This document shows, piece after piece, positions 1 through 64,000 of a DNA stretch of 64,000 nt. The stretch is from the NCBI RefSeq assembly GCF_003116585.1, contig NZ_QEHM01000009.1, forward strand, positions 1-64,000, in the 5' to 3' direction. Each line of letters opens with the position of its first letter. Position 1 is the first letter of the stretch. The notes under the pieces were generated by a model that saw only the letters and a program-made list of their open reading frames with translations, searched no databases and was not told where the DNA came from. Origin of the DNA: Albibacillus kandeliae. GTDB lineage: Bacteria; Pseudomonadota; Alphaproteobacteria; Rhodobacterales; Rhodobacteraceae. A program made the translations under genes and the position numbers.

Positions 1-356
1 CGCTGCTGCGCGGCGTTGACCGTGAAGGCGTCGAGCGTGGCCAGGTTCTCTGCAAGCCGGGCTCGGTGACTCCGCACACCAAGTTCGAAGCCGAAGCCTA
101 CATCCTGACCAAGGAAGAAGGCGGCCGTCACACCCCGTTCTTCGCGAACTACCGTCCGCAGTTCTACTTCCGGACCACCGACGTGACCGGGACCGTGACG
201 CTGGCCGAAGGCACCGAAATGGTGATGCCGGGCGACAACGTCTCCTTCGGCGTCGAGCTGATCGCACCGATCGCCATGGAAAACGGCCTCCGCTTCGCAA
301 TCCGCGAAGGCGGCCGCACCGTGGGCGCCGGCGTGGTGTCGAAAATCGTCGAGTAA
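1..356 (+). CDS. tuf: Elongation factor Tu, C-terminal part (partial)
   Basis: The open frame enters from the left edge (first full codon at 3) and ends with TAA at 354-356, so about 117 C-terminal codons are visible. These are the end of domain 2 and domain 3 of EF-Tu, the GTPase that brings aminoacyl-tRNA to the ribosome. Recognisable stretches are [16 protein letters not shown], the [13 protein letters not shown] strand and the [14 protein letters not shown] segment near the end; the GTPase domain lies outside the window. Its position directly upstream of rpsJ fits the usual str-S10 junction. A terminator hairpin follows the stop. Confidence 0.97.
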
Positions 357-373
357 GGTTCGCCTGACCCGAT

Positions 374-400
374 GACCCCGGCCCTGCGCCGGGGTCTCTT
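374..400 (+). terminator. Intrinsic terminator after tuf
   Basis: A perfect 9-bp stem (374-382 with 388-396, GACCCCGGC/GCCGGGGTC) closes a 5-nt loop and is followed by the pyrimidine run TCTCTTCCC. It starts 18 bases after the tuf stop and would separate the str operon from rpsJ. The T tract is imperfect, so termination may be partial. Confidence 0.65.
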
Positions 401-570
401 CCCGCCAAAGGCTTCGGTCCGAGGCGGGTTCCATTTTGAGGGCCAAGCGCCAAGGCCCCGGAGACGCTCCGGACCGGCGCAAGGCCCGAAAGACAAAAGG
501 TTCGACGAGGGGCCCTGATGAGCATGGCTCCTCCTCTCAACTTGAAAAGCCCTTGAAGGGGACGACTGAC

Positions 571-891
571 ATGGCAATGCAAAGCCAAAACATCCGTATC
601 CGGCTGAAGGCGTTCGATTACCGTGTGCTGGATGCCAGCACGCAGGAAATCGTGAACACCGCCAAGCGGACCGGCGCCAACGTACGTGGCCCGATCCCGC
701 TGCCGAACAAGATCGAGAAATTCACCGTTCTGCGTGGTCCCCACGTCGACAAGAAATCCCGTGACCAGTTCGAAATCCGCACGCACAAGCGCCTGCTGGA
801 TATCGTTGATCCGACCCCGCAGACGGTGGACGCGCTGATGAAGCTCGACCTCGCCGCCGGCGTGGACGTCGAAATCAAGCTGCAATCGTAA
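571..891 (+). CDS. rpsJ: 30S ribosomal protein S10
   Basis: A 106-residue S10 protein of the small subunit head, which also serves as the NusE antitermination factor. Typical S10 features are visible: the [14 protein letters not shown] strand at residues 8-21, the [12 protein letters not shown] loop and the [16 protein letters not shown] helix. The reading frame is open upstream to 436, but ATG 571 is chosen because homology begins at once and an AAGGGG motif lies about 10 bases before it. It is the first gene of the rpsJ-rplC-rplD-rplW group. Confidence 0.97.
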
Positions 892-909
892 GCGAGGAGG
901 GCAGTAGAC

Positions 910-1773
910 ATGTTGCGCTCTGGAATTATCGCAAAGAAAGTCGGGATGACCCGCCTCTTCCTCGAAGACGGCAAGCAGGTCCCCGTTACCGTTCTGCAAC
1001 TGGACAAGCTGCAGGTCGTGGCACAGCGTACCGCTGAGAAAGACGGCTACACCGCCGTTCAGCTCGGCGCGGGCTCGGCCAAGGCCAAGCGCGTGAGCCA
1101 GGCGATGCGCGGCCACTTCGCCGCCGCGTCGGTGGAACCCAAGCGGAAGATCGCGGAATTCCGCGTCGACCCCGAGAACCTGATCAACGTCGGTGAGGAA
1201 ATCACCGCTGACCACTACTTCGCTGGTCAGTACGTCGACGTTGCCGGTACCTCGATCGGTAAAGGCTTCGCCGGTGCCATGAAGCGGCACAACTTCGGCG
1301 GTCTGCGCGCCTCGCACGGTGTGTCGATCAGCCACCGTTCGCACGGTTCGACCGGTCAGTGCCAGGATCCGGGCAAGGTCTTCAAAGGCAAGAAGATGGC
1401 CGGTCACATGGGTGCCGTGCGCGTCACCACCCAGAACCTCGAAGTCGTGAAAACCGACGCCGAGCGTGGCCTGATCATGGTCAAGGGTGCGGTTCCGGGT
1501 TCCAAGGGTGGCTGGGTCACCGTCAAGGACGCCGTGAAGAAGCCGTTCCCCGAGAACGCGATCCTGCCCGCCGCGCTGAAGTCGGCCGCCGAAGCTGCTG
1601 CCAAGGCCGCTGAAGAAGCTGCCGCCGCTGCTGCCGCCGAGGCCGAAGCAGAAGCCAAGCGTCTCGCCGAAGAGCAGGCCGCCGCTGAAGCAGCCGCGCT
1701 GAAGGAAGCTGAAGCCTCGATCGAAGCCGACAAGGCCGAGGGCGAAGCCGAGAAGAAGGAAGGCGAAGAATGA
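910..1773 (+). CDS. rplC: 50S ribosomal protein L3 with long C-terminal tail
   Basis: L3 is an early-assembling large-subunit protein that reaches toward the peptidyl transferase centre. The globular part starts with [17 protein letters not shown] and contains the [15 protein letters not shown] loop and the GKKMAGHMG signature. The core ends near residue 215. It is followed by about 70 residues made almost only of Ala, Glu and Lys, expected to form a charged helix or coiled coil. Total length is 287, against about 209 in E. coli. Extended L3 tails are, to my knowledge, known in this family of bacteria. GGAGGG precedes the start, and the stop overlaps rplD in ATGA. Confidence 0.97.
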
Positions 1774-2387
1774 AACTCGACGTCATCAACCTGGACGGCA
1801 GCGCAGCCGGCAGCGTGGACCTGGACGAGGCCCTGTTCGGTCTCGAGCCCCGCGCAGACATCCTGCACCGCGTGGTCCGCTGGCAGCGTAACAACGCGCA
1901 GGCCGGTACCCACAAGGTCAAGACCCGCTCGGAAACCAGCTACTCGACCAAGAAGATCTATCGCCAGAAGGGCACCGGCGGCGCACGCCACGGTGACAAG
2001 AACGCGCCGATCTTCCGTCACGGTGGTATCTACAAGGGCCCGACCCCGCGCAGCCACGGTCACGACCTGACCAAGAAGTTCCGCAAGCTGGGTCTGCGTC
2101 ACGCGCTGTCCGCCAAGGCCAAAGCCGGCGAACTGGTCGTCATCGCCTCTGCAGAGGCTGACGGCAAGACCAGCGCGCTGGCCAAGCAGGTCGCAAAACT
2201 CGGCTGGAAGCGTGCGCTGATCATCGACGGCGCCGCAGTCAACGAGAACTTTGCCAAGGCCGCCCGCAACATCGAAGGTCTGGATATCCTGCCGTCGATG
2301 GGCGCAAACGTTTATGACATCCTCAAGCGTGACACCCTGGTGATCACCAAGGCGGGTGTCGAAGCACTGGAGGCTCGACTGAAATGA
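1770..2387 (+). CDS. rplD: 50S ribosomal protein L4
   Basis: A 205-residue L4 protein that lines the peptide exit tunnel. The conserved tunnel loop region is present ([19 protein letters not shown], then [19 protein letters not shown]). The start codon overlaps the rplC stop by four bases and its own stop overlaps rplW the same way, indicating translational coupling. In E. coli L4 represses its own operon by binding the S10 leader; I could not identify an equivalent leader fold upstream of rpsJ here. Confidence 0.97.
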
Positions 2388-2680
2388 GCGCGAAGGCAGA
2401 ACACTACGACGTGATCCGCAAGCCGATCATCACCGAGAAAGCCACCATGGCCTCCGAGGCCAACGCGGTTGTTTTCGAAGTGTCGATCGACAGCTCCAAG
2501 CCGCAGATCAAAGAGGCCGTCGAGGCTCTCTTCGGTGTCAAGGTGAAGGCGGTCAACACCACCATCACCAAGGGCAAGGTCAAGCGGTTCCGCGGCCAGC
2601 TGGGCAAGCGGAAGGACATCAAGAAGGCCTACGTGACCCTCGAAGAGGGCAACACGATCGACGTGACCACCGGTCTGTGA
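2384..2680 (+). CDS. rplW: 50S ribosomal protein L23
   Basis: A 98-residue L23 protein at the polypeptide exit site, docking point for trigger factor and SRP. Seen motifs are the [14 protein letters not shown] start and the [16 protein letters not shown] loop that contacts 23S rRNA. It overlaps rplD by four bases. It is the last gene before a 1.3-kb interruption of the ribosomal operon: three tandem terminator-bearing repeats follow, then a gene on the opposite strand, before rplB resumes. Confidence 0.97.
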
Positions 2681-2780
2681 TCCTGACCGTCCCGGGCTCG
2701 CCTCGGGACATCGGAGGAATTGCAGAAACCGCTGGCCGCGCGGCCCCGGATCAGGTCCGGGGCGGGTCGGACCAGAACAG

Positions 2781-2811
2781 AAGCCCCTCGCGGAAACGCG
2801 GGGGGCTTTTT
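2781..2811 (+). terminator. Intrinsic terminator, repeat unit 1
   Basis: A 12-bp stem (AAGCCCCTCGCG with CGCGGGGGGCTT, one T-G pair) is closed by a GAAA tetraloop and followed by TTTTT-type sequence. It lies about 100 bases after the rplW stop and should end rpsJ-rplCDW transcription. Confidence 0.75.
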
Positions 2812-2918
2812 CACTTGATCCACCCCGTCCCGGACTTGATCCGGGACCCCGCGGGGATCGCGGCAACCCGATGGTCTAGAGGCCGCGGATCGGGTCCGGG
2901 GCGCAGTGCACAAGAACG

Positions 2919-2949
2919 AAGCCCCTCGCGGATATTCGGGGGGCTTTTC
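2919..2949 (+). terminator. Intrinsic terminator, repeat unit 2
   Basis: A second copy of the unit-1 hairpin: the outer 10 pairs (AAGCCCCTCG) are kept, the loop is changed to a longer one containing GATATT, and TTTTCAC follows. It would act as a back-up terminator for readthrough from unit 1. Confidence 0.65.
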
Positions 2950-3056
2950 ACTTTCTCCACCCCGTCCCGGACTTGATCCGGGACCCCGCAGGGATCGCAG
3001 CAAACCGTTGGCCGCGCGGCCCCGGATCAGGTCCGGGGCGCGTTACGTTGGAAAAC

Positions 3057-3088
3057 AAAGCCCCCTGCGGGAAGCCGGGGGAGACTTT
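3057..3088. terminator. Degenerate terminator hairpin, repeat unit 3
   Basis: AAAG-CCCCC pairs with GGGGG-AGA-CTTT around a loop, with a three-base bulge. It sits just past the 3' end of the minus-strand SRPBCC gene (stop at 3109) and could serve both directions, since A-rich and T-rich flanks are present on both sides. Confidence 0.5.
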
Positions 3089-3108
3089 GCCTTCAGCCCG
3101 CTCCGCCC

Positions 3109-3522
3109 TCAGAGACGCTCCACATACCCCTTGAAACTGTCGAGGATGGCCTGCCACCCCTGCCGCTGCATCTCGGCGGGGTTCTGGCTCTCCGCATCAA
3201 AGGTGGTCCTGACGCGGGTGTCACTGCCTTCGGGGATGAACTCCACTTCGACCATTCGGTCGTCATCCATGCGAGAGACCAGCTTGCGCCCGGGCACGAC
3301 CTCGTCATGCGTCATGCCGAGATCGAAGCCGAAGCCGCCGTCCTTGGCCTCCATGCGGGCGTTGTACCGCCCGCCCGGTCGAAGGTCATTTTCGGCGGAC
3401 GGGCAATGCCAGTCTGGCGACGCAAAGTTCCATGACGTGATATGTTCGGGTTGGGTGTAGCATTGCCAGACCAGGTCCGGTGCGGCGCCGACCAGCGCCT
3501 CGATGGTGATCTTCTCGCTCAT
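3109..3522 (-). CDS. SRPBCC (AHSA1-like) domain protein
   Basis: A 137-residue protein with the START/AHSA1 fold pattern. It begins with ITIEALVGAAPDLVWQCYTQ and has WNFASPDWHCPSAENDLRPG, the usual ADxxxGG-like turn, and ends in a helix (GWQAILDSFKGYVERL). AHSA1-like proteins bind hydrophobic ligands or act as Hsp90-type co-chaperones; no ligand can be inferred here. A clear GGAGG lies five bases before ATG at 3522. The gene runs against the ribosomal genes and occupies the rplW-rplB gap, which is normally only a few bases wide. Family confidence is high, function unknown. Confidence 0.88.
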   Translation of the reverse strand: MSEKITIEALVGAAPDLVWQCYTQPEHITSWNFASPDWHCPSAENDLRPGGRYNARMEAKDGGFGFDLGMTHDEVVPGRKLVSRMDDDRMVEVEFIPEGSDTRVRTTFDAESQNPAEMQRQGWQAILDSFKGYVERL

Positions 3523-3687
3523 GTGTCCTCCGGTGATATCAGGGTGGCCTCCGCCTCGGATGGATCAAGGCTGACACGTCACGGCAAATCAACCGCGAAC
3601 CGGCTGGGGACGACACAGGCGGCTGGAGGTCGCCGACTGCGGTTGAGGGCTTTGGGGGAAACCGGCGGTCCCGGCAGGAGACAGGCC

Positions 3688-3716
3688 TTGACCCGGTAAG
3701 GACTCTCTAATAGATG
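3688..3716 (+). promoter_or_regulatory. Candidate promoter for the rplB-rplP unit
   Basis: TTGACC at 3688-3693 is followed after 17 bases by TAGATG (3711-3716), a weak -10; an alternative TAATAG at 3708 leaves only 14 bases. It lies in the gap after three terminators, where a new promoter is needed. The leader would be about 250 bases and contain the REP palindromes. Consensus match is only moderate. Confidence 0.3.
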
Positions 3717-3727
3717 GACCCATCGCC

Positions 3728-3830
3728 GAGGCCCCGGGATTCGTTCCGGGGCCTCGTGATATTGTCCCGTCACCGTTCCGGGCCCGACCCGGAACCTCGT
3801 GCAGGGGCCCCGGAGATCATCCGGGGCGGG
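3728..3830. repeat. Cluster of REP-like palindromes
   Basis: Three inverted repeats of the same style as those after rplW: GAGGCCCCGGGA...TTCCGGGGCCTC (about 3728-3755), TTCCGGGCCCGACCCGGAA (about 3776-3794) and GGCCCCGGAGATCATCCGGG (about 3807-3826). All follow the pattern CCCCGG-spacer-CCGGGG. None is followed by a T tract, so they look like dispersed extragenic palindromes, not terminators. Confidence 0.6.
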
Positions 3831-3974
3831 GTAGGGACGCACTGAACCGGGGACCTTCGGGGCCCTAGAACCCGGGTAGTCTGTCGGATGCGGCCTGTTC
3901 CAGCTGCACGGCAAGTACCCAATACATAGCGGTCCAGATCATCGGGCCGCGTTTGCTAACGGAAGACAGAAAGC

Positions 3975-4817
3975 ATGGCACTCAAGTCGTATAAGCCGAC
4001 GACGCCGGGCCAGCGCGGGCTGGTGCTGATCGACCGTTCGGAGCTGTGGAAAGGACGCCCCGTCAAAGCCCTCACCGAGGGTCTGACGAAGTCGGGCGGC
4101 CGGAACAACACCGGACGTATCACCTCTCGCCGTCGCGGCGGTGGCGCAAAGCGCCTCTATCGTATCGTCGATTTCAAGCGGACCAAGTTCGACGTTGCAG
4201 GCATCGTTGCCCGCATCGAATATGACCCGAACCGGACCGCGTTCATTGCGCTGATCCAGTATGATGATGGCGAGCAAGCCTACATCCTGGCCCCCCAGCG
4301 TCTCGCAGTCGGCGACAAAGTCGTCGCAGGCGCCAAGGTCGACATCAAGCCCGGTAACGCGATGCCCTTCTCGGGCATGCCGATCGGTACGATCGTCCAC
4401 AACATCGAGATGAAGCCCGGCAAGGGCGGCCAGATCGCACGCGCTGCAGGCACCTACGCCCAGTTCGTCGGTCGCGATGGCGGCTACGCCCAGATCCGCC
4501 TGTCCTCGGGCGAACTGCGCATGGTCCGTCAGGAATGCATGGCCACCGTCGGTGCCGTGTCCAACCCGGACAACTCGAACCAGAACTTCGGTAAAGCCGG
4601 TCGTATGCGCCACTATGGCAAGCGTCCGAGCGTCCGCGGCGTGGTTATGAACCCGATCGATCACCCCCACGGCGGTGGTGAAGGCCGGACCTCCGGTGGT
4701 CGTCACCCGGTGACGCCCTGGGGCAAGCCGACCAAGGGTGCCAAGACCCGCAACCGTAACAAGGCGTCGAGCAAGCTCATCATCCGCTCGCGGCATGCCA
4801 AGAAGAAAGGGCGCTAA
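3975..4817 (+). CDS. rplB: 50S ribosomal protein L2
   Basis: L2 (280 residues) is essential for subunit association and peptidyl transferase activity. The near-universal motif [13 protein letters not shown] lies around residue 226, including the histidine known to be critical in the family. The N-terminal OB/SH3-like part and the basic tail ([15 protein letters not shown]) are complete. It resumes the S10 operon after the interruption and is followed by rpsS after three bases. Confidence 0.97.
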
Positions 4818-4820
4818 CAT

Positions 4821-5099
4821 ATGTCTCGCTCTGTATGGAAAGGCCCCTTCGTCGACGCTTACGTGCTGAAAAAAGCCGAAGCGGCCCGCGATTCCGGCCG
4901 TCACGAAGTCATCAAGATCTGGTCGCGCCGCTCGACGATCCTGCCCCAGTTCGTGGGCCTGACGTTTGGCGTCTACAACGGCAAGAAACACGTCCCTGTC
5001 AACGTCACGGAAGACATGATCGGTCAGAAGTTCGGTGAGTACTCGCCGACCCGGACCTATTACGGTCACGCCGCTGACAAGAAAGCGAAGCGGAAGTAA
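4821..5099 (+). CDS. rpsS: 30S ribosomal protein S19
   Basis: A 92-residue S19 protein, which forms a head complex with S13. It starts [18 protein letters not shown] and contains the family motif [18 protein letters not shown] and [19 protein letters not shown]. The intergenic distances to rplB and rplV are three bases each, so the genes are cotranscribed. Confidence 0.97.
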
Positions 5100-5102
5100 G
5101 CC

Positions 5103-5483
5103 ATGAGCAAGGATAAGAATCCCCGTCGCGTGGCAGACAACGAAGCAATGGCAAAACTGCGCATGCTCCGTACCTCGCCGCAAAAGCTGAACCTGGTTGC
5201 TGCGATGATCCGCGGCAAGAAGGTTGAAAAGGCCCTGAACGACCTGACCTTCTCGAAGAAGCGGATCGCGGTTGACGTGAAGAAATGCCTTCAGTCCGCC
5301 ATCGCGAACGCCGAGAACAACCACAACCTGGACGTCGATGAACTGATCGTCGCCGAGGCCTATGTGGGCAAGAACCTGACCATGAAGCGCGGTCGCCCGC
5401 GTGCCCGTGGCCGGTTCGGCAAGATCATCAAGCCGTTCTCGGAGATCACCATCAAGGTGCGTCAAGTTGAGGAGCAAGCCTAA
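5103..5483 (+). CDS. rplV: 50S ribosomal protein L22
   Basis: L22 (126 residues) binds all domains of 23S rRNA, and its beta hairpin lines the exit tunnel. The core [18 protein letters not shown] and the hairpin tip [15 protein letters not shown] are clear. The single-base overlap with rpsC (TAATG at 5481-5485) indicates coupling. Confidence 0.97.
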
Positions 5484-6190
5484 TGGGTAACAAAGTCAAT
5501 CCGATTGGCATGCGCCTGCAGGTGAACCGCACCTGGGACAGCCGCTGGTATGCCGACACCAAGGATTACGGTGATCTTCTGCTGGAAGACCTGAAGATCC
5601 GCGACTTCATCAAGGAAGAGTGCAAGCAGGCCGGCGTGGCCCGCGTGATCATCGAGCGTCCGCACAAGAAGTGCCGCGTCACGATCCACACGGCTCGCCC
5701 CGGTGTCATCATTGGCAAGAAAGGCGCGGACATCGAAGTCCTGCGCAAGAAGATTGCCAACATGACCGCAAGCGAACTGCACCTCAACATCGTCGAAGTG
5801 CGCAAGCCCGAGCTCGACGCTGCCCTGGTCGGTGAGTCCATCGCCCAGCAGCTGGAGCGCCGCGTGTCCTTCCGTCGCGCCATGAAGCGTGCGGTTCAGA
5901 ACGCCATGCGCATGGGCGCGCTGGGTATCCGTGTGAACGTTGCCGGCCGTCTGGGCGGTGCCGAGATCGCACGGACCGAGTGGTACCGCGAAGGCCGCGT
6001 TCCGCTCCACACCCTGCGTGCAGACATCGACTATGCACACGTCGAAGCCACGACCGCCTACGGGATCATCGGGATCAAGACCTGGATCTTCAAAGGCGAG
6101 ATCATGGAGCACGACCCGTCCGCCCGCGACCGCAAGGCGCAGGAAATCCAGGACGGTCCGGCGCCCCGTGGTGCTGGCGGCCGGCGCTAA
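5483..6190 (+). CDS. rpsC: 30S ribosomal protein S3
   Basis: S3 (235 residues) lies at the mRNA entry channel. The type II KH domain is visible with [18 protein letters not shown] around residue 73, followed by the C-terminal domain with [22 protein letters not shown]. The C terminus ends in a short basic Gly/Arg tail. It overlaps rplV by one base and precedes rplP by 12 bases with an AAGGAG site. Confidence 0.97.
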
Positions 6191-6202
6191 GGAGACTGAA
6201 AA

Positions 6203-6616
6203 ATGCTTCAACCTAAGCGTACTAAATTCCGCAAGCAGCATAAGGGCCGGATCAGCGGCGAAGCCAAGGGCGGCAGCGACCTGACGTTCGGCACCTTCGG
6301 CCTCAAGGCCCTGCAGCCCGAGCGCGTCACGGCTCGTCAGATCGAAGCGGCTCGCCGCGCGATGACCCGCCACATGAAGCGTCAGGGCCGTGTCTGGATC
6401 CGTATCTTCCCGGATACGCCGGTCACCTCCAAGCCCACCGAAGTCCGGATGGGTAAAGGTAAGGGTTCGGTCGACTACTGGGCAGCCAAGATCAAACCGG
6501 GCCGGATCATGTTCGAGCTGGACGGTGTTGGCGAAGACATCGCTCGCGAGGCCCTGCGCCTGGCCGCGATGAAGCTGCCGATCAAGACCCGCGTCGTCGT
6601 CCGCGAGGACTGGTAA
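6203..6616 (+). CDS. rplP: 50S ribosomal protein L16
   Basis: L16 (137 residues) organises the A-site region of the large subunit. It starts [16 protein letters not shown] and has the [14 protein letters not shown] and [14 protein letters not shown] signatures. The arginine hydroxylated by the oxygenase RoxA/YcfD in E. coli (Arg81 in VRMGKG) is conserved as Arg82 here. That residue matters because a putative 2-oxoglutarate oxygenase is encoded 1.8 kb downstream. L29 would normally follow directly; instead a terminator and three non-ribosomal genes intervene. Confidence 0.97.
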
Positions 6617-6647
6617 GCGACAGACGGAGCGATCCGTCGACAGAATT

Positions 6648-6683
6648 GGCCCCCGGCGCGCAAGCGGCGGGGGTTTTCTTTTG
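6648..6683 (+). terminator. Intrinsic terminator after rplP
   Basis: A GC-rich stem (CCCCCG 6650-6655 with CGGGGG 6668-6673) is followed by TTTTCTTTTG. A smaller hairpin (GACGGA-GCGA-TCCGTC, 6623-6638) precedes it. Together they should end the rplB-rplP transcript before the inserted cassette. Confidence 0.75.
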
Positions 6684-6732
6684 CCTGCGGCACGGATTGC
6701 AAAGGCCGGTGATATCGGTGAGTTTCGCGGTC

Positions 6733-7509
6733 ATGGCAACGTGGACCGAACTCGACGAGGAACTCAACCGCTGGACCGAGGCCGGGGTCGTCGCCGATTT
6801 CTGGTGGCGCGACGACGATGCCGAGGCGCCGGGGCCGGAACTGGACCGGCTGCTGGCGCTGGCCGAGGCACATGGGGTGCCCATGCACCTCTCGGTGATC
6901 CCTGTCAGCGGGGTGCCGGAACTGGGCGACCGGCTGGCCCGGGCCCGCGACACCTGGCTGCTGCAGCACGGCTTTGCCCACGTCAACCACGAGCCTGCGG
7001 GCGCGCGGCCCTCCGAAGTCGGGGTGACCCGCGATCTCGGGGCGCAGCTTGACGATATCGGAGAGGGATGGCGTCGTTTATCCGACGCAGGGCTGCCGAA
7101 CTTGCTACCGGTCTTCGTGCCGCCGTGGAACCGGATCGCGGAGACCACCACGGCGCAGCTTCCCGCGCTGGGGTTCCGGATGCTCTCGTCCAGTCTGGCC
7201 CGCGCCAGCGCTACGCCGGTGCCGGGTCTGGCGCAGGTCAACGTGCATGCCGATCCGATCCGCTGGAAGAACGGGGTTGAGTTCCGGGGCGAGGGCAAGT
7301 TCCTTGACTGCGTGGTGGAGCATCTTGCCGACCGCAGGGAAGGGCGTGCGGATGCCGCCGAGCCCACCGGCGTGACAACGCACCACCTGCAGCACGATGC
7401 CGAGATCTGGTCCTTTCTCGAAACCCTCACGGCCCGGCTCAGCGCCCATCCTGCGGTGCGCTGGGTTCGCCTTGCCGATCTTGTTCAAGCCGAGGAGACA
7501 TCATGGTAG
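6733..7509 (+). CDS. Polysaccharide deacetylase-like protein
   Basis: A 258-residue protein resembling the NodB/polysaccharide deacetylase superfamily. The N-terminal DFWWRDDDAEAPG carries the double-Asp metal and catalytic motif. HLSVIPVSG, the HGFAHVNHEPAGARPSE block (metal-binding His residues) and VPPWNRI follow in the expected order. There is no signal peptide, so it appears cytosolic and its substrate is unknown. ATG 6733 is preferred over upstream non-ATG starts because homology begins there; no strong RBS is visible. It overlaps the next gene by seven bases and starts the cassette inserted between rplP and rpmC. Confidence 0.8.
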   Translation: MATWTELDEELNRWTEAGVVADFWWRDDDAEAPGPELDRLLALAEAHGVPMHLSVIPVSGVPELGDRLARARDTWLLQHGFAHVNHEPAGARPSEVGVTRDLGAQLDDIGEGWRRLSDAGLPNLLPVFVPPWNRIAETTTAQLPALGFRMLSSSLARASATPVPGLAQVNVHADPIRWKNGVEFRGEGKFLDCVVEHLADRREGRADAAEPTGVTTHHLQHDAEIWSFLETLTARLSAHPAVRWVRLADLVQAEETSW

Positions 7510-8354
7510 TCATCGCCAAGGCCCGGGATGCCGAACGGGAAGAAATAGCCCTGTTCATGCAGGAGGTCTTTCCCAAGGCCAAGTGGGGCATGGACAAGTG
7601 GCGCGAGGTGCTTTCGGGGCGCTGGAGCGGTAGGGACGACAGCTATGCCGTCACCGTGCGCGACGAGGGCAGGCTGGTCGGTGTGCTTGGGCTGGTAAAG
7701 GCCACGCGCCAGACAGGGGCGGGGCCCCGGACGACGGCCAACATGAGCTCGTGGTACCTGCTGAAGGAATACCGGCAGTACGGGGTCGGCCGTGACATGG
7801 TGGAGTTCGCCGTGCGCGAGGAGGATGCCACGATCACCAACTTCGGCAGCTCGCCGGGCGCGGTGCGTACTGTGCTGAACGCCGGTCTGGCCCCGCTGGA
7901 GAAGGAGCAGCTGATCTGGCGCGCCGGTCACGCGGTCGGGGCGACGGAACTGGTGGACGGCCCGGCCTGCAGCGTCGAAGATCTATCGGCGGGCGAAAAG
8001 CAGATTGCCTTGGATCATGCCGGACTGAACGTCCGCCCCGTGGTGGCCCGTACACTGGACGGGCCCTGTCTGCTCATGGTCTCGGCCCAGCACAAGCACG
8101 ATGACCACGTGACCCATACCGCTTACCACGTGAGCCGGCCCGAGGTCTTCCGGCGCCATGCCCGGGCGATCGCCGGGGCGCTGCTGCCGCAGGGCGACGT
8201 GCTCTCGGTGGACCGGCGCCTGCTGGGCGCCGAGGCCGTAGCGGACGAGGTGGTGCCCTACGAGATTCCGCACTTCTATACCCCGGGGCGCATGGAGCCC
8301 GCCGAGGTGGACCTACTCTACAGCGAAATCGCGATCCTCAACATCAAGCTCTGA
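7503..8354 (+). CDS. GNAT-like acetyltransferase with C-terminal extension
   Basis: A 283-residue protein whose first ~130 residues look like a GNAT fold: IAKARDAEREEIALFMQEVF, then the central strands DSYAVTVRDEGRLVGVLGLV, then SSWYLLKEYRQYGVGRDMV, which resembles motif A (RxxGxG/A) that binds acetyl-CoA. The remaining ~150 residues have no obvious motif and may be a second degenerate fold. The substrate is unknown. It overlaps the upstream deacetylase-like gene by seven bases and has an AGGAGA-type RBS inside it, so the two are coupled. Confidence 0.72.
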   Translation: MVVIAKARDAEREEIALFMQEVFPKAKWGMDKWREVLSGRWSGRDDSYAVTVRDEGRLVGVLGLVKATRQTGAGPRTTANMSSWYLLKEYRQYGVGRDMVEFAVREEDATITNFGSSPGAVRTVLNAGLAPLEKEQLIWRAGHAVGATELVDGPACSVEDLSAGEKQIALDHAGLNVRPVVARTLDGPCLLMVSAQHKHDDHVTHTAYHVSRPEVFRRHARAIAGALLPQGDVLSVDRRLLGAEAVADEVVPYEIPHFYTPGRMEPAEVDLLYSEIAILNIKL

Positions 8355-8401
8355 TCCTGCGGGCTCTCGCCAGACCCGGTGGCTTGCGCTAAGACGCGGC
8401 C

Positions 8402-9022
8402 ATGTCTGAAATCGAGTCGCTCTTCGTCACCCGCCTGTATCGCGCCAAGCTCACCGAGTTCGGCGATGCCATCGACCCGTCCGAACTGGAGGCGTCCTGC
8501 TATTCCATCGCCGAGGACGATGAGGCGGGGCAGGAGTGGTGCGAGGAGAACGGCTATCCGGGTTATACCAGCTACGCCTCGCTGACCGATCTCGGCTGGC
8601 GGTTCCCGATCTTCGAGGACATCATCAAGGCGCTGGACAAGCATGTGGCGGCTTTTGCCGAGGACCTCGAGTTCAACCTCGACGGACGCGAGCTCAAGCT
8701 CGAGGATATCTGGATTAACATCCTGCCCGAGGGCGGCATGCACGCCTCGCACCTGCATCCGCACAGCGTGATCAGCGGGACGACCTATGTCTCGATGCCG
8801 GACGGGGCCAGCGCGCTCAAGCTGGAAGACCCTCGGTCGGCCCGGATGATGGCCGCTCCGGCCCGCCTGAAGGACGCTCGCCGGGACATGCGGACCTTTG
8901 TCTACGTGACCCCCGAGGTCGGGGACGTGCTGCTGTGGGAAAGCTGGCTGCGCCACGAGGTCCCGATGAACATGTCCGAAGACGAACGCATCAGCGTCAG
9001 CTTCAACTACAGCTGGGCCTGA
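8402..9022 (+). CDS. Putative 2-oxoglutarate/Fe(II) oxygenase (TIGR02466 type)
   Basis: A 206-residue protein with the pattern of the TIGR02466 family, predicted 2OG-Fe(II) dioxygenases. Residues around 112-135 read WINILPEGGMHASHLHPHSV, including the HxHP iron-ligand region. Near the end, LRHEVPMNMSEDERISVSFN supplies the distal His and the Arg expected to bind 2-oxoglutarate. The substrate is not known for the family. It is last in the cassette between rplP and rpmC. Its location suggests, but does not prove, a role in modifying a ribosomal or translation component. Confidence 0.78.
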   Translation: MSEIESLFVTRLYRAKLTEFGDAIDPSELEASCYSIAEDDEAGQEWCEENGYPGYTSYASLTDLGWRFPIFEDIIKALDKHVAAFAEDLEFNLDGRELKLEDIWINILPEGGMHASHLHPHSVISGTTYVSMPDGASALKLEDPRSARMMAAPARLKDARRDMRTFVYVTPEVGDVLLWESWLRHEVPMNMSEDERISVSFNYSWA

Positions 9023-9034
9023 TCGGTCCCTTGC

Positions 9035-9055
9035 CGGGCCCCTTTCCGGGGCCCG
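9035..9055. repeat. GC-rich inverted repeat after the oxygenase gene
   Basis: A perfect 8-bp stem, CGGGCCCC (9035-9042) and GGGGCCCG (9048-9055), closes a 5-nt loop. No T tract follows, so it is either a factor-assisted transcript end or an mRNA-stabilising hairpin. Confidence 0.6.
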
Positions 9056-9106
9056 ACGCGGGGAATGGCGCAAATGACGCGGCGCTCGTCCATTCCCCAG
9101 TGAACA

Positions 9107-9139
9107 GGGGTTGCTTTATGCCCCAACCCCCTGTATGCG
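9107..9139 (+). promoter_or_regulatory. Candidate promoter and overlapping palindrome upstream of rpmC
   Basis: TTGCTT (9111-9116) and TATGCG (9134-9139) are separated by exactly 17 bases. A 7-bp inverted repeat, GGGGTTG (9107-9113) with CAACCCC (9124-9130), overlaps the -35 and spacer and could be an operator or a structured site. The predicted start lies about 70 bases before rpmC, where a new promoter is needed after the inserted cassette. Confidence 0.5.
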
Positions 9140-9217
9140 AGCCGCTCATCCACGTACTCCACTGGAATCAGGGTGACCCTTTGCGGGCCCTCCGGTGATG
9201 TTGAAAGGAAAAGGGCG

Positions 9218-9424
9218 ATGAACGCCAAAGAACTGCATGACAAGACTCCGGACCAGCTCCGCGAGGAACTTGCCAACCTGAAAAAAGAGAGCTTCAACCT
9301 GCGCTTCCAGCAGGCCACCGGCCAACTGGAAAACCCGGCAAAGATCCGCGCTGCGCGTCGGAACGCTGCCCGTGTGCTGACCGTTCTCAACCAAAAAGCC
9401 GCTGCTGCGGCTTCGCAAGAATAA
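9218..9424 (+). CDS. rpmC: 50S ribosomal protein L29
   Basis: A 68-residue two-helix protein near the exit tunnel. It starts [18 protein letters not shown] and has the family motif [20 protein letters not shown], then [14 protein letters not shown]-like helix 2. ATG 9218 is chosen because of the purine-rich GAAAGGAAAAGGG just before it; the open frame upstream has no homology. It begins the spc-type group and is followed by rpsQ after 15 bases. Confidence 0.96.
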
Positions 9425-9439
9425 GAAGGAGCCTTCCCG

Positions 9440-9670
9440 ATGCCCAAACGTATCCTGCAAGGCACCGTGACCAGCGACGCCAACGAACAGACCGTCACCG
9501 TTCTGGTCGAACGTCGTTTCACGCACCCGGTTCTGAAGAAGACCATCCGGAAATCCAAGAAATACCGGGCGCATGACGAGAAGAACGCATTCAAGGTGGG
9601 CGATTCCGTCCGCATCATCGAATGCGCACCGAAGTCGAAAACGAAACGCTGGGAGGTGCTTGAGGCGTAA
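9440..9670 (+). CDS. rpsQ: 30S ribosomal protein S17
   Basis: A 76-residue OB-fold protein of the 30S body. Visible: [19 protein letters not shown], the [19 protein letters not shown] loop and the [19 protein letters not shown] end. An AAGAAGGAG site precedes the start. A 123-base structured spacer separates it from rplN. Confidence 0.96.
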
Positions 9671-9679
9671 GACCGCACC

Positions 9680-9790
9680 GCGGCCCAATTCGGGCCGTAG
9701 CGCGATCTCACATCGAAAGTTACCTTTCGGTTTGATCGAAACCCTGGGGCCCCGACTGGATTACGGGCGTCCCCAAAGGTCGGGAGAAAC
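9680..9790 (+). promoter_or_regulatory. Structured spacer between rpsQ and rplN
   Basis: Two perfect small hairpins are present: CGGCCC-AATTC-GGGCCG (9681-9697) and CGAAAG-TTAC-CTTTCG (9714-9729). They are followed by the self-complementary GGGGCCCC (about 9747) and a GGTCGGGAGAAA ribosome-binding region. No T tract follows the hairpins. It may be an mRNA-level control element for the rplN-rplX-rplE set, but no known ribosomal-protein leader motif was recognised. Confidence 0.4.
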
Positions 9791-9793
9791 CAC

Positions 9794-10162
9794 ATGATCC
9801 AGATGCAGACCAATCTGGATGTTGCTGACAACAGCGGCGCTCGCCGCGTTCAGTGCATCAAGGTCCTGGGTGGTTCCAAGCGGAAGTACGCTGGTGTCGG
9901 TGACATCATCGTCGTATCCGTCAAGGAAGCCATTCCGCGCGGCCGCGTGAAAAAAGGTGACGTCCGCAAGGCCGTCGTCGTGCGCACCGCCAAGGAAGTT
10001 CGTCGCGAAGATGGCACCGCCATCCGCTTTGACCGCAACGCAGCTGTCATCCTGAACAACAACAACGAGCCCGTCGGCACCCGTATCTTCGGGCCGGTGG
10101 TTCGTGAGCTGCGCGCCAAGAACTTCATGAAGATCATCTCGCTGGCTCCGGAGGTGCTCTGA
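9794..10162 (+). CDS. rplN: 50S ribosomal protein L14
   Basis: L14 (122 residues) contacts L19 and the 30S subunit. It starts [18 protein letters not shown], contains [20 protein letters not shown] and ends with [23 protein letters not shown]. It overlaps rplX by one base (TGATG at 10160-10164). Confidence 0.97.
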
Positions 10163-10473
10163 TGGCTGCGAAACTGAAAAAAGGCGACAAGGTCGTCGTG
10201 CTCGCCGGCAAGGACAAGGGCAAGGAAGGTACCATTACCTCCGTTGACCCGAAGGCCGGCAAAGCCGTCGTGGAAGGCATCAACATCGCCATCCGCGCAA
10301 CCCGCCAGAGCCAGACCAGCCAAGGTGGCCGCATCCCCAAGGCGATGCCGATCCAGCTGTCGAACCTCGCTTTCGTCGATGCCAACGGCAAACCGACCCG
10401 CGTCGGGTTCAAGATGGAAGGCGACAAGAAAGTGCGCTTTGCCAAGACCACGGGGGACGTGATCGATGCTTGA
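10162..10473 (+). CDS. rplX: 50S ribosomal protein L24
   Basis: L24 (103 residues) initiates 50S assembly. The KOW motif is at the N terminus ([20 protein letters not shown]), followed by the [20 protein letters not shown] segment. It overlaps rplN by one base and rplE by eight bases, so translation of the three is likely coupled. Confidence 0.97.
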
Positions 10474-11029
10474 TGCTGCAACCTATACCCCGCGCCTGAA
10501 GGCCGAGTACCGGGAAAAGATCCGGGCCGCGCTGAAGGAAGAGTTCGCCTACAAGAACGACATGATGATCCCGCGTCTGGACAAGATCGTCCTGAACATC
10601 GGCGCCGGGGCTGAAGCCGTTCGCGACAGCAAGAAGGTCAAATCCGCTCAGGACGACCTGACGCAGATCGCCGGCCAGCGCGCCGTCGTGACCAAGGCGA
10701 AGAAGTCGATCGCAGGTTTCCGCGTCCGTGAAGACATGCCGCTGGGCGCCAAGGTGACCCTGCGTGGCGACCGGATGTACGAATTCCTCGACCGCCTGAT
10801 CACCGTTGCGCTGCCGCGCGTCCGCGACTTCCGCGGCGTGTCCGGCAAGTCCTTCGATGGCCGCGGCAACTACGCCATGGGCATCAAGGAACATATCGTG
10901 TTCCCCGAGATCAACTTCGACAAGGTCGATGAAGTCTGGGGCATGGATATCGTCATCGCCACCACGGCAAAAACCGACGCAGAAGCCAAGGCGCTGTTGA
11001 AGCAATTCAACATGCCCTTCAACTCCTGA
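10466..11029 (+). CDS. rplE: 50S ribosomal protein L5
   Basis: L5 (187 residues) binds 5S rRNA and contacts P-site tRNA. It contains [16 protein letters not shown], the [20 protein letters not shown] region and [18 protein letters not shown]. The start lies inside the end of rplX. A GGAAGGAAAAG site follows the stop, leading into rpsN. Confidence 0.97.
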
Positions 11030-11047
11030 TCGCGGGAAGGAAAAGAC

Positions 11048-11353
11048 ATGGCTAAGAAAGCAATGATCGAACGCGAAAAGAAGCGTCAGCGCCTGGTGGA
11101 ACAGTACGCCGCCAAACGTGCTGAGCTGAAAGCGATTGTGAACGACGAGAGCAAGCCGATGGAAGAGCGTTTCCGCGCCTCCCTGAAGCTGGCGAAACTG
11201 CCGCGCAACAGCTCGGCAACCCGCCTGCACAACCGTTGCCAGCTCACCGGTCGTCCGCACGCTTACTATCGCAAGCTCAAAATCAGCCGTATTGCCCTGC
11301 GCAACCTCGGCTCCAATGGCCAGATCCCTGGCCTCGTGAAATCCAGCTGGTAA
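11048..11353 (+). CDS. rpsN: 30S ribosomal protein S14 (zinc-independent form)
   Basis: S14 (101 residues) of the long form without the CxxC zinc ribbon. It starts [20 protein letters not shown], has [20 protein letters not shown] and ends with [11 protein letters not shown]. The lack of the second and later cysteines marks the C-minus class usual in proteobacteria. Twelve bases separate it from rpsH. Confidence 0.97.
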
Positions 11354-11365
11354 GGGAGGCATAAG

Positions 11366-11758
11366 ATGAACGATCCTATCGCAGATATGCTGACCCGTAT
11401 CCGCAACAGCCAGCTGCGCGGCAAGTCGACGGTGATGACACCGGCTTCGAAACTGCGCGCCTGGGTTCTGGATGTGCTGGCAGACGAAGGCTATATCCGT
11501 GGCTATGAAAAAGTGACCGGTAACGACGGTCACCCGGCTCTGGAAATCAGCCTCAAGTACTTCGAAGGCACCCCTGTCATTCGCGAACTCAAGCGGGTCT
11601 CCAAGCCCGGCCGTCGCGTCTACATGGGCGTCAATGACATCCCGTCGGTCCGTCAGGGCCTGGGCGTGTCGATTGTCTCCACGCCGAAAGGTGTGATGTC
11701 GGACGCAGCTGCACGCGAAGCCAATGTTGGCGGCGAAGTGCTCTGCACCGTCTTCTAA
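11366..11758 (+). CDS. rpsH: 30S ribosomal protein S8
   Basis: S8 (130 residues) binds helix 21 of 16S rRNA and, in E. coli, represses the spc operon. It starts [20 protein letters not shown] and ends with the family signature [19 protein letters not shown] then [10 protein letters not shown]. An AAGGAGG site overlaps its stop and serves rplF. Confidence 0.97.
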
Positions 11759-11768
11759 GGAGGTCCTG

Positions 11769-12302
11769 ATGTCTCGTATTGGTAAGAAACCGGTCGAGCT
11801 GCCCAGCGGCGTTACCGCCTCTGTTTCGGGCCAGACCGTTGAAGTCAAAGGTCCGAAGGGCACCCGCTCCTTCACCGCGACCGACGACGTCACGATCACT
11901 GTCGAAGACAATGTGGTCAAGATCGACCCGCGCGGGAAATCCAAGCGCGCACGCCAGCAGTGGGGCATGAGCCGCACGATGGTTGCGAACCTGGTGACCG
12001 GCGTGACCACCGGCTTCAAGAAGGAGCTCGAGATTCAGGGTGTGGGTTACCGCGCCGCTGTAAACGGGAACACTCTGAAGCTGAACCTCGGCCTGTCTCA
12101 CGACGTTGACTACGTTGCACCGGAAGGTGTGACCGTCACGGCGCCGAAGCAGACCGAGATCGTGGTCGAAGGCATCGACGAGCAACTCGTCGGCCAGGTC
12201 GCCGCGAACATCCGCAAGTGGCGCGCGCCGGAGCCCTACAAGGGCAAGGGCATCCGCTACAAGGGCGAGTTCATCTTCCGCAAGGAAGGCAAGAAGAAGT
12301 AA
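11769..12302 (+). CDS. rplF: 50S ribosomal protein L6
   Basis: L6 (177 residues) sits near the factor-binding site. It starts [15 protein letters not shown] and has the two-fold repeated domains, ending with [19 protein letters not shown] 11769 is chosen because TAAGGAGG lies six bases before it; the frame is open further upstream without homology. Confidence 0.97.
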
Positions 12303-12313
12303 GGACCGGACAG

Positions 12314-12673
12314 ATGGCAAACAGCAAAAGAACTCTGTTCCTGAAGCGCCGCCTGCGCGTCCGGAACAAGCTTCGCAAGGTGAACGCAGGGCGTCTTCGT
12401 CTCTCCGTGCACCGTTCGAACAAGAACATCAGCGTCCAGCTGATCGACGATGTGAAGGGCGTGACTCTCGCCTCCGCATCCTCGCTCGAGAAGGACCTGG
12501 GCATCGTTGGCAAGAACAACGTCGAAGCAGCCGCCAAGGTGGGTGCAGCGATCGCGGAACGCGCCAAGAAAGCCGGTGTCGAAGAAGCATACTTCGACCG
12601 CGGCGGCTTCCTGTTCCACGGCAAGGTGAAGGCTCTGGCCGACGCTGCGCGTGAAGGTGGCCTCAAGATCTGA
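12314..12673 (+). CDS. rplR: 50S ribosomal protein L18
   Basis: L18 (119 residues) binds 5S rRNA together with L5 and L25. It has the basic N-terminal tail ([18 protein letters not shown]), [20 protein letters not shown] and the closing [26 protein letters not shown] 12314 follows an AAGGA motif. Two hairpins lie between it and rpsE. Confidence 0.97.
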
Positions 12674-12679
12674 TGGATC

Positions 12680-12747
12680 GGGTGCGTGCCTGGCGCGCAC
12701 CCTTCCTCACCGCCGAGCCTGAAGTGCGCGCTGGTCGCGCACTTTTC
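12680..12747 (+). terminator. Two hairpins between rplR and rpsE, possible attenuator
   Basis: The first hairpin pairs GGGTGCG (12680-12686) with CGCACCC (12696-12702). The second is stronger: AAGTGCGCG (12722-12730) with CGCGCACTT (12736-12744), loop CTGGT, followed by TTCG so that four T run through the stem end. This looks like a short-tract terminator inside what is normally one operon, so partial termination or attenuation before rpsE is possible. Confidence 0.5.
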
Positions 12748-12848
12748 GCTGGCACAGTGCGGGTGGTTCGCCGCCCCGATGATCCGGGAGCCCTGGGCTC
12801 ACCGTGATTGAAAAAAAGGCGCCAAGCGCCAGAGAGAAAGGAAGCCTG

Positions 12849-13427
12849 ATGGCTCGAGAAGAAAACCGCCGGGGTAACCGTCGCGAACGCGAGGAAGCAC
12901 CGGAATTCGCAGATCGCCTGGTTGCGATCAACCGCGTGTCCAAGACCGTGAAGGGTGGTAAGCGCTTCGGCTTCGCTGCTCTCGTCGTTGTTGGCGATCA
13001 GAAAGGCCGCGTCGGCTTTGGCAAGGGCAAGGCGAAGGAGGTCCCCGAGGCCATTCGCAAGGCAACCGAGCAAGCGAAGCGCCAGATGATCCGCGTTCCG
13101 CTGCGCGAAGGCCGCACCCTGCACCACGACATGGAAGGCCGTCATGGCGCTGGCCGCGTCGTGATGCGCATGGCACCGGAAGGTACCGGTATCATCGCTG
13201 GTGGTCCGATGCGCGCTGTCTTCGAAATGCTCGGCATCAAGGACGTCGTGTCCAAGTCGATCGGTTCGCAGAACCCCTACAACATGATCCGTGCCACCAT
13301 CGACGGGCTGAAGAAAGAAGCCAGCCCGCGTTCGGTTGCGCAGCGTCGTGGCAAGAAAGTTGCCGACATCCTGCCCAAGCGTGAAGACGCTGCGCAGGCT
13401 TCGGCTCAGGTCGCTGAGGAGGCTTGA
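12849..13427 (+). CDS. rpsE: 30S ribosomal protein S5
   Basis: S5 (192 residues) is important for decoding accuracy. The dsRBD-like N-terminal domain reads [20 protein letters not shown], followed by [20 protein letters not shown] and the C-terminal [23 protein letters not shown] 12849 is preceded by GAAAGGAAG; the in-frame upstream codons show no homology. rpmD starts six bases after the stop. Confidence 0.97.
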
Positions 13428-13432
13428 TCAAC

Positions 13433-13618
13433 ATGGCTACTATCGTCGTTAAGCAGATCGGCAGCCCGATCCGTCGCCCGGCCAAACAGCGTGCCACGCT
13501 GGTCGGCCTTGGCCTGAACAAGATGCACAAGACCCGCGAACTGGAAGATACCCCTTCCGTGCGCGGCATGGTGAACTCGATCCCTCACCTGGTCGAAATC
13601 ATCGAAGAAAAAGAGTAA
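13433..13618 (+). CDS. rpmD: 50S ribosomal protein L30
   Basis: A 61-residue L30 protein. It starts [20 protein letters not shown] and contains [20 protein letters not shown] followed by the terminal helix. An upstream TTG at 13424 is in frame, but ATG 13433 with GAGGAGG before it is clearly the start. A strong terminator follows, so rplO is not reached by simple readthrough. Confidence 0.96.
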
Positions 13619-13651
13619 ACGATCCTTCGGCTTCGGCCGTCTGACCGATCT

Positions 13652-13690
13652 CGAACACCCCGGAGCGCCGCTCCGGGGTGTTTTCTTTTG
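13652..13690 (+). terminator. Strong intrinsic terminator after rpmD
   Basis: AACACCCCGGAGC pairs with the following GCTCCGGGGTGTT around a short loop (13654-13682), and TTTTCTTTTG follows. It is one of the strongest terminators in the window and splits the spc-type operon between rpmD and rplO. Confidence 0.85.
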
Positions 13691-13699
13691 GCGCGGCGT

Positions 13700-14176
13700 T
13701 CAGGGCGCATTGTCCGGTTTGGTGAAACGGATGGTGCGCTGGGGCGTGCGGTTCAGCCTCGGAACCAACCGTGGGCGTGGGCGCCCGGCGAGCAGCGAGA
13801 ACACCAGCCCCAGCCAGCCAAGTGAACTGCCAGAGACCAGCGCGATCGTCAGCGGGAGAGAACCCCGTGCGGTCAGGACCGGATCTGCCCGAACAGAGGT
13901 GAGCGCCCCCGGCGTGCGGGCAAAGGCCTCCTGAAGGGCATGCAGACGGTCGGCGGGGGTGTCGGGCCGGACGAAGAGGGAGGGGAGGGGCAGGGCATCG
14001 GGTTGATGATCCAGCGGCGAGGGATGTGTGGACCGCTGCGGTGCGCTGTCATTCCTGATCCCCTCCTGCGCGCTCCCGGCGGATGCTAGGGCAGGGGAGG
14101 GCAGGCTGGCAGATTGGACGGCCCCGACGGGCAACAGGGTGGCGAAAACAAGTAAAACGGCGACTTGAACAACCAT
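13700..14176 (-). CDS. Hypothetical membrane protein with signal-like N terminus
   Basis: A 158-residue protein of unknown function. It starts with a hydrophobic signal-like segment (VVQVAVLLVFATLLPVGAV). A Pro/Ser-rich, probably periplasmic part of about 90 residues comes next, then one predicted membrane helix near residues 108-130 (LPLTIALVSGSSLGWLGLVF) and a short basic tail. It runs opposite to the ribosomal genes and is inserted between rpmD and rplO. Support comes from signal plus membrane topology, so confidence is moderate. No domain was recognised. Confidence 0.55.
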   Translation of the reverse strand: MVVQVAVLLVFATLLPVGAVQSASLPSPALASAGSAQEGIRNDSAPQRSTHPSPLDHQPDALPLPSLFVRPDTPADRLHALQEAFARTPGALTSVRADPVLTARGSLPLTIALVSGSSLGWLGLVFSLLAGRPRPRLVPRLNRTPQRTIRFTKPDNAP

Positions 14177-14515
14177 CGGAACCGTCCTCTGCGCAGGCTC
14201 CTTAAGGTTGAGTCAAACTCGCTAATTTTCGGAAAACGCGAAAAAGAAAATCGCGCCGGATTCGGCGTGTTGAGGGCCCGAACCCCGGATTTCGTTAGGA
14301 CTCCATTAGCAATGGTAAAGGTCAGTCGCGGTCAACGAGCGGAACTCTGACGTCGCGACCCGTGAGCCATGCACGAGCCTTGCTTCCTGAGCATAGCGGG
14401 CAGACCTGAAGATCCGTTGTTCAGCGCGCGGGAATGATTATTCTGCAATGCAGCATAAGGGCCCCGGGAGGAGCGGAGGCGAAGGGGCCCGCGACCGAAC
14501 GATAGGAACACGACA
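14177..14515. other. Gene-free spacer upstream of the DUF1127 gene
   Basis: This 339-base stretch separates two divergent genes and should hold both promoters. It is AT-richer near 14210-14260 than its surroundings. A candidate promoter for the DUF1127 gene lies at 14417-14444. GGGAGGAGCGGAG and GAACACGAC lie before the downstream start. I see no further gene. Confidence 0.6.
14417..14444 (+). promoter_or_regulatory. Candidate promoter of the DUF1127 gene
   Basis: TTGTTC (14417-14422) is followed by a 16-base spacer and TATTCT (14439-14444), a good -10 for this GC-rich genome. It lies about 70 bases before ATG 14516. Confidence 0.45.
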
Positions 14516-14734
14516 ATGGCACATAACATCTCCCTCCCCGCACAGCCGCATGGCCTGAGCAACCGTCTTCGCAACCTCGTTGGCGACATCAAGGACGCGC
14601 TGGCCCGCCGCGCTGTCTACCGCAAGACCCTGGCCGAGCTGAGCAGCCTGAGCAACCGTGACCTCGGCGACCTCGGCATCTCGCGCAGCGGCATCCGTCG
14701 TCTGGCGCTCGAAGCGGCCTACGGCAACAACTGA
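14516..14734 (+). CDS. DUF1127 small protein
   Basis: A 72-residue protein with the DUF1127 (YjiS-like) signature in its second half: YRKTLAELSSLSNRDLGDLG followed by ISRSGIRRLALEAAYG. DUF1127 proteins are small, Arg-rich and widespread in alphaproteobacteria; CcaF1 of Rhodobacter sphaeroides is an RNA-binding member linked to stress sRNAs. I see no CcsR-like CCTCCTCCC repeats downstream here. The gene stands alone between a candidate promoter and a strong terminator, inside the ribosomal cluster, so it is probably regulated separately. Confidence 0.88.
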   Translation: MAHNISLPAQPHGLSNRLRNLVGDIKDALARRAVYRKTLAELSSLSNRDLGDLGISRSGIRRLALEAAYGNN

Positions 14735-14801
14735 TCCCTGCTCAGGACGGGGTGGCGCGATCCCTCGGCGCAACCGGTGCCGTCCCGCCAGAGCGAGAAC
14801 G

Positions 14802-14834
14802 AAGGGCAGCCCGGGAGACCGGGCTGCCCTTTGT
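14802..14834 (+). terminator. Intrinsic terminator after the DUF1127 gene
   Basis: A perfect 13-bp stem (14802-14814 with 14819-14831, AAGGGCAGCCCGG/CCGGGCTGCCCTT) is closed by GAGA, with TTTGTCC following. It isolates the DUF1127 gene from rplO. Confidence 0.85.
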
Positions 14835-14891
14835 CCTGACTGCCGTTCCGGGGTTCGGGCCACGTCACCTGCGCCACGATGCGCGATCCCC

Positions 14892-14920
14892 TTGCGTCGC
14901 GCCGCCGTGGCGTCTATACG
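14892..14920 (+). promoter_or_regulatory. Candidate promoter for the rplO-secY-adk unit
   Basis: TTGCGT (14892-14897) and TATACG (14915-14920) are spaced by 17 bases, about 90 bases before rplO. A second TTGACC at 14971 has no good -10. A new promoter is needed here because a strong terminator lies upstream. Confidence 0.4.
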
Positions 14921-15016
14921 CCCCCGGTGGCCCTACGGGTCCGATTCATCAAAACCAAGAAATGCCGTGGTTGACCCATACGCTTCGGGGGTCACATCCG
15001 GCTTAGGAGAAGCGAA

Positions 15017-15490
15017 ATGAAACTTCATGAACTGCGCGACAATCCGGGCGCAACCAAGAAACGCAAGCGCGTTGGCCGTGGTCCGGGTTCCGGCATGGGC
15101 AAGACCGGTGGTCGTGGTATCAAAGGTCAGAAATCCCGTTCGGGCGTGGCCATCAACGGTTACGAGGGCGGCCAGATGCCGCTCTACCAGCGTCTGCCCA
15201 AGCGCGGCTTCAACAAGCCGAACCGCAAGAGCTTCGCTGTCGTCAACCTGGGCCTGATCCAGAAATTCATCGACGCCAAGAAGCTGGACGCTTCGGCTGC
15301 GATCACCGAGGACGCGCTGGTCGCTTCCGGTCTGGTGCGCCGCAAGCTCGACGGCATTCGTGTGCTCGCCAAGGGCGACTTCTCGGCCAAGATCGACCTG
15401 CAGGTCACCGGCGCTTCGAAGTCGGCGGTTGAGTCGGTCGAGAAAGCCGGCGGTTCCGTTACCGTCGCCGCACCGGCTGCGGCCGAGTAA
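15017..15490 (+). CDS. rplO: 50S ribosomal protein L15
   Basis: L15 (157 residues) stabilises the 50S core. It starts [20 protein letters not shown] and has the Gly-rich [20 protein letters not shown] and [18 protein letters not shown] segments typical of the family. TTAGGAGAAGCG precedes ATG. Two hairpins separate it from secY. Confidence 0.97.
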
Positions 15491-15499
15491 CGGGTTGTG

Positions 15500-15582
15500 A
15501 GCGGCGCTTGCGCCGCTTACATAGACACGTGTTTTCCCATAGCGCCGCCTGAGCCGGAAAACGGTTCAAGGCGGCGTTTTAC
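15500..15582 (+). terminator. Hairpin pair between rplO and secY
   Basis: The first hairpin is AGCGGCG-CTTG-CGCCGCT (about 15500-15517). The second runs from CGCCGCC at 15543 to GGCGGCG ending at 15576. It has about 14 pairs, one bulged A and a GAAAA loop, and is followed by TTTT (15577-15580). It is a good intrinsic terminator or attenuator only about 20 bases before the secY start, so it may also affect translation initiation. Confidence 0.6.
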
Positions 15583-15599
15583 CAGAAGAGACCCGATTC

Positions 15600-16964
15600 A
15601 TGGTATCAGCAGCAGAACAAATGGCGGCCAATACGAGCTGGGCCGCATTGGGCAAAGCCACCGATCTGCGCAACCGAATCCTTTTCACCCTTGGCGTACT
15701 TATCGTGTACCGCCTGGGTACCTACCTCCCTGTTCCCGGCATTGATGGTAACGCCCTGCGCGACTTCATGACCCAGGCAGGGCAGGGGATCGGCGGCATG
15801 GTCTCCATGTTCACCGGCGGCGCACTGGGGCGGATGGGCATCTTCGCCCTCGGCATCATGCCCTACATCTCGGCCTCGATCATCGTGCAGCTCATGGCGG
15901 CGATGGTGCCCCAGCTCGAGCAGCTGAAGAAAGAGGGTGAGCAGGGCCGCAAGAAGATGAACCAGTACACCCGCTACGGTACGGTGCTGCTGGCGATTGC
16001 CCAGTCCTACGGCCTCGCGGTCAGCCTCGAAACCGGCGACCTTGCGACCGATCCGGGTCTCTACTTCCGTCTTTCCACCATGATCACCCTCGTCGGCGGG
16101 ACCATGTTCCTGATGTGGCTGGGCGAACAGATCACCTCGCGCGGGATCGGCAACGGCGTGTCGCTGATCATCTTCGTCGGCATCATCGCCGAGGTTCCGG
16201 CCGCGCTGGCACAGTTCTTTGCCTCGGGCCGCAGCGGTGCGATCAGCCCCGGCGTGATCGTCGGTGTGATCGTCATGGTGATCGTCGCGATTACCTTCGT
16301 CGTGTTCATGGAACGCGCGCTGCGCAAGATTCACATCCAGTACCCGCGCCGTCAGGTCGGGATGAAGGTCTATGACGGCGGCTCCTCGCACCTGCCGATC
16401 AAGGTGAACCCGGCGGGCGTTATCCCCGCGATCTTCGCCTCGTCGCTGCTGCTGCTGCCGACCACGATCTCGACCTTCAGCCAGGGCGCCGCAAGCGGTT
16501 CGATCATGTCGTGGCTGCTGGCCAACTTCGGTCCCGGCCAGCCGCTGTACCTGCTGTTCTTTGTCGCGATGATCGTGTTCTTCGCCTACTTCTACACGTT
16601 CAACGTTTCGTTCAAACCGGACGATGTGGCGGACAACCTGAAGAACCAGAATGGCTTTGTTCCGGGCATTCGCCCCGGCAAACGGACGGCGGAGTACTTT
16701 GAATACGTGGTGAACCGCGTGCTCGTGCTGGGCTCGGCCTATCTGGCCCTGATCTGCCTGATGCCCGAGATCCTGCGCAACCAGTTCTCCATTCCGTTCT
16801 ACTTCGGCGGCACCTCGGTCCTCATCGTGGTTTCGGTCACCATGGATACCATCCAGCAGATCCAGAGCCACCTTCTGGCCCACCAGTACGAAGGCCTGAT
16901 CGAGAAGTCGCAGCTGCGCGGCCGGTCCAAGAAACGCACGAAACGGAGCCCCGCGCGTCGATGA
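15600..16964 (+). CDS. secY: Protein translocase channel subunit SecY
   Basis: SecY (454 residues) forms the inner-membrane Sec channel with SecE and SecG. Ten hydrophobic segments can be traced. Landmarks are [20 protein letters not shown] in TM1, the plug region after [25 protein letters not shown], the [20 protein letters not shown] loop and the C-terminal basic tail. ATG 15600 fits the family N terminus ([18 protein letters not shown]). The stop overlaps the adk start in ATGA. Confidence 0.97.
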
Positions 16965-17605
16965 ACATCATTCTTCTGGGGCCCCCGGGGGCCGGCAAGG
17001 GAACGCAGGCCCGTCACCTCGTCGAAACGCGCGGAATGGTGCAGCTCTCGACCGGCGACATGCTGCGCGAGGCCAAGGACAGCGGCACCGAGATGGGTAA
17101 CATCGTCGCCGAGGTCATGGCCAAGGGGCAGCTCGTCACCGACGAGATCGTCATTGGCCTGATCCGGGAGAAGCTGGAGAGCAAGGAAGGCTCGGGGTTC
17201 ATCTTCGACGGCTTCCCGCGCACGCTGGCGCAGGCGGATGCCCTGGGTGAACTGCTGGCGGCAGAAGGCGAGGCGCTGGACGCTGTCATCGAGATGGAAG
17301 TGGACGACGACGCGCTGGTGGCACGGATCACCGCGCGGTCGACCTGCGGCACCTGCGGTGAGGTCTACAACGACAACACCAAGCCGATCCCGGCGGACGG
17401 GCACTGCGTCAAGTGCGGCGGGACCGAGTTCAAGCGCCGTGCGGACGACAACGAAGAGTCGCTGCGCACCCGCCTGATGGAATACTACAAGAAGACCTCG
17501 CCGCTGATCGGCTACTACTATGCCAAGGGCGATCTTTCCAAGATCGACGGGCTGGCACCGATCCAGGAGGTTCAGTCCTCCATCGCGGGCGTTCTGGACA
17601 AATAG
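16961..17605 (+). CDS. adk: Adenylate kinase
   Basis: A 214-residue long-type adenylate kinase, which interconverts ATP+AMP and 2 ADP. The P-loop [11 protein letters not shown] is at residues 7-17, the AMP site around [11 protein letters not shown], and [14 protein letters not shown] follows. The LID domain carries four cysteines (CGTCGEVY ... CVKCGG), suggesting a structural zinc. The gene is translationally coupled to secY, a common arrangement. Confidence 0.97.
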
Positions 17606-17615
17606 CCGGCGGGGC

Positions 17616-17644
17616 TTGACGCCCTGCCGAAAACCCCATATCGA
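17616..17644 (+). promoter_or_regulatory. Candidate promoter for the rpsM-rpsK unit
   Basis: TTGACG (17616-17621) and TATCGA (17639-17644) are separated by 17 bases, in the 195-base gap between adk and rpsM. The gap contains no rpmJ (L36) gene, which in many bacteria sits here. Confidence 0.4.
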
Positions 17645-17800
17645 CCACCATCTCGTAAGAGAATCGTTTTTGTGCGCGCGAATCTGCCGTGCAATTATGA
17701 ACACCTCGTAAATGCTAGGCCCGCTGGCGCCACTGCCAAGGCCAAGTGTTGTGAAAAAAGGTTCTGGAGCTACGGAACCGCAACGAAAGGAAAGTGACAC

Positions 17801-18169
17801 GTGGCACGTATTGCCGGCGTAAATATCCCGACTGCCAAGCGGGTACCTATCGCCCTCACCTACATCACCGGTATCGGTCATACCTCGGCCAAGGCCATCT
17901 GCGAAGCGGTGGGCATCGACCCGACCCGTCGCGTGAACGAGCTGAGCGATAGCGAAGTTCTGCAGATCCGCGAGCATATTGACGCCAACTACACCGTCGA
18001 AGGCGACCTGCGCCGCGAGACCCAGATGAACATCAAGCGTCTGATGGACCTCGGCTGCTACCGTGGCCTGCGTCACCGCCGGAACCTGCCGGTTCGCGGT
18101 CAGCGCACCCATACCAACGCACGCACCCGCAAAGGCCCCGCAAAGGCCATCGCAGGCAAGAAGAAGTAA
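17801..18169 (+). CDS. rpsM: 30S ribosomal protein S13
   Basis: S13 (122 residues) forms bridges to the 50S subunit. It starts [20 protein letters not shown] after the initiator, has the helix-turn-helix-like [18 protein letters not shown] and ends in the basic [20 protein letters not shown] tail. The ATG lies at the end of AAAGGAAAGTGACACGTG: the frame starts at GTG 17801 (GTGGCACGT), so this gene uses a GTG start. Confidence 0.95.
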
Positions 18170-18181
18170 GGGGGCGGATCA

Positions 18182-18571
18182 ATGGCACGCGATAAGACTC
18201 GTACCAAGCGTAAGGTTTCCAAGAACATCGCCGCTGGCGTTGCTCACGTGAACTCTTCGTTCAACAACACCAAGATCCTGATCTCCGACGTTCAGGGCAA
18301 CGCCATCTCCTGGTCTTCGGCCGGGACCATGGGCTTCAAGGGTTCGCGGAAATCGACCCCCTATGCCGCCCAGATGGCTGCCGAGGACGCGGGCCGCAAG
18401 GCTCAGGAACACGGCGTGAAGACCCTTGAAGTCGAAGTGCAGGGCCCCGGTTCGGGCCGCGAGAGCGCGCTCCGCGCCCTGGCCGCCGTCGGCTTCAACA
18501 TCACTTCGATCCGCGACGTGACCCCGATGGCACACAATGGATGCCGTCCGCCGAAGCGCCGCCGCGTCTAA
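18182..18571 (+). CDS. rpsK: 30S ribosomal protein S11
   Basis: S11 (129 residues) lines the platform near the E site. Typical segments are [20 protein letters not shown], the [20 protein letters not shown] helix and the closing [31 protein letters not shown] precedes the ATG. rpsD does not follow; in this group it is usually elsewhere. Confidence 0.97.
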
Positions 18572-18586
18572 GCACAGATTTTAAGG

Positions 18587-18627
18587 CTGGGGCTGCGTGT
18601 TTCCGCGCGGCCCCAGTCCGTCATTTT
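18587..18627 (+). terminator. Terminator-like hairpin between rpsK and rpoA
   Basis: CTGGGGC (18587-18593) pairs with GCCCCAG (18610-18616), with extra inner pairs TGCG/CGCG, and GTCATTTTG follows. It could partially end transcription before rpoA and so set the ratio of RNA polymerase alpha to ribosomal proteins. Confidence 0.5.
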
Positions 18628-18686
18628 GAACCTCGGGCGTCTGCACTTTCGTTGGACATGGGGCGCAGACAGGAATGGAGGGTTAC

Positions 18687-19703
18687 ATGATCCACAAGAA
18701 TTGGGCCGAACTGATCAAGCCGACCCAGCTTGACGTCAAGCCGGGCAACGATCCCGCACGTCAGGCAACGGTTGTCGCAGAACCGCTCGAGCGGGGCTTT
18801 GGCCTGACGCTCGGCAACGCGCTGCGCCGCATCCTGATGTCCTCTCTGCAGGGCGCCGCAATCACCTCCGTCCAGATCGACAACGTGCTGCACGAGTTCT
18901 CGTCCGTGGCCGGTGTCCGTGAAGACGTGACCGATATCATCCTGAACCTCAAGCAGGTCAGCCTGCGCATGGAAGTCGAAGGGCCCAAGCGCCTGTCGAT
19001 CAATGCGAAGGGCCCCGCTGTCGTCACCGCAGGCGACATCAGCGAGAGCGCCGGCATCGAGATCCTGAACCGCGACCACGTGATCTGCCACCTGGACGAC
19101 GGTGCGGACCTGTTCATGGAACTGACCGTCAACACCGGTAAGGGCTATGTCTCGGCCGACAAGAACAAGCCTGAAGACGCCCCGATCGGCCTGATCCCGA
19201 TCGACGCGATCTACTCGCCGGTCAAGAAGGTCTCCTACGACGTTCAGCCGACCCGTGAAGGTCAGGTTCTGGACTATGACAAGCTGACCATGAAGGTCGA
19301 GACCGACGGTTCCATCACGCCGGATGACGCCGTGGCCTTTGCCGCGCGCATCCTGCAGGACCAGCTGTCGATCTTCGTGAACTTCGACGAACCGGAAGCC
19401 GCTGGCCGCCAGGACGAGGACGATGGTCTGGAGTTCAACCCGCTGCTGCTGAAGAAGGTCGACGAGCTGGAGCTCTCGGTCCGTTCGGCAAACTGCCTGA
19501 AGAACGACAACATCGTCTACATCGGCGACCTGATCCAGAAGACCGAAGCCGAGATGCTCCGCACCCCGAACTTCGGTCGCAAGTCGCTGAACGAGATCAA
19601 GGAAGTGCTGTCCGGCATGGGCCTGCACCTCGGCATGGACGTCGAGGACTGGCCGCCCGACAACATCGAAGACCTCGCGAAGAAATTCGAAGACGCCTTC
19701 TAA
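18687..19703 (+). CDS. rpoA: DNA-directed RNA polymerase alpha subunit
   Basis: The alpha subunit (338 residues) nucleates polymerase assembly. The N-terminal domain has [20 protein letters not shown] and [15 protein letters not shown]. The C-terminal domain (about residues 255-320) has [19 protein letters not shown] and [17 protein letters not shown] and binds UP elements and activators. ATG 18687 is preferred to 18675 because TGGAGGG lies between them at a correct distance. The stop codon lies in the loop of a perfect hairpin. Confidence 0.96.
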
Positions 19704-19713
19704 GGCGTCTTCG
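19688..19713 (+). terminator. Hairpin spanning the rpoA stop codon
   Basis: A perfect 10-bp stem pairs 19688-19697 (CGAAGACGCC) with 19704-19713 (GGCGTCTTCG). The 6-nt loop TTCTAA contains the rpoA stop codon. No T tract follows directly; a second stem CCCCGGG-CTCGA-CCCGGGG comes right after (about 19716-19734). It may protect the 3' end of rpoA mRNA or limit readthrough to rplQ. Confidence 0.7.
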
Positions 19714-19776
19714 GCCCCGGGCTCGACCCGGGGTCCCGTGGTCGGCGGGAGGCCCCGGAGTTCTTTCGGGGCATGG
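19714..19776. repeat. REP-like palindromes between rpoA and rplQ
   Basis: Two GC palindromes of the same type as those near 2740 and 3730 lie in the 229-base rpoA-rplQ spacer: GCCCCGGGCTCGACCCGGGG at about 19715 and GGCCCCGGAGTTCTTTCGGG at about 19752. The rest of the spacer has no visible gene; rplQ has its own TAGGAG site. Confidence 0.55.
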
Positions 19777-19932
19777 TAGTAGCTCCGGGAGGAACTCCCA
19801 GTGTGACGAACCAGCCCACCGCGACCCGATCCAAATGCCCGGAGAGCCGGGGACCATCAGGGCAATCCCGCCCCAACAGAGCCGCTGACACGCATCGGCG
19901 GACGTACAAAGCATAAGCTAGGAGACTACGAA

Positions 19933-20355
19933 ATGCGTCACGCACGAGGCTATCGCCGCCTGAACCGTACCCACGAGCACCGCAAGGCGCTGTTCGAGAA
20001 CATGGCCGGTTCGCTCATCGAACACGAACAGATCAAGACCACCCTGCCGAAGGCAAAGGAACTGCGTCCGATCGTCGAGAAGCTCATCACCCTCGCCAAG
20101 CGCGGTGATCTGCACGCTCGCCGTCAGGCAGCTTCGAAGCTGAAGGAAGACAAGGACGTCGCCAAGCTGTTCGAAGTCCTGGGCCCGCGCTACAAGGACC
20201 GTAAGGGCGGTTACGTCCGCGTCCTGAAAGCCGGCTTCCGCTATGGCGACATGGCACCGATGGCGATCATCGAATTCGTGGACCGCGACCGCGACGCCAA
20301 GGGCGCCGCTGACAAGGCCCGCGTGGCTGCCGAAGAGGCTGCCGCTGACGAATAA
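19933..20355 (+). CDS. rplQ: 50S ribosomal protein L17
   Basis: L17 (140 residues) has the family core [20 protein letters not shown] and [20 protein letters not shown], followed by [20 protein letters not shown]. The C terminus is an Ala/Glu-rich stretch of about 20 residues. It closes the ribosomal supercluster and is followed by a strong terminator. Confidence 0.97.
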
Positions 20356-20380
20356 TCCCTACGGGATATTCCGATAGGGA

Positions 20381-20416
20381 AGGGCGCCGCGGATCACTGC
20401 GGCGCCCTTTTCGTTT
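20381..20416 (+). terminator. Intrinsic terminator after rplQ
   Basis: A 10-bp perfect stem (AGGGCGCCGC 20381-20390 with GCGGCGCCCT 20399-20408) is followed by TTTCGTTTC. It marks the end of the ribosomal cluster and faces the minus-strand gene at 20426. Confidence 0.85.
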
Positions 20417-20425
20417 CTGTACCGG

Positions 20426-20881
20426 TCAGGCGTGCTCCAGTTCGCGCTTGACCAGTTTCTCGATCTCGCGGACCGGGTGATTGGTCAGGGTCTTGGGCAC
20501 CTCGGCGATCACCTTGTCGATCACTTCCTTGTGCATCCCGTCGCGCAGATGGCCCAGCACCGCAGGAGAAGCGACCAGCACGAGCCGGTCGAAATCGCCC
20601 CGGTGCGCCCGCTTGTAAAGCAGGTCCGAGAGGTCGGCGGCAAAGCGTTCCTTTGCCAGTTCATGCCAGTCGGTATCCTCGTAGGCCGATTTCTGACCGG
20701 GCCCGTTGTCGGCGATTCGGCCGGGGCGGTTGGCGCCCTGGACATGGTCGGGCGGGTTTTCCTGCCGTTCCTTGGCCACGACTTCGAGGTTGGGGTTCTG
20801 GTGATCGGTCAGATTGCGCAGGAACAGCGCTTTCTCGCTGTCCGTCACCACGATCCAGGTGCCTTCGCTCAGGTTTGCCAT
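20426..20881 (-). CDS. Host attachment family protein
   Basis: A 151-residue protein of the family annotated as 'protein required for attachment to host cells' (Host_attach). The N-terminal GTWIVVTDSEKALFLRN strand, the central LAKERFAADLSDLLYKR and the DRLVLVASPAVLGHLRDGMH block are characteristic. The family has been related to the eRF1-like baeRF fold, suggesting a ribosome- or RNA-linked role despite its name. ATG at 20881 is chosen because homology starts there. A small charged protein is encoded just upstream on the same strand. Confidence 0.85.
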   Translation of the reverse strand: MANLSEGTWIVVTDSEKALFLRNLTDHQNPNLEVVAKERQENPPDHVQGANRPGRIADNGPGQKSAYEDTDWHELAKERFAADLSDLLYKRAHRGDFDRLVLVASPAVLGHLRDGMHKEVIDKVIAEVPKTLTNHPVREIEKLVKRELEHA

Positions 20882-20882
20882 G

Positions 20883-21116
20883 TTACGCGCCCCCCGTGCC
20901 GTGGTGCCCGCCAAGATTGCCCTGGCCCTTCTCGTCGGACTTGGTCACCCGGGTGGCACCGGGGCGGTCCTGCTCGTCGCGCTTCATCAGGTCGCGTGTG
21001 CCGACCTTGCGTTCGAGGTTGCCGCCCGCGCGGCCCTGCTGCTGGGGAGTGTCCGTGTCATCCACGTAGAGATCGGTTTCGCGGGTTCCGTCCTGAGAAC
21101 GTTGTCGCTCGGCCAT
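20883..21116 (-). CDS. Small hydrophilic protein, unknown function
   Basis: A 77-residue, highly charged protein without hydrophobic segments, rich in Asp, Arg, Gly and Gln, probably disordered (for example TRETDLYVDDTDTPQQQGRA). A strong AGGAGG lies at the right distance before ATG 21116. Its stop almost touches the start of the Host_attach gene, so the two are likely cotranscribed and coupled. No family was recognised. Confidence 0.65.
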   Translation of the reverse strand: MAERQRSQDGTRETDLYVDDTDTPQQQGRAGGNLERKVGTRDLMKRDEQDRPGATRVTKSDEKGQGNLGGHHGTGGA

Positions 21117-21252
21117 GTCGGTCCTCCTGTCCTTTCATGTGCAGGAGATCAACGCATGGGTTCGGGGCAATGTTCCGCGCCGCGCATTCCGCAGGGTTGC
21201 CTTGCAATGCCGCGCCGGCTGCGCATATCAGGTCAAGTTACGGAGGCCTCAC

Positions 21253-22632
21253 ATGTTTCGAATCCTGCTCGCAACCCTTCTCCTGACCACAGCACCCGCC
21301 CTTGCCGAGACCCGCGTGCCGACGAGCCAGACCGAGATCTCGCTCGGCTTCGCTCCTCTGGTCAAACGCGCGGCGCCTGCCGTGGTGAACATCTACGCCT
21401 CGCGCGTGGTGCAGACCCGGTCAAGCCCCTTTGCCGACGATCCCTTCTTTCAGCAGTTCTTCCAAGGGATGGGGCAAAGCCGACCACGCGTGCAGAACTC
21501 TCTGGGTTCCGGGGTGATCCTCTCCGATGACGGCTACGTGGTGTCGAACTTTCACGTGGTCGGCGAGGCGACGGACATCAAGGTGGTGATGACAGACCGG
21601 CGCGAGTTCACGGCTTCGGTGGTGCTGGCCGACAAGGAAGCGGACCTTGCCATCCTGCGGCTCGACGGTGCCAGTGGCCTGCCGCACCTGACCCTCCGGG
21701 ATTCCGACAAGGTCGATGTAGGCGAGCTGGCCCTTGCCATCGGCAACCCCTTCGGGGTGGGGCAGACGGTATCGAGCGGCATCGTCTCGGGCCTTGCCCG
21801 GTCGGGCGTCGCCACCGGCAACGCGCGGGGGTACTTCATCCAGACCGACGCGCCGATCAACCCGGGCAACTCGGGCGGTGCGCTGATCGACGTGAACGGT
21901 GATCTGATCGGCATCAACACCTCGATCCTGAGCCGCTCGGGCGGGTCCAACGGGATCGGCTTTGCGATTCCCTCGAACCTCGTGGCCGAGTTCATGGAAC
22001 AGGCCCGCGCGGGGCAGACGGATTTCGAACGTCCCTGGGCAGGCATGTCCGGCCAACCGATGGACAACGACCTTGCCAGTTCGCTGGGGCTTGGGGTGCC
22101 AGATGGCATCGTGATCTCCGACCTGCACGAGGCGAGCCCCTTCCTGAAGGCGGGGTTCAAGGTCGGGGACGTGATCACCAAGGTGGGCGGCCTGCCGGTG
22201 AACACCCCCTCCGAGATGCTGTTCCGCATGACGCTGACAGGTATCGGACAGATGGCCGAGGTGACCCGGCTGCGCAACGGTGAGGAGACCGACGTCGCCG
22301 TGCCGATGATCTCGCCGCCGAACGAGCCGCCGGCGGAGGAGACCGTTCTGGGTGAGAACACCGTGCTGCCGGGGCTGACCGTGGCACGCGCGAATCCGGC
22401 TACCATCGTCGAATTCGGTCTGCCGCTGCACAGCGAGGGCGTGCTGATCACCGACGCGGGCGCGCTGGGGCCGCGCGCGGGGCTGCAGGCGGGGGACATG
22501 ATCGTCGCGGTGAACGGCACCCGCATCGAGACGAGCGGCGAGGCCGAGGCGGCGCTGACCAATCCGGGGCGGCGGGTCCAGATCGACCTGATCCGGGGTG
22601 GGCGCCCGATCTCGCTGCGGTTCCGGCTGTAA
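21253..22632 (+). CDS. degP: Periplasmic Do-type serine protease
   Basis: A 459-residue HtrA/Do family protease acting on misfolded periplasmic proteins. A signal peptide (FRILLATLLLTTAPALA) precedes a trypsin-like domain with the catalytic triad His101 (NFHVVG), Asp131 (EADLAIL) and Ser207 (NPGNSGGALID). Two PDZ domains follow, around residues 260-345 and 370-455. ATG 21253 is preceded by CGGAGG. It is shorter than E. coli DegP, and whether it acts as DegP, DegQ or DegS cannot be told. The downstream rarA starts five bases after the stop. Confidence 0.92.
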   Translation: MFRILLATLLLTTAPALAETRVPTSQTEISLGFAPLVKRAAPAVVNIYASRVVQTRSSPFADDPFFQQFFQGMGQSRPRVQNSLGSGVILSDDGYVVSNFHVVGEATDIKVVMTDRREFTASVVLADKEADLAILRLDGASGLPHLTLRDSDKVDVGELALAIGNPFGVGQTVSSGIVSGLARSGVATGNARGYFIQTDAPINPGNSGGALIDVNGDLIGINTSILSRSGGSNGIGFAIPSNLVAEFMEQARAGQTDFERPWAGMSGQPMDNDLASSLGLGVPDGIVISDLHEASPFLKAGFKVGDVITKVGGLPVNTPSEMLFRMTLTGIGQMAEVTRLRNGEETDVAVPMISPPNEPPAEETVLGENTVLPGLTVARANPATIVEFGLPLHSEGVLITDAGALGPRAGLQAGDMIVAVNGTRIETSGEAEAALTNPGRRVQIDLIRGGRPISLRFRL

Positions 22633-22636
22633 CGGC

Positions 22637-23959
22637 ATGGCGGATCTCTTCGATACAGGGGCAACCGAAGCCGCGCCCGAGCGCAACCGGCCGCTCGCCG
22701 ACCGGCTGCGCCCCCGGTCGCTCTCGGAGGTGATTGGGCAGCAGCAGGTTCTGGGGCCGGACGCGCCGCTGGGCGCCATGCTGGAAGCAGGTAGCCTTGG
22801 CAGCCTCGTCCTCTGGGGGCCGCCGGGGGTGGGCAAGACCACCATCGCACGCCTGCTGGCCGATGCGACCGACCGGCACTTTGTCCAGATCAGCGCCATC
22901 TTCACCGGGGTGCCGGACCTCAAGAAGGTCTTCGAGGCGGCGAAGCTCAGGCGCGGGAACGGGCAGGGGACGCTGCTGTTCGTCGATGAGATCCACCGCT
23001 TCAACAAGGCGCAGCAGGACGGTTTCCTGCCGCACATGGAGGACGGGACGATCCTGCTGGTTGGGGCGACCACGGAAAACCCCTCGTTCGAACTGAACGC
23101 CGCTTTGCTCAGCCGCGCGCAGGTTCTCGTGCTGGAGCGCCTGTCGCCCACCGATCTGGAACTGCTGACCCAGCGGGCCGAAAAGGAACTGGGGCGCAAG
23201 CTGCCCCTGACCGGCCCGGCGCGCGATGCGCTGCACGAGATGGCGGATGGCGACGGGCGCGCCCTGCTGAACCTGATCGAACAGGTCGCCGCGTGGAAAC
23301 TGGACGCGCCGCTGGACACGGCGGGGCTGGGCACCCGGCTGATGCGGCGGGCGTCGAAGTACGACAAGTCGGGTGACGAGCACTACAACCTGATCTCGGC
23401 GCTGCACAAATCGGTGCGCGGGTCGGATCCGGACGCCGCGCTCTACTGGTTCGCGCGGATGCTGCAGGGGGGCGAAGATCCGCGCTTCCTTGCTCGCCGC
23501 ATCACCCGGATGGCGGTCGAGGACATCGGCCTTGCCGATCCGCAGGCGCAGACCATCTGCCTGCACGCCTGGGAGACCTACGAAAGGCTCGGCAGCCCGG
23601 AGGGCGAACTGGCGCTGTCGCAGGCAGTGGCCTACCTCGCGCTGGCGCCCAAGTCGAACGCGGGCTACGTCGCCTACAAGGCCGCCGTGCAACTGGCCAA
23701 GAAGACCGGCAGCGCGCCGCCGCCCAAGCATATCCTCAACGCACCGACCCGGCTGATGGAAGAGCAGGGATACGGTGCGGGATACAACTACGACCACGAT
23801 GCCGAGGATGCCTTCTCGGGGCAGAACTATTTCCCGGATGACGTGAAACGCCCGGTGCTCTATGCCCCGGTGGAGCGCGGATTCGAGCGCGAACTGAAGA
23901 AGCGGGTGGACTGGTTCGCGAAGAAGCGGACCGAACGCCAGCGACAGGACAAGGACTGA
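22637..23959 (+). CDS. rarA: Replication-associated recombination protein A
   Basis: A 440-residue AAA+ ATPase of the RarA/MgsA/WRNIP1 family, which acts at stalled replication forks. Walker A is WGPPGVGKTTIARLL, Walker B LLFVDEIHRFNKAQQD and sensor 1 LLVGATTENPSFELN. The C-terminal MgsA domain (HYNLISALHKSVRGSDPDAA, then GQNYFPDDV) is complete. The ATG follows the protease stop by four bases, suggesting cotranscription. Confidence 0.95.
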   Translation: MADLFDTGATEAAPERNRPLADRLRPRSLSEVIGQQQVLGPDAPLGAMLEAGSLGSLVLWGPPGVGKTTIARLLADATDRHFVQISAIFTGVPDLKKVFEAAKLRRGNGQGTLLFVDEIHRFNKAQQDGFLPHMEDGTILLVGATTENPSFELNAALLSRAQVLVLERLSPTDLELLTQRAEKELGRKLPLTGPARDALHEMADGDGRALLNLIEQVAAWKLDAPLDTAGLGTRLMRRASKYDKSGDEHYNLISALHKSVRGSDPDAALYWFARMLQGGEDPRFLARRITRMAVEDIGLADPQAQTICLHAWETYERLGSPEGELALSQAVAYLALAPKSNAGYVAYKAAVQLAKKTGSAPPPKHILNAPTRLMEEQGYGAGYNYDHDAEDAFSGQNYFPDDVKRPVLYAPVERGFERELKKRVDWFAKKRTERQRQDKD

Positions 23960-23965
23960 ATTGAG

Positions 23966-24307
23966 ATGATCGAACGTTTCGAGACGAACCAGCGTATGAG
24001 CCAGGCCGTGAAGCACAACGGCACCGTCTACCTGGCTGGCCAGGTGGCCACCGGTGACAGCGTGGCCGCGCAGACCCAGGGGTGCCTCGACCAGATCGAC
24101 GCGCTGCTGGCCAAGGCTGGTTCGAGCAAGGAGAACATCCTGCAGGCGGTCATCTGGCTGGCCGACATGGGCGATTTCGCCGAAATGAACGGCGTCTGGG
24201 ACGCATGGGTGCCGCAGGGCCACACCCCGGCCCGCGCCTGCGGCGAGTCCGCGCTGGCGACCTCGGAGTTCAAGGTAGAGATCATCATCACCGCTGCCTG
24301 CGACTGA
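23966..24307 (+). CDS. RidA family protein
   Basis: A 113-residue protein of the RidA/YjgF family, which hydrolyses reactive enamine or imine intermediates of amino-acid metabolism. Seen: RMSQAVKHNGTVYLAGQVA, QTQGCLDQIDALLAKAGSSK, ENILQAVIWLADMGDFAEMN and PARACGESALATSEFKVEII. The catalytic Arg of the archetype is kept in the PARAC motif. It follows rarA by six bases. Confidence 0.9.
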   Translation: MIERFETNQRMSQAVKHNGTVYLAGQVATGDSVAAQTQGCLDQIDALLAKAGSSKENILQAVIWLADMGDFAEMNGVWDAWVPQGHTPARACGESALATSEFKVEIIITAACD

Positions 24308-24316
24308 TGCATCGAC

Positions 24317-24342
24317 GGGCGCCCCAAGGGGCGCCCGCTTGA
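24317..24342 (+). terminator. Hairpin between ridA-like gene and crcB
   Basis: GGGCGCCCC-AA-GGGGCGCCC (about 24318-24338), followed by GCTTGACATT. The T run is poor, so termination is doubtful. TTGACA at about 24341 could be a -35 for crcB, with TATCGC-type sequence close behind at short spacing. Confidence 0.45.
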
Positions 24343-24373
24343 CATTATCGCCTGCGCGCGCAAGGGAACACAC

Positions 24374-24757
24374 ATGATCCAGACAGTTTCATTCGTGGCC
24401 CTTGGCGGGGCAATCGGTGCGTCGCTGCGCTATCTTGCCGGGGTGGCGATCACGCGCCTCATGGGCGGCCCGCAGCCGTTTCCGCTGGGCGTCATCACCG
24501 TCAACATCCTCGGCTCGTTCATCATGGGCCTGTTCATCGTGGCGGTGGCGCAGAAGGGCCTGACCCATTTCGCGCCCTTCGTGGCCACCGGGATACTGGG
24601 CGGTTTTACCACCTTCTCCTCTTTCTCGCTGGAGACCATGACGCTGTTCGAGCGGGGCGACTACGGGCTTGCGGCGATGTACGTCGCGCTCTCCGTCGCT
24701 GTTTCGATCATGGCGCTGGCCTTCGGCCTCTTCATTGCGCGGAGTGTCTGGGCATGA
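24374..24757 (+). CDS. crcB: Fluoride ion exporter CrcB
   Basis: A 127-residue membrane protein of the Fluc/CrcB family, which exports fluoride as a dual-topology dimer. Four hydrophobic helices are visible. Signature segments are ALGGAIGASLRYLAGV, PLGVITVNILGSFIMGLF (with the pore Asn) and TGILGGFTTFSSFSLE. No fluoride riboswitch could be recognised in the short upstream region. The stop overlaps the rluC start in ATGA. Confidence 0.94.
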   Translation: MIQTVSFVALGGAIGASLRYLAGVAITRLMGGPQPFPLGVITVNILGSFIMGLFIVAVAQKGLTHFAPFVATGILGGFTTFSSFSLETMTLFERGDYGLAAMYVALSVAVSIMALAFGLFIARSVWA

Positions 24758-25809
24758 GCGGCGTACAGATCATCACGGTAGCCGAGGAAGACGGCGACCA
24801 GCGCATCGACCGCTGGCTGCGCCGCATGTTCCCCCATGTCAGCCAGGGGCGCATCGAGAAGATGTGCCGCAAGGGCGAGCTGCGGGTCGATGGTGGCCGG
24901 GTCAAGGCCGCAACGCGGCTTGAGGCCGGTCAGCAGGTGCGCATTCCGCCGCTGCCCGACAGCGACAACAAGCCGGCACCGGCGCCGACCCGCATCTCCG
25001 AGGCGGATGCCCGGATGATCCGGTCCTGCGTGATCTATCGCGATGACCACGTGATTGCGCTGAACAAGCCGCCGGGGCTGGCGGTGCAGGGCGGCAGTGG
25101 CACGACAAAGCACGTGGACGGGCTAGCCGAAGCGCTGATGTTCGACCTCGACGAGAAGCCGAGGCTGGTGCACCGGCTCGACAAGGACACCTCGGGTGTC
25201 CTGCTGCTGGCGCGCACGCGCGCGGTGGCGGCCGGGCTGACCGCGAGCTTCCGCCATCGTGAGACGCGCAAGATCTACTGGGCGGTGGTGGCCGGGGTTC
25301 CGCACCCCAAGGAGGGTCTCATCAAGACCGGCCTCGTCAAGGCGCCCGGGCACGGGTCCAAGGGCGAGGGGGAGAAGATGCTGAACATCCACCCCAATGA
25401 GATCGACGACACGCCGGGCGCCAAGCGCGCGGTGACCGAGTACATGGTGATCGAGGCCGCCGCCAAGCGCGCTGCTTGGATGGCGCTTAACCCGGTGACG
25501 GGTCGCACGCACCAGCTGCGCGCGCATATGGCCGAGCTGGGCCACCCGATCGTGGGTGATGGCAAGTACGGCGGCTCAGGGCAGGACAACCTCGGTGATG
25601 GCTGGGGCGCACAGCTGGGCGGCGACATCAGCAAGAAGCTGCACCTGCACGCCCGTGCGCTGATCCTCGAGCATCCGGTGACGAAGGCGCCGCTGCACCT
25701 CGTCGCGCAGCTGCCCGAGCACATGCAAAAGACCTGGAACACCTTCCAGTGGGATCCGCGCGAGGTTCCGGACGACCCGTTCGAGGACGAAGAATGGACG
25801 CCCCGCTGA
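24754..25809 (+). CDS. rluC: RluC/RluD-type pseudouridine synthase
   Basis: A 351-residue RNA pseudouridine synthase. The N-terminal S4 domain reads RIDRWLRRMFPHVSQGRIEK. The catalytic motif is RLVHRLDKDTSGVLLLARTR with Asp143. RTHQLRAHMAELGHPIVGDG lies near residue 250. By family it modifies 23S rRNA (positions 955, 2504, 2580 for RluC), but the exact target cannot be told from sequence. It overlaps crcB upstream, and the HAD gene begins inside its 3' end. Confidence 0.9.
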   Translation: MSGVQIITVAEEDGDQRIDRWLRRMFPHVSQGRIEKMCRKGELRVDGGRVKAATRLEAGQQVRIPPLPDSDNKPAPAPTRISEADARMIRSCVIYRDDHVIALNKPPGLAVQGGSGTTKHVDGLAEALMFDLDEKPRLVHRLDKDTSGVLLLARTRAVAAGLTASFRHRETRKIYWAVVAGVPHPKEGLIKTGLVKAPGHGSKGEGEKMLNIHPNEIDDTPGAKRAVTEYMVIEAAAKRAAWMALNPVTGRTHQLRAHMAELGHPIVGDGKYGGSGQDNLGDGWGAQLGGDISKKLHLHARALILEHPVTKAPLHLVAQLPEHMQKTWNTFQWDPREVPDDPFEDEEWTPR

Positions 25810-26480
25810 AACTTGTCGTCTTCGACGTGGACGGCACGCTTGTCGACAGCCAGGGCCTGATCGTCGACGTCATGGGCGCAGCTTTCGAGGCGAACGGCCT
25901 TGCGGCCCCCGCGCGCGAGACGGTGCTGCCCCTTGTCGGCCTGTCGCTGGAGCGGATCATGCGCGACCTGGCATCGGACCACCCGGCCACAGTTCACGAC
26001 GGGCTGGTGGCCGGATACCGCGAGGCCTATGGCCAGCGGATGACGGGCGATGCCGCCGCCGCCAGCGCGCCGCTGTTTCCTGGCACCGTGGCGATGCTGG
26101 ACCGGCTGTCGGCCGACCCGAATGTCCTGCTGGGGATCGCGACCGGGAAATCCCGGCGCGGGTTGGACTCGATGCTCGACGGGCACGGGCTGCGCCAGCG
26201 GTTCGTGACCATCCAGGTCGCCGACGACCACCCGTCGAAACCAAACCCCTCGATGCTGTTCGCGGCGCTGGCCGAAACCGGTTGCGATGCGCAGAACACG
26301 GTGATGGTGGGCGACACGCTGTTCGACATGGAGATGGCGGGCAACGCGGGCGTGGCCGCGGTGGGTGTAAGCTGGGGCTATCAGGAGGCGGCGCTGCTTG
26401 AACCGCGGGCGCGACGGGTCATCGACCGATGGGACGGGCTGGAGGACGCCCTCGCTACAATCTGGAAGGCAAACGCATGA
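25794..26480 (+). CDS. HAD superfamily hydrolase (phosphoglycolate phosphatase-like)
   Basis: A 228-residue HAD subfamily IA phosphatase. Motif I is VVFDVDGTLVDSQ, the cap follows, motif II/III lies in LLGIATGKSRRGLDSML, and motif IV is NTVMVGDTLFDMEMAGNAG. The substrate is unknown; similarity to Gph-type enzymes is suggestive only. The start at 25794 overlaps rluC by 16 bases, and the stop overlaps the ATP12 gene by four, so this is a tight operon. Confidence 0.88.
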   Translation: MDAPLKLVVFDVDGTLVDSQGLIVDVMGAAFEANGLAAPARETVLPLVGLSLERIMRDLASDHPATVHDGLVAGYREAYGQRMTGDAAAASAPLFPGTVAMLDRLSADPNVLLGIATGKSRRGLDSMLDGHGLRQRFVTIQVADDHPSKPNPSMLFAALAETGCDAQNTVMVGDTLFDMEMAGNAGVAAVGVSWGYQEAALLEPRARRVIDRWDGLEDALATIWKANA

Positions 26481-27184
26481 GTGAATGGGCCCCGCGCCGG
26501 TTCTGGAAATCGGTCACGGTCGTCCCCGAAGAGGGCGGCTTTACGGTAGAGCTGGACGGCCGCCGGGTGAAAACCCCGGCCAAGGCCGCGCTGGTGCTGC
26601 CCGGTCAAGCGATGGCCGAGGCCGTGGCGGCGGAATGGGATGCGCAGACCGAGAAGGTCAATCCGCTGACCATGCCCTTCACGCGCTCGGCCAATGCGGC
26701 GATCGACAAGGTCACGCATCAGCACGCCGAGGTCGCGGCGATGCTGGCCGAATACGGCGACAGCGACCTGCTCTGCTATCGCGCCGAACACCCGGACGAG
26801 CTGGTGGACCGTCAGAGCGCGGAGTGGGACCCGGCGCTGGACTGGGCCGAGGCCGCGCTCGGCGTCCGGCTTGAGGCCCGCAAGGGGCTGGTCCATGTGG
26901 CACAGGACAGAGGCGCGCTGGAGCGGTTGTCTGCCCGCGTGCACGCGATGACGGCATTCGAACTCGCGGCGTTTCACGATCTCGTCAGCCTGACCGGCTC
27001 GCTGGTTCTGGGGTTCGCGGCAACGCAGGATTGGCGCGACCCCGAGGCGATCTGGCAGCTCTCTCGTCTGGACGAGAACTGGCAGGAGGAACTATGGGGA
27101 CCCGACGAGGAGGCACAGGCCTCGGCCGAGGTGAAACGTAAGGCATTCCTGCACGCAAAGCGCTTTTTCGACCTGTCGCGTTAG
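26477..27184 (+). CDS. ATP12 family F1-ATPase assembly chaperone
   Basis: A 235-residue protein of the ATP12 family, which in mitochondria protects the F1 alpha subunit during assembly and is conserved in alphaproteobacteria. Seen: APRRFWKSVTVVPEEGGFTV, the DGRRVKTPAKAALVLPGQAM core, AEWDAQTEKVNPLTMPFTRS, and the acidic SDLLCYRAEHPDELVDRQ region ending in WDPALDW. It is the last gene of the crcB-rluC-HAD-atp12 run. Confidence 0.92.
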   Translation: MSEWAPRRFWKSVTVVPEEGGFTVELDGRRVKTPAKAALVLPGQAMAEAVAAEWDAQTEKVNPLTMPFTRSANAAIDKVTHQHAEVAAMLAEYGDSDLLCYRAEHPDELVDRQSAEWDPALDWAEAALGVRLEARKGLVHVAQDRGALERLSARVHAMTAFELAAFHDLVSLTGSLVLGFAATQDWRDPEAIWQLSRLDENWQEELWGPDEEAQASAEVKRKAFLHAKRFFDLSR

Positions 27185-27407
27185 AGTTTCGGCCTGCCTT
27201 GTGCAGGCAGGGAGAAGCGGTTGCTTTCCCACAGGGCAACCCGGCAGATCCTTATTCATTTCTCTGATCAAAGCCTTGACGTTTGTTGATGATTGCGCCC
27301 AAACTTAGGCCCACTGAGGGGGGAAACCCGCTTTCGGTGCTCACCCGGCTCTGCTAAGGCCGGTAATTCGCCCGTAACGAGGCGAACAAAATCAGGAAGA
27401 GGTCAAA
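27185..27407. promoter_or_regulatory. Spacer and probable promoter region of aapJ
   Basis: A small hairpin GCCTGC-CTTGT-GCAGGC (about 27191-27207) follows the ATP12 gene. TTGACG at 27276-27281 is a good -35 but has no clear -10 at 17 bases (CCAAAC); TTAGGC at about 27305 is an alternative. AAGAGGTCAAA is the aapJ ribosome-binding region. The leader is AT-richer than the surrounding genes, as expected for a strongly expressed binding protein. Confidence 0.4.
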
Positions 27408-28424
27408 ATGAAAAAAACCGTATTCATTGGCGCACTCACCGTCGCCGGTCTGGCAGCTGGTGCAGCTGCGGCTGGTACGATGGATGACGTCAAGACTCGC
27501 GGCAAGCTGAACTGCGGCGTGACAACCGGTCTGGTCGGCTTCGCTGCTCCGGACGCAAGCGGGGAGTGGAAGGGCTTTGACGTCGCGGTATGCCGCGCTG
27601 TGGCAGCTGCCGTGCTGGGCGATCCGGCTGCCGTCGAATTCGTTCCGACCACCGGCAAGACCCGCTTTACCGCCCTGGCATCGGGCGAAGTCGACCTGCT
27701 GGCACGTAACACCACCTGGACCTTCAGCCGCGACGTCGACCTGAAGTTCACCTTCACCGGTGTGAACTACTACGACGGTCAGGGCTTCATGGTTCCCAAG
27801 GAACTGGGCGTCTCCTCGGCCAAGGATCTCGACGGCGCGACCGTCTGCATCCAGACCGGCACCACCACCGAGCTGAACCTCGCGGACTTCTTCCGCGCCA
27901 ACAACATCAGCTACGAGCCGGTTCCGATCGAAACCAACGCCGAAGCGCAGCAGCAGTACCTTGCCGGTGCCTGCGACGTTTACACCACCGACGCATCGGG
28001 CCTCGCAGCGACCCGCGCAACCTTCGAGAACCCGGCAGACCACGTCCTGCTGCCGGAAATCATCTCCAAGGAGCCGCTCGGCCCGCTGGTTCGCCACGGC
28101 GACGACGAATGGGCTGACATCGTCCGCTGGACCCTCTACGCGCTGGTTGCTGCCGAAGAAATGGGCATCTCCTCTGCCAACGTCGAGGAACTGTCCAAGG
28201 GCACCAACAACCCCGAGATCAACCGTATCCTCGGCACCGAGGGCAACCTCGGCGAGATGTTCGGCCTGGACGCCGAATGGGCCAAGCGCGCCATCATGGC
28301 GGGCGGCAACTACGGTGAAGTCTTCGCGACCAACATCGGCGAGAACACTCCGATCGGCCTCGCACGTGGTCTGAACGCACAGTGGAAAGACGGCGGCCTG
28401 CAGTACGCACCCCCGTTCCGCTAA
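27408..28424 (+). CDS. aapJ: General L-amino-acid ABC transporter, periplasmic binding protein
   Basis: A 338-residue solute-binding protein of family 3 (AapJ/BztA type), which delivers polar amino acids to AapQMP. A signal peptide (KKTVFIGALTVAGLAAGAAA) is followed by GTMDDVKTRGKLNCGVTTGL and GFAAPDASGEWKGFDVAVCR. Ligand-site segments include RFTALASGEVDLLARNTTW and TVCIQTGTTTELNLADFF. It heads the aap operon and is separated from aapQ by a very stable hairpin, the usual way to make the binding protein in excess. Confidence 0.95.
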   Translation: MKKTVFIGALTVAGLAAGAAAAGTMDDVKTRGKLNCGVTTGLVGFAAPDASGEWKGFDVAVCRAVAAAVLGDPAAVEFVPTTGKTRFTALASGEVDLLARNTTWTFSRDVDLKFTFTGVNYYDGQGFMVPKELGVSSAKDLDGATVCIQTGTTTELNLADFFRANNISYEPVPIETNAEAQQQYLAGACDVYTTDASGLAATRATFENPADHVLLPEIISKEPLGPLVRHGDDEWADIVRWTLYALVAAEEMGISSANVEELSKGTNNPEINRILGTEGNLGEMFGLDAEWAKRAIMAGGNYGEVFATNIGENTPIGLARGLNAQWKDGGLQYAPPFR

Positions 28425-28433
28425 GGACATCGG

Positions 28434-28466
28434 GAAAGGGCGCGGGGCAACCCGCGCCCTTTCTCC
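28434..28466 (+). terminator. Stable intercistronic hairpin between aapJ and aapQ
   Basis: A 13-bp perfect stem (28434-28446 with 28451-28463) is capped by a GCAA tetraloop (GNRA type) and followed by TCTCC. The weak T run suggests partial termination or protection of the aapJ message from 3' decay. Confidence 0.7.
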
Positions 28467-28553
28467 TACAACAATAATGATCCGACCATGGGGGCGAGCC
28501 GGGACATACCCGGCCAGGGCACCCCGATCGGACAGCCAACAGGGGCGTCACAT

Positions 28554-29822
28554 ATGACGACAATCACCGATCAGCCTAAGTCGCAGTTTCGGTTGTCGAT
28601 GCTGTTGTACGATACGCGTTATCGTTCGGCCACCATTCAGGTTATCGCAATGCTGGCCTTCATGCTGCTCGCGGCATGGCTCATCTCGAACACGGCACAG
28701 AACCTCGCCGCACTCGGCAAACCCATTGATTTCGGCTTCTTCGGAGAGCGCTCCGGGTACGACATCAACCAGCGGCTGCTGGAATACACCTCGAACGACT
28801 CGCACCTGCGCGCGTCGTTCATCGGACTTCTGAACACCCTCGTCGTCGCTGTACTCGGCTGCGCCACTGCGACGGTCATCGGCATCTTCGTCGGGGTCCT
28901 GCGCCTGTCCAACAACTGGCTGGTCGCAAAGGTCATGACGGTCTACGTGGAAATGTTCCGCAACGTGCCGGTGCTGCTGTGGATCGTCTTCACCATGGCG
29001 ATCCTGATCGAGACTCTGCCCTCTCCCAGCGCTTTCCGCGGAGAGACTCCAGAGGCTTCGATGAACCTCTTTGGGTCGGTCGCCGTCACGAACCGGGGCA
29101 TCTACGTGCCCGAACCGCTGTTTTCGCGCGGTCTGGGCAACATCCACCTGTTCGGCGACAGCTCGCTTCGCTTCGACGTCAGCCTCGATCTGATCGCCAT
29201 ACTGGTGGTGCTGGGCGCAAGCATCTGGGCTGCCATCGCGGTGCGCCGCCGGGCGGATCGCATCCAGGAAGCCACCGGCACACGCCCGACCACCTGGTAC
29301 CTCACGCTGGGCCTCATCGTCATCCCGACGCTGATCCTGCTTGTCGTCCTCGGGTTCTACCTCGGTTTGCCCGAGCTCAAGGGCTTCAACTTCTCGGGCG
29401 GCACGCACTTGCGCAACTCGCTGATCGCTCTCTGGCTGGCGCTGTCGCTCTACACGGCCGCCTTCATCGCCGAGATCGTCCGGGCGGGCATCCTTGCCAT
29501 CAGCCACGGCCAGACCGAGGCTGCCTCGGCACTGGGGCTCCGCTCGAACCGGATCATGAGCCTCGTGATCCTGCCGCAGGCGCTGCGGGTGATCGTTCCG
29601 CCGCTGATCTCGCAGTACCTGAACCTGACCAAGAACTCGTCGCTGGCCATCGCCGTCGGCTACATGGACATCACCGGCACACTGGGAGGCATCACGCTGA
29701 ACCAGACGGGCCGCGAGCTGGAGTGCATCCTGCTGCTGATGCTCATCTACCTGATCATCTCGCTCAGCATTTCGGCGGTGATGAACTGGTACAACGAATC
29801 CGTGAAGCTGAAGGAGCGCTGA
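28554..29822 (+). CDS. aapQ: General L-amino-acid ABC transporter permease AapQ
   Basis: A 422-residue inner-membrane permease of the His/Glu/Gln/Arg family (HisM type). About eight hydrophobic segments are seen, with a large periplasmic insertion around residues 150-215. The EAA loop is near EAASALGLRSNRIMSLVILP and PQALRVIVPPLISQYLNLTK follows, contacting AapP. ATG 28554 is chosen over upstream starts since the region before it lacks hydrophobic family sequence. It precedes aapM by one base. Confidence 0.93.
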   Translation: MTTITDQPKSQFRLSMLLYDTRYRSATIQVIAMLAFMLLAAWLISNTAQNLAALGKPIDFGFFGERSGYDINQRLLEYTSNDSHLRASFIGLLNTLVVAVLGCATATVIGIFVGVLRLSNNWLVAKVMTVYVEMFRNVPVLLWIVFTMAILIETLPSPSAFRGETPEASMNLFGSVAVTNRGIYVPEPLFSRGLGNIHLFGDSSLRFDVSLDLIAILVVLGASIWAAIAVRRRADRIQEATGTRPTTWYLTLGLIVIPTLILLVVLGFYLGLPELKGFNFSGGTHLRNSLIALWLALSLYTAAFIAEIVRAGILAISHGQTEAASALGLRSNRIMSLVILPQALRVIVPPLISQYLNLTKNSSLAIAVGYMDITGTLGGITLNQTGRELECILLLMLIYLIISLSISAVMNWYNESVKLKER

Positions 29823-29823
29823 C

Positions 29824-31152
29824 ATGAGTGGAGTGCATGCACATACCGTCGCCTATGTCCGCGACACCATGCTCGACCAGAAGGAGCCGCCCTCTACCTC
29901 GGTCGGCGCCATCGGCTGGGCGCGGCAGAACCTGTTTTCGGGCTGGTTCAACACGATCCTGACGATCATCGTCCTGGGACTGGTCGCCTTTGTCCTCGGC
30001 AACATCCTGCCCTGGATCTTCTCGCCCACCTGGAACGCGGCTTCGCTGTCCGAGTGCCGGGAAATCCTCGCCGCGGCGGGGTCGGTCTCGGATCACGGCA
30101 CGTCGGGCGCCTGCTGGGGGGTCATCAATGAACGCTGGGTCCAATTGCTGTTCGGGTTCTACCCGAGCCACCTCTACTGGCGTCCGATCCTTGCGCTGGT
30201 CCTTCTCTGCGTCGCGCTGGCACCGATTCTCTTCGCGAGCTCGGTTCCGGCCAAGCTGATCTACTTCTCGGCGCTCTATCCCTTCATCTTCCCCTGGTTG
30301 CTCTGGGGCGGGACGGTCTGGGGGCCGCTGGCCGCGCTGGCCGGTGTCGTGATCGGCTATGTCGTCTACAGTGTGCTGAGCGAGCGGGTGAACGCCCTGC
30401 TCGGCCTGATCGTGGGCGTGGCTGCCGCGCTGATCTGGTGGTTCGTGCTTTCCGGCTATGTCGTCGACGGGCTGTCCTCGATCCTGCCCATCGGGCTGGA
30501 AACAGTGGAAAGCCGGAACTTTGGCGGCTTCATGCTGTCGATCACCATCGGTGTCGTCGCCATCGCCTGTTCGCTGCCGCTGGGCATCGTGCTGGCGCTG
30601 GGGCGTCAGTCGGACCTGATGATCGTCAAGTACCTCTGCGTGGGCTTCATCGAGTTCATCCGGGGCGTGCCGCTGATCACGCTGCTGTTCGTGGCCTCGA
30701 CGCTGCTGAACATCTTCATGCCGCCGGGCACGAACTTCGACATCATCCTGCGGGTGATGATCATGGCCACCCTGTTCTCCTCCGCCTACATGGCCGAGGT
30801 GATCCGGGGCGGTCTGGCCGCACTGCCGAAAGGGCAGTACGAAGGCGCCGACTCGCTCGGGCTCGACTACTGGCAGGCACAGCGGCTGGTGATCATGCCG
30901 CAGGCGCTGAAGATCTCGATCCCCGGCATCGTGTCGACATTCATAGGCATGTTCAAGGACACCACGCTGGTGTCGATCATCGGTCTTCTCGATCCGCTGG
31001 GCCTCTCCAACGCCATCCGGGCAGACGCGAACTGGAACGGCATCGTGTGGGAGCTCTACGGCTTCATCGCGCTTCTGTTCTTTGTCATCTGCTTCGCCAT
31101 GTCCCGTTATTCCATGTACCTGGAGCGCAGGCTCCGGACTGACCGCCGCTAA
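29824..31152 (+). CDS. aapM: General L-amino-acid ABC transporter permease AapM
   Basis: A 442-residue permease partner of AapQ. The N-terminal part has several membrane helices with a 60-residue periplasmic loop, and the C-terminal half holds the transport domain ([20 protein letters not shown]). The EAA loop reads [28 protein letters not shown]-like [20 protein letters not shown] is typical of the family. AAGGAG after it leads to aapP. Confidence 0.93.
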
Positions 31153-31163
31153 GGAGTCCTGCA

Positions 31164-31955
31164 ATGTCCGAACTCACTACCGACCGCGAAATCGACCGAT
31201 CCAAGATGCAGATCTCGGACGAGGTCGCCATCGAAATCTCGAAGATGAACAAGTGGTACGGGACTTTCCACGTGCTGCGCGACATCGACCTGACCGTCTA
31301 CCGGGGCGAACGCATCGTCATCGCCGGGCCCTCGGGCTCGGGCAAGTCGACGCTGATCCGCTGCATCAACCGCCTGGAGGAACACCAGGCGGGGTCGATC
31401 GTGGTCGACGGGACCGAGCTCAGCTCGGACCTGAAGAACATCGACAAGATCCGCTCGGAAGTCGGGATGTGCTTTCAGCACTTCAACCTGTTCCCGCACC
31501 TGACCATCCTCGAGAACTGCACCCTCGCACCCATCTGGGTTCGCAAGGTGCCGAAGAAAGAGGCCGAGGCCACGGCGATGCATTTCCTCGAGAAGGTGAA
31601 GATCCCCGATCAGGCCCACAAGTACCCGGGCATGCTCTCGGGCGGTCAGCAGCAGCGTGTGGCCATCGCGCGTTCGCTCTGCATGAAGCCGCGCATCATG
31701 CTATTCGACGAACCGACCTCGGCGCTCGACCCGGAGATGATCAAGGAAGTGCTCGACACCATGATCGAGCTGGCCGAGGAAGGCATGACCATGCTCTGCG
31801 TCACGCACGAGATGGGTTTTGCCCGTCAGGTGGCCAACCGCGTGATCTTCATGGATCAGGGCCAGATCGTGGAGCAGAACGAACCGGAAGAGTTCTTCAA
31901 CAACCCGCAGAGCCCGCGGACCAAGCTGTTCCTCAGCCAGATCCTCGGCCACTGA
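31164..31955 (+). CDS. aapP: General L-amino-acid ABC transporter ATPase AapP
   Basis: A 263-residue ABC ATPase that powers AapQM. Walker A is [20 protein letters not shown]-loop [15 protein letters not shown], signature [15 protein letters not shown], Walker [16 protein letters not shown] and H-loop CVTHEMGFA. The length is usual for the GlnQ/HisP class. It is the last gene of the operon and is followed by a REP-like palindrome and a terminator. Confidence 0.95.
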
Positions 31956-31964
31956 AACGGCGCG

Positions 31965-32040
31965 CCCCGGAGGTGATCCGGGGCTCCTCTTCGCAGGTCC
32001 TGTCAGAAACGCCCCGGGGGATTCCCGGGGCGCTTTCGTT
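31965..32040. terminator. REP-like palindrome and bidirectional terminator after aapP
   Basis: CCCCGGAGGTGATCCGGGG (about 31965-31983) belongs to the REP-like group. It is followed by a strong stem, GAAACGCCCCGGG with CCCGGGGCGCTTTC (about 32006-32037), loop GGATT, and TTTCGTTTC. The genes converge here, and the hairpin has A-rich and T-rich sides, so it can serve aapP and, from the other strand, the sixA-like gene. Confidence 0.75.
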
Positions 32041-32538
32041 TCAGACCCCCGGCAGTTCCCTCGGGACGATGAAGCCGGTGGGTTCCCCAGAACGCCACGC
32101 AATCGAACTCCAGTCTTCCGTGTCGAAACGGGCCACCAGAGTCGCGCCGGTCGGGTAGTCCGCAAAGCGGGGATGGCCTGGCGCTCCGTTCAGGATACGC
32201 GCGGCGAAGCCCGCGATCCCGGGGTTGTGCCCGATCATCAGGACCGTGGCGCCCTTTGCCCCTGACAGCACCTCCAGCATGGTATCGGGGTCCGCATGGT
32301 AGAGGCTGTCGAGGTAGCTCGCGGGGGCATTCAACGCTAGGCCCGCGAGCGTTTCCCGTGTGCGGACCGAGGAGGAGCACAGCACCTCGTCGGGCAGCAA
32401 GCCCTCCTTCCGCAGCCAGTCCCCGAGCGCGGTGGCCGAACGCTGGCCGCGACCGTTCAGCGGGCGCGCGTGGTCGTCGAGGTCGGGGCTGTTCCAGCTC
32501 GACTTGGCGTGGCGCATCAGGATCAGGGTGCGGGTCAT
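32041..32538 (-). CDS. SixA-like histidine phosphatase
   Basis: A 165-residue histidine phosphatase. The catalytic motif LILMRHAKSSW is at the N terminus (His in RHA). LNGRGQRSATALGDWLRKEG follows, CSSSVRTRETLAGL holds the second Arg, and VLMIGHNPGIAGFA holds the second His. This is the SixA branch, which removes phosphate from phosphohistidine in proteins; the target is unknown here. ATG 32538 overlaps the stop of the ferredoxin-like gene by four bases. Confidence 0.88.
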   Translation of the reverse strand: MTRTLILMRHAKSSWNSPDLDDHARPLNGRGQRSATALGDWLRKEGLLPDEVLCSSSVRTRETLAGLALNAPASYLDSLYHADPDTMLEVLSGAKGATVLMIGHNPGIAGFAARILNGAPGHPRFADYPTGATLVARFDTEDWSSIAWRSGEPTGFIVPRELPGV

Positions 32539-33179
32539 CGCGGGTGGAACGCCTTCATGTGGTGGGCGGACTGCGCGGGGTCTCGGCCAGCGCCGGCGCT
32601 GAGCGGGCAGGCGCGGCGGGCCCGGCACCCATTGTCCATGCAGTCCTCTCCTTCGGGAGTATCGAGGAAGGCGTGGCAGGCGTCCAGCGCATAGGGCTGG
32701 CTGGCCGAGAGCGCCCCGACCGGGCAGGCGGTGGTGCAGGGCTGGTCCGCGCAGGACAGGCAGGGGCTGGGCGCGGTTGCCGGGGGCAGGGGGATGTTCC
32801 GGTCGAACCGCAGCGCGCCCCGGTAGGAGATCATCATGCCCACGGTGTCGTGCACCAACATGCCCACCGGGCTTTGGAAGGCGCGCCCCGAGTGCAGAGC
32901 CCAGCGGATGAAGGGAGCGTAAGGCGGGCCACCGAAAGGGTAGGCGGCAGAGGCGCCGAGCGTATCGGCAAAGCCCCCGATCACCCGCAGGGACCAGCGG
33001 TCGACCGGATCGGGCAGGGAGTCGGCGGCCTCGGGGGCCGCCATGAAGCGGGGCCAGAACCCGGGCCCGCAGCCCAGCAGAACGAGGGTTTCGTCGGGTG
33101 CGGGGTGCAACCCGCCCATGACGATGAGCCCCTCGGCCCCGGCCATCCTGGCAATGCGGTCCAGCAGGGCGAGGGGCAA
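32535..33179 (-). CDS. Ferredoxin-like iron-sulfur protein
   Basis: A 214-residue protein with a C-terminal double cluster region: CLSCADQPCTTACPVGAL followed by CMDNGCRARRACPLSA. The first ~120 residues carry no motif I recognise, but the layout (N-terminal domain, then 4Fe-4S) resembles reduced forms of epoxyqueuosine-reductase-like proteins. The frame begins with TTG at 33179, just five bases after the argB stop; an internal ATG at 33146 is the alternative start. It is coupled to the sixA-like gene downstream. Confidence 0.72.
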   Translation of the reverse strand: MPLALLDRIARMAGAEGLIVMGGLHPAPDETLVLLGCGPGFWPRFMAAPEAADSLPDPVDRWSLRVIGGFADTLGASAAYPFGGPPYAPFIRWALHSGRAFQSPVGMLVHDTVGMMISYRGALRFDRNIPLPPATAPSPCLSCADQPCTTACPVGALSASQPYALDACHAFLDTPEGEDCMDNGCRARRACPLSAGAGRDPAQSAHHMKAFHPR

Positions 33180-33183
33180 GGGC

Positions 33184-34047
33184 TCAGTCCGCGCGGATCA
33201 TCGACCCGGCGCCCTGTTCGGTGAACAGTTCGAGCAGGCAGGCGTTGGGGGCACGGCCGTCGATGATGACAGCGGCCCGGACGCCCCCCTCGACTGCGTC
33301 GAGCGCGGTTTCGGTCTTGGGGATCATGCCGCCCGCGATCACGCCGTCGGCGGTCATCTGGCGAATCTCGGCGGCCTTGAGTTCGGTCAGGACCTCGCCC
33401 GCGGCGTTCTTGACGCCGGAGACGTCGGTCAGCAGCAGCAGGCGATCGGCCTTGAGCGCCTTGGCATAGGCCCCGGCGGCGGTGTCGCCGTTGACGTTGT
33501 AGGTCTCGCCATTGCGGCCCGCGCCGATGGGCGCGATCACCGGGATCATTTCCTTCTCGAACAACAGCTTGAGCAGGCTGGGGTCCATCTGCGTCGGGGT
33601 GCCGACAAGGCCGAGCGCGGGATCGGTCGGTTCGCAGATCATCAGGTTGGCATCCTTGCCGGAGAGGCCCACGGCCTTGCCACCCTGCTGCTGGATCGCC
33701 TGCACGATCTTCTTGTTCACGATGCCGGAGAGCACCATCTCGACCACCTCGACGGTGGCGGCGTCGGTCACGCGCTTGCCGTTGACGAACTCGGACTTGA
33801 TTTCGAGCTTGTCCAGCAGGCGGTTGATCTGGGGGCCGCCGCCGTGCACGACCACCGGGTTCACCCCGCAGAGGCGCAGCAGCACCACGTCGCGGGCAAA
33901 GTCGGCCATCGCCTCGTCGCTGCCCATGGCATGCCCGCCGAGCTTGATGACAACGATGGCGTCGTCAAAGCGCTGCAGGTAGGGCACCGCGCGAGACAGG
34001 GTTTCAGCGGTGGCGGTCCAGTCGCGATTCATATCCTGAGTCTTCAT
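33184..34047 (-). CDS. argB: Acetylglutamate kinase
   Basis: A 287-residue kinase for the second step of arginine synthesis (N-acetylglutamate to its 5-phosphate). [20 protein letters not shown] is the N-terminal nucleotide-binding glycine loop, [20 protein letters not shown] the substrate site and INADTAAG-like [20 protein letters not shown] the ATP site. It appears feedback-sensitive by length and N-terminal extension (family inference). It follows yihA by about 96 bases. Confidence 0.95.
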
Positions 34048-34143
34048 TCTCTCTTCCCGTGGGCACCCTTGTTAACTTCAGCAGCTCTCTGTGCCAAGGC
34101 ACGGCCAAAGGAAAGCAGAAGTTTGGGCCCGGGAAAAGGCGCG

Positions 34144-34800
34144 TTATTCCAGACCGGCAATGATCGCCCGAAGGGTCGCGATGCCGTCGCCCTTCTCGGA
34201 CGAGGTCAGAACGATCTCGGGGTAGGCCGCCGGATGCCGGGACAGCGCTCCGCGCACCTGCCCCAGAACCTTCTCGCGCTCGGCGGCGCTGATCTTGTCG
34301 GACTTGGTCAGGACGCACTGGAATGTCACGGCGGAACTGTCGAGCAGCTTGAGAATCTCCTGGTCCACCTCCTTCACGCCGTGGCGGGAATCGATGAGGA
34401 CGAACGCGCGCCGCAGGGTGGGGCGGCCCGAGAGATACTGCTTGAGCAGGCGCTGCCACTTCTGCACCTTGTCGAGCGGAGCGTTGGCATAGCCATAACC
34501 CGGAAGGTCGACGAGGTAGAGCTCGGGGCCTTGGGTGAAGTAGTTGATTTCCTGCGTCCGGCCCGGCGTGTTCGAGGCACGGGCCAGGGCCTTCATCCCG
34601 GTCAGCGCATTGATCAGCGAGGATTTCCCGACGTTGGAGCGCCCGGCAAAGCAGATCTCCAGCCGGTCCGCCGGCGGCAGGCCTGACATGGCGACCACGC
34701 CCTTGACGAACTCGGACTGCCCGGCAAACAGCTTGCGGCCCTTTTCGACCTCGGCCGGGTCGGGCTGCTCTGCCAGCGGAAAGGGGAGGGGAGTGCTCAT
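34144..34800 (-). CDS. yihA: Ribosome biogenesis GTP-binding protein YihA/YsxC
   Basis: A 218-residue EngB family GTPase needed for late 50S assembly. G1 is FAGRSNVGKSSLINALTG, G2 region TPGRTQEINYF, G3 VDLPGYGYA and G4 LTKSDK. It overlaps the MOSC gene by four bases (ATGA), placing it in the yidC-MOSC-yihA run. Confidence 0.95.
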   Translation of the reverse strand: MSTPLPFPLAEQPDPAEVEKGRKLFAGQSEFVKGVVAMSGLPPADRLEICFAGRSNVGKSSLINALTGMKALARASNTPGRTQEINYFTQGPELYLVDLPGYGYANAPLDKVQKWQRLLKQYLSGRPTLRRAFVLIDSRHGVKEVDQEILKLLDSSAVTFQCVLTKSDKISAAEREKVLGQVRGALSRHPAAYPEIVLTSSEKGDGIATLRAIIAGLE

Positions 34801-35537
34801 GATATCACCACACTGTCGCCGAGGGCGATCTCGCCGGTTCCGATCACTTCGGCGTACATCCCGAGATCCTGGTGGCCGAAACCGTTCAGGGTCTTGAGGG
34901 TCTCAGCGTCGCGCAGGCCGGTCTCGGGGTTGGCGGTCGTCGCCATGCAGCGGCGCACGCGCTCGCGCACGAGGAAGCGAACGCTGCCGATCTGGATTTC
35001 CCGACCGGCCCAGCCGAATTCTTCCCAGGGCTCCAGCCCGTCGAGCCAGACGTTGATCCGCCAGCGCTTCTCGGAGAGCGACTGGCCCATCGACTCTTCG
35101 ACCGCACGGTGCGAGGCGAGGTTGCCGATGCTGACCGAGGGATAATCGGTATCGGTCATGCCACGACCGGGGACCCGGATCACCCGGGCCGAGGCGGCGC
35201 GCCCCTCGGGCATGATCGGGCGGGTCCAGGCAACCAGCCGGTCACCTTCGGTATCGGGGTCCAGCGTCAGTTCGGCAAGTTCGGGATGGGTCAGGGTGAC
35301 CCGGCCCGCCGCCTCGTCGTAAACTGCGTTGATGGCCATGAGCCCGGGGGCCTTGGCCCCGATGGAAAAGTTCGCACAGGGCGACCAGGCCGAGGCGTCC
35401 GCCTTGGACGCCTCGTGCGCGACGGCCCAGACCCGGTCTCCGGGCATGGTCTTCCCGGCCTCGAGCGAGACGCTGTTCAGCGCCTCACGCCCGTGGCTCT
35501 TGATCGGGTGCCGCCAGAGACCGGAGACCTTTGCCAT
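34797..35537 (-). CDS. MOSC domain protein
   Basis: A 246-residue protein with a MOSC (molybdenum cofactor sulfurase C-terminal-like) domain. The N-terminal beta-barrel part begins VSGLWRHPIKSHGREALNSV. The MOSC core contains FLVRERVRRCMATTANPETG with the conserved Cys, and a final DLGMYAEVIGTGEIALGDSV strand. Such proteins bind sulfur or molybdenum cofactor or act in hydroxylamine-type reduction; the substrate here is unknown. GTG 35540 is also possible, but ATG 35537, overlapping the yidC stop in TGATG, is preferred. Confidence 0.88.
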   Translation of the reverse strand: MAKVSGLWRHPIKSHGREALNSVSLEAGKTMPGDRVWAVAHEASKADASAWSPCANFSIGAKAPGLMAINAVYDEAAGRVTLTHPELAELTLDPDTEGDRLVAWTRPIMPEGRAASARVIRVPGRGMTDTDYPSVSIGNLASHRAVEESMGQSLSEKRWRINVWLDGLEPWEEFGWAGREIQIGSVRFLVRERVRRCMATTANPETGLRDAETLKTLNGFGHQDLGMYAEVIGTGEIALGDSVVIS

Positions 35538-37378
35538 CACTTCTTGACCGCCTTTTCGTCCTTCTTCTTGCGCTTGAAGGTGCCGGTGATGTTGCCGAGA
35601 ACATCCGGTTTGTACCCCTGGCTGCGCATGATCAGGTACTGCTGGGTGAAGGTGATCGTGTTGTTGGTGATCCAGTAGACCACCAGCCCGCTGGCAAAGC
35701 CGCCGAGCATGAACATGAACACCCAGGGCATCCAGGCAAAGATCATCTGCTGGGTCGGATCGGCGGGCGCCGGGTTCAGCTTCTGCTGCAGGAACATCGA
35801 GATCCCGAGCAGCAGTGGCAGGATGCCGACAAAGATCAGCGCCATCGTGGTGCCAGCCTCGGGCGCGGCCCAGGGCAGCAGGCCGAAGAAGTTGTAGATC
35901 GAGGTCGGGTCAGGCGTCGAGAGGTCCTGGAACGGACCGAAGAACGGGGCCTGACGCAGTTCGAAGGCAACGAAGATCACCTTGTAGAGCGAGAAGAAGA
36001 TCGGGATCTGCAGCAGGATCGGGAGACAGCCCGCGGCGGGGTTCACCTTTTCCTTCTTGTAGAGCTCCATCATGCCCTGCTGAAGCTTCTGGCGGTCGTC
36101 GCCAGCCTGCTCCTTGAGCTTCTCCATCTGCGGCTGCAGTTCCTTCATCTTGGCCATCGAGACGTAGGACTTGTAGGCCAGCGGGAAGAGCAGCGCCTTG
36201 AGCAGAAGGGTCAGGGCGATGATCGACAGGCCCATGTTGCCGATCCACTGGTGGATGTGGTGCAGCAGCCAGAAGATTGGCTTGGTCAGGAAGAAGAACC
36301 AGCCCCAGTCGATGCTGTCGAGGAAACGGTCGACGCCAGCCCGCTGGTAGTTGCGGATGGTTTCCCACTCCTTCGCACCGGCAAAGAGCTGCGTGGTCAC
36401 GCTCGCGGTCTGCCCTGCGGCCACGGTCTGCGTGGGCAGCACGGCCTCGGTCTGCAGGATGTCGCGGCGTTCGTCGTACTTGGCGACCGACTTGAACGGC
36501 TCGCCGGTGGCCGGTACCAGGGTGGTCATCCAGTAGTGGTCGGTGAAGCCGATCCAGCCGGTTTCGGCGACCTGCTTGACGTCGGCGCGGGCCCCCTCGC
36601 TGGCCTGCACCTCGAAATCGGGCATATCGTTGTAGTCGATCTCCTGCAGCTGGCCGTCCGACATGCGGATGACGCCCTCGTGCAGGATGAAGAATTTCTT
36701 GCGGTCCGCAGGCGCGCCGTGGCGTGCAATCACGCCGTAGGGGGCAAGGCTCGCGGTGCTGTCAGAGCCGTTCTCGACCGATTGGGTGACCGTGAACATG
36801 TACTTGTCGTCGATCGCGATCTTGCGACTGAATGTCATGCCCTTGTCGTTTTTCCACGTCAGGGTGACCGGCGTGTCGACGCTCAGCTTGTCGCCCTCCG
36901 AGAGCGTCCATTCGGTCTTGGCGTTGGGGACATCCGCGGCTTCGAGGCCCGCGCCCGGTGCCCAGCCGTAGAGGGCGTAGTAGGCGCCCGGTTCGCCGAC
37001 CGGCTTGAGAATCTGGACGTTCGGCGAGGCCGGGTCGATGGTCTCGTGGAAGTTCTTCAGGGCCAGCTGGTCGATGCGGCCGCCCAGCAGCGAAATGCTG
37101 CCGCTGAGTTCGGGCGTGTCGATCTCGACGCGGGGCGCTGCGGCAACTGCCTCGGCGGTGGTGTCGCCGCCGGTGGCGCCTGTGGTCGAGGCGCTGGCAT
37201 CCGCGGTCGGTGCGCCCCCTGCGCTCGGGGTCGTCGCAGTATCCGTCGCCGTCTGGCTGGTCTCGGTCGCGGGAGCGGTTTCCGGCTGTTCCGGTGGCGG
37301 GAACAGGAGGAACCAGACCAGGATCACGAGAAAGGAGAGCGCGGTTGCGATGATGAGATTCTTGTTCTGATCGTCCAT
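35537..37378 (-). CDS. yidC: Membrane protein insertase YidC
   Basis: A 613-residue YidC of the long proteobacterial type. An N-terminal membrane anchor (LIIATALSFLVILVWFLLF) is followed by an Ala/Thr-rich linker and the periplasmic beta domain. The conserved five-helix core begins near WGWFFFLTKPIFWLLHHIHQ and ends before the basic tail FKRKKKDEKAVKK. The positively charged groove Arg-type region lies in SMAKMKELQPQMEKLKEQAG. Normally adjacent to rpmH-rnpA-yidD, it is here separated from yidD by about 3.7 kb of other genes. Confidence 0.96.
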   Translation of the reverse strand: MDDQNKNLIIATALSFLVILVWFLLFPPPEQPETAPATETSQTATDTATTPSAGGAPTADASASTTGATGGDTTAEAVAAAPRVEIDTPELSGSISLLGGRIDQLALKNFHETIDPASPNVQILKPVGEPGAYYALYGWAPGAGLEAADVPNAKTEWTLSEGDKLSVDTPVTLTWKNDKGMTFSRKIAIDDKYMFTVTQSVENGSDSTASLAPYGVIARHGAPADRKKFFILHEGVIRMSDGQLQEIDYNDMPDFEVQASEGARADVKQVAETGWIGFTDHYWMTTLVPATGEPFKSVAKYDERRDILQTEAVLPTQTVAAGQTASVTTQLFAGAKEWETIRNYQRAGVDRFLDSIDWGWFFFLTKPIFWLLHHIHQWIGNMGLSIIALTLLLKALLFPLAYKSYVSMAKMKELQPQMEKLKEQAGDDRQKLQQGMMELYKKEKVNPAAGCLPILLQIPIFFSLYKVIFVAFELRQAPFFGPFQDLSTPDPTSIYNFFGLLPWAAPEAGTTMALIFVGILPLLLGISMFLQQKLNPAPADPTQQMIFAWMPWVFMFMLGGFASGLVVYWITNNTITFTQQYLIMRSQGYKPDVLGNITGTFKRKKKDEKAVKK

Positions 37379-37579
37379 CGGGGACAGCCACCTTCGTCAG
37401 TGTAAGACAGTGGTGGGTTCAACAGAGTGAGGCCCCAAAGGTCAAGCTGAATCGGGGCGTCACGGCGCGCTGGGCGGCATTTCCCGGTTCACGACTGCGC
37501 AGAATCGCGGTCCGGGGCCGGTCGGGCCCGGCCGGGGTGCGATTGTCGGGCCGGTTTGGCCCCGACGCCGGGCGCGCAG

Positions 37580-39130
37580 CTAACCGGCACTACGCCGGAT
37601 CACCGGGGTATCCACCAGCTTGGCGCGGTGATCGGCGACCCAGGCCAGCGTCTGGTCGAACGGCATCGGCCGCCCGATGACATAACCCTGCACATAGGTG
37701 CAGCCAAGCTGAGCGAGCAGGGCATGTTCGCCCACCGTCTCCACCCCCTCGGCCAGAGTTTCCACCTCGAGCCGCTCGGCCATCGTCAGGATCGCGGCGA
37801 CCATGCGCTGTTGCTCCGAGTCCTGGTCGGCGCGCATCACGAAACTGCGGTCGATCTTGATCCGGCTGATGGCGAAGCGGCGGATGGACGCAATCGAGGC
37901 GTGACCGGTGCCGAAGTCGTCGAGGTCGATCCGGCACCCGAGGGCGGCGAGGCCGCGGATGTTGGCGGCCAGCCGGTCCTCACCCGGATCGTCCTCGGCG
38001 GCGCAATCGGTGAAGACGGTTTCGAGGATCTCGATGCAGAGTCGCTCTGCCGGGAGCTCGAAACGGTCGAGATCCCAGCGGATGCGCTCCACCAGCCCCG
38101 GTGCGCGCAGTTCCTCGGTCGAGAAATTCACTGCCACGCAGGGAATGTTCAGCCCGGCGTTGTCCCATGCCTTCAGGGCGGTGAGGGCATGATAGAGAAT
38201 GACCTGCCCCAGCCTCTCCAGCAGGCCCGCGCGCTCCAGCGCGGGCAGGAAATCCTCGGGCGGGATCATTCCGTGCTCGGGGTGGACCCACCGGGCCAGC
38301 GCCTCGAACCCGCTGACCTGGCCGGTGTCGGTGGAAACCTGCGGCTGATACCAGGGCTGGATCTGCCCCTTTTCGATTGCGCCCGCGACGGCATCCTGCA
38401 GGTCGCCGCGCGGCGACGGCGCGGCGCGACGATCCGGGGCATAGGCGCGCACGCTGGCGGGCCCGGCCTGCTGGGCGGCGGCCAGTGCCGTGCCTGCGGC
38501 GGCCAGCCAGTCCTGCCCGGTCTGTCCCGGGGCGCGGGCGCTCTGGCAGAAGCCGATGCTACAGCTCAGCCGGGTGGGGACCTCGCCGACGAGGTAGGGT
38601 TCTTCGATCGCGGCCATCAGGCGGCCCGCGAACTGCACGCAGAGTTCGAGATCGAGGTGGTGGGTGGGGGAGAGGCTGAGGGCGAAACGACCATCGCCCA
38701 GCCGCGCGGCAAGATCGCCGGGGCGCAGGAGCCTACGGATACGCTCTGCGACGCTTGCGGTCAGGCGGTCCATCGTGGCGAGGTCGGCCCGGCCGGGCAG
38801 GGTGCCGTAGTCCTCGATCTGGAGCACGAAGCAGGCAGATTGCAGCTCTCCCTTGCGGCAGTCCCCGAGAACGCGCGCCAGCGTGCCCTCGAACCCGTCG
38901 CGCCGCAGGAGCCCGGTGGTGGCGTCCAGTCCGTGACGCGCATTCGGCAAGAGGGTTCCGGCCACCGCAAGGAGGAGTGGCAGCCCGAGGGAGACCAGCA
39001 GCAGCGCGGGCTCCCCCCCGATCCAGAAGGCGGCAAGACAGAGGGCAGGCAGAAACGCGAGTGCGGGCGGGCTGGACAATGTCGGCGCAAGCCTGGCCCG
39101 GAGACGGGCCAGCGCGGCAGAGATGGGCAT
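37580..39130 (-). CDS. EAL domain c-di-GMP phosphodiesterase with degenerate GGDEF
   Basis: A 516-residue signalling protein. Two hydrophobic segments at residues 22-60 anchor it. A GGDEF-like domain follows but its signature is replaced by LGDGRFALSL, so cyclase activity is unlikely. The EAL domain keeps the catalytic pattern: GFEALARW, CVAVNFSTEEL (Asn), IEILETVF (Glu), DLDDFGTGHAS (Asp-Asp), SRIKIDRSFV (Lys) and EGVETVGEHA. A functional phosphodiesterase is therefore likely. GGGAGG precedes the ATG. The gene lies between yidC and ttcA. Confidence 0.9.
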   Translation of the reverse strand: MPISAALARLRARLAPTLSSPPALAFLPALCLAAFWIGGEPALLLVSLGLPLLLAVAGTLLPNARHGLDATTGLLRRDGFEGTLARVLGDCRKGELQSACFVLQIEDYGTLPGRADLATMDRLTASVAERIRRLLRPGDLAARLGDGRFALSLSPTHHLDLELCVQFAGRLMAAIEEPYLVGEVPTRLSCSIGFCQSARAPGQTGQDWLAAAGTALAAAQQAGPASVRAYAPDRRAAPSPRGDLQDAVAGAIEKGQIQPWYQPQVSTDTGQVSGFEALARWVHPEHGMIPPEDFLPALERAGLLERLGQVILYHALTALKAWDNAGLNIPCVAVNFSTEELRAPGLVERIRWDLDRFELPAERLCIEILETVFTDCAAEDDPGEDRLAANIRGLAALGCRIDLDDFGTGHASIASIRRFAISRIKIDRSFVMRADQDSEQQRMVAAILTMAERLEVETLAEGVETVGEHALLAQLGCTYVQGYVIGRPMPFDQTLAWVADHRAKLVDTPVIRRSAG

Positions 39131-39193
39131 GACAAACCTCCCTTGTGGCGCGGGCTGCGCGGGGGAAGGTACGTCAGCGGTCTGACTGGGCGG

Positions 39194-40063
39194 TTAACGC
39201 AGCAGCGGAATCTCTTCGCCGTTCCCGTCGGGCTTCCGACCGCTGCGTTCGAGGCCGAGGAAGTCGAAGAGCTTGGGATCGAGAAGGTGCGACGGACGTG
39301 CGTTCATCAGCGCCCGGAACATCACCTGGCGCCGGCCGGGGCTGTTGCGCTCCCACTGGTCGAGAATCTGTTTCACCTGCTGGCGCTGAAGCCCGTCCTG
39401 TGACCCGCAGAGATCGCAGGGAATGATCGGGTAGTTCATGTCGCGGGCAAACTTCTCGCAATCCTCCTCGGCCACATGGGCGAGGGGGCGATAGACGAAC
39501 AGGTCGCCTTCCTCGTTCACCAGCTTCGGCGGCATGGTCGCAAGGCGGCCGCCGTGGAAGAGGTTCATGAAAAAGGTCTCGAGGATGTCGTCGCGGTGGT
39601 GGCCCAGCACGACCGCGGTGCAGCCTTCCTCGCGCGCGATGCGGTAGAGGTTGCCGCGCCGCAGACGCGAGCAGAGCGCGCAAAAGGTGCGGCCCTGCGG
39701 AACCTTGTCGACGACGATGGAATAAGTGTCCTGGTACTCGATCCGGTGGGGCACACCCATCTTCTGCAGGAACTCGGGCAGGACTGTCGCCGGAAAGCCG
39801 GGCTGGCCCTGATCGAGGTTGCAGGCGAGAAGTTCGACCGGCAGCAGGCCGCGCCACTGCAGTTCATGCAGGACGGCCAGCAGAGTGTAACTGTCCTTGC
39901 CGCCCGACAGGCAGACCAGCCATTTTCCCCCGCGCTCAAGCATACCGTACTGCTCGATCGCCTCGCGCGTATGGCGCACGATACGCTTGCGCAGCTTGCG
40001 GAACGCCGTGGTGTCGGGCGCACCGGCGAACAGGGGATGGATATCGTCATTCTCGTCGAGCAT
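39194..40063 (-). CDS. ttcA: tRNA 2-thiocytidine(32) synthetase TtcA
   Basis: A 289-residue PP-loop ATPase that thiolates C32 of some tRNAs. The PP-loop reads [20 protein letters not shown]. The CxxC pair that holds the iron-sulfur cluster is in [17 protein letters not shown], and a third Cys region is [10 protein letters not shown]. The motif [18 protein letters not shown] is typical. It is separated from the EAL gene by 63 bases and probably cotranscribed with it. Confidence 0.94.
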
Positions 40064-40162
40064 GGGCCTGCTTTAGTGAAGGCGGGGCGCGACTGCAACG
40101 GGTTTGGCGTTTGGCCGGGCCGGGTGCATACTCCCGCCATTGATTTGAGCGGAGTTCATTTT

Positions 40163-41080
40163 ATGGCGCTGTTTTTCACCCGCCGGACCTACAATGCGTC
40201 CAAACAGAAATTCACCGACAACGTTGCCTCGCTGACCCGCTACGTCCGGGTTCAGGCCTCGGGCGGAGGCAGTCACAGCGGCGGTATCATCAGCAGGGAC
40301 GACTGGCTCGACCTCGTCATCGCCGGCGCGCAGTCGCGCGAGGTGCTGATCTACGTGCACGGCTTCAACACCGATCAGGCCGGGATGCTCTCACGGCTTG
40401 GCAAGGTGGAGGGCGGGCTGCGGGCGAACGGGTTCACCGGCGCGGTCGTCGCCTTCGACTGGCCCAGCCGGGGGGACGTCAACTTCTACGATTCCGACCG
40501 GACCAACGCCAAGGCTGTGGCGCCCTTCCTCGTGCCCGACGGCATTCTGGCGATCCTGCAGCGATCACCGGGCATCAAGGTGCACCTGCTGGCCCATTCG
40601 ATGGGGGCCTACCTGACGCTCAGGGCCTTTTCGGGCGAGGGGCAGCAGCCGGGGCAGCCGCCCTGGAAGGTCGATCAGGCCCTGTTCGTCGCCGCCGACG
40701 CCGAGGCCGAGGCCCTGCGGCGCGGCGCGTGGGGGGCGCTGGTGATGGAGCATCGCTGCCAGCGGCTGACCAACTACTATAATGTGGTGGACCAGACCCT
40801 GACGCTGGCGGGCGGCATCATCCACGGTGGCCGCGAGAGGGCGGGGCGCGTCGGGCTGCCCGACCTTGCACCGGCCAACGCCGTTGACCTCTATACCACG
40901 CAGCAGTTCCGGAACGTGGTACCCGACAACCAGCAGGGTGGCTTCTTCGTCTCCCACAACTGGTACTACGACGATGCGGGTTGTCTTAGGGATATCCGGC
41001 TGACGGTGGCCGGGCAGTCTGACGCCACCATGCCAACACGGGTCAACACCACGGCGGGCAACCGCGCGCTGCTGACCTAG
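40163..41080 (+). CDS. Alpha/beta hydrolase of the DUF900 type
   Basis: A 305-residue predicted hydrolase. The strand-turn motifs are VLIYVHGFNTDQAGML (oxyanion-region HG), GAVVAFDWPSRGDVNFYDSD and the nucleophile elbow HLLAHSMGAYLTLRAF (Ser in HSMG). The closing His is probably in SHNWYYDD. The substrate is unknown. It runs on the plus strand between ttcA and yidD and converges on yidD with a four-base overlap of the two 3' ends. Confidence 0.86.
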   Translation: MALFFTRRTYNASKQKFTDNVASLTRYVRVQASGGGSHSGGIISRDDWLDLVIAGAQSREVLIYVHGFNTDQAGMLSRLGKVEGGLRANGFTGAVVAFDWPSRGDVNFYDSDRTNAKAVAPFLVPDGILAILQRSPGIKVHLLAHSMGAYLTLRAFSGEGQQPGQPPWKVDQALFVAADAEAEALRRGAWGALVMEHRCQRLTNYYNVVDQTLTLAGGIIHGGRERAGRVGLPDLAPANAVDLYTTQQFRNVVPDNQQGGFFVSHNWYYDDAGCLRDIRLTVAGQSDATMPTRVNTTAGNRALLT

Positions 41081-41310
41081 TGATCGTGGCGGTCGGGCAC
41101 GTTGTCGATGCCGGAGCCGCCCCAGGGGTGGCAACGGCCGATGCGGCGCAGGGCCAGCCATCCGCCGCGAAACGCCCCGTGCTTTTCGAGAGCTTCGAGC
41201 GCATAGGCCGAGCAGGTGGGGTGATAGCGGCAGTTGTAGCCGACCCAGGGCGAAAAGATCAGGCGATAGGCGCGGACCGGCAGGGCCAGAACATGGGCCA
41301 GCGGGGTCAT
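41077..41310 (-). CDS. yidD: Membrane protein insertion efficiency factor YidD
   Basis: A 77-residue YidD protein. It has the amphipathic N terminus PLAHVLALPVRAYRLIFSPW and the Cys-containing core NCRYHPTCSAYALEALEKHG followed by RIGRCHPWGGSGIDNVP. The ATG overlaps the rnpA stop by four bases, giving the usual rpmH-rnpA-yidD order. Confidence 0.95.
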   Translation of the reverse strand: MTPLAHVLALPVRAYRLIFSPWVGYNCRYHPTCSAYALEALEKHGAFRGGWLALRRIGRCHPWGGSGIDNVPDRHDH

Positions 41311-41657
41311 TTCGGCGCGTGCAGCTTGCCGAGGGCGTGACGCAGATCGTTCTGGAGGTCGGTGAAGGGGCGGCCAGCGGTTTCGCCAGCGCGTCCGATC
41401 AGCACGTAGTCCCAGCCGGGCAGACCAAGCTCGGGCAACACCAGCCGGGCGACCTCACGCAACCGGCGCTTGGCTCGGTTGCGGGCCACGGCGTTGCCGA
41501 CCTTCTTGGAACAGGTAAAGCCGACTCGGATGCCCTCGGCCTCGCCCTCGGCGCGCTTGCGGGCCTGCACCATCATGCCGGTCGCACCCTGCCGACGCGC
41601 GCGGGCGGCGCGCAGAAAGTCGGAGCGGTTGCTGAGGACCGAGTAGGGCAGCGTCAT
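41307..41657 (-). CDS. rnpA: Ribonuclease P protein component
   Basis: A 116-residue RnpA, the protein part of RNase P that matures tRNA 5' ends. The RNR motif is in KKVGNAVARNRAKRRLREVA. ATG 41657 is chosen by homology (MTLPYSVLSNRSDFLRAARA); a GTG/ATG further upstream at 41678 is in frame but less likely. A long inverted repeat lies between rpmH and this start. Confidence 0.94.
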   Translation of the reverse strand: MTLPYSVLSNRSDFLRAARARRQGATGMMVQARKRAEGEAEGIRVGFTCSKKVGNAVARNRAKRRLREVARLVLPELGLPGWDYVLIGRAGETAGRPFTDLQNDLRHALGKLHAPK

Positions 41658-41680
41658 GCGTGGGCCCCGCGCAGACAAAC

Positions 41681-41746
41681 GGACACCGCCGGGGGCACAT
41701 CCCCGGGACAGGCAATGCCTTCCGAGGGGGCCACCGGCGGTGTCAT
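41681..41746. repeat. Long inverted repeat in the rpmH-rnpA spacer
   Basis: GACACCGCCGG (about 41682-41692) and CCGGCGGTGTC (about 41735-41745) form an 11-bp perfect stem enclosing about 42 bases, which themselves hold the smaller stem GGGG-CACAT-CCCC. It occupies most of the rpmH-rnpA spacer. It could be an RNase III-type processing site or a partial terminator that lowers rnpA relative to rpmH. Confidence 0.6.
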
Positions 41747-41774
41747 GTCCGTCAGACGGTGCGAGTCGCGTGTA

Positions 41775-41909
41775 TTACGCGCTCAGAACCTTGCGGCCAC
41801 GTGCACGGCGTGCGTTCAGGACCTTGCGGCCGCCTTTGGTAGCCATGCGGGCACGGAAGCCGTGGCGGCGCTTGCGGACCAGGTTCGACGGTTGATAGGT
41901 GCGTTTCAT
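41775..41909 (-). CDS. rpmH: 50S ribosomal protein L34
   Basis: A 44-residue L34 protein. The full sequence has the family form [20 protein letters not shown] then [23 protein letters not shown] 41909 is the standard start; AGAAGCGCG lies upstream. It heads the rpmH-rnpA-yidD transcript from the promoter at 41974-42002. Confidence 0.96.
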
Positions 41910-41973
41910 CGCGCTTCTCCAGTTTTCGGGCGGGTGCGGCGCGGATTCGCCTTCCCGGGTATAGGAAGCCCGG

Positions 41974-42002
41974 TCTCTACTGTGCCTTTTTCGATTAGTC
42001 AA
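41974..42002 (-). promoter_or_regulatory. Promoter of rpmH-rnpA-yidD
   Basis: On the minus strand TTGACT (42002-41997) and TAGAGA (41979-41974) are separated by exactly 17 bases. The predicted transcript start is near 41967, leaving about 58 bases of leader before rpmH. rpmH promoters are usually strong, and this is the best match in the window. Confidence 0.65.
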
Positions 42003-42156
42003 ACCCCTGCGGCAGGAATTTCTGCCCCTGACATCAGAAATCGGGGCGGCACCGCAATGACCTGTCCGAAAGGTCCTTGCGTATCAAGGGTTGGTGAAGA
42101 CCCTGTCGCCGCCGGGAGTGCCGTGCCATGACATCGTGACGCAAGGAGAGTGCCGA

Positions 42157-42888
42157 ATGAACAGCGACGAGAGACCGGTAGGGCGGAGCTGGCTGCGGAA
42201 TCTGCCGCTGATCGTCATTCTCTGCGTCGCCGTCGCGGGCTATCTGACATTGCGCGACGAGTTGAGCTTCGAAACCCTGCGCGCGCACCGGGATGCGCTC
42301 CTTGCCTTTCGCGACGAGAATCTCCTGGGGCTCGCCGCGCTCTTCGTGCTGACCTACGTGCTGATCGTCGGCTTTTCCCTTCCGGGTGCCTCGGTTGCCT
42401 CGGTGACCGGCGGCTTTCTCTTCGGGCTGGCGCTGGGCACGGTGCTGAACGTGATTTCGGCCACGATCGGCGCCGCGGCGATCTTTACCGCCGCGCGCTG
42501 GGGGCCGGGCACATTGGTCAGCGGGCGACTGGAAACCTCCGGGGGCCGCACCGGGCGACTGATGGCGCGGCTGCGCGAGAACGAGGTGAGCGTGCTGTTC
42601 CTGATGCGGCTGACGCCGGTGGTGCCGTTCTTCCTCGCAAACCTGCTGCCTGCGCTGGTCGGTGTGAAGTTCCGTAACTTCCTGCTGACCACTGCGCTGG
42701 GCATCATCCCCGGCGCTTTGATCTTCACCTCGGTCGGAGTCGGGCTGGGCACGGTGTTCGACCGGGGCGAGATGCCCGATTTCTCGCTGTTGTGGGAGCC
42801 GAAGATCCTGCTGGCAATCGCGGGGCTTTGCCTGCTGGCCGCATTGCCTATTGTTATCCGCGCGGTACGCGGACGGGAGGACCCCTGA
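42157..42888 (+). CDS. TVP38/TMEM64 family membrane protein
   Basis: A 243-residue membrane protein with the SNARE-associated/VTT (DedA-like) core. About six hydrophobic segments are seen, with the motif FSLPGASVASVTGGFLFGLA and LFLMRLTPVVPFFLANLLPA typical of the family. Its function is not settled; VTT proteins are linked to lipid scrambling. AAGGAGAG precedes ATG 42157. The stop overlaps the start of the flavoprotein gene by one base, a pairing often seen for mercuric-reductase-like proteins. Confidence 0.88.
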   Translation: MNSDERPVGRSWLRNLPLIVILCVAVAGYLTLRDELSFETLRAHRDALLAFRDENLLGLAALFVLTYVLIVGFSLPGASVASVTGGFLFGLALGTVLNVISATIGAAAIFTAARWGPGTLVSGRLETSGGRTGRLMARLRENEVSVLFLMRLTPVVPFFLANLLPALVGVKFRNFLLTTALGIIPGALIFTSVGVGLGTVFDRGEMPDFSLLWEPKILLAIAGLCLLAALPIVIRAVRGREDP

Positions 42889-44303
42889 TGGAACGGATCG
42901 AAACGGACATCCTCGTGATCGGCGCCGGGTCGGGCGGCCTGTCAGTGGCCGCAGGGGCCAGCCAGATGGGCGCACGGGTCGTCCTGCTGGAGGGGCACCG
43001 GATGGGCGGAGATTGCCTGAACTACGGCTGCGTACCCTCCAAGGCGCTGCTCGCAGCGGCAAAGCAGGCTCACGCGCAGGCCAATGGCCGGGCCTTTGGC
43101 ATCGCGGATCATGCGCCGCAGGTCGATTATGCCGCCGTGATGGAGCACGTCGCCGGGGTCATCGCCGAGATCGCCCCGGTCGACAGCCAAGAGCGGTTCG
43201 AGGGATTCGGCGTCCGCGTCATCCGCGAATACGGGCAGTTCCTGTCGCCCCGGGAGGTTCAGGCCGGGAATCACGTGATCCGCGCCCGTCGTATTGTCAT
43301 CGCGACAGGCTCGCGCCCCTTCGTGCCGCCGATTCCCGGGCTCGACACCGCGCCCTATCTGACCAACGAAACCCTCTTCGACCTGCGCGAGCGCCCCGAG
43401 CATCTGATCATCATCGGCGGCGGTCCCATCGGGATCGAGATGGCGCAGGCGCACCGGCGGCTCGGATCGCGCGTCACCGTCATCGAGGGCGAGCGCGCGC
43501 TGAACAAGGAGGACCCGGATCTGCGACAGATCGTGCTCGACAGCCTCGCCGAGGAGGGCGTCGAGATCGTCGAGGGCTGCAAGGTGGCGGAGGTCCGCTC
43601 ATCCGACGGCATCGAGATCGTGGCCGAGGATGGCCGGGCCTTCGCCGGGTCGCACCTGCTGGTGGCGACGGGGCGGCGCACCACTGTCGACCGGCTGAAC
43701 CTCGAGGCCGCCGGTGTCGAGCTGTCGGGCCGGGAGATCCGCGTGGATGCCGGGCTGCGCACGTCCAACCGCCGGGTCTATGCCATCGGCGACGCGGCGG
43801 GCGGTGCGCAGTTTACCCATCTCGCGGGGTATCATGCCGGCGTGATCATCCGCTCCATCCTCTTCGGTCTGCCCTCGAAGGCGGGCATGGCTCATATTCC
43901 GCGCGTGACCTACACCGATCCCGAACTGGCGCAGGTCGGGCTGACCGAGGCGGAAGCGCGCGACCTTTACGGCGACAGGCTCGAGGTGGCGCGCTTTGAC
44001 CTTGCACACAACGACCGGGCGGTGGCCGAACGGCGCGGCAAGGGTCTGGCCAAGGTCATGGTGGTGCGCGGACGCCCCGTGGGCGCCTCGATCGCCGGGC
44101 ACCAGGCGGGCGACCAGATCGCGCTCTGGGCGCTGGCGGTCTCCGGCGGGTTGAAAATGGGCCAGGTGGCGGGAATGGTCGCACCCTATCCGACATTTGC
44201 TGAGGTTAACAAACGGGTTGCGGGGGCCTATTTCTCTCCGAAGCTGTTTGATAGTCAGGCAGTGAAACGTGTGGTCCGGGCGGTCCAGAGGTGGATCCCC
44301 TGA
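42888..44303 (+). CDS. Mercuric-reductase-like FAD/NAD(P) disulfide oxidoreductase
   Basis: A 471-residue class I pyridine-nucleotide disulfide oxidoreductase. FAD site: DILVIGAGSGGLSVAAGASQ. Redox disulfide: GGDCLNYGCVPSKALL (Cys-x4-Cys). NAD(P) site: IIIGGGPIGIEMAQAHRRLG. Second FAD motif: RVYAIGDAAGG. The C-terminal dimerisation domain follows from TYTDPELAQVGLTEAEA. No N-terminal metal-binding domain and no C-terminal Cys pair are seen, so real mercury reduction is unlikely. The substrate is unknown. Confidence 0.88.
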   Translation: MERIETDILVIGAGSGGLSVAAGASQMGARVVLLEGHRMGGDCLNYGCVPSKALLAAAKQAHAQANGRAFGIADHAPQVDYAAVMEHVAGVIAEIAPVDSQERFEGFGVRVIREYGQFLSPREVQAGNHVIRARRIVIATGSRPFVPPIPGLDTAPYLTNETLFDLRERPEHLIIIGGGPIGIEMAQAHRRLGSRVTVIEGERALNKEDPDLRQIVLDSLAEEGVEIVEGCKVAEVRSSDGIEIVAEDGRAFAGSHLLVATGRRTTVDRLNLEAAGVELSGREIRVDAGLRTSNRRVYAIGDAAGGAQFTHLAGYHAGVIIRSILFGLPSKAGMAHIPRVTYTDPELAQVGLTEAEARDLYGDRLEVARFDLAHNDRAVAERRGKGLAKVMVVRGRPVGASIAGHQAGDQIALWALAVSGGLKMGQVAGMVAPYPTFAEVNKRVAGAYFSPKLFDSQAVKRVVRAVQRWIP

Positions 44304-44320
44304 CCTGGGAAAGGGCGCGC

Positions 44321-45706
44321 ATGCTCAACACGCTGTCGGGACGGTTCCTGATCCTGACCACGGTCTTCGTCTTGTTGGCCGAGGTCCTTATCTTCGTGCC
44401 GTCCGTCGCAACCTTCCGTCAGGACTATCTGCACGACCGGCTGGAGCGCGCGCAGATCGCCTCGCTGGCACTGCTGGCGGACGACATGCTGGACATGGAT
44501 CTGGAGAAGGAGCTGCTGGAGAACGCCGAGGTGTTCAACGTGGTCCTGCGCCGTGACGAGGTGCGGCAGCTGATGCTCTCCTCGCCGATCCCGCACCCGA
44601 TCGCCAAGACCTTCGACCTGCGCGATCCCGGTGCCCTCGTGCTGATCCGCGATGCCCTTGTCCTGCTGATGGAGCCCAAGAACGAGATCATCCGGGTGAT
44701 CGGTGCGCCGGTGCGGGACGCCGGCCTGCTGATCGAGATCACGATGGAGACCAAGAACCTGCGCAACGCGATGCTCGACTACGGGCTGCGGGTGCTGGTC
44801 ATGTCGGCGGTGATGTCGGTGCTGACCGCCATTCTCCTGTTCCTCGCGGTCCGCGCCATCCTCGTGAAACCGATCAAGGGCGTGGTGCGCAACATGCAGC
44901 GCTATGCCGCCGCGCCGGAAGACGCGCATGGAATCATCACGCCCAAAGCTGGCGTGCGCGAGCTGCGCGAGGCCGAGGAGGCGCTGCACAGCCTGCAGAC
45001 CGACCTGACGCAGGCGCTGCGGCAGAAGGAACGCATGGCCCAGCTGGGCGGCGCGGTGGCACGGGTCAGCCACGATCTGCGCAACATCCTCGCTTCGGCA
45101 CAGCTGTTCACCGACCGCATCGAGGCCAGCGAGGACCCGCTGGTGCGACGGCTCGCGCCCAAGCTGGTGAACTCGATCACCCGCGCCGTATCACTCTGCG
45201 AGAGCACGCTGGCCTTCGGGCGCGCCGAGGAACCGGCCCCCGTGCTGACCCGGATGCGCCTGTGTGCCGTGGTACAGGACGTGATCGACAGCGAAGGCCC
45301 GACCTTCGAGGGCGGTCAGGTGGCCCTGTCGTCCGACGTGGGGGCCGACATGGTGGTGCTGGCGGACCCTGACCAGATCTTCCGCGTGATTCTCAACCTC
45401 GTCCGTAATGCGCATCAGGCGATTCTGGGCACGGGGCAGGAGGGGACGATCACCATCGGATCGTCGGAGGACGACGAGGCATGGCGAATCACGGTGGCCG
45501 ACACCGGGCCCGGTCTGCCCCCCAAGGCGCGGGAACACCTGTTCAAACCGTTTCAGGGTGGCGCACGCAAGGGCGGCACGGGTCTGGGCCTTGCCATCGC
45601 GTCGGAACTGGTGCGCGGACACGGTGGTGCGCTGTGCCTGAAACAGACCGGCAGCACCGGGACGGTCTTTGAAATTCGCCTTCCCAAGGGTGAAGGTGAC
45701 ATTTAG
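44321..45706 (+). CDS. Membrane sensor histidine kinase
   Basis: A 461-residue kinase. TM1 (LSGRFLILTTVFVLLAEVLI) and TM2 (VLVMSAVMSVLTAILLFLAV) enclose a periplasmic domain of about 130 residues. A HAMP-like linker follows (ILVKPIKGVVRNMQRYAA). The H box is RVSHDLRNILASAQLF, N box NLVRNAHQAI, G1 DTGPGLPP and G2 GGTGLGLAIASELVRGHGG. The frame also permits GTG 44291 inside the preceding gene; ATG 44321 is preferred because TM1 follows directly. No response regulator lies next to it. Confidence 0.87.
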   Translation: MLNTLSGRFLILTTVFVLLAEVLIFVPSVATFRQDYLHDRLERAQIASLALLADDMLDMDLEKELLENAEVFNVVLRRDEVRQLMLSSPIPHPIAKTFDLRDPGALVLIRDALVLLMEPKNEIIRVIGAPVRDAGLLIEITMETKNLRNAMLDYGLRVLVMSAVMSVLTAILLFLAVRAILVKPIKGVVRNMQRYAAAPEDAHGIITPKAGVRELREAEEALHSLQTDLTQALRQKERMAQLGGAVARVSHDLRNILASAQLFTDRIEASEDPLVRRLAPKLVNSITRAVSLCESTLAFGRAEEPAPVLTRMRLCAVVQDVIDSEGPTFEGGQVALSSDVGADMVVLADPDQIFRVILNLVRNAHQAILGTGQEGTITIGSSEDDEAWRITVADTGPGLPPKAREHLFKPFQGGARKGGTGLGLAIASELVRGHGGALCLKQTGSTGTVFEIRLPKGEGDI

Positions 45707-45760
45707 TTCAAAATTCGGGTTGCAAACCCCCGGGGCCTTGGCTACATGCAGGGCCTCAGT

Positions 45761-45837
45761 GGTCCGATAGCTCAGCTGGATAGAGTACTTGACTACGAAT
45801 CAAGGGGTCGGGGGTTCGAATCCTCCTCGGACCGCCA
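45761..45837 (+). tRNA. tRNA-Arg (anticodon ACG)
   Basis: The 77-base sequence folds as a full cloverleaf. The acceptor pairs GGTCCGA with TCGGACC and the CCA end is encoded. The D arm contains AGCTCAGCTGGATAGAGT. The anticodon stem CTTGA/TCAAG has loop CTACGAA, so the anticodon is ACG (read as ICG for CGU/CGC/CGA). The T arm contains GGGTTCGAATCC. A strong terminator follows four bases later. Confidence 0.96.
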
Positions 45838-45840
45838 CTG

Positions 45841-45883
45841 AAAACAAAGGCTTAGGCGATACCGCCTGAGCCTTTTGTTTTTT
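45841..45883. terminator. Terminator after tRNA-Arg
   Basis: A 13-bp or longer stem from AAAGGCTTAGGCG to CGCCTGAGCCTTT with loop ATAC (one T-G pair, one bulged T) is followed by TGTTTTTT. It can act on both strands. Confidence 0.85.
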
Positions 45884-46121
45884 CGGGCCCGGGCTGTCGG
45901 GCACCGGTTTTTCCTCTTTCACAGACATCCGCAGAACGCCTGAAAAGGCTGCCTTTCCCCTGCTTTAAGCGTCTTCGCAGGCCATTCACCCTTTCTTAAG
46001 ACCTGCGCGGCACCCTGCCTCGGCATCGGCAAATCACGGAACGGGCCGGTGTTCCGGGTCCGGTGCGGCGCATCGTTCCCCCACCGACTCACCCCGCGAG
46101 AGGCAGCCGGACGGCGATGAC

Positions 46122-46793
46122 ATGATTCGATGCTGCGTGACGATTGCGGCGCTGGCCGTCTTCGCTGCCGTGACGCAGAGGGCGGAGGCCGGGGCCTGGC
46201 CACGGGAGACGGGACAGTCCTTTGCCTCGGTCTCGGTCGAATCGCCGCTCTACGGGTTCGGAGGCGGCCGCTACGCGTCGCTCTACTACGAATACGGCCT
46301 CACGGAACGCGCGACGCTCGGGCTGGACATGGGGCGCGACGACCAGACCGGGGAGGTCAGCGCGATCTTGTTCCTGCGGCAGCCCCTCGGGGCGACGGCG
46401 GGACGCAATCTCTGGGCCTTTGAACTGGGGGCCGGTGTGACGGGCAGCGGAGGGCTCGCCACGCTCACTCTGCGGCCCGGACTGTCATGGGGCAGGGGAT
46501 ATCAGGCCGCTTGGGCTTCAGGGTGGATGGGCGTCGAGAGCACCTATGCCATGCGCCTGGATGGCTCCACCCTCGGCAAGGTCGACGCCACTTTTGGGGT
46601 CAGCCACCGCAACGGGTCGCTCACAATGCTCAAGGTGCAGTACGAAAAGCCGTCGGGCCAGTCGGGGTCCATCGCCATCGCCCCCTCGGTGGCGCTGAAG
46701 CTGGGGCGACGCGGCTTCCTCGAGCTGGGGCTGCGGCATCGCCTGCAGGACAGGTCCACGCTGGCCAAGGTCGGTATCTGGATCGCCTTCTGA
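46122..46793 (+). CDS. Putative outer-membrane beta-barrel protein
   Basis: A 223-residue protein of unknown function. A signal peptide (IRCCVTIAALAVFAAVTQRA) is followed by alternating short strands rich in Gly and aromatic residues (for example SVSVESPLYGFGGGRYASLY). It ends in a terminal Phe after alternating hydrophobic residues (AKVGIWIAF), the signal recognised by the BAM complex. About ten strands can be counted roughly. It converges on the minus-strand transglutaminase gene with 12 bases between stops. It might be a stand-alone gene. Confidence 0.72.
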   Translation: MIRCCVTIAALAVFAAVTQRAEAGAWPRETGQSFASVSVESPLYGFGGGRYASLYYEYGLTERATLGLDMGRDDQTGEVSAILFLRQPLGATAGRNLWAFELGAGVTGSGGLATLTLRPGLSWGRGYQAAWASGWMGVESTYAMRLDGSTLGKVDATFGVSHRNGSLTMLKVQYEKPSGQSGSIAIAPSVALKLGRRGFLELGLRHRLQDRSTLAKVGIWIAF

Positions 46794-46805
46794 CGCTTTT
46801 CGCGC

Positions 46806-47681
46806 TCAGACCACGGGCGCGACGTCGACCTGGTGGGTGGTGGCATGGCCGCCCATCGCCCGGTGCGATCCCTTCACCGGGGCCACGTCCGCGTAGTCGC
46901 GCCCAAGGGCCACGACGATGTGGTCAGCGCCCACCATCATGTCGTTCGTCGGGTCGATCTGGACCCATCCGGTCTCGCCGCCGCACCATGCGCGCACCCA
47001 GGCGTGCATGGCATCGGCCCCCTCCAGCCGTTCCTGACCCTCGGGCGGGTAGGTCCGCAGGAACCCGCTGACATAGCCCGCGGGGATGCCGAGGGCGCGC
47101 AGGGCGGTGATCATGATGTGGGTGAAATCCTGACACACGCCGCGCCGGTTGCGGAAGGCCTCGATGGCCGTGGTGCCGACCTCGGTCGAGTCCGGGTCGA
47201 AGGTCATGTCGCGATGGAGCGCGGAGGCGAGGGCGCGCACCACCGCGAGGGTGGACATGCCCGGCTCGCACTGGCTGCGCGCGTAATCCACGATCTCGGG
47301 TTCGTGGCGGATCCGTTCGCTGGTGCCGAGGAAGTGGTGAGGCGATTCAGGTGCGATGCTGCGGATCGCTGCCAGCGTCTCGGGCAGGGCGGCGTGCGCG
47401 CAGCTCAGGTCCAGAGACACGTCGAGCGGGGTGCGCCGCACCCGGCCGGCAAAGCGGAAGGTGACCTCCGAGAGAGCCTGGTCATGGGCCAGTTCGGTCA
47501 TCGGGTTGCCGAAGAAATCGCTCCGGTCGCGGCGAAAGTCCGGCTGCGGGTCGGTGCCGACAAAGCCCGAGATCAGCTTCTGTTCGGGCAGGGTCAGCGG
47601 CAGCATCCGCAGCATGACCCGGTTGCTCGCGGCGGGGGTCTCGTAGGTGTAGGTAATCTTCAGCGTGATGTCGTAGAGCAT
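46806..47681 (-). CDS. Transglutaminase-like protein
   Basis: A 291-residue bacterial transglutaminase-like protein. It has the N-terminal Bact_transglu_N beta domain (YDITLKITYTYETPAASNRV) and the papain-like core. The catalytic Cys is in RNRRGVCQDFTHIMITALRA, the His in DAMHAWVRAW and the Asp in VQIDPTNDMM. All three are present, so peptidase or amide-transfer activity is possible. It is the last gene of the three-gene amidoligase cluster, four bases after the ATP-grasp gene. Confidence 0.9.
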   Translation of the reverse strand: MLYDITLKITYTYETPAASNRVMLRMLPLTLPEQKLISGFVGTDPQPDFRRDRSDFFGNPMTELAHDQALSEVTFRFAGRVRRTPLDVSLDLSCAHAALPETLAAIRSIAPESPHHFLGTSERIRHEPEIVDYARSQCEPGMSTLAVVRALASALHRDMTFDPDSTEVGTTAIEAFRNRRGVCQDFTHIMITALRALGIPAGYVSGFLRTYPPEGQERLEGADAMHAWVRAWCGGETGWVQIDPTNDMMVGADHIVVALGRDYADVAPVKGSHRAMGGHATTHQVDVAPVV

Positions 47682-47685
47682 CGTC

Positions 47686-50076
47686 CTACTCCAGGTACAT
47701 CGCGCCGAGCGCGTCCGAGATCAGCTTGATCTCGGCGCCCACCTCGGCCAGCCGCTCGGTGGTCAGTTCCTCGGGCGTGGCGGTGGCGAGCCGGGTTCGC
47801 AGACGCAGGACCCGCCGGGCAAAGTCGCTCATCCCCGGCTGGTTGTCGGGGCGGGGCAGCGCCTCGCCCTCCTCCTGCAAGATGTTGATCTGGTAGAGGA
47901 TCGACCGGGGGTTCTCGCTGTCGAGCGCCAGCAGGTCGATCACCGTGTTCCGGTTGGTTTCGACAGCATAGCGGCGGCGGTGGGTCATCACGCTGTCGCC
48001 CACCTCGACCGCGACGTCGAAACTGCCCGCGGGCGCCTCGAGATCGGCGAAGGCCCCCAACATCTCGGCGATCTGGCCCGCGCGCTCCTGCGCACGGCCG
48101 ATGGTCAGAAAGCGCCAGCCGGTCGAGCGGTACATGTTCTCGTGCACGAGACCCGAGAAGCCGGCCAGCTTGCGCAGCAGCAGCCCCATCACGCGGGCGG
48201 TGTCGTCGCCGGGCTCGGCAGCGGCCATCTCGCGCGCGGTCGCGGCGAGGTCGTCCAGCGCGTGCCAGCCATCGGTCGAGAACATGTCGCGGATCTTGCC
48301 GGCGCAGCCGCGCGCAAGGTCGAAAAGATCGAGCAGACCGGCGGGCACCGGTTCGGCAAGGTCCACGCCGTAACGGCTGACGAAGCTGCCGATATGGGCG
48401 ACCAGCGGCATCTCGGGGTCACCGGCCTCGTAGAGCCGCAGGTGATAGGCCCGCAACTGCCGAACCAGCCCTTCGGCCCGTTCGATGTAGCGCCCGAGCC
48501 AGTAGAGGTTATCGGCGGCGCGGCTTGGCAGGGCGCCGGGCATGCGCCGGGAATAGGGGCCCCCGGCCTGCGCGGCGAGGCTGTCCTTGGCGACCGGCCG
48601 GTCGCTGGTGACCCAGACGTCGGCGACCGATCCGCCGCTCTGCATGGCAAGTGCGGTGGGGTCCTCGGTGCGCCCGATCCGGGCGTATCCGCCGGGCATC
48701 ACCGTCCAGCCCTGCGGGGTCCGCGCGGCAAAGACGCGCACCACCATCGGCCGAGGCACAAGTTGTCCGTCGATCATCGCCGGGGTGGTCGAGAGGGTAA
48801 CGGCCTCCTGTCCCACCAGCTTGGCGCCATCCCTGGCGAGCCAGTCGTCGACCGGCTGCTGCGCCGCGCCGCGGAAGGTGCCGCCCAGCACCGTGGCTCC
48901 ATCGACCTCGAAGGGCAGGCTGGTCGACAGCGCCGGGCCGATCATCATGCGCTGAAGGTTCTCGCGCACGTATCTCAGTTCCTGTTCCTGCCCGCACCAC
49001 CACGTCGCGATGTTCGGCATCTTCAGCGCCTCGCCGGTCAGCGCCTCGGAGATACGCGGCAGGAACGCCATCAGCGCCCGCGCCTCCAATACGCCCGACC
49101 CGATGCAGTTGAGCATCGTCATCGCGCCCGAGCGCAGCGCCGAGACCATGCCCGGCGTCCCGATGGCCGAGGTCTCGTCCAGCTCCAGCGGATCGGCGAA
49201 GCGCGAGTCGAGGCGCCGCCAGAGAACGCTCACCGGATCGGTGCCATTCACCGTACGCACGCTCAGCCTGCCGTCGTCGACCCGCAGATCCTCGGCTTCC
49301 AGCAGCATGAAGCCAAGGTAGCGCGCGATGTAGGCATGTTCGAAATAGGTGTCGGTATGCTGGCCGGGCGTGAGGATGGCGACCCGGCCATCGTCCTCGC
49401 GCAGGCCGTTCACCGCGTCGCGGAAGGTGCGGAAGAACCCGGCCAGCCGTTCGACGTTGGCGCCCGGGAAATGGTCGAAGAAGACCTTGCTGGTCGCCAT
49501 CCGGGTCTCGACCGCAAAGCCCGCGCCGGAGGGGGCCTGCGTCCGGTCGCCGAGGACGAACCAGCTGCCGTCGGGCGACCGGCCGAGCTCGAAGGCGAGG
49601 AAGTGCAGGAAGTGCCCCGACCGCGGCTGGATACCGACGATGGGGCGCAGCCATTCGGGGTTGCGGGCCACCAGCTCCGGCGGCAGCAGCCCGTCCGATA
49701 CCAGCTTGCCCGGGCCGTAGAGGTCGGCCATCACCCGCTCCAGCAGTTCGGCGCGCTGAACGATCCCCTCCGACAGGCGGGCCCATTCCCCGGCGCCGAT
49801 GACCACCGGAATGTGGCTCAGTGGCCAGTCACGCTCGGTCGAGCCGGTCGTCGTGTACTGCCGGAAGAACACCCCGGCGTCGCGCAGGTACTGGTCCCCC
49901 CGGGCAAAGCGCTGGGCGAGATCCTCGCGCGTTCGACCCGAGAGGAAGTCGATGAACGGCTGCCACGCCTCGCGCAGGGTGCCATCGCCGCGCATCATCT
50001 CGTCGGACATGCCCTCGCGCGGATGGTAGCCATCCAGCAGGTCGCTCAGGGTCTGTGCCGCTTGCGCTTCGGTCAT
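47686..50076 (-). CDS. Circularly permuted ATP-grasp/alpha-E fusion protein
   Basis: A 796-residue fusion. The first ~480 residues are a circularly permuted ATP-grasp domain (DUF404/DUF407 type), with WLRPIVGIQPRSGHFLHFLA and the ATP-binding block DGRVAILTPGQHTDTYFEHA, then MPNIATWWCGQEQELRYVR. The last ~310 residues are an alpha-E helical domain (DUF403) starting about MPGALPSRAADNLYWLGRYI and carrying the conserved Glu after IER. ATP-grasp enzymes form amide bonds via acyl phosphates. In many bacteria the two parts are separate genes. It lies between two transglutaminase genes. Confidence 0.9.
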   Translation of the reverse strand: MTEAQAAQTLSDLLDGYHPREGMSDEMMRGDGTLREAWQPFIDFLSGRTREDLAQRFARGDQYLRDAGVFFRQYTTTGSTERDWPLSHIPVVIGAGEWARLSEGIVQRAELLERVMADLYGPGKLVSDGLLPPELVARNPEWLRPIVGIQPRSGHFLHFLAFELGRSPDGSWFVLGDRTQAPSGAGFAVETRMATSKVFFDHFPGANVERLAGFFRTFRDAVNGLREDDGRVAILTPGQHTDTYFEHAYIARYLGFMLLEAEDLRVDDGRLSVRTVNGTDPVSVLWRRLDSRFADPLELDETSAIGTPGMVSALRSGAMTMLNCIGSGVLEARALMAFLPRISEALTGEALKMPNIATWWCGQEQELRYVRENLQRMMIGPALSTSLPFEVDGATVLGGTFRGAAQQPVDDWLARDGAKLVGQEAVTLSTTPAMIDGQLVPRPMVVRVFAARTPQGWTVMPGGYARIGRTEDPTALAMQSGGSVADVWVTSDRPVAKDSLAAQAGGPYSRRMPGALPSRAADNLYWLGRYIERAEGLVRQLRAYHLRLYEAGDPEMPLVAHIGSFVSRYGVDLAEPVPAGLLDLFDLARGCAGKIRDMFSTDGWHALDDLAATAREMAAAEPGDDTARVMGLLLRKLAGFSGLVHENMYRSTGWRFLTIGRAQERAGQIAEMLGAFADLEAPAGSFDVAVEVGDSVMTHRRRYAVETNRNTVIDLLALDSENPRSILYQINILQEEGEALPRPDNQPGMSDFARRVLRLRTRLATATPEELTTERLAEVGAEIKLISDALGAMYLE

Positions 50077-50106
50077 CTCGGATCCGGGGTCAGGGGTTGG
50101 CAGTGT

Positions 50107-53100
50107 TTACAATCCGCTTCGTCGCAGGTCGAGGGTCATCGGGAAATCGGGGTGCGGCTGCTCCGGTTGCGGCCAGTAGCTGCCGGGCGTGTGCCCGAGT
50201 TTCTCGAACCGCGCGAGGCGGCGGGCCTCGGCCTCGTTGCCGTTGACCGGGAAGGTCTCGTAGTTGCGTCCGCCCGGGTGGGCGACGTGATAGGTGCAGC
50301 CCCCGAGCGCGTGACCGGTCCAGGTATCAAAGATGTCGAAGGTCAGCGGTGCGTTGACCGGCAGAACGGGGTGCATCGACTCGGCCGGCTGCCATGCCTT
50401 GAAGCGCACGCCGCCGACCTGCACACCGCTGGTGCCGGTCTGGGTCATCGGCACCTGCCGCTGGTTACACGTCACGATGTAGCGCGAGGGGTCGGTCGCG
50501 GTCAGCTGCACCTGCATCCGCTCCACCGAGCTGTCGGTGTAGCGCACGGTTCCGCCGATGGCGCCACGCTCGCCCAGCACGTGCCAGGGCTCCAGTGCCT
50601 GCCGCAGTTCAAGGTGGACGCCCTCGTATTCGACCTCGCCGCAGAAGGGGAAGCGGAACTCCTTCTGCGCCTCGTACCATTCGGGGCGGAAGGTGAAACC
50701 GTGTTCGCCCAGATCACGCAGGACATCGAGGAAATCGGCCCAGACGAAATGCGGCAGCATGAAACGGTCGTGCAGCGTGGTGCCCCAGCGCACCGGCTTG
50801 CCCTTGACCGGACTCTTCCAGAACCGGGCGAGCAGGGCGCGGATCAGCACCTGCTGGGCAAGGCTCATCTTGGCGTCGGGCGGCATCTCGAAGCCGCGGA
50901 ACTCGACCAGCCCGAGGCGCCCGGTGGGACCGTCGGGCGAGAACATTTTGTCGATGCAGATCTCGGCGCGGTGGGTGTTGCCGGTGACGTCGATCAGGAT
51001 GTTGCGCAGCAGCCGGTCGGTGAGCCAGGGCGGCGGCGGGGTGCCTTCGTCGGGCGAGGGGATCTGCGCCAGTGCGATTTCCAGCTCGTAGAGGCTGTCG
51101 TGACGGGCCTCGTCGATGCGGGGGGCCTGACTGGTCGGGCCGATGAAAAGACCCGAGAACATGTAGCTGAGCGAGGGGTGCCGCAGCCAGTGCAGGATCA
51201 GCGAGCGCATCATGTCCGGGCGTCGCAGGAAGGGCGAGTCGTTCGGGGTCTCGCCGCCCACCACCACGTGGTTGCCGCCGCCGGTGCCGGTGTGCTTGCC
51301 GTCGATCATGAACTTGTCGGCCCCGAGGCGGCACTGCCGCGCCTCCTCGTAGACGCCGTTGGTGATCGCCTTGCAGTCGTCCCAGCTGTGCGCCGGATGC
51401 ACGTTCACCTCGATCACGCCCGGATCGGGTGCCACGCGGATCACGTTGAGGCGTGGATCGCCGGGCGGGGTGTAGCCCTCGATGTGGACGGGCAGGCCCA
51501 GTTCCTCGGCGGTCGACTCGGCAATTGCCAGCAGTTCGAGGTAGTCTTCCAGCGCCTCGACCGGCGGCATGAAGATGCAGAGCCGCCCGTCGCGGGGTTC
51601 GATGGCGATTGCGGTACGCACCGCGCCGCCCGCTGGGTCGACGCCCTGTTCCATGATGCGCTGGCGCGGCCCGGTATCCTGTGCGCCCGAGACCGGCTGT
51701 TCGCGGCCCGGGGTGACCTCGGGCAGGGTCGCGGCCTCTTCGTCAGCGATGCGGGCGAGTTCGTCCATCAGGACGCGGCGGCGTTCCTCCTGCCGGGCGT
51801 GGAAGTCGGGCAGCGACTCGCGCGGGACCGTGGGGTCGGCGGGATAGACATAGGGATAGGCCGAAGGGGCGACATAGGGCAGGGAGCCCAGCGGCAGGCG
51901 GAAGCCCACGGGGCTGTCGCCGGGGACGAGGTAGAGATGGCCGCGCCGGGTCTTCCATTTCTCCGATTTCCAGCGGGTGCCGGTGGCCTTGGCCTGCCAG
52001 CGCTGGATCGGCAGGACGAAGCCTGCGGGCGTATCGAGCCCCCGGTTGAAGACGCGGGCGATGCGGGCGCGCGTCTCGGGGTCCTTCAGCTTGGAATCCT
52101 CGGGCGTCACGTTGGTCGGCAGGTCGGCTTCCTTGAGGATCCACTCCATCGGATCCTCGTAGGTCGGGTGGACGAACTCGGCCCCGACGCCGAGGTTGTC
52201 GGCAAAGGCCGACATGAACTGGTCGGCCTGATCGGCATTCGCGCCCTTGGCACCTTCGCGGGCGATCAAGTCGGGGTTCTTCCAGACCGGCATCCCATCG
52301 CGACGCCAGTAGAGCGAAAAGGTCCAGCGCGGCAGGGTCTCGCCCGGGTACCACTTGCCCTGCCCGTAGTGCAGGAAGCCACCGGGCGCGAAACGGTCGC
52401 GCAGGCGGCGGATCAGCGTGTCGGCGAGCCCGCGCTTGGTCGGCCCGACCGCCCCGGTGTTCCATTCGGCGCTCTCGAAATCGTCGATGGAGACAAAGGT
52501 CGGCTCGCCGCCCATGGTCAGGCGCATGTCCTGTTCCTCAAGCGTCGCGTCGACCTTGTGGCCGAGGGCGTCGAGCGCGTCCCAGGCCTCGTCCGAGAAG
52601 GGCTTGGTGATGCGCGGATGCTCGGCGACGCGCTTGACCTCCATGTGGAAGTCGAAATCGACCTGCGGCGTGCCCTGCGAGGAGAAGCCGCCGGCGATGG
52701 GGGCGGCGTTGGAGTAATGCGGTGTGGCGGCCAGCGGGATGTGGCTCTCGCCGGTCAGCAGACCGGAGGTCGGGTCGAGCCCGATCCAGCCCGCGCCGGG
52801 CAGGTAGACCTCGCACCAGGCGTGCAGGTCGGTAAAGTCGTGGTCCGTGCCCGCCGGACCGTCGAGCGAGACGAGGTCCGGTTTCAGCTGGATCAGGTAG
52901 CCGGACACGAAGCGGGCGGCGAAACCGAGGTTGCGCAGGACCTGGACCAGCAGCCAGCTGGTGTCGCGGCACGAGCCCTTGCGGACGGTCAGGGTCTCTT
53001 CGGGGGTCTGCACGCCGGGTTCAAGACGGATCACATAGCCGATCTCGTTCGACAGGCGGCTGTTCAGCGCGACGAGGAAATCGACGGTTCCGGTCTCGGT

Positions 53101-53508
53101 CACCGGCACGGACTTCAGGAATTCGGTCAGCAAGGGGCCCGGGGTTTCGGGACGGCGGTAGATCGACAGGTCATCGGAGAGTTCGGTGGGGTAGTCGAAG
53201 GGCCATTTCTCGGCGGTCTCGTCCACGAAGAAGTCGAAGGGATTGTAGACCGTCATGTCGGCGACGAGATCGACCTCGATCTTGAACTCGCGCACCGGCT
53301 CGGGAAAGACGAAGCGCGACAGCCAGTTGCCGTAGGGATCCTGCTGGTGGTTGACGAAATGCCCGGCGGGGTACACCCGCAGCGAATGCGAGATCACGCG
53401 GGTCCGGCTGTGCGGCGCAGGTCTCAACCGGATGACCTGGGGGCCGAGGGTGACAAGACGGTCGTACTTGTAATGGGTGACGTGCGTAATGCTTGCAGTA
53501 ATCGCCAT
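50107..53508 (-). CDS. Transglutaminase-DUF2126 protein
   Basis: A 1133-residue protein. Residues 1-85 are a Bact_transglu_N domain ([20 protein letters not shown]). About 150-275 form a transglutaminase core with Cys ([20 protein letters not shown]), His ([13 protein letters not shown]) and Asp ([10 protein letters not shown]). From about 320 to the end is DUF2126, including [20 protein letters not shown] and the HPAHSWDDC stretch; it may be an amidoligase-type catalytic domain. No signal peptide is seen. A possible promoter (TTGCTG-17-AATACT, 53544-53516, minus strand) places transcription start near the ATG, so the mRNA may be nearly leaderless. Confidence 0.9.
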
Positions 53509-53747
53509 GTTCAGCAGTATTCCCTATAAGCCGCATTGCAGCAAAGACGGTTTGCCTTAGTATGTAAAGGGCGAGGACATGCCGTGGCAAAGCATAGACC
53601 GTGATCTGCCGTACAGACTTCGGGCACAAACCCGGGCAGGCGAACAAAAACGAGGCGACAACGGACACTGATCATTGTACCGCGCGAGCGGCGCGGGCAG
53701 TTTGCATCAGCGGCCCAGGCAAGTATCGACCAAGGACACCAACCCAA
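53509..53747. promoter_or_regulatory. Divergent control region between DUF2126 gene and nasT
   Basis: A 239-base spacer between divergent transcription units. It holds the candidate minus-strand promoter noted for the DUF2126 gene. On the plus side no clear promoter was found; TTGCAG (53536) with TATGTA 19 bases later is the best but weak. AAGGA at 53732-53736 is the nasT ribosome-binding site. No ATG-initiated gene fits here. Confidence 0.5.
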
Positions 53748-54332
53748 TTGGCTAAAACCCTCTCCATCGTCGTCGTCGAGCGCGACCGGGATCGTGCCAT
53801 GCAGATCGTTGACGCCCTGCGCGCGGACGAGGCGCACGAGGTCTTCGTGATCTCGGAAGAGACCGGGCTGGCCCGGCGCATCGCCGAGCGCCGCCCCGAC
53901 GTGGTGCTGATCGACGTCGACAATCCTTCGCGCGATGCGCTCGAGGAACTGGCGATGGCGTCCGGCCCGACCGAGCGTGCCGTGGCCATGTTCGTGAACC
54001 AATCGGGCGACGGGCTGGCCAAGGCGATGATCGACGCCGGAGTCTCGGCCTACGTGGTCGACGGCCTGCGCCCCGAGCGGCTGAAACCCATTCTCGACGC
54101 GGCGGTCGCCCGGTTCCACATGTTCTCGCAGATGCGGGCCGAACTGGAGGCGACCAAGCGCGCGCTGGAAGAGCGCAAGGTGATCGACCGCGCCAAGGGT
54201 CTGCTGATGAAGGCCAAGGGGCTGGACGAGGATGCGGCCTATGCGCTGCTGCGCAAGGCGGCGATGGATCAGGGCAAGAAGGTGATCGAGGTGGCGTCGG
54301 CGCTGGTAACGGCTGCGGGGATTCTCTCGTGA
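53748..54332 (+). CDS. nasT: ANTAR-domain nitrate regulator NasT
   Basis: A 194-residue response-regulator-like antiterminator. The receiver domain begins LAKTLSIVVVERDRDRAMQI and has VLIDVDNPSRDALEEL at the usual phosphorylation position. The C-terminal ANTAR domain (about 135-190) reads RKVIDRAKGLLMKAKGLDED followed by AAYALLRKAAMDQGKKVIEV. ANTAR proteins bind paired hexaloop RNA hairpins and prevent termination. TTG 53748 is taken as start: no ATG fits and AAGGA lies before it. It overlaps nasS in GTGA, and a fitting leader RNA occurs before nrtA. Confidence 0.9.
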   Translation: MAKTLSIVVVERDRDRAMQIVDALRADEAHEVFVISEETGLARRIAERRPDVVLIDVDNPSRDALEELAMASGPTERAVAMFVNQSGDGLAKAMIDAGVSAYVVDGLRPERLKPILDAAVARFHMFSQMRAELEATKRALEERKVIDRAKGLLMKAKGLDEDAAYALLRKAAMDQGKKVIEVASALVTAAGILS

Positions 54333-55507
54333 GCCTGACCGAACTATCTGCCGGTTTTATCCCGCTGGTCGACGCGGCGCCGCTGATCGTGGCGCAGGAG
54401 ATCGGTTTCGCCCGCGAAGAGGGGCTGGACCTCGTGCTGCGCAAGGCGGCCAGCTGGTCGGCTCTGCGCGATCACCTTGCCCTCGGGCAGGTCGATGCGG
54501 CCCACATGCTGGCGCCGGTGCCGGTGGCCGCGGCGCTGGGCCTCGGCGGAGTCGCGCGGCCGCTGGAGGCGCTGTCGCTGCTGTCGGTGAACGGCAATGT
54601 CATCGGGGTTTCGGTCGAGATGGCGTCGCGGATGCGCGCGGCCGGGCACGACTTTGGCTTTGACGACGCGCGCGCGGCGGGCACGGCGCTGATGGCCGCC
54701 TCCGAACGCCAGATCCGGATCGGGGTGCCGTTCCCGTTCTCGATGCACGCCGAACTGGTCTATCACTGGCTAAACGCCATCGGCGTGGCCGCCCCGCAAT
54801 CGGTGTCGGTCCGCACCGTCCCGCCGCCGCTGATGGCCAAGGCGATGGAGGCGGGAGAAATCGACGCCTTCTGCGTGGGCGAACCCTGGGGCTCGATCGC
54901 GGTCGAGAACGGGGTAGGTGAGCTGCTATTGCCGGGCGCGGCGATCTGGTCCTTTGCGCCCGAGAAGGTCCTGGCGACACGGCAGGGCTGGGCCGAGGAA
55001 CACCGCGATCTCGCGTTTCGCCTGATCCGGGCGCTCTGGCGCGCCGGGAGGTGGCTCGATTCCATCGACAACCGGCTGATTGCGACCGAGCTGCTCTCGC
55101 GTCCCGACTACCTCAACCTTCCGCCCATCGTGCTGGAGCGCGCGCTGACCGGGCAGATCGTGGTGTCGTCGCGGGGCGAGACCCGGAAGGTAGAGAACTT
55201 CGTCGAGTTTCACCGGGGCGTGGCGGGCTTTCCCTGGCGCAGCCAGGCGGTCTGGATCGCGACGCGGCTGGCAGCACGCACCGGGCTCGACCGGGCCGAG
55301 GCCGCAGCGGCGGCACGGGCGGTGTTCCGGTCCGACCTCTACCGCGAGGCGCTGCAGGGCACGGGCGCGGACCTGCCGGGTGCGTCCGAGAAACTGGAAG
55401 GCGCGATTGCCGATCCGACGGCAGTGGCCAGCCAGTCCGGGACGCTGATTCTGCCCCGGAACCAGTTCTTCGACGGCACAATTTTTGACCCTTACGACAT
55501 TTCCTGA
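54329..55507 (+). CDS. nasS: Nitrate sensor NasS (NrtA/CmpA-like, cytosolic)
   Basis: A 392-residue protein homologous to the nitrate-binding protein NrtA but lacking a signal peptide, as expected for the cytosolic sensor NasS. In studied proteobacteria NasS holds NasT inactive until nitrate or nitrite binds. Shared NrtA-type segments are SAGFIPLVDAAPLIVAQEIG, QVDAAHMLAPVPVAAALGLG and DAFCVGEPWGSIAVENGVGE. The GTG start overlaps the nasT stop, so the two are coupled. The next gene, nrtA, starts after a 276-base leader. Confidence 0.9.
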   Translation: MSLTELSAGFIPLVDAAPLIVAQEIGFAREEGLDLVLRKAASWSALRDHLALGQVDAAHMLAPVPVAAALGLGGVARPLEALSLLSVNGNVIGVSVEMASRMRAAGHDFGFDDARAAGTALMAASERQIRIGVPFPFSMHAELVYHWLNAIGVAAPQSVSVRTVPPPLMAKAMEAGEIDAFCVGEPWGSIAVENGVGELLLPGAAIWSFAPEKVLATRQGWAEEHRDLAFRLIRALWRAGRWLDSIDNRLIATELLSRPDYLNLPPIVLERALTGQIVVSSRGETRKVENFVEFHRGVAGFPWRSQAVWIATRLAARTGLDRAEAAAAARAVFRSDLYREALQGTGADLPGASEKLEGAIADPTAVASQSGTLILPRNQFFDGTIFDPYDIS

Positions 55508-55531
55508 CCTCTTTTTGAACACTGCGCGGGC

Positions 55532-55555
55532 TTTCCGGCCCGGGCAGACCGGAAA
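55532..55555 (+). repeat. Hairpin after nasS
   Basis: TTTCCGG (55532-55538) pairs with CCGGAAA (55549-55555) around a CCCGGGCAGA loop; ATTCGTCCC follows. It is a weak terminator at best and may end part of the nasTS message. Confidence 0.45.
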
Positions 55556-55612
55556 TTCGTCCCGTTAGCGCAAATTCTCTGGATCGGTCGGCAGGACCGT
55601 GGGTATCTGAAG

Positions 55613-55643
55613 GTGTCCGGCAGGCAATGGCGCCGTCAGACAC
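55613..55643 (+). promoter_or_regulatory. Predicted NasT-binding hairpin in the nrtA leader
   Basis: A long stem pairs GTGTC (55613-55617) with GACAC (55639-55643), then GGC with GTC (one G-U), and after a bulged A, GGC (55623-55625) with GCC (55632-55634). The loop is the hexanucleotide AATGGC (55626-55631), with A at position 1 and G at position 4. This matches the hairpin rule known for ANTAR targets. It stands 26 bases before the terminator hairpin, as in known ANTAR-controlled leaders. Confidence 0.72.
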
Positions 55644-55669
55644 GATCCCAGGACGGGACTTCCAAGCAT

Positions 55670-55729
55670 GGTCGCTTGAACGCTCTGCACAGCTTTGTGC
55701 GGATCAGTTCGATGCGGCCTTTTTGTTTT
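55670..55729 (+). terminator. Leader terminator upstream of nrtA (NasT-controlled, predicted)
   Basis: GGTCGC pairs with GCGGCC, TTGAAC with GTTCGA, and CTGCAC (55685-55690) with GTGCGG (55697-55702), around a hexaloop AGCTTT, with small internal loops. TTTTTGTTTTG follows at 55720-55730. The structure is an intrinsic terminator 55 bases before nrtA. The hexaloop keeps A at position 1 but has T at position 4, where known ANTAR hairpins have G. Confidence 0.78.
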
Positions 55730-55783
55730 GCGGCGCCACCCCTTTCCTCACGCGGTCGCGCCCCCGATTGAAAGGACTGGACT

Positions 55784-57157
55784 ATGAACAAGAGTGTCTT
55801 GGCGGCCCTCGCCTCCGCAACCGCCCTCGCAGGTTCCCTGGCCCACGCGGAAATGCTGGAGCTGGAAAAGGATCAGCTGACCTTCGGTTTCATCAAGCTC
55901 ACCGACATGGCGCCCCTCGCGGTGGCCTACGAGCAGGGCTACTTCCTCGACGAGGGTCTGTTCGTGACCCTGCAGGCGCAGGCGAACTGGAAGGTCCTGC
56001 TGGATGGCGTGATCGACGGGCAGCTTGACGGGGCGCACATGCTGGCGGGCCAGCCGCTGGCCGCCACCATCGGCTTCGGCACCGAGGCGCACATCATCAC
56101 CCCCTTCTCGATGGACCTGAACGGCAACGGCATCACCGTGTCGAACGAGGTCTGGGACCTGATGCGCCCGAACATCCCCTCGATGGAGGATGGCCGTCCG
56201 CAGCACCCGATCTCGGCCGAGGCACTGAAGCCGGTGATCGACCAGTTCAAGGCCGAGGGCAAACCCTTCAACATGGGCATGGTCTTCCCCGTCTCGACCC
56301 ACAACTACGAACTGCGCTACTGGCTGGCCGCCGGCGGCATCAACCCGGGCTTCTACAGCCCCGAGAACGTCTCGGGCCAGATCGCGGCCGATGCCTTCCT
56401 CTCCGTGACGCCGCCGCCGCAGATGCCGGCAACGCTCGAAGCCGGGACCATCTCGGGCTATTGCGTGGGCGAGCCGTGGAACCAGCAGGCCGTGGCCAAG
56501 GGCATCGGCGTTCCGGTGATCACCGATTTCGAGATCTGGAAGAACAACCCAGAGAAGGTCTTCGGCATCACCGCCGAGTTTGCCGAGGAAAACCCGAACA
56601 CCACCAAGGCCGTGGTTCGCGCCCTGATCCGCGCCGCCATCTGGCTGGACGAGAACGACAACGCCAATCGTCAGGAAGCGGTCGAGATCCTCTCGCGCCC
56701 CGACTACGTCGGCGCCGATGCCGAGGTGATCGCCAACTCGATGACCGGCACCTTCGAATACGAGAAGGGCGACGTTCGCGAAGTCCCTGATTTCAACGTT
56801 TTCTTCCGCTACAACGCGACCTATCCCTACTACTCCGACGCGGTCTGGTACCTGACCCAGATGCGCCGCTGGGGCCAGATCGCCGAGGCCAAGCCCGACA
56901 CCTGGTATGACGAGGTGGCCAAATCGGTCTATCGCCCGGACATCTACCTCGATGCGGCCAAGAGCCTCGTCGATGACGGTCTCGCCAATGCCGCGGACTT
57001 CCCCTTTGACAGCGATGGTTACAAAGAGCCGACCCCGGCTGCCGACATCATCGACGGCGTGCCCTACGACGGCCGCCACCCGAACGCCTACCTCGACAGC
57101 CTGACCATCGGCCTGAAGGGCGAGCAGAAGGTCGTCGGCACCGAGGTGCAGGGCTAA
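55784..57157 (+). CDS. nrtA: Nitrate ABC transporter substrate-binding protein
   Basis: A 457-residue NrtA/CmpA family protein. Signal peptide [20 protein letters not shown], then [20 protein letters not shown] and [20 protein letters not shown], and the C-terminal lobe with [20 protein letters not shown]. It lacks a visible lipobox, so it is a soluble periplasmic protein. Nitrate is favoured over bicarbonate because of its neighbours (nasTS, nirBD, nitrate reductase). AAAGGA precedes ATG. Regulation by the leader is predicted. Confidence 0.92.
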
Positions 57158-57229
57158 GCCACGCTGCCGCTCCCTTGCCACGGGGCAGGGAGCGGCCTCC
57201 AGCCAAACCATTCTTCCGAGGATCGAGAC

Positions 57230-58312
57230 ATGACCACCATCGACCCTGAATTCGCCGAAGCCCGCGCCCGCGAAGAGCGCCGTGCCCGCCTGTTCACCCG
57301 CATCAACAAGGCCGACGGATGGTTCAAGGTCCTCGGCCTCGCCTGGATCACCCCCATCCTGCGCGCCGCCGCAGGCGACAACCCGCAGGCGCAGGTCAGG
57401 GAAATCTGGCGCCTGCTGATGGTGCCGCTGATCGCGATCCTTGCGTTCCTGCTGCTCTGGGGCAACCTCGCCCCCCGCGTTCAGACTTCGCTCGGCGCCG
57501 TGCCCGGGCCGGCGCAGGTCTGGGAACAGGCCATCGTCCTGCATCAGGATGCGCAGGCCAAGGCCGCGAAGCGTGACAAGTTCTACGAGCAGGTGGAAAA
57601 GCGGAACCAGAAGCTGATCGACGCGGGCCGCGCCGACGACATCAAGCCGATCGCCTACACTGGGTCGCCAAGCTACTACGAACAGATCTGGACCTCGATC
57701 AAGACCGTCTTCTTCGGCTTCCTGATCGCCTCTGCCATCGCCATCCCGCTCGGCATCATGGCTGGCCTCTCGGTCACCGCCAACTCGGCGCTGAACCCGC
57801 TGATCCAGATCTTCAAGCCGGTGTCGCCCCTGGCATGGCTGCCGATCGTTACCATGGTGGTCTCGGCCGTCTACACCAGCGAGGACGGGCTATTTGCCAA
57901 GTCGTTCCTGGTGTCGGCCATCACCGTGACGCTCTGCTCGCTCTGGCCGACGCTGATCAACACCGCCTTGGGCGTGGCCTCTATCGACAAGGACCTGGTG
58001 AACGTCTCCAAGGTGCTGAAAATGAACACCTGGACCAAGATCACCAAGCTGGTCCTGCCCTCGGCCCTGCCGCTGATCTTCACCGGTCTGCGCCTGTCGC
58101 TCGGTGTGGGCTGGATGGTGCTGATCGCCGCTGAAATGCTGGCCCAGAACCCCGGCCTCGGCAAGTTCGTGTGGGACGAGTTCCAGAACGGGTCCTCCTC
58201 CTCGCTCGCCAAGATCATGGTCGCGGTCTTCACCATCGGCATCATCGGCTTCCTGCTGGATCGCGTCATGTTCGCCCTCCAGTCCCTCTTCACCTTCTCG
58301 AACAACCGGTGA
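57230..58312 (+). CDS. nrtB: Nitrate ABC transporter permease
   Basis: A 360-residue BPD-type permease. An N-terminal cytosolic ~60 residues precede the first helix (MVPLIAILAFLLLWGNLAPR) and a long insert. The conserved core holds FFGFLIASAIAIPLGIMAGL, SPLAWLPIVTMVVSAVYTSE and the ATPase-contact loop INTALGVASIDKDLVNVSKV. GAGGA precedes ATG. The downstream ATPase gene starts five bases after the stop. Confidence 0.93.
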   Translation: MTTIDPEFAEARAREERRARLFTRINKADGWFKVLGLAWITPILRAAAGDNPQAQVREIWRLLMVPLIAILAFLLLWGNLAPRVQTSLGAVPGPAQVWEQAIVLHQDAQAKAAKRDKFYEQVEKRNQKLIDAGRADDIKPIAYTGSPSYYEQIWTSIKTVFFGFLIASAIAIPLGIMAGLSVTANSALNPLIQIFKPVSPLAWLPIVTMVVSAVYTSEDGLFAKSFLVSAITVTLCSLWPTLINTALGVASIDKDLVNVSKVLKMNTWTKITKLVLPSALPLIFTGLRLSLGVGWMVLIAAEMLAQNPGLGKFVWDEFQNGSSSSLAKIMVAVFTIGIIGFLLDRVMFALQSLFTFSNNR

Positions 58313-58317
58313 GCGTC

Positions 58318-60000
58318 ATGGCTGTCCTAGAGTTCCAGAACGTCAGCAAGAGCTTCGGCACCGGCACCGGCAAGACGGATGTGCTGAAGAACATCACCCT
58401 CGAGGTGCAGGATGGCGAGTTCGTCGTGCTCCTCGGGTTCTCCGGCACTGGCAAGACCACCCTGATGAACCTCATGGCGGGCCTCGAGATGCCGACGACC
58501 GGCAAGGTCCTGTTCAAGGGGGCGGAGATCGCCGGCCCCGGCCCGGAACGCGGGATGATCTTCCAGAACTACTCGCTGATGCCCTGGCTCACCGTGAGCG
58601 GAAACGTGGGGCTGGCGGTGGATACGATCTTCCCGAACCTGTCCAGGAAGGAGCGGGCCGAAAAGGTTGCGCATTACGTGCAGATGGTGGGGCTGAGCCA
58701 CGCGGCAACGCGCCGTCCGGCGGAACTGTCGGGTGGCATGCGCCAGCGGGTCAACGTCGCCCGGGCGCTTGCGATGAACCCCGAGGTTCTGCTGCTTGAC
58801 GAACCGCTCTCGGCGCTGGACGCGCTGACTCGCGGCAACCTCGCCGACGAGATCGAGCGCATCTGGGAAGCCGACCGCAAGACCTGTGTGCTGATCACCA
58901 ATGACGTGGACGAGGCGATCTGCCTTGCCGACCGGATCATCCCGCTGAACCCGGACGGGACGCTGGGGACCGAGTTCAAGGTCGACATCCCGCGTCCGCG
59001 CGACCGGACCGAGATGAACCACCACGAGGGCTTCAAGGCGCTGCGGGCGGCAGTCACGGCCTACCTGATGGACGTCGGCATCGCCTCGAAGGTCGAGGAA
59101 AAGCGCGTGCTCCCGAACGTCCAGCCGATCCACGCGGTTCCGGCTGCGGTGCAGGCTGCCCGCGAGGGCATGATCGAAGAGCGGTTCCTCGATTTCAGCC
59201 AGTTGCACAAGATCTACCCGACCCCCAAGGGCCCGCTGACCGTGGTCGAGGACTTCAACCTGAAAATGAATCAGGGCGAGTTCATCTCGCTGATCGGTCA
59301 CTCGGGCTGCGGCAAGTCCACGGTGCTGACCATGGCCGCCGGTCTGAACGACATTTCGTCCGGCGCCATCAAGCTCGACGGTCGGCACGTTCAGGGGGCC
59401 GATCCGGAGCGCGCGGTGGTGTTCCAGTCGCCGAACCTGTTCCCCTGGCTGACCGCCAAGGAGAACGTGGCGATCGGGGTCGACAAGGTCTACCCGAAGG
59501 CGTCTCAGGCCGAGCGTCAGGATGTGGTGGAGTACTACCTCGAACGTGTCGGCCTCGCCGACGCGATGGACCGTGGCGCGGCGGACATGTCGAACGGCAT
59601 GAAGCAGCGCGTCGGCATCGCCCGTGCCTTTGCCCTCTCGCCCAAGCTGCTGCTGCTGGACGAGCCCTTCGGGATGCTCGACTCGCTGACCCGCTGGGAG
59701 CTGCAGGAAGTGCTGATGGAGGTCTGGTCCCGCACCAAGGTGACCGCGATCTGCGTCACCCATGACGTGGACGAGGCGATCCTGCTGGCCGACCGCGTGG
59801 TGATGATGACCAACGGCCCGCGCGCCACCATCGGCAAGATCGTCGATGTGGACCTGCCGCGCCCGCGTACCCGCAAGGCGCTGCTGGCGCACCCCGACTA
59901 CTATGCCTACCGGCAGGAGGTTCTCGATTTCCTTGCCGAGTACGAGCATGGCGCCACGCCGAAACCCAAGCCGGCGCCGCTGCCGGTTGCGGCGGAGTAG
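58318..60000 (+). CDS. nrtC: Nitrate ABC transporter ATPase, fused double domain (NrtCD-like)
   Basis: A 560-residue protein with two ABC ATPase domains. Domain 1 (about 1-265): Walker A LLGFSGTGKTTLMNLMAGL, signature LSGGMRQRVNVARAL, Walker B LLLDEPLSALDALT, but the H-loop reads ITNDVDEAI, with Asn195 in place of His. Domain 2 (about 295-545): Walker A GHSGCGKSTVLTM, signature MSNGMKQRVGIARAF, Walker B LLLDEPFGMLDSL, H-loop VTHDVDEAI. The pair mirrors separate NrtC and NrtD of cyanobacteria fused in one chain. Only the second domain has a full catalytic set. Confidence 0.92.
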   Translation: MAVLEFQNVSKSFGTGTGKTDVLKNITLEVQDGEFVVLLGFSGTGKTTLMNLMAGLEMPTTGKVLFKGAEIAGPGPERGMIFQNYSLMPWLTVSGNVGLAVDTIFPNLSRKERAEKVAHYVQMVGLSHAATRRPAELSGGMRQRVNVARALAMNPEVLLLDEPLSALDALTRGNLADEIERIWEADRKTCVLITNDVDEAICLADRIIPLNPDGTLGTEFKVDIPRPRDRTEMNHHEGFKALRAAVTAYLMDVGIASKVEEKRVLPNVQPIHAVPAAVQAAREGMIEERFLDFSQLHKIYPTPKGPLTVVEDFNLKMNQGEFISLIGHSGCGKSTVLTMAAGLNDISSGAIKLDGRHVQGADPERAVVFQSPNLFPWLTAKENVAIGVDKVYPKASQAERQDVVEYYLERVGLADAMDRGAADMSNGMKQRVGIARAFALSPKLLLLDEPFGMLDSLTRWELQEVLMEVWSRTKVTAICVTHDVDEAILLADRVVMMTNGPRATIGKIVDVDLPRPRTRKALLAHPDYYAYRQEVLDFLAEYEHGATPKPKPAPLPVAAE

Positions 60001-60004
60001 GGCG

Positions 60005-60430
60005 ATGACACCCGAGCAGATTGCCCTCGTGCAGGACAGCTTCGACAAGGTCGCGCCGATCAGCGACGTCGCGGCGGGGCTGTTCTATGCCCGCCTGTTC
60101 GAGCTCTCGCCCGAGGTCAGGCCGATGTTCCGCTCGGACATGGACGAGCAGGGGCGCAAGCTGATGGTGACCTTGGGCGTGGTGGCGAACGGGCTCAACA
60201 ACCTCGACCGCATCGTGCCGGTCGCCGAGGAGCTTGCCCGCCGCCACGTGCCGCTGGGCGTGCAACCGGATCACTACGGGCCGGTCGGGCAGGCCCTGAT
60301 CGACACCCTTGAGAAAGGTCTTGGCGCGGAGTTCACCGCCGAGACCAGAGCCGCCTGGACCGAGGCCTACGGCCTGTTGTCCGGCGTGATGATTGCAGCC
60401 GCCTACCCCGATGAGGAGAGCGCGACATGA
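60005..60430 (+). CDS. Single-domain globin
   Basis: A 141-residue globin resembling the haem domain of flavohaemoglobin. It starts TPEQIALVQDSFDKVAPISD, has AAGLFYARLFELSPEVRPMF (B-C region with the distal-side Tyr-type residues), and the proximal His is likely in HVPLGVQPDHYGPVGQAL. No reductase domain is attached. Its place between transporter and nitrite reductase suggests nitric oxide removal or haem-based sensing. It follows the ATPase gene by four bases and overlaps nirB by four. Confidence 0.85.
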   Translation: MTPEQIALVQDSFDKVAPISDVAAGLFYARLFELSPEVRPMFRSDMDEQGRKLMVTLGVVANGLNNLDRIVPVAEELARRHVPLGVQPDHYGPVGQALIDTLEKGLGAEFTAETRAAWTEAYGLLSGVMIAAAYPDEESAT

Positions 60431-62865
60431 CACAGAAACTCGTGGTGGTCGGGGCCGGCATGGCTTCTGGCCGGATGCTGGAACACCTGATCGACGGACA
60501 GCCGGGCGACTGGGACGTGACCCTGTTCAACGCGGAGCCGCGCGGGAACTACAACCGCATCATGCTCTCGCCGGTGCTGGCGGGCGACAAGACCTATGAA
60601 GAGATCGTTACCCACGACGACGACTGGTACGCGACGCGCGGCGTGACCTGCCGTTTCGGCGAGAAGGTCGCGGGCATCGACCGCGCGGCCAAGACGGTGA
60701 TGGCGGCCAACGGCGACGTCCTGCCTTACGACAAGCTGGTCCTCGCGACCGGTTCCAACCCCTTCATCATTCCGCTGCCGGGCCATGACCTCGGGGGCGT
60801 CATTGCCTATCGCGACCTCGAAGACACCGAGCGCATGATGGCACTGGCGCCCGGGCAGAAGGCAGTGGTGATCGGCGGCGGCCTCCTGGGGCTTGAGGCC
60901 GCCGCCGGTATGGCCGCACGGGGTGTCGAGGTGACGGTGGTGCACATCATGGGCCACCTGATGGAGCGTCAGCTGGACGAGGCGGCAGGGTTCCTGCTGC
61001 GGCGCGCGCTGATGCAGAAGAACATCACCGTCCTGTGCTCGGCCAACTCCAAGGAGATCGTGGGCGAGAACGGGCAGGTGAGGGCGCTGGTGCTGGACGA
61101 TGGCACCGAGCTGCCCTGCGACCTGCTGGTGATGGCCGTGGGAATTCGCCCGAATACCGCGCTGGCCCAGTCGGCCGGGCTGGCCGTGGGGCGGGGCATT
61201 CAGGTCGACGACCAGATGCGCACCTCGGATGCGGACGTGTTCGCCGTGGGCGAATGCGTGGAGCATGACGGGGCGCTCTTCGGCCTCGTCGCGCCGCTCT
61301 ACGATCAGGCCAAGGTGCTGGCGCAGACGTTGATGGGCGAGCAGGCGGCCTTTGTGCAGAAGTCGCTCTCGACCAAGCTCAAGGTCACCGGCTGCGACCT
61401 GTTCAGTGCCGGTGACTTTGCCGACGGCGCGGGCCGCGAGGACATCGTGTTCCGCGACCCGGCGCGTGGCGTCTACAAGCGCCTCGTTCTCGAAGGGAAC
61501 ATGGTCAGGGGCGCGGTCTTCTACGGGGACACCGCAGACTCGAGCTGGTTCTTCGGTCTGATCAAGGACGAAACGGATATCTCCGAGATGCGCGACACGC
61601 TCATTTTCGGGCCGGCCTACCAGGGAGGGTCCGCCGTGGACCCTATGGCGGCCGTTGCAGCCTTGCCGGATGATGCGGAAATCTGCGGCTGCAACGGCGT
61701 TTGCAAGGGACAGATCGTCGAGGCGATCAATGGCGGCGCCGGGGACCTTGGCGCCGTAAGGGCCAAGACCAAGGCCAGCGCCTCCTGCGGGACCTGCACC
61801 GGGCTGGTCGAACAGGTGCTGGCCCTGACGCTGGGCGATGAGTTCAAGATGCCTGCGGCGCAACCGGTCTGCGGCTGCACCGACCTGACCCACGAGGAAG
61901 TGCGGCGGCTGATCAAGTCGCAGCGCCTGACCTCTATGGCGGCGGTGCATCAGGAGCTGGGGTGGAAAACCTCCTGCGGTTGCCATGTCTGCCGCCCGGC
62001 GCTGAACTACTACCTGCTGGCCGACTGGCCGCTGGAGTACAAGGATGACCCGCAGAGCCGGTTCATCAACGAACGCAAGCACGCCAACATCCAGAAGGAC
62101 GGGACCTTTTCGGTGGTGCCGCGCATGTGGGGCGGGATGACCACGCCCAACGAGCTGCGCGCCATTGCCGACGCGGCCGAGAAGTACAAGGTGCCGACCG
62201 TCCACGTGACCGGCGGCCAGCGGATCGACCTGCTGGGCGTCAAGGGCGAGGATCTGCCCTACATCTGGGCCGACCTGAACAAGGCCGGGCTGGTGTCGGG
62301 CCACGCCTATTCCAAGGGCCTGCGCACGGTGAAGACCTGCGTCGGGAAAGAGCACTGCCGGTTTGGCACGCAGGACAGCTCGGGTCTTGGCATCAAGCTG
62401 GAGAAAAAACTCTGGGGTTCGTGGACGCCGCACAAGGTCAAGCTGGCGGTGTCCGGCTGCCCCCGGAACTGTGCCGAGGCGACCTGCAAGGACATCGGTG
62501 TGGTCTGCGTGGACAGCGGCTACCAGATCGGGGTCGCCGGTGCGGCGGGCATGGATGTGAAGGAGACCGAGCGGCTCGCCGACGTGGCGACCGAGGAGGA
62601 GGCCATCGAACTGGCCACCGCCTTCATGCAGCTCTACCGCGAGAACGCCAAGTACCTCGACCGGCCCTACAAGTGGGTCGCCAAGGTGGGCCTCGACTGG
62701 GTGAAGGAACGCGTGGTGCATGACCTGGCCGAACGCAAGCGCCTCGTCGAGGCCTTCGAGCTGAGCCAGAGCATCTATCGCAAGGACCCCTGGGCCGAAC
62801 ACGCGCGGGAGCGTGCGGAAACCTATCAGCCGATGGCTGACCTGACACTGGAGGCAGCGGAATGA
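60427..62865 (+). CDS. nirB: Assimilatory nitrite reductase, large subunit
   Basis: An 812-residue NAD(P)H-dependent nitrite reductase. The N-terminal FAD/NAD region starts KLVVVGAGMASGRMLEHLID and has AVVIGGGLLGLEAAAGMAAR and DVFAVGECVEHDG. Two BFD-like [2Fe-2S] segments follow (CGCNGVCKGQIVEAI and CGCHVCRPALNYYLL). The sirohaem/4Fe-4S site is TCVGKEHCRFGTQDS with SGCPRNCAEATCKDIGV. It converts nitrite to ammonium. It overlaps the globin and nirD genes by four bases each. Confidence 0.95.
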   Translation: MTQKLVVVGAGMASGRMLEHLIDGQPGDWDVTLFNAEPRGNYNRIMLSPVLAGDKTYEEIVTHDDDWYATRGVTCRFGEKVAGIDRAAKTVMAANGDVLPYDKLVLATGSNPFIIPLPGHDLGGVIAYRDLEDTERMMALAPGQKAVVIGGGLLGLEAAAGMAARGVEVTVVHIMGHLMERQLDEAAGFLLRRALMQKNITVLCSANSKEIVGENGQVRALVLDDGTELPCDLLVMAVGIRPNTALAQSAGLAVGRGIQVDDQMRTSDADVFAVGECVEHDGALFGLVAPLYDQAKVLAQTLMGEQAAFVQKSLSTKLKVTGCDLFSAGDFADGAGREDIVFRDPARGVYKRLVLEGNMVRGAVFYGDTADSSWFFGLIKDETDISEMRDTLIFGPAYQGGSAVDPMAAVAALPDDAEICGCNGVCKGQIVEAINGGAGDLGAVRAKTKASASCGTCTGLVEQVLALTLGDEFKMPAAQPVCGCTDLTHEEVRRLIKSQRLTSMAAVHQELGWKTSCGCHVCRPALNYYLLADWPLEYKDDPQSRFINERKHANIQKDGTFSVVPRMWGGMTTPNELRAIADAAEKYKVPTVHVTGGQRIDLLGVKGEDLPYIWADLNKAGLVSGHAYSKGLRTVKTCVGKEHCRFGTQDSSGLGIKLEKKLWGSWTPHKVKLAVSGCPRNCAEATCKDIGVVCVDSGYQIGVAGAAGMDVKETERLADVATEEEAIELATAFMQLYRENAKYLDRPYKWVAKVGLDWVKERVVHDLAERKRLVEAFELSQSIYRKDPWAEHARERAETYQPMADLTLEAAE

Positions 62866-63197
62866 CCAACTGGATCGACATCGGATCGCTCGACGACATC
62901 CCGCGCCGCGGGGCGCGCAAAGTGAAGACGGTCATGGGCTGTGTCGCGGTGTTCCGCACCGGCGACGACCGGGTCTTCGCACTCGACAACGCCTGCCCGC
63001 ACAAGGGCGGGCCGCTGGCCGAGGGCATCGTGCACGGCCACAGCGTGACCTGCCCGCTGCACAACTGGGTCTTCTCGCTGGAGACCGGCATGGCGCAGGG
63101 GGCCGACGAGGGCTCGGTCGCGACCTTCCCGGCGCGGGTCGAGGCAGGGCGGGTCCTGCTGGACGCCGAGCGTCTGGCGGCGCGGAGCGCGGCGTGA
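62862..63197 (+). CDS. nirD: Assimilatory nitrite reductase, small subunit
   Basis: A 111-residue NirD with a Rieske-like fold. The cluster ligand motifs are present: CPHKGG and CPLHNW, so a [2Fe-2S] site is plausible, in contrast to forms where these ligands are missing. It starts TNWIDIGSLDDIPRRGARKV. The ATG overlaps nirB, and the stop overlaps the start of the nitrate reductase gene in TGATG. Confidence 0.93.
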   Translation: MTNWIDIGSLDDIPRRGARKVKTVMGCVAVFRTGDDRVFALDNACPHKGGPLAEGIVHGHSVTCPLHNWVFSLETGMAQGADEGSVATFPARVEAGRVLLDAERLAARSAA

Positions 63198-64000
63198 TGG
63201 AAAGCGTCGCCCCCACGGAGATCCGGACGACCTGCGCCTATTGCGGGGTCGGCTGCGGTGTCGTCGCCAGCAAGGTTGCCGGCGAAATCCGCATCACCGG
63301 CGACAAGGCGCATCCGGCGAACGGCGGGCGGCTCTGTTCCAAGGGGTCGGCGCTGGGCGAAACGCTCGGTCTGGACGACCGGCTGCTGGCACCGCAGGTC
63401 AACGGGGCCGAGACCGACTGGGACAGCGCGCTGGACCTCGTGGCGCGGCGGTTCCGCGACACCATCGCCGAGCACGGACCGGATTCGGTGGCCTTCTACG
63501 TCTCGGGGCAGTTGCTGACCGAGGACTACTATGTGGCCAACAAGCTGATGAAGGGATTCATCGGATCGGCCAACATCGACACCAACTCGCGCCTCTGCAT
63601 GGCCTCCTCGGTTGCTGGGCACCGGCGCGCCTTTGGCACCGACACGGTGCCCGGCCTCTACGAGGACCTCGAACTGGCCGATCTCGTTGTGCTGACCGGA
63701 TCGAACATGGCGTGGTGCCACCCGGTGCTGTACCAGCGCATCGCGGCGGCCAAGGCGGCGCGGCCCGGGATGAAGGTCGTCACCATCGACCCGCGCCGCA
63801 CCGCGACCACCGATCTGGCCGACCTGCACCTGCCGATCGCTCCCGGCGCGGACGTGGCGCTGTTCAACGGGCTGCTCGCCTATCTCGATCGAATGAGCGC
63901 GGTGGACCGGCCCTTCGTGGCCGCGCACGTCAACGGGTTCGACTCGGCCCTTGCCGCCGCCTGCGCCGATGACCTCTCCGCCACCGGGCTGGCCCCGGAG
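63197..64000 (+). CDS. nasA: Assimilatory nitrate reductase, molybdopterin subunit (partial)
   Basis: The first 268 codons of a bis-MGD oxidoreductase; the gene leaves the window. The N-terminal 4Fe-4S motif is TTCAYCGVGCGVV and RLCSKG. The molybdenum-ligand Cys is likely in NTNSRLCMASSVAGHRRAFG. AVVLTGSNMAWCHPVLYQRI-like ADLVVLTGSNMAWCHPVLYQ is typical of NarB/NasA nitrate reductases. ATG 63197 overlaps the nirD stop by one base; GTG 63194 is an alternative start. It reduces nitrate to nitrite, feeding NirBD. Confidence 0.93.
   Translation, partial: MESVAPTEIRTTCAYCGVGCGVVASKVAGEIRITGDKAHPANGGRLCSKGSALGETLGLDDRLLAPQVNGAETDWDSALDLVARRFRDTIAEHGPDSVAFYVSGQLLTEDYYVANKLMKGFIGSANIDTNSRLCMASSVAGHRRAFGTDTVPGLYEDLELADLVVLTGSNMAWCHPVLYQRIAAAKAARPGMKVVTIDPRRTATTDLADLHLPIAPGADVALFNGLLAYLDRMSAVDRPFVAAHVNGFDSALAAACADDLSATGLAPE

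Follow-up and report, generated by a model that had tools for sequence, protein, structure and literature searches.

The closest described system is the nasA leader of Paracoccus denitrificans, in which, according to the accessible parts of the published work, nasT and nasS are followed by a leader that NasT binds and whose first hairpin is essential (PMC3795266, PMC5424462). As the available sections report, nitrate dissociates the NasS-NasT complex, and the nasA leader is shifted by NasT (PMC3795266); replacing the first hairpin abolished growth on nitrate, and mutating the second changed little in nitrate and gave two-fold higher expression in ammonium (PMC5424462). The two published hairpins are 46 nt apart, and the available passages leave any middle hairpin unmentioned (PMC3795266, PMC5424462). 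In the Enterococcus faecalis eut leaders, the targets of EutV, two hexaloop hairpins (P1 and P2) carry A at loop position 1 and G at position 4 (A1 and G4) and P2 overlaps the terminator stem; their linker is 5-12 nt long, 14 nt being poor, and the accessible text mentions no third hairpin (PMC3369931). In the EutV structure, in the portions of the report at hand, Tyr164 stacks with the flipped G4, which is surrounded by Arg142, Lys143, Lys147, Lys149, Glu160, Arg168 and Met172, and the dimer grips one hexaloop at a time, a hand-over from the recruitment hairpin to the antiterminator hairpin being suggested (PMC8934654). The way in which an ANTAR dimer engages both hexaloops of an RNA is not settled. 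The available account of the Klebsiella oxytoca nasF leader likewise describes nitrate-controlled antitermination, with P1 and P2 bearing A1 and G4, but NasR, unlike NasT, senses nitrate and binds RNA in one protein, and there is no NasS (PMC3369936). In Bradyrhizobium diazoefficiens, the accessible passages describe NasT as an antiterminator for several operons, as proposed here, although its targets, unlike here, include nosR (PMC6759348). EutV and NasT also differ in their signal, which is phosphorylation for the former and release from a sensor for the latter.

Here we consider the window, a 64,000-nt stretch of Albibacillus kandeliae (Rhodobacteraceae) DNA, in which the intergenic gap between nasS and nrtA very probably holds a NasT-controlled transcription antiterminator. 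As the sequence-only reading had it, nasT and nasS lie directly upstream on the same strand, a placement that coordinates and Pfam families bear out. The nasT gene (53751-54332, plus strand; start codon provisional, the frame being open from 53601) encodes a pseudo-receiver and ANTAR protein, the ANTAR domain matching Pfam above its cut-off (E 5.4e-21) and the receiver domain weakly, below its own cut-off. The 5′ end of nasS (54329-55507, plus strand) overlaps the 3′ end of nasT, and this overlapping pair stands directly 5′ of the 276-base gap. NasS, an NrtA-like nitrate sensor, matches Pfam NMT1_2 (E 3.8e-65), and NrtA belongs to the same family; nrtA (55784-57157, plus strand; placed by NMT1_2 and its reading frame) is the first gene of the putatively controlled operon. 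Hence adjacent nasT and nasS stand 5′ of nitrate assimilation genes, with NasS NrtA-like by family. Further downstream, an 812-residue product is NirB (NCBIfam TIGR02374); we take the operon after nrtA to hold transport genes, nirB and more genes of nitrate and nitrite reduction, the names other than nirB being provisional and partly those of the earlier reader. NasT is the sole ANTAR match in the genome (E ≤ 0.001). A scan of the window against Rfam 15 returned no family relevant to the leader, at gathering score or at E ≤ 10; the matches above gathering score lay elsewhere in the window, an L2-Alphaproteobacteria ribosomal protein leader and a tRNA (3849-3972, 45761-45834).

The leader has the parts of the eut switch. 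P1 (55613-55643, plus strand; GTGTC-C-GGC-A-GGC-[AATGGC]-GCC-GTC-A-GACAC) carries the hexaloop AATGGC at 55626-55631, with A1 and with G55629 as G4, the loop that had been proposed from the sequence, and is supported by both folding and covariation. A candidate antiterminator hairpin P2 (55663-55678, plus strand; CAAGC-ATGGTC-GCTTG) is predicted by folding, its loop at 55668-55673 having A55668 as A1 and G55671 as G4. Thus both hairpins have at least three pairs and a hexaloop with A1 and G4. The stem of an intrinsic-type terminator follows at 55670-55719 (plus strand; 5′ arm 55670-55681; fold and covariation) and runs into the T-rich tract TTTTTGTTTT at 55720-55729, the ending which the earlier reading had given it. 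Since the terminator 5′ arm holds P2 loop positions 3-6 together with the P2 3′ arm (common bases 55670-55678), P2 and the terminator are mutually exclusive. Alternative folds show the same overlap: folded alone, 55608-55679 gave P1, a middle hairpin and P2, and when the fold was extended to 55730 P1 and the middle hairpin were kept while P2 was replaced by the terminator. None of 200 dinucleotide shuffles folded as well as 55608-55730, compared with 16 of 200 for the 5′ part alone and 13 of 200 for 55600-55760. The minimum-energy fold of this last stretch retained the terminator and middle hairpin and lost P1 and P2, P1 because its bases pair with bases 3′ of the T tract, and this counts against the antiterminator reading; as the 30 extra 3′ bases lie past the termination point, only RNA from read-through would be expected to fold in this way. 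It also counts against that reading that a simple terminator scan missed the 55670-55719 stem, the interruptions in this stem being the probable reason. A stem enclosing P1 and the middle hairpin, also seen in the window fold, was dropped, as it had at least three pairs in 82 of 157 minimum-energy folds and varied with the folding start point.

Relatives were collected by a NasS protein search, which gave 44 loci whose titles name nearly all of them as Rhodobacteraceae or Roseobacter relatives. A Sphingobium locus without nrtA beside nasS (L044) was excluded, so that the compared set comprised 44 leaders, the window and 43 NasS-found loci, one of them (L040) trimmed to its last 300 bases. G4 is present in all 44 leaders in both loops, and A1 in 40 of the 44 P1 loops and 43 of the 44 P2 loops. 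None of the other 43 leaders shares the window P2 loop, ATGGTC, in which A1, G4 and C6 are nonetheless retained. Alignment of the relatives' leaders, which the earlier reading had proposed as a check, revealed covariation in P1, the middle helix and the terminator arm, and a little in P2. In a plain MAFFT alignment with 43 distinct rows, the three-helix structure was 83% paired, compared with 29-45% when slid along the alignment. The P1 helix was 79.8% paired and seven of its eight pairs change on both sides, while two P1 pairs, the outermost and the internal A.C site, are unpaired in 22 of the 43 rows. For P2, 94.8% of pair cells were standard, with two of the five pairs changing on both sides and two invariant; for the terminator arm, the figures were 96.3% and five of ten pairs changing on both sides. 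RNAalifold run without a given structure returned P1 and a terminator that starts at P2 loop position 3. This position and the last terminator base co-change (A-U in 38 of the 43 distinct leaders, G-C in 4, the G-C rows representing at most three lineages, and another combination in 1), so that one base of the P2 loop varies as part of the terminator, which is the mark of mutually exclusive structures; in the window, the G at loop position 3 is paired by C55719 of the terminator. Of 157 minimum-energy folds of relatives, 100 contained P1, 129 contained P2 and 79 had the three hairpins together, which counts against the antiterminator reading, and the case therefore rests on covariation and on the conserved loops.

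Two other accounts of the terminator have to be weighed against this antiterminator. The sequence-only reading had taken AGCTTT (55691-55696) as the second ANTAR hexaloop and regarded the T at its position 4 as an interesting variant, and opening the A55691-T55696 pair does give a six-base loop starting with A. This loop is the tip of the terminator, mistaken for P2, and is predicted to be a tetraloop, GCUU. Its length varies across the 44 leaders; it has six bases in 7, of which 2 have A1 and none has A1 and G4, so that no leader of the 44 has such a hexaloop there. Moreover, NasT at the tip alone would leave the terminator unblocked, and 55663-55678 offers a conserved P2 that has both A1 and G4. 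The real second hairpin is likely this one, 5′ of the terminator tip, and a role for the tip as second NasT loop is hardly credible. Alternatively, the stem could end the nasTS transcript constitutively, leaving nrtA to a promoter of its own and outside NasT control. The terminator does lie 3′ of nasS, and nasTS and nasABGHC are separate transcription units in P. denitrificans, according to the available part of the report (PMC5424462). A constitutive terminator, though, leaves unexplained the invariant G4 in both P1 and P2, the P1 covariation together with the bases common to P2 and the terminator, and the presence of a like leader before cysG, away from nasTS (see below); we consider it very unlikely. 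A simple scan found no sigma-70-like promoter in 55300-55900, which counts against the antiterminator reading. Sigma-54 and NtrC patterns (2 and 3 mismatches allowed) were no more numerous in the window than expected by chance, and none occurred in the stretches 5′ of nasT or nrtA.

The antiterminator reading, that is, a two-hairpin ANTAR target at which NasT would prevent termination before nrtA, was already the central proposal made from the letters, and the sequence and comparison support it. It is directly supported by the RNA anatomy, by the exclusion on paper, by covariation and conservation, and by the residues of NasT. In a phmmer alignment of NasT with EutV (6WSH), R142, K143, K149, E160, Y164, R168 and M172 are identical and K147 is replaced by R, the numbering of the EutV paper apparently fitting the chain with a shift of two. 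An ANTAR protein that conserves the EutV contact residues, as given in the accessible text (PMC8934654), is therefore encoded in the same genome, by a gene close to the leader.

From published work on relatives, nitrate would be expected to release NasT from NasS, and NasT to bind the leader and permit read-through. Without nitrate, NasS would hold NasT, the terminator at 55670-55719 would form and most RNA polymerases would halt at the T-rich tract. When nitrate or nitrite is present, NasS would free NasT, which would contact P1 first and then keep P2 (55663-55678) hairpinned through the flipped G4, G55671. As a hairpin, P2 would withhold the first nine bases from the terminator, and since G55671 and its neighbours are needed by the terminator, the latter could not form and transcription would run into nrtA and the operon. 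The middle hairpin (55646-55658) would fold up the long gap between P1 and P2, and its G4 loop may itself touch NasT.

Two results from P. denitrificans, as given in the accessible part of the report, count against the antiterminator reading: the small effect of the second-hairpin mutation and nas transcript levels that were similar with nitrate and with glutamate (PMC5424462). If the second hairpin overlaps a terminator there, such an outcome, with the two-fold rise in ammonium, might be expected. To account for the transcript levels, the authors invoke some NasT that is always free and permits read-through, together with a translational nitrate step, according to the same passages (PMC5424462), and this could hold for the window leader as well. 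The P. denitrificans record analysed here (L046) has, like the window, G4 hexaloop hairpins, in this case three G4 loops with the outer two 48 nt apart; unlike the window, it has no T tract within 330 bases of nasS except one right after nasS.

To search the window's own genome we used a leave-one-out covariance model built from the 43 relatives, with the window excluded; its E-values are rough, since the calibrations were short. The model found the window at 47.8 bits (E 9.0e-8). In the window's own genome (5.48 Mb; 3176 first-look candidates, 150 scored) only two sites did better than E 1.54, the value of the third-best match. Among 295 genomes of the family, each of a different genus, 113 had a match to a model of the leader (E ≤ 0.01) and 142 an ANTAR gene, and an ANTAR gene was present in 109 of the 113 leader-bearing genomes compared with 142 of 295 overall. 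The four genomes with a leader in which no ANTAR gene was detected are G054, G118 and G173, all with E above 0.002, and G249. Neither nasTS nor nrtA was recognised next to the leader of G249 (L162, 1701-1831; E 6e-7), which may be what is left of a nas cluster since lost. Conversely, 33 of the 142 ANTAR-bearing genomes had no model match, which counts against the antiterminator reading; judged by their E-values, some of these genomes would encode other ANTAR proteins and some NasT. Also counting against it, the model found neither the P. denitrificans (L046) nor the Sinorhizobium meliloti (L049) locus at E ≤ 0.1. The annotation of L049 has no nas gene 3′ of nasS, and this locus was left out of the downstream reading.

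The fetched loci, drawn from genomes of the family, the window and a handful of named plasmid records, gave 130 model matches. Most of them (106) lie between nasT-nasS and nrtA, and 4 more stand before nrtA with less of the upstream sequence recognised. Nine precede a cysG relative and 2 a nirB relative, while 9 are before none of these genes, six of the latter (L172-L177) being weak matches. Seven of the 130 were removed because their loop was not of six bases in the model alignment (L048, L051, L172 and L174-L177). Duplicates were merged in the wider set, and a few weak matches were retained in it (e.g. L062, L063 and L171, L173). As the resulting 158-leader set was mostly chosen by a model that includes the middle hairpin and the loops, the 44 leaders and the 42 linkers obtained via NasS are the fair sets.

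The second site in the window's own genome is on contig C23 (234835-234942, minus strand; L054, 6836-6943), at 55.5 bits (E 1.4e-9) with the leave-one-out model. It lies directly 5′ of cysG, the downstream product being siroheme synthase CysG (NCBIfam, 510 bits for a cut-off of 400). CysG makes siroheme, which is a cofactor of NirB. The NasT regulon thus probably comprises at least two sites in one genome, with NasT acting in trans on supply of the NirB cofactor, as the sequence comparison suggests. Such a leader would point to a NasT regulon that links an enzyme to its cofactor.

The antiterminator itself is a known kind of switch, and the new part is a conserved third loop with G4. In the window, the middle hairpin (55646-55658, plus strand; TCCC-AGGAC-GGGA) is seen in the folds, and opening its inner C-G pair makes G55652 loop position 4. 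Across the 43 distinct rows the helix was 76.3% paired, with changes on both sides in three of five pairs. The P1-P2 gap of the window is 19 nt from the last P1 pair, of which 6 nt are unpaired once the middle hairpin has folded, and 23 nt from the 8-bp core; measured from the 8-bp P1 core, the relatives' gaps have a median of 30 and a 10-90% range of 24-33. The window's 19 nt exceed the 5-12 nt of the eut leaders, which counts against the antiterminator reading, and lie inside the 2-25 nt accepted for Actinobacteria. The hairpin occurs in all 42 distinct protein-anchored linkers. Mere presence is weak evidence, since 156 of 158 linkers in the wider set have a hairpin compared with 88% of shuffled ones, and 70 of the 158 reach the stability of the top 5% of their letter shuffles. 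Opened to at least six bases, the loop has G4 in 33 of the 42 protein-anchored linkers, compared with 19% in shuffled linkers, and A at position 1 in 20 of the 42. In the wider set, mostly chosen by a model that includes the hairpin, G4 is found in 114 of 155 (18% in shuffles), and in 68 of 75 seven-base loops; among hairpins from linkers less than 60% identical it is found in 72 of 103. The motif [CT]CC...G[AT][CT] occurs in 83 of 158 linkers, compared with a mean of 9.4 and a maximum of 17 in 100 shuffles. The middle loop resembles that of P1 (A-A-N-G-A-Y) with one extra base, and is often a pentaloop closed by a weak pair, such as AAGAC; certain members have a complete hexaloop there, with A1 and G4. 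Among the model-found nrtA leaders, 108 of 110 have the middle hairpin and 80 have G4.

Three consecutive G4 hexaloops occur in Rhodobacter sp. CZR27 (L047), P. pantotrophus (L178), P. denitrificans (L046) and P. marcusii (L181), and by a strict pattern two in P. yeei (L180) and P. alcaliphilus (L182). In Paracoccus sp. AK26 (L179, 3182-5779) the pattern gave no hexaloop series; a convergent nitrate reductase gene follows nasTS, and the NasT of this strain may act elsewhere. Unlike the window, six rhizobial-type leaders (L048, L051 and L183-L186, the organism of L186 being unverified) have P1 and P2 adjacent, without a middle hairpin. P1 and P2 are also adjacent in other genomes of the class (L197, L200, L206 and L207), and L192, from another family, has three loops. 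Among the loci examined, the third loop is therefore found chiefly in Rhodobacterales. A third hairpin in an ANTAR target found no mention in a partial survey of the ANTAR and NasT literature, covering titles, abstract openings and passages; the one paper that speaks of 'three hairpins' deals with other subjects.

The middle hairpin would be either a third loop contacted by NasT or a folded spacer, any role of its loop being one that we infer. If it is only a spacer, it would shorten the single-stranded path from P1 to P2 and its loop letters would be irrelevant, an explanation opposed to the third site and not to the antiterminator itself. In line with this, the 155 linkers with a scored hairpin are all longer than 14 nt in total, a leader with a 9-nt linker (L148) has no hairpin, and the linker of L011 has accommodated an inserted second perfect hairpin. 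The cysG leaders also favour a spacer, in that eight of nine have the hairpin and G4 is present in four of these eight, being missing from L057, L058, L060 and L064. Loop conservation, on the other hand, favours a site: a pure spacer would need neither the G4 that is so frequent in the protein-anchored linkers, and in those under 60% identity, nor the [CT]CC...G[AT][CT] motif. The length of the linker is unrelated to that of the hairpin (r 0.14), so that the idea of linker length being absorbed by hairpin length is unsupported, and in L061 a linker of 17 nt contains no hairpin. Overall, we give the pure spacer a little under an even chance. A three-site arrangement of Rhodobacterales NasT leaders, in which P1, the middle loop and P2 each present a G4 and NasT steps along the emerging RNA, with the middle loop as a relay between the recruitment and antiterminator hairpins, is offered more tentatively, as a serious possibility that we would not yet favour. 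Given the cysG leader of the same build, one NasT pool would then turn on nitrate uptake and reduction together with siroheme supply. With a family that has the third G4 loop, a group that is devoid of it and natural intermediates (hexaloop, heptaloop and closed pentaloop), the hand-over becomes testable by loop swaps.

Two minor observations concern the linkers and the terminator loops. In L011 (4276-4416), the second complete hairpin beside the middle one is GCGTCC-ACTGACA-GGACGC, and its loop has G4 again. A literature search for a UCCUCC motif returned nothing. TCCTCC, which presumably resembles the anti-Shine-Dalgarno end of 16S rRNA, is absent from the window but is found in the terminator loops of relatives (e.g. 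L009, L013 and L017), and 45 of 163 distinct leaders have it somewhere from P2 to the T tract, compared with a mean of 3 in shuffles.
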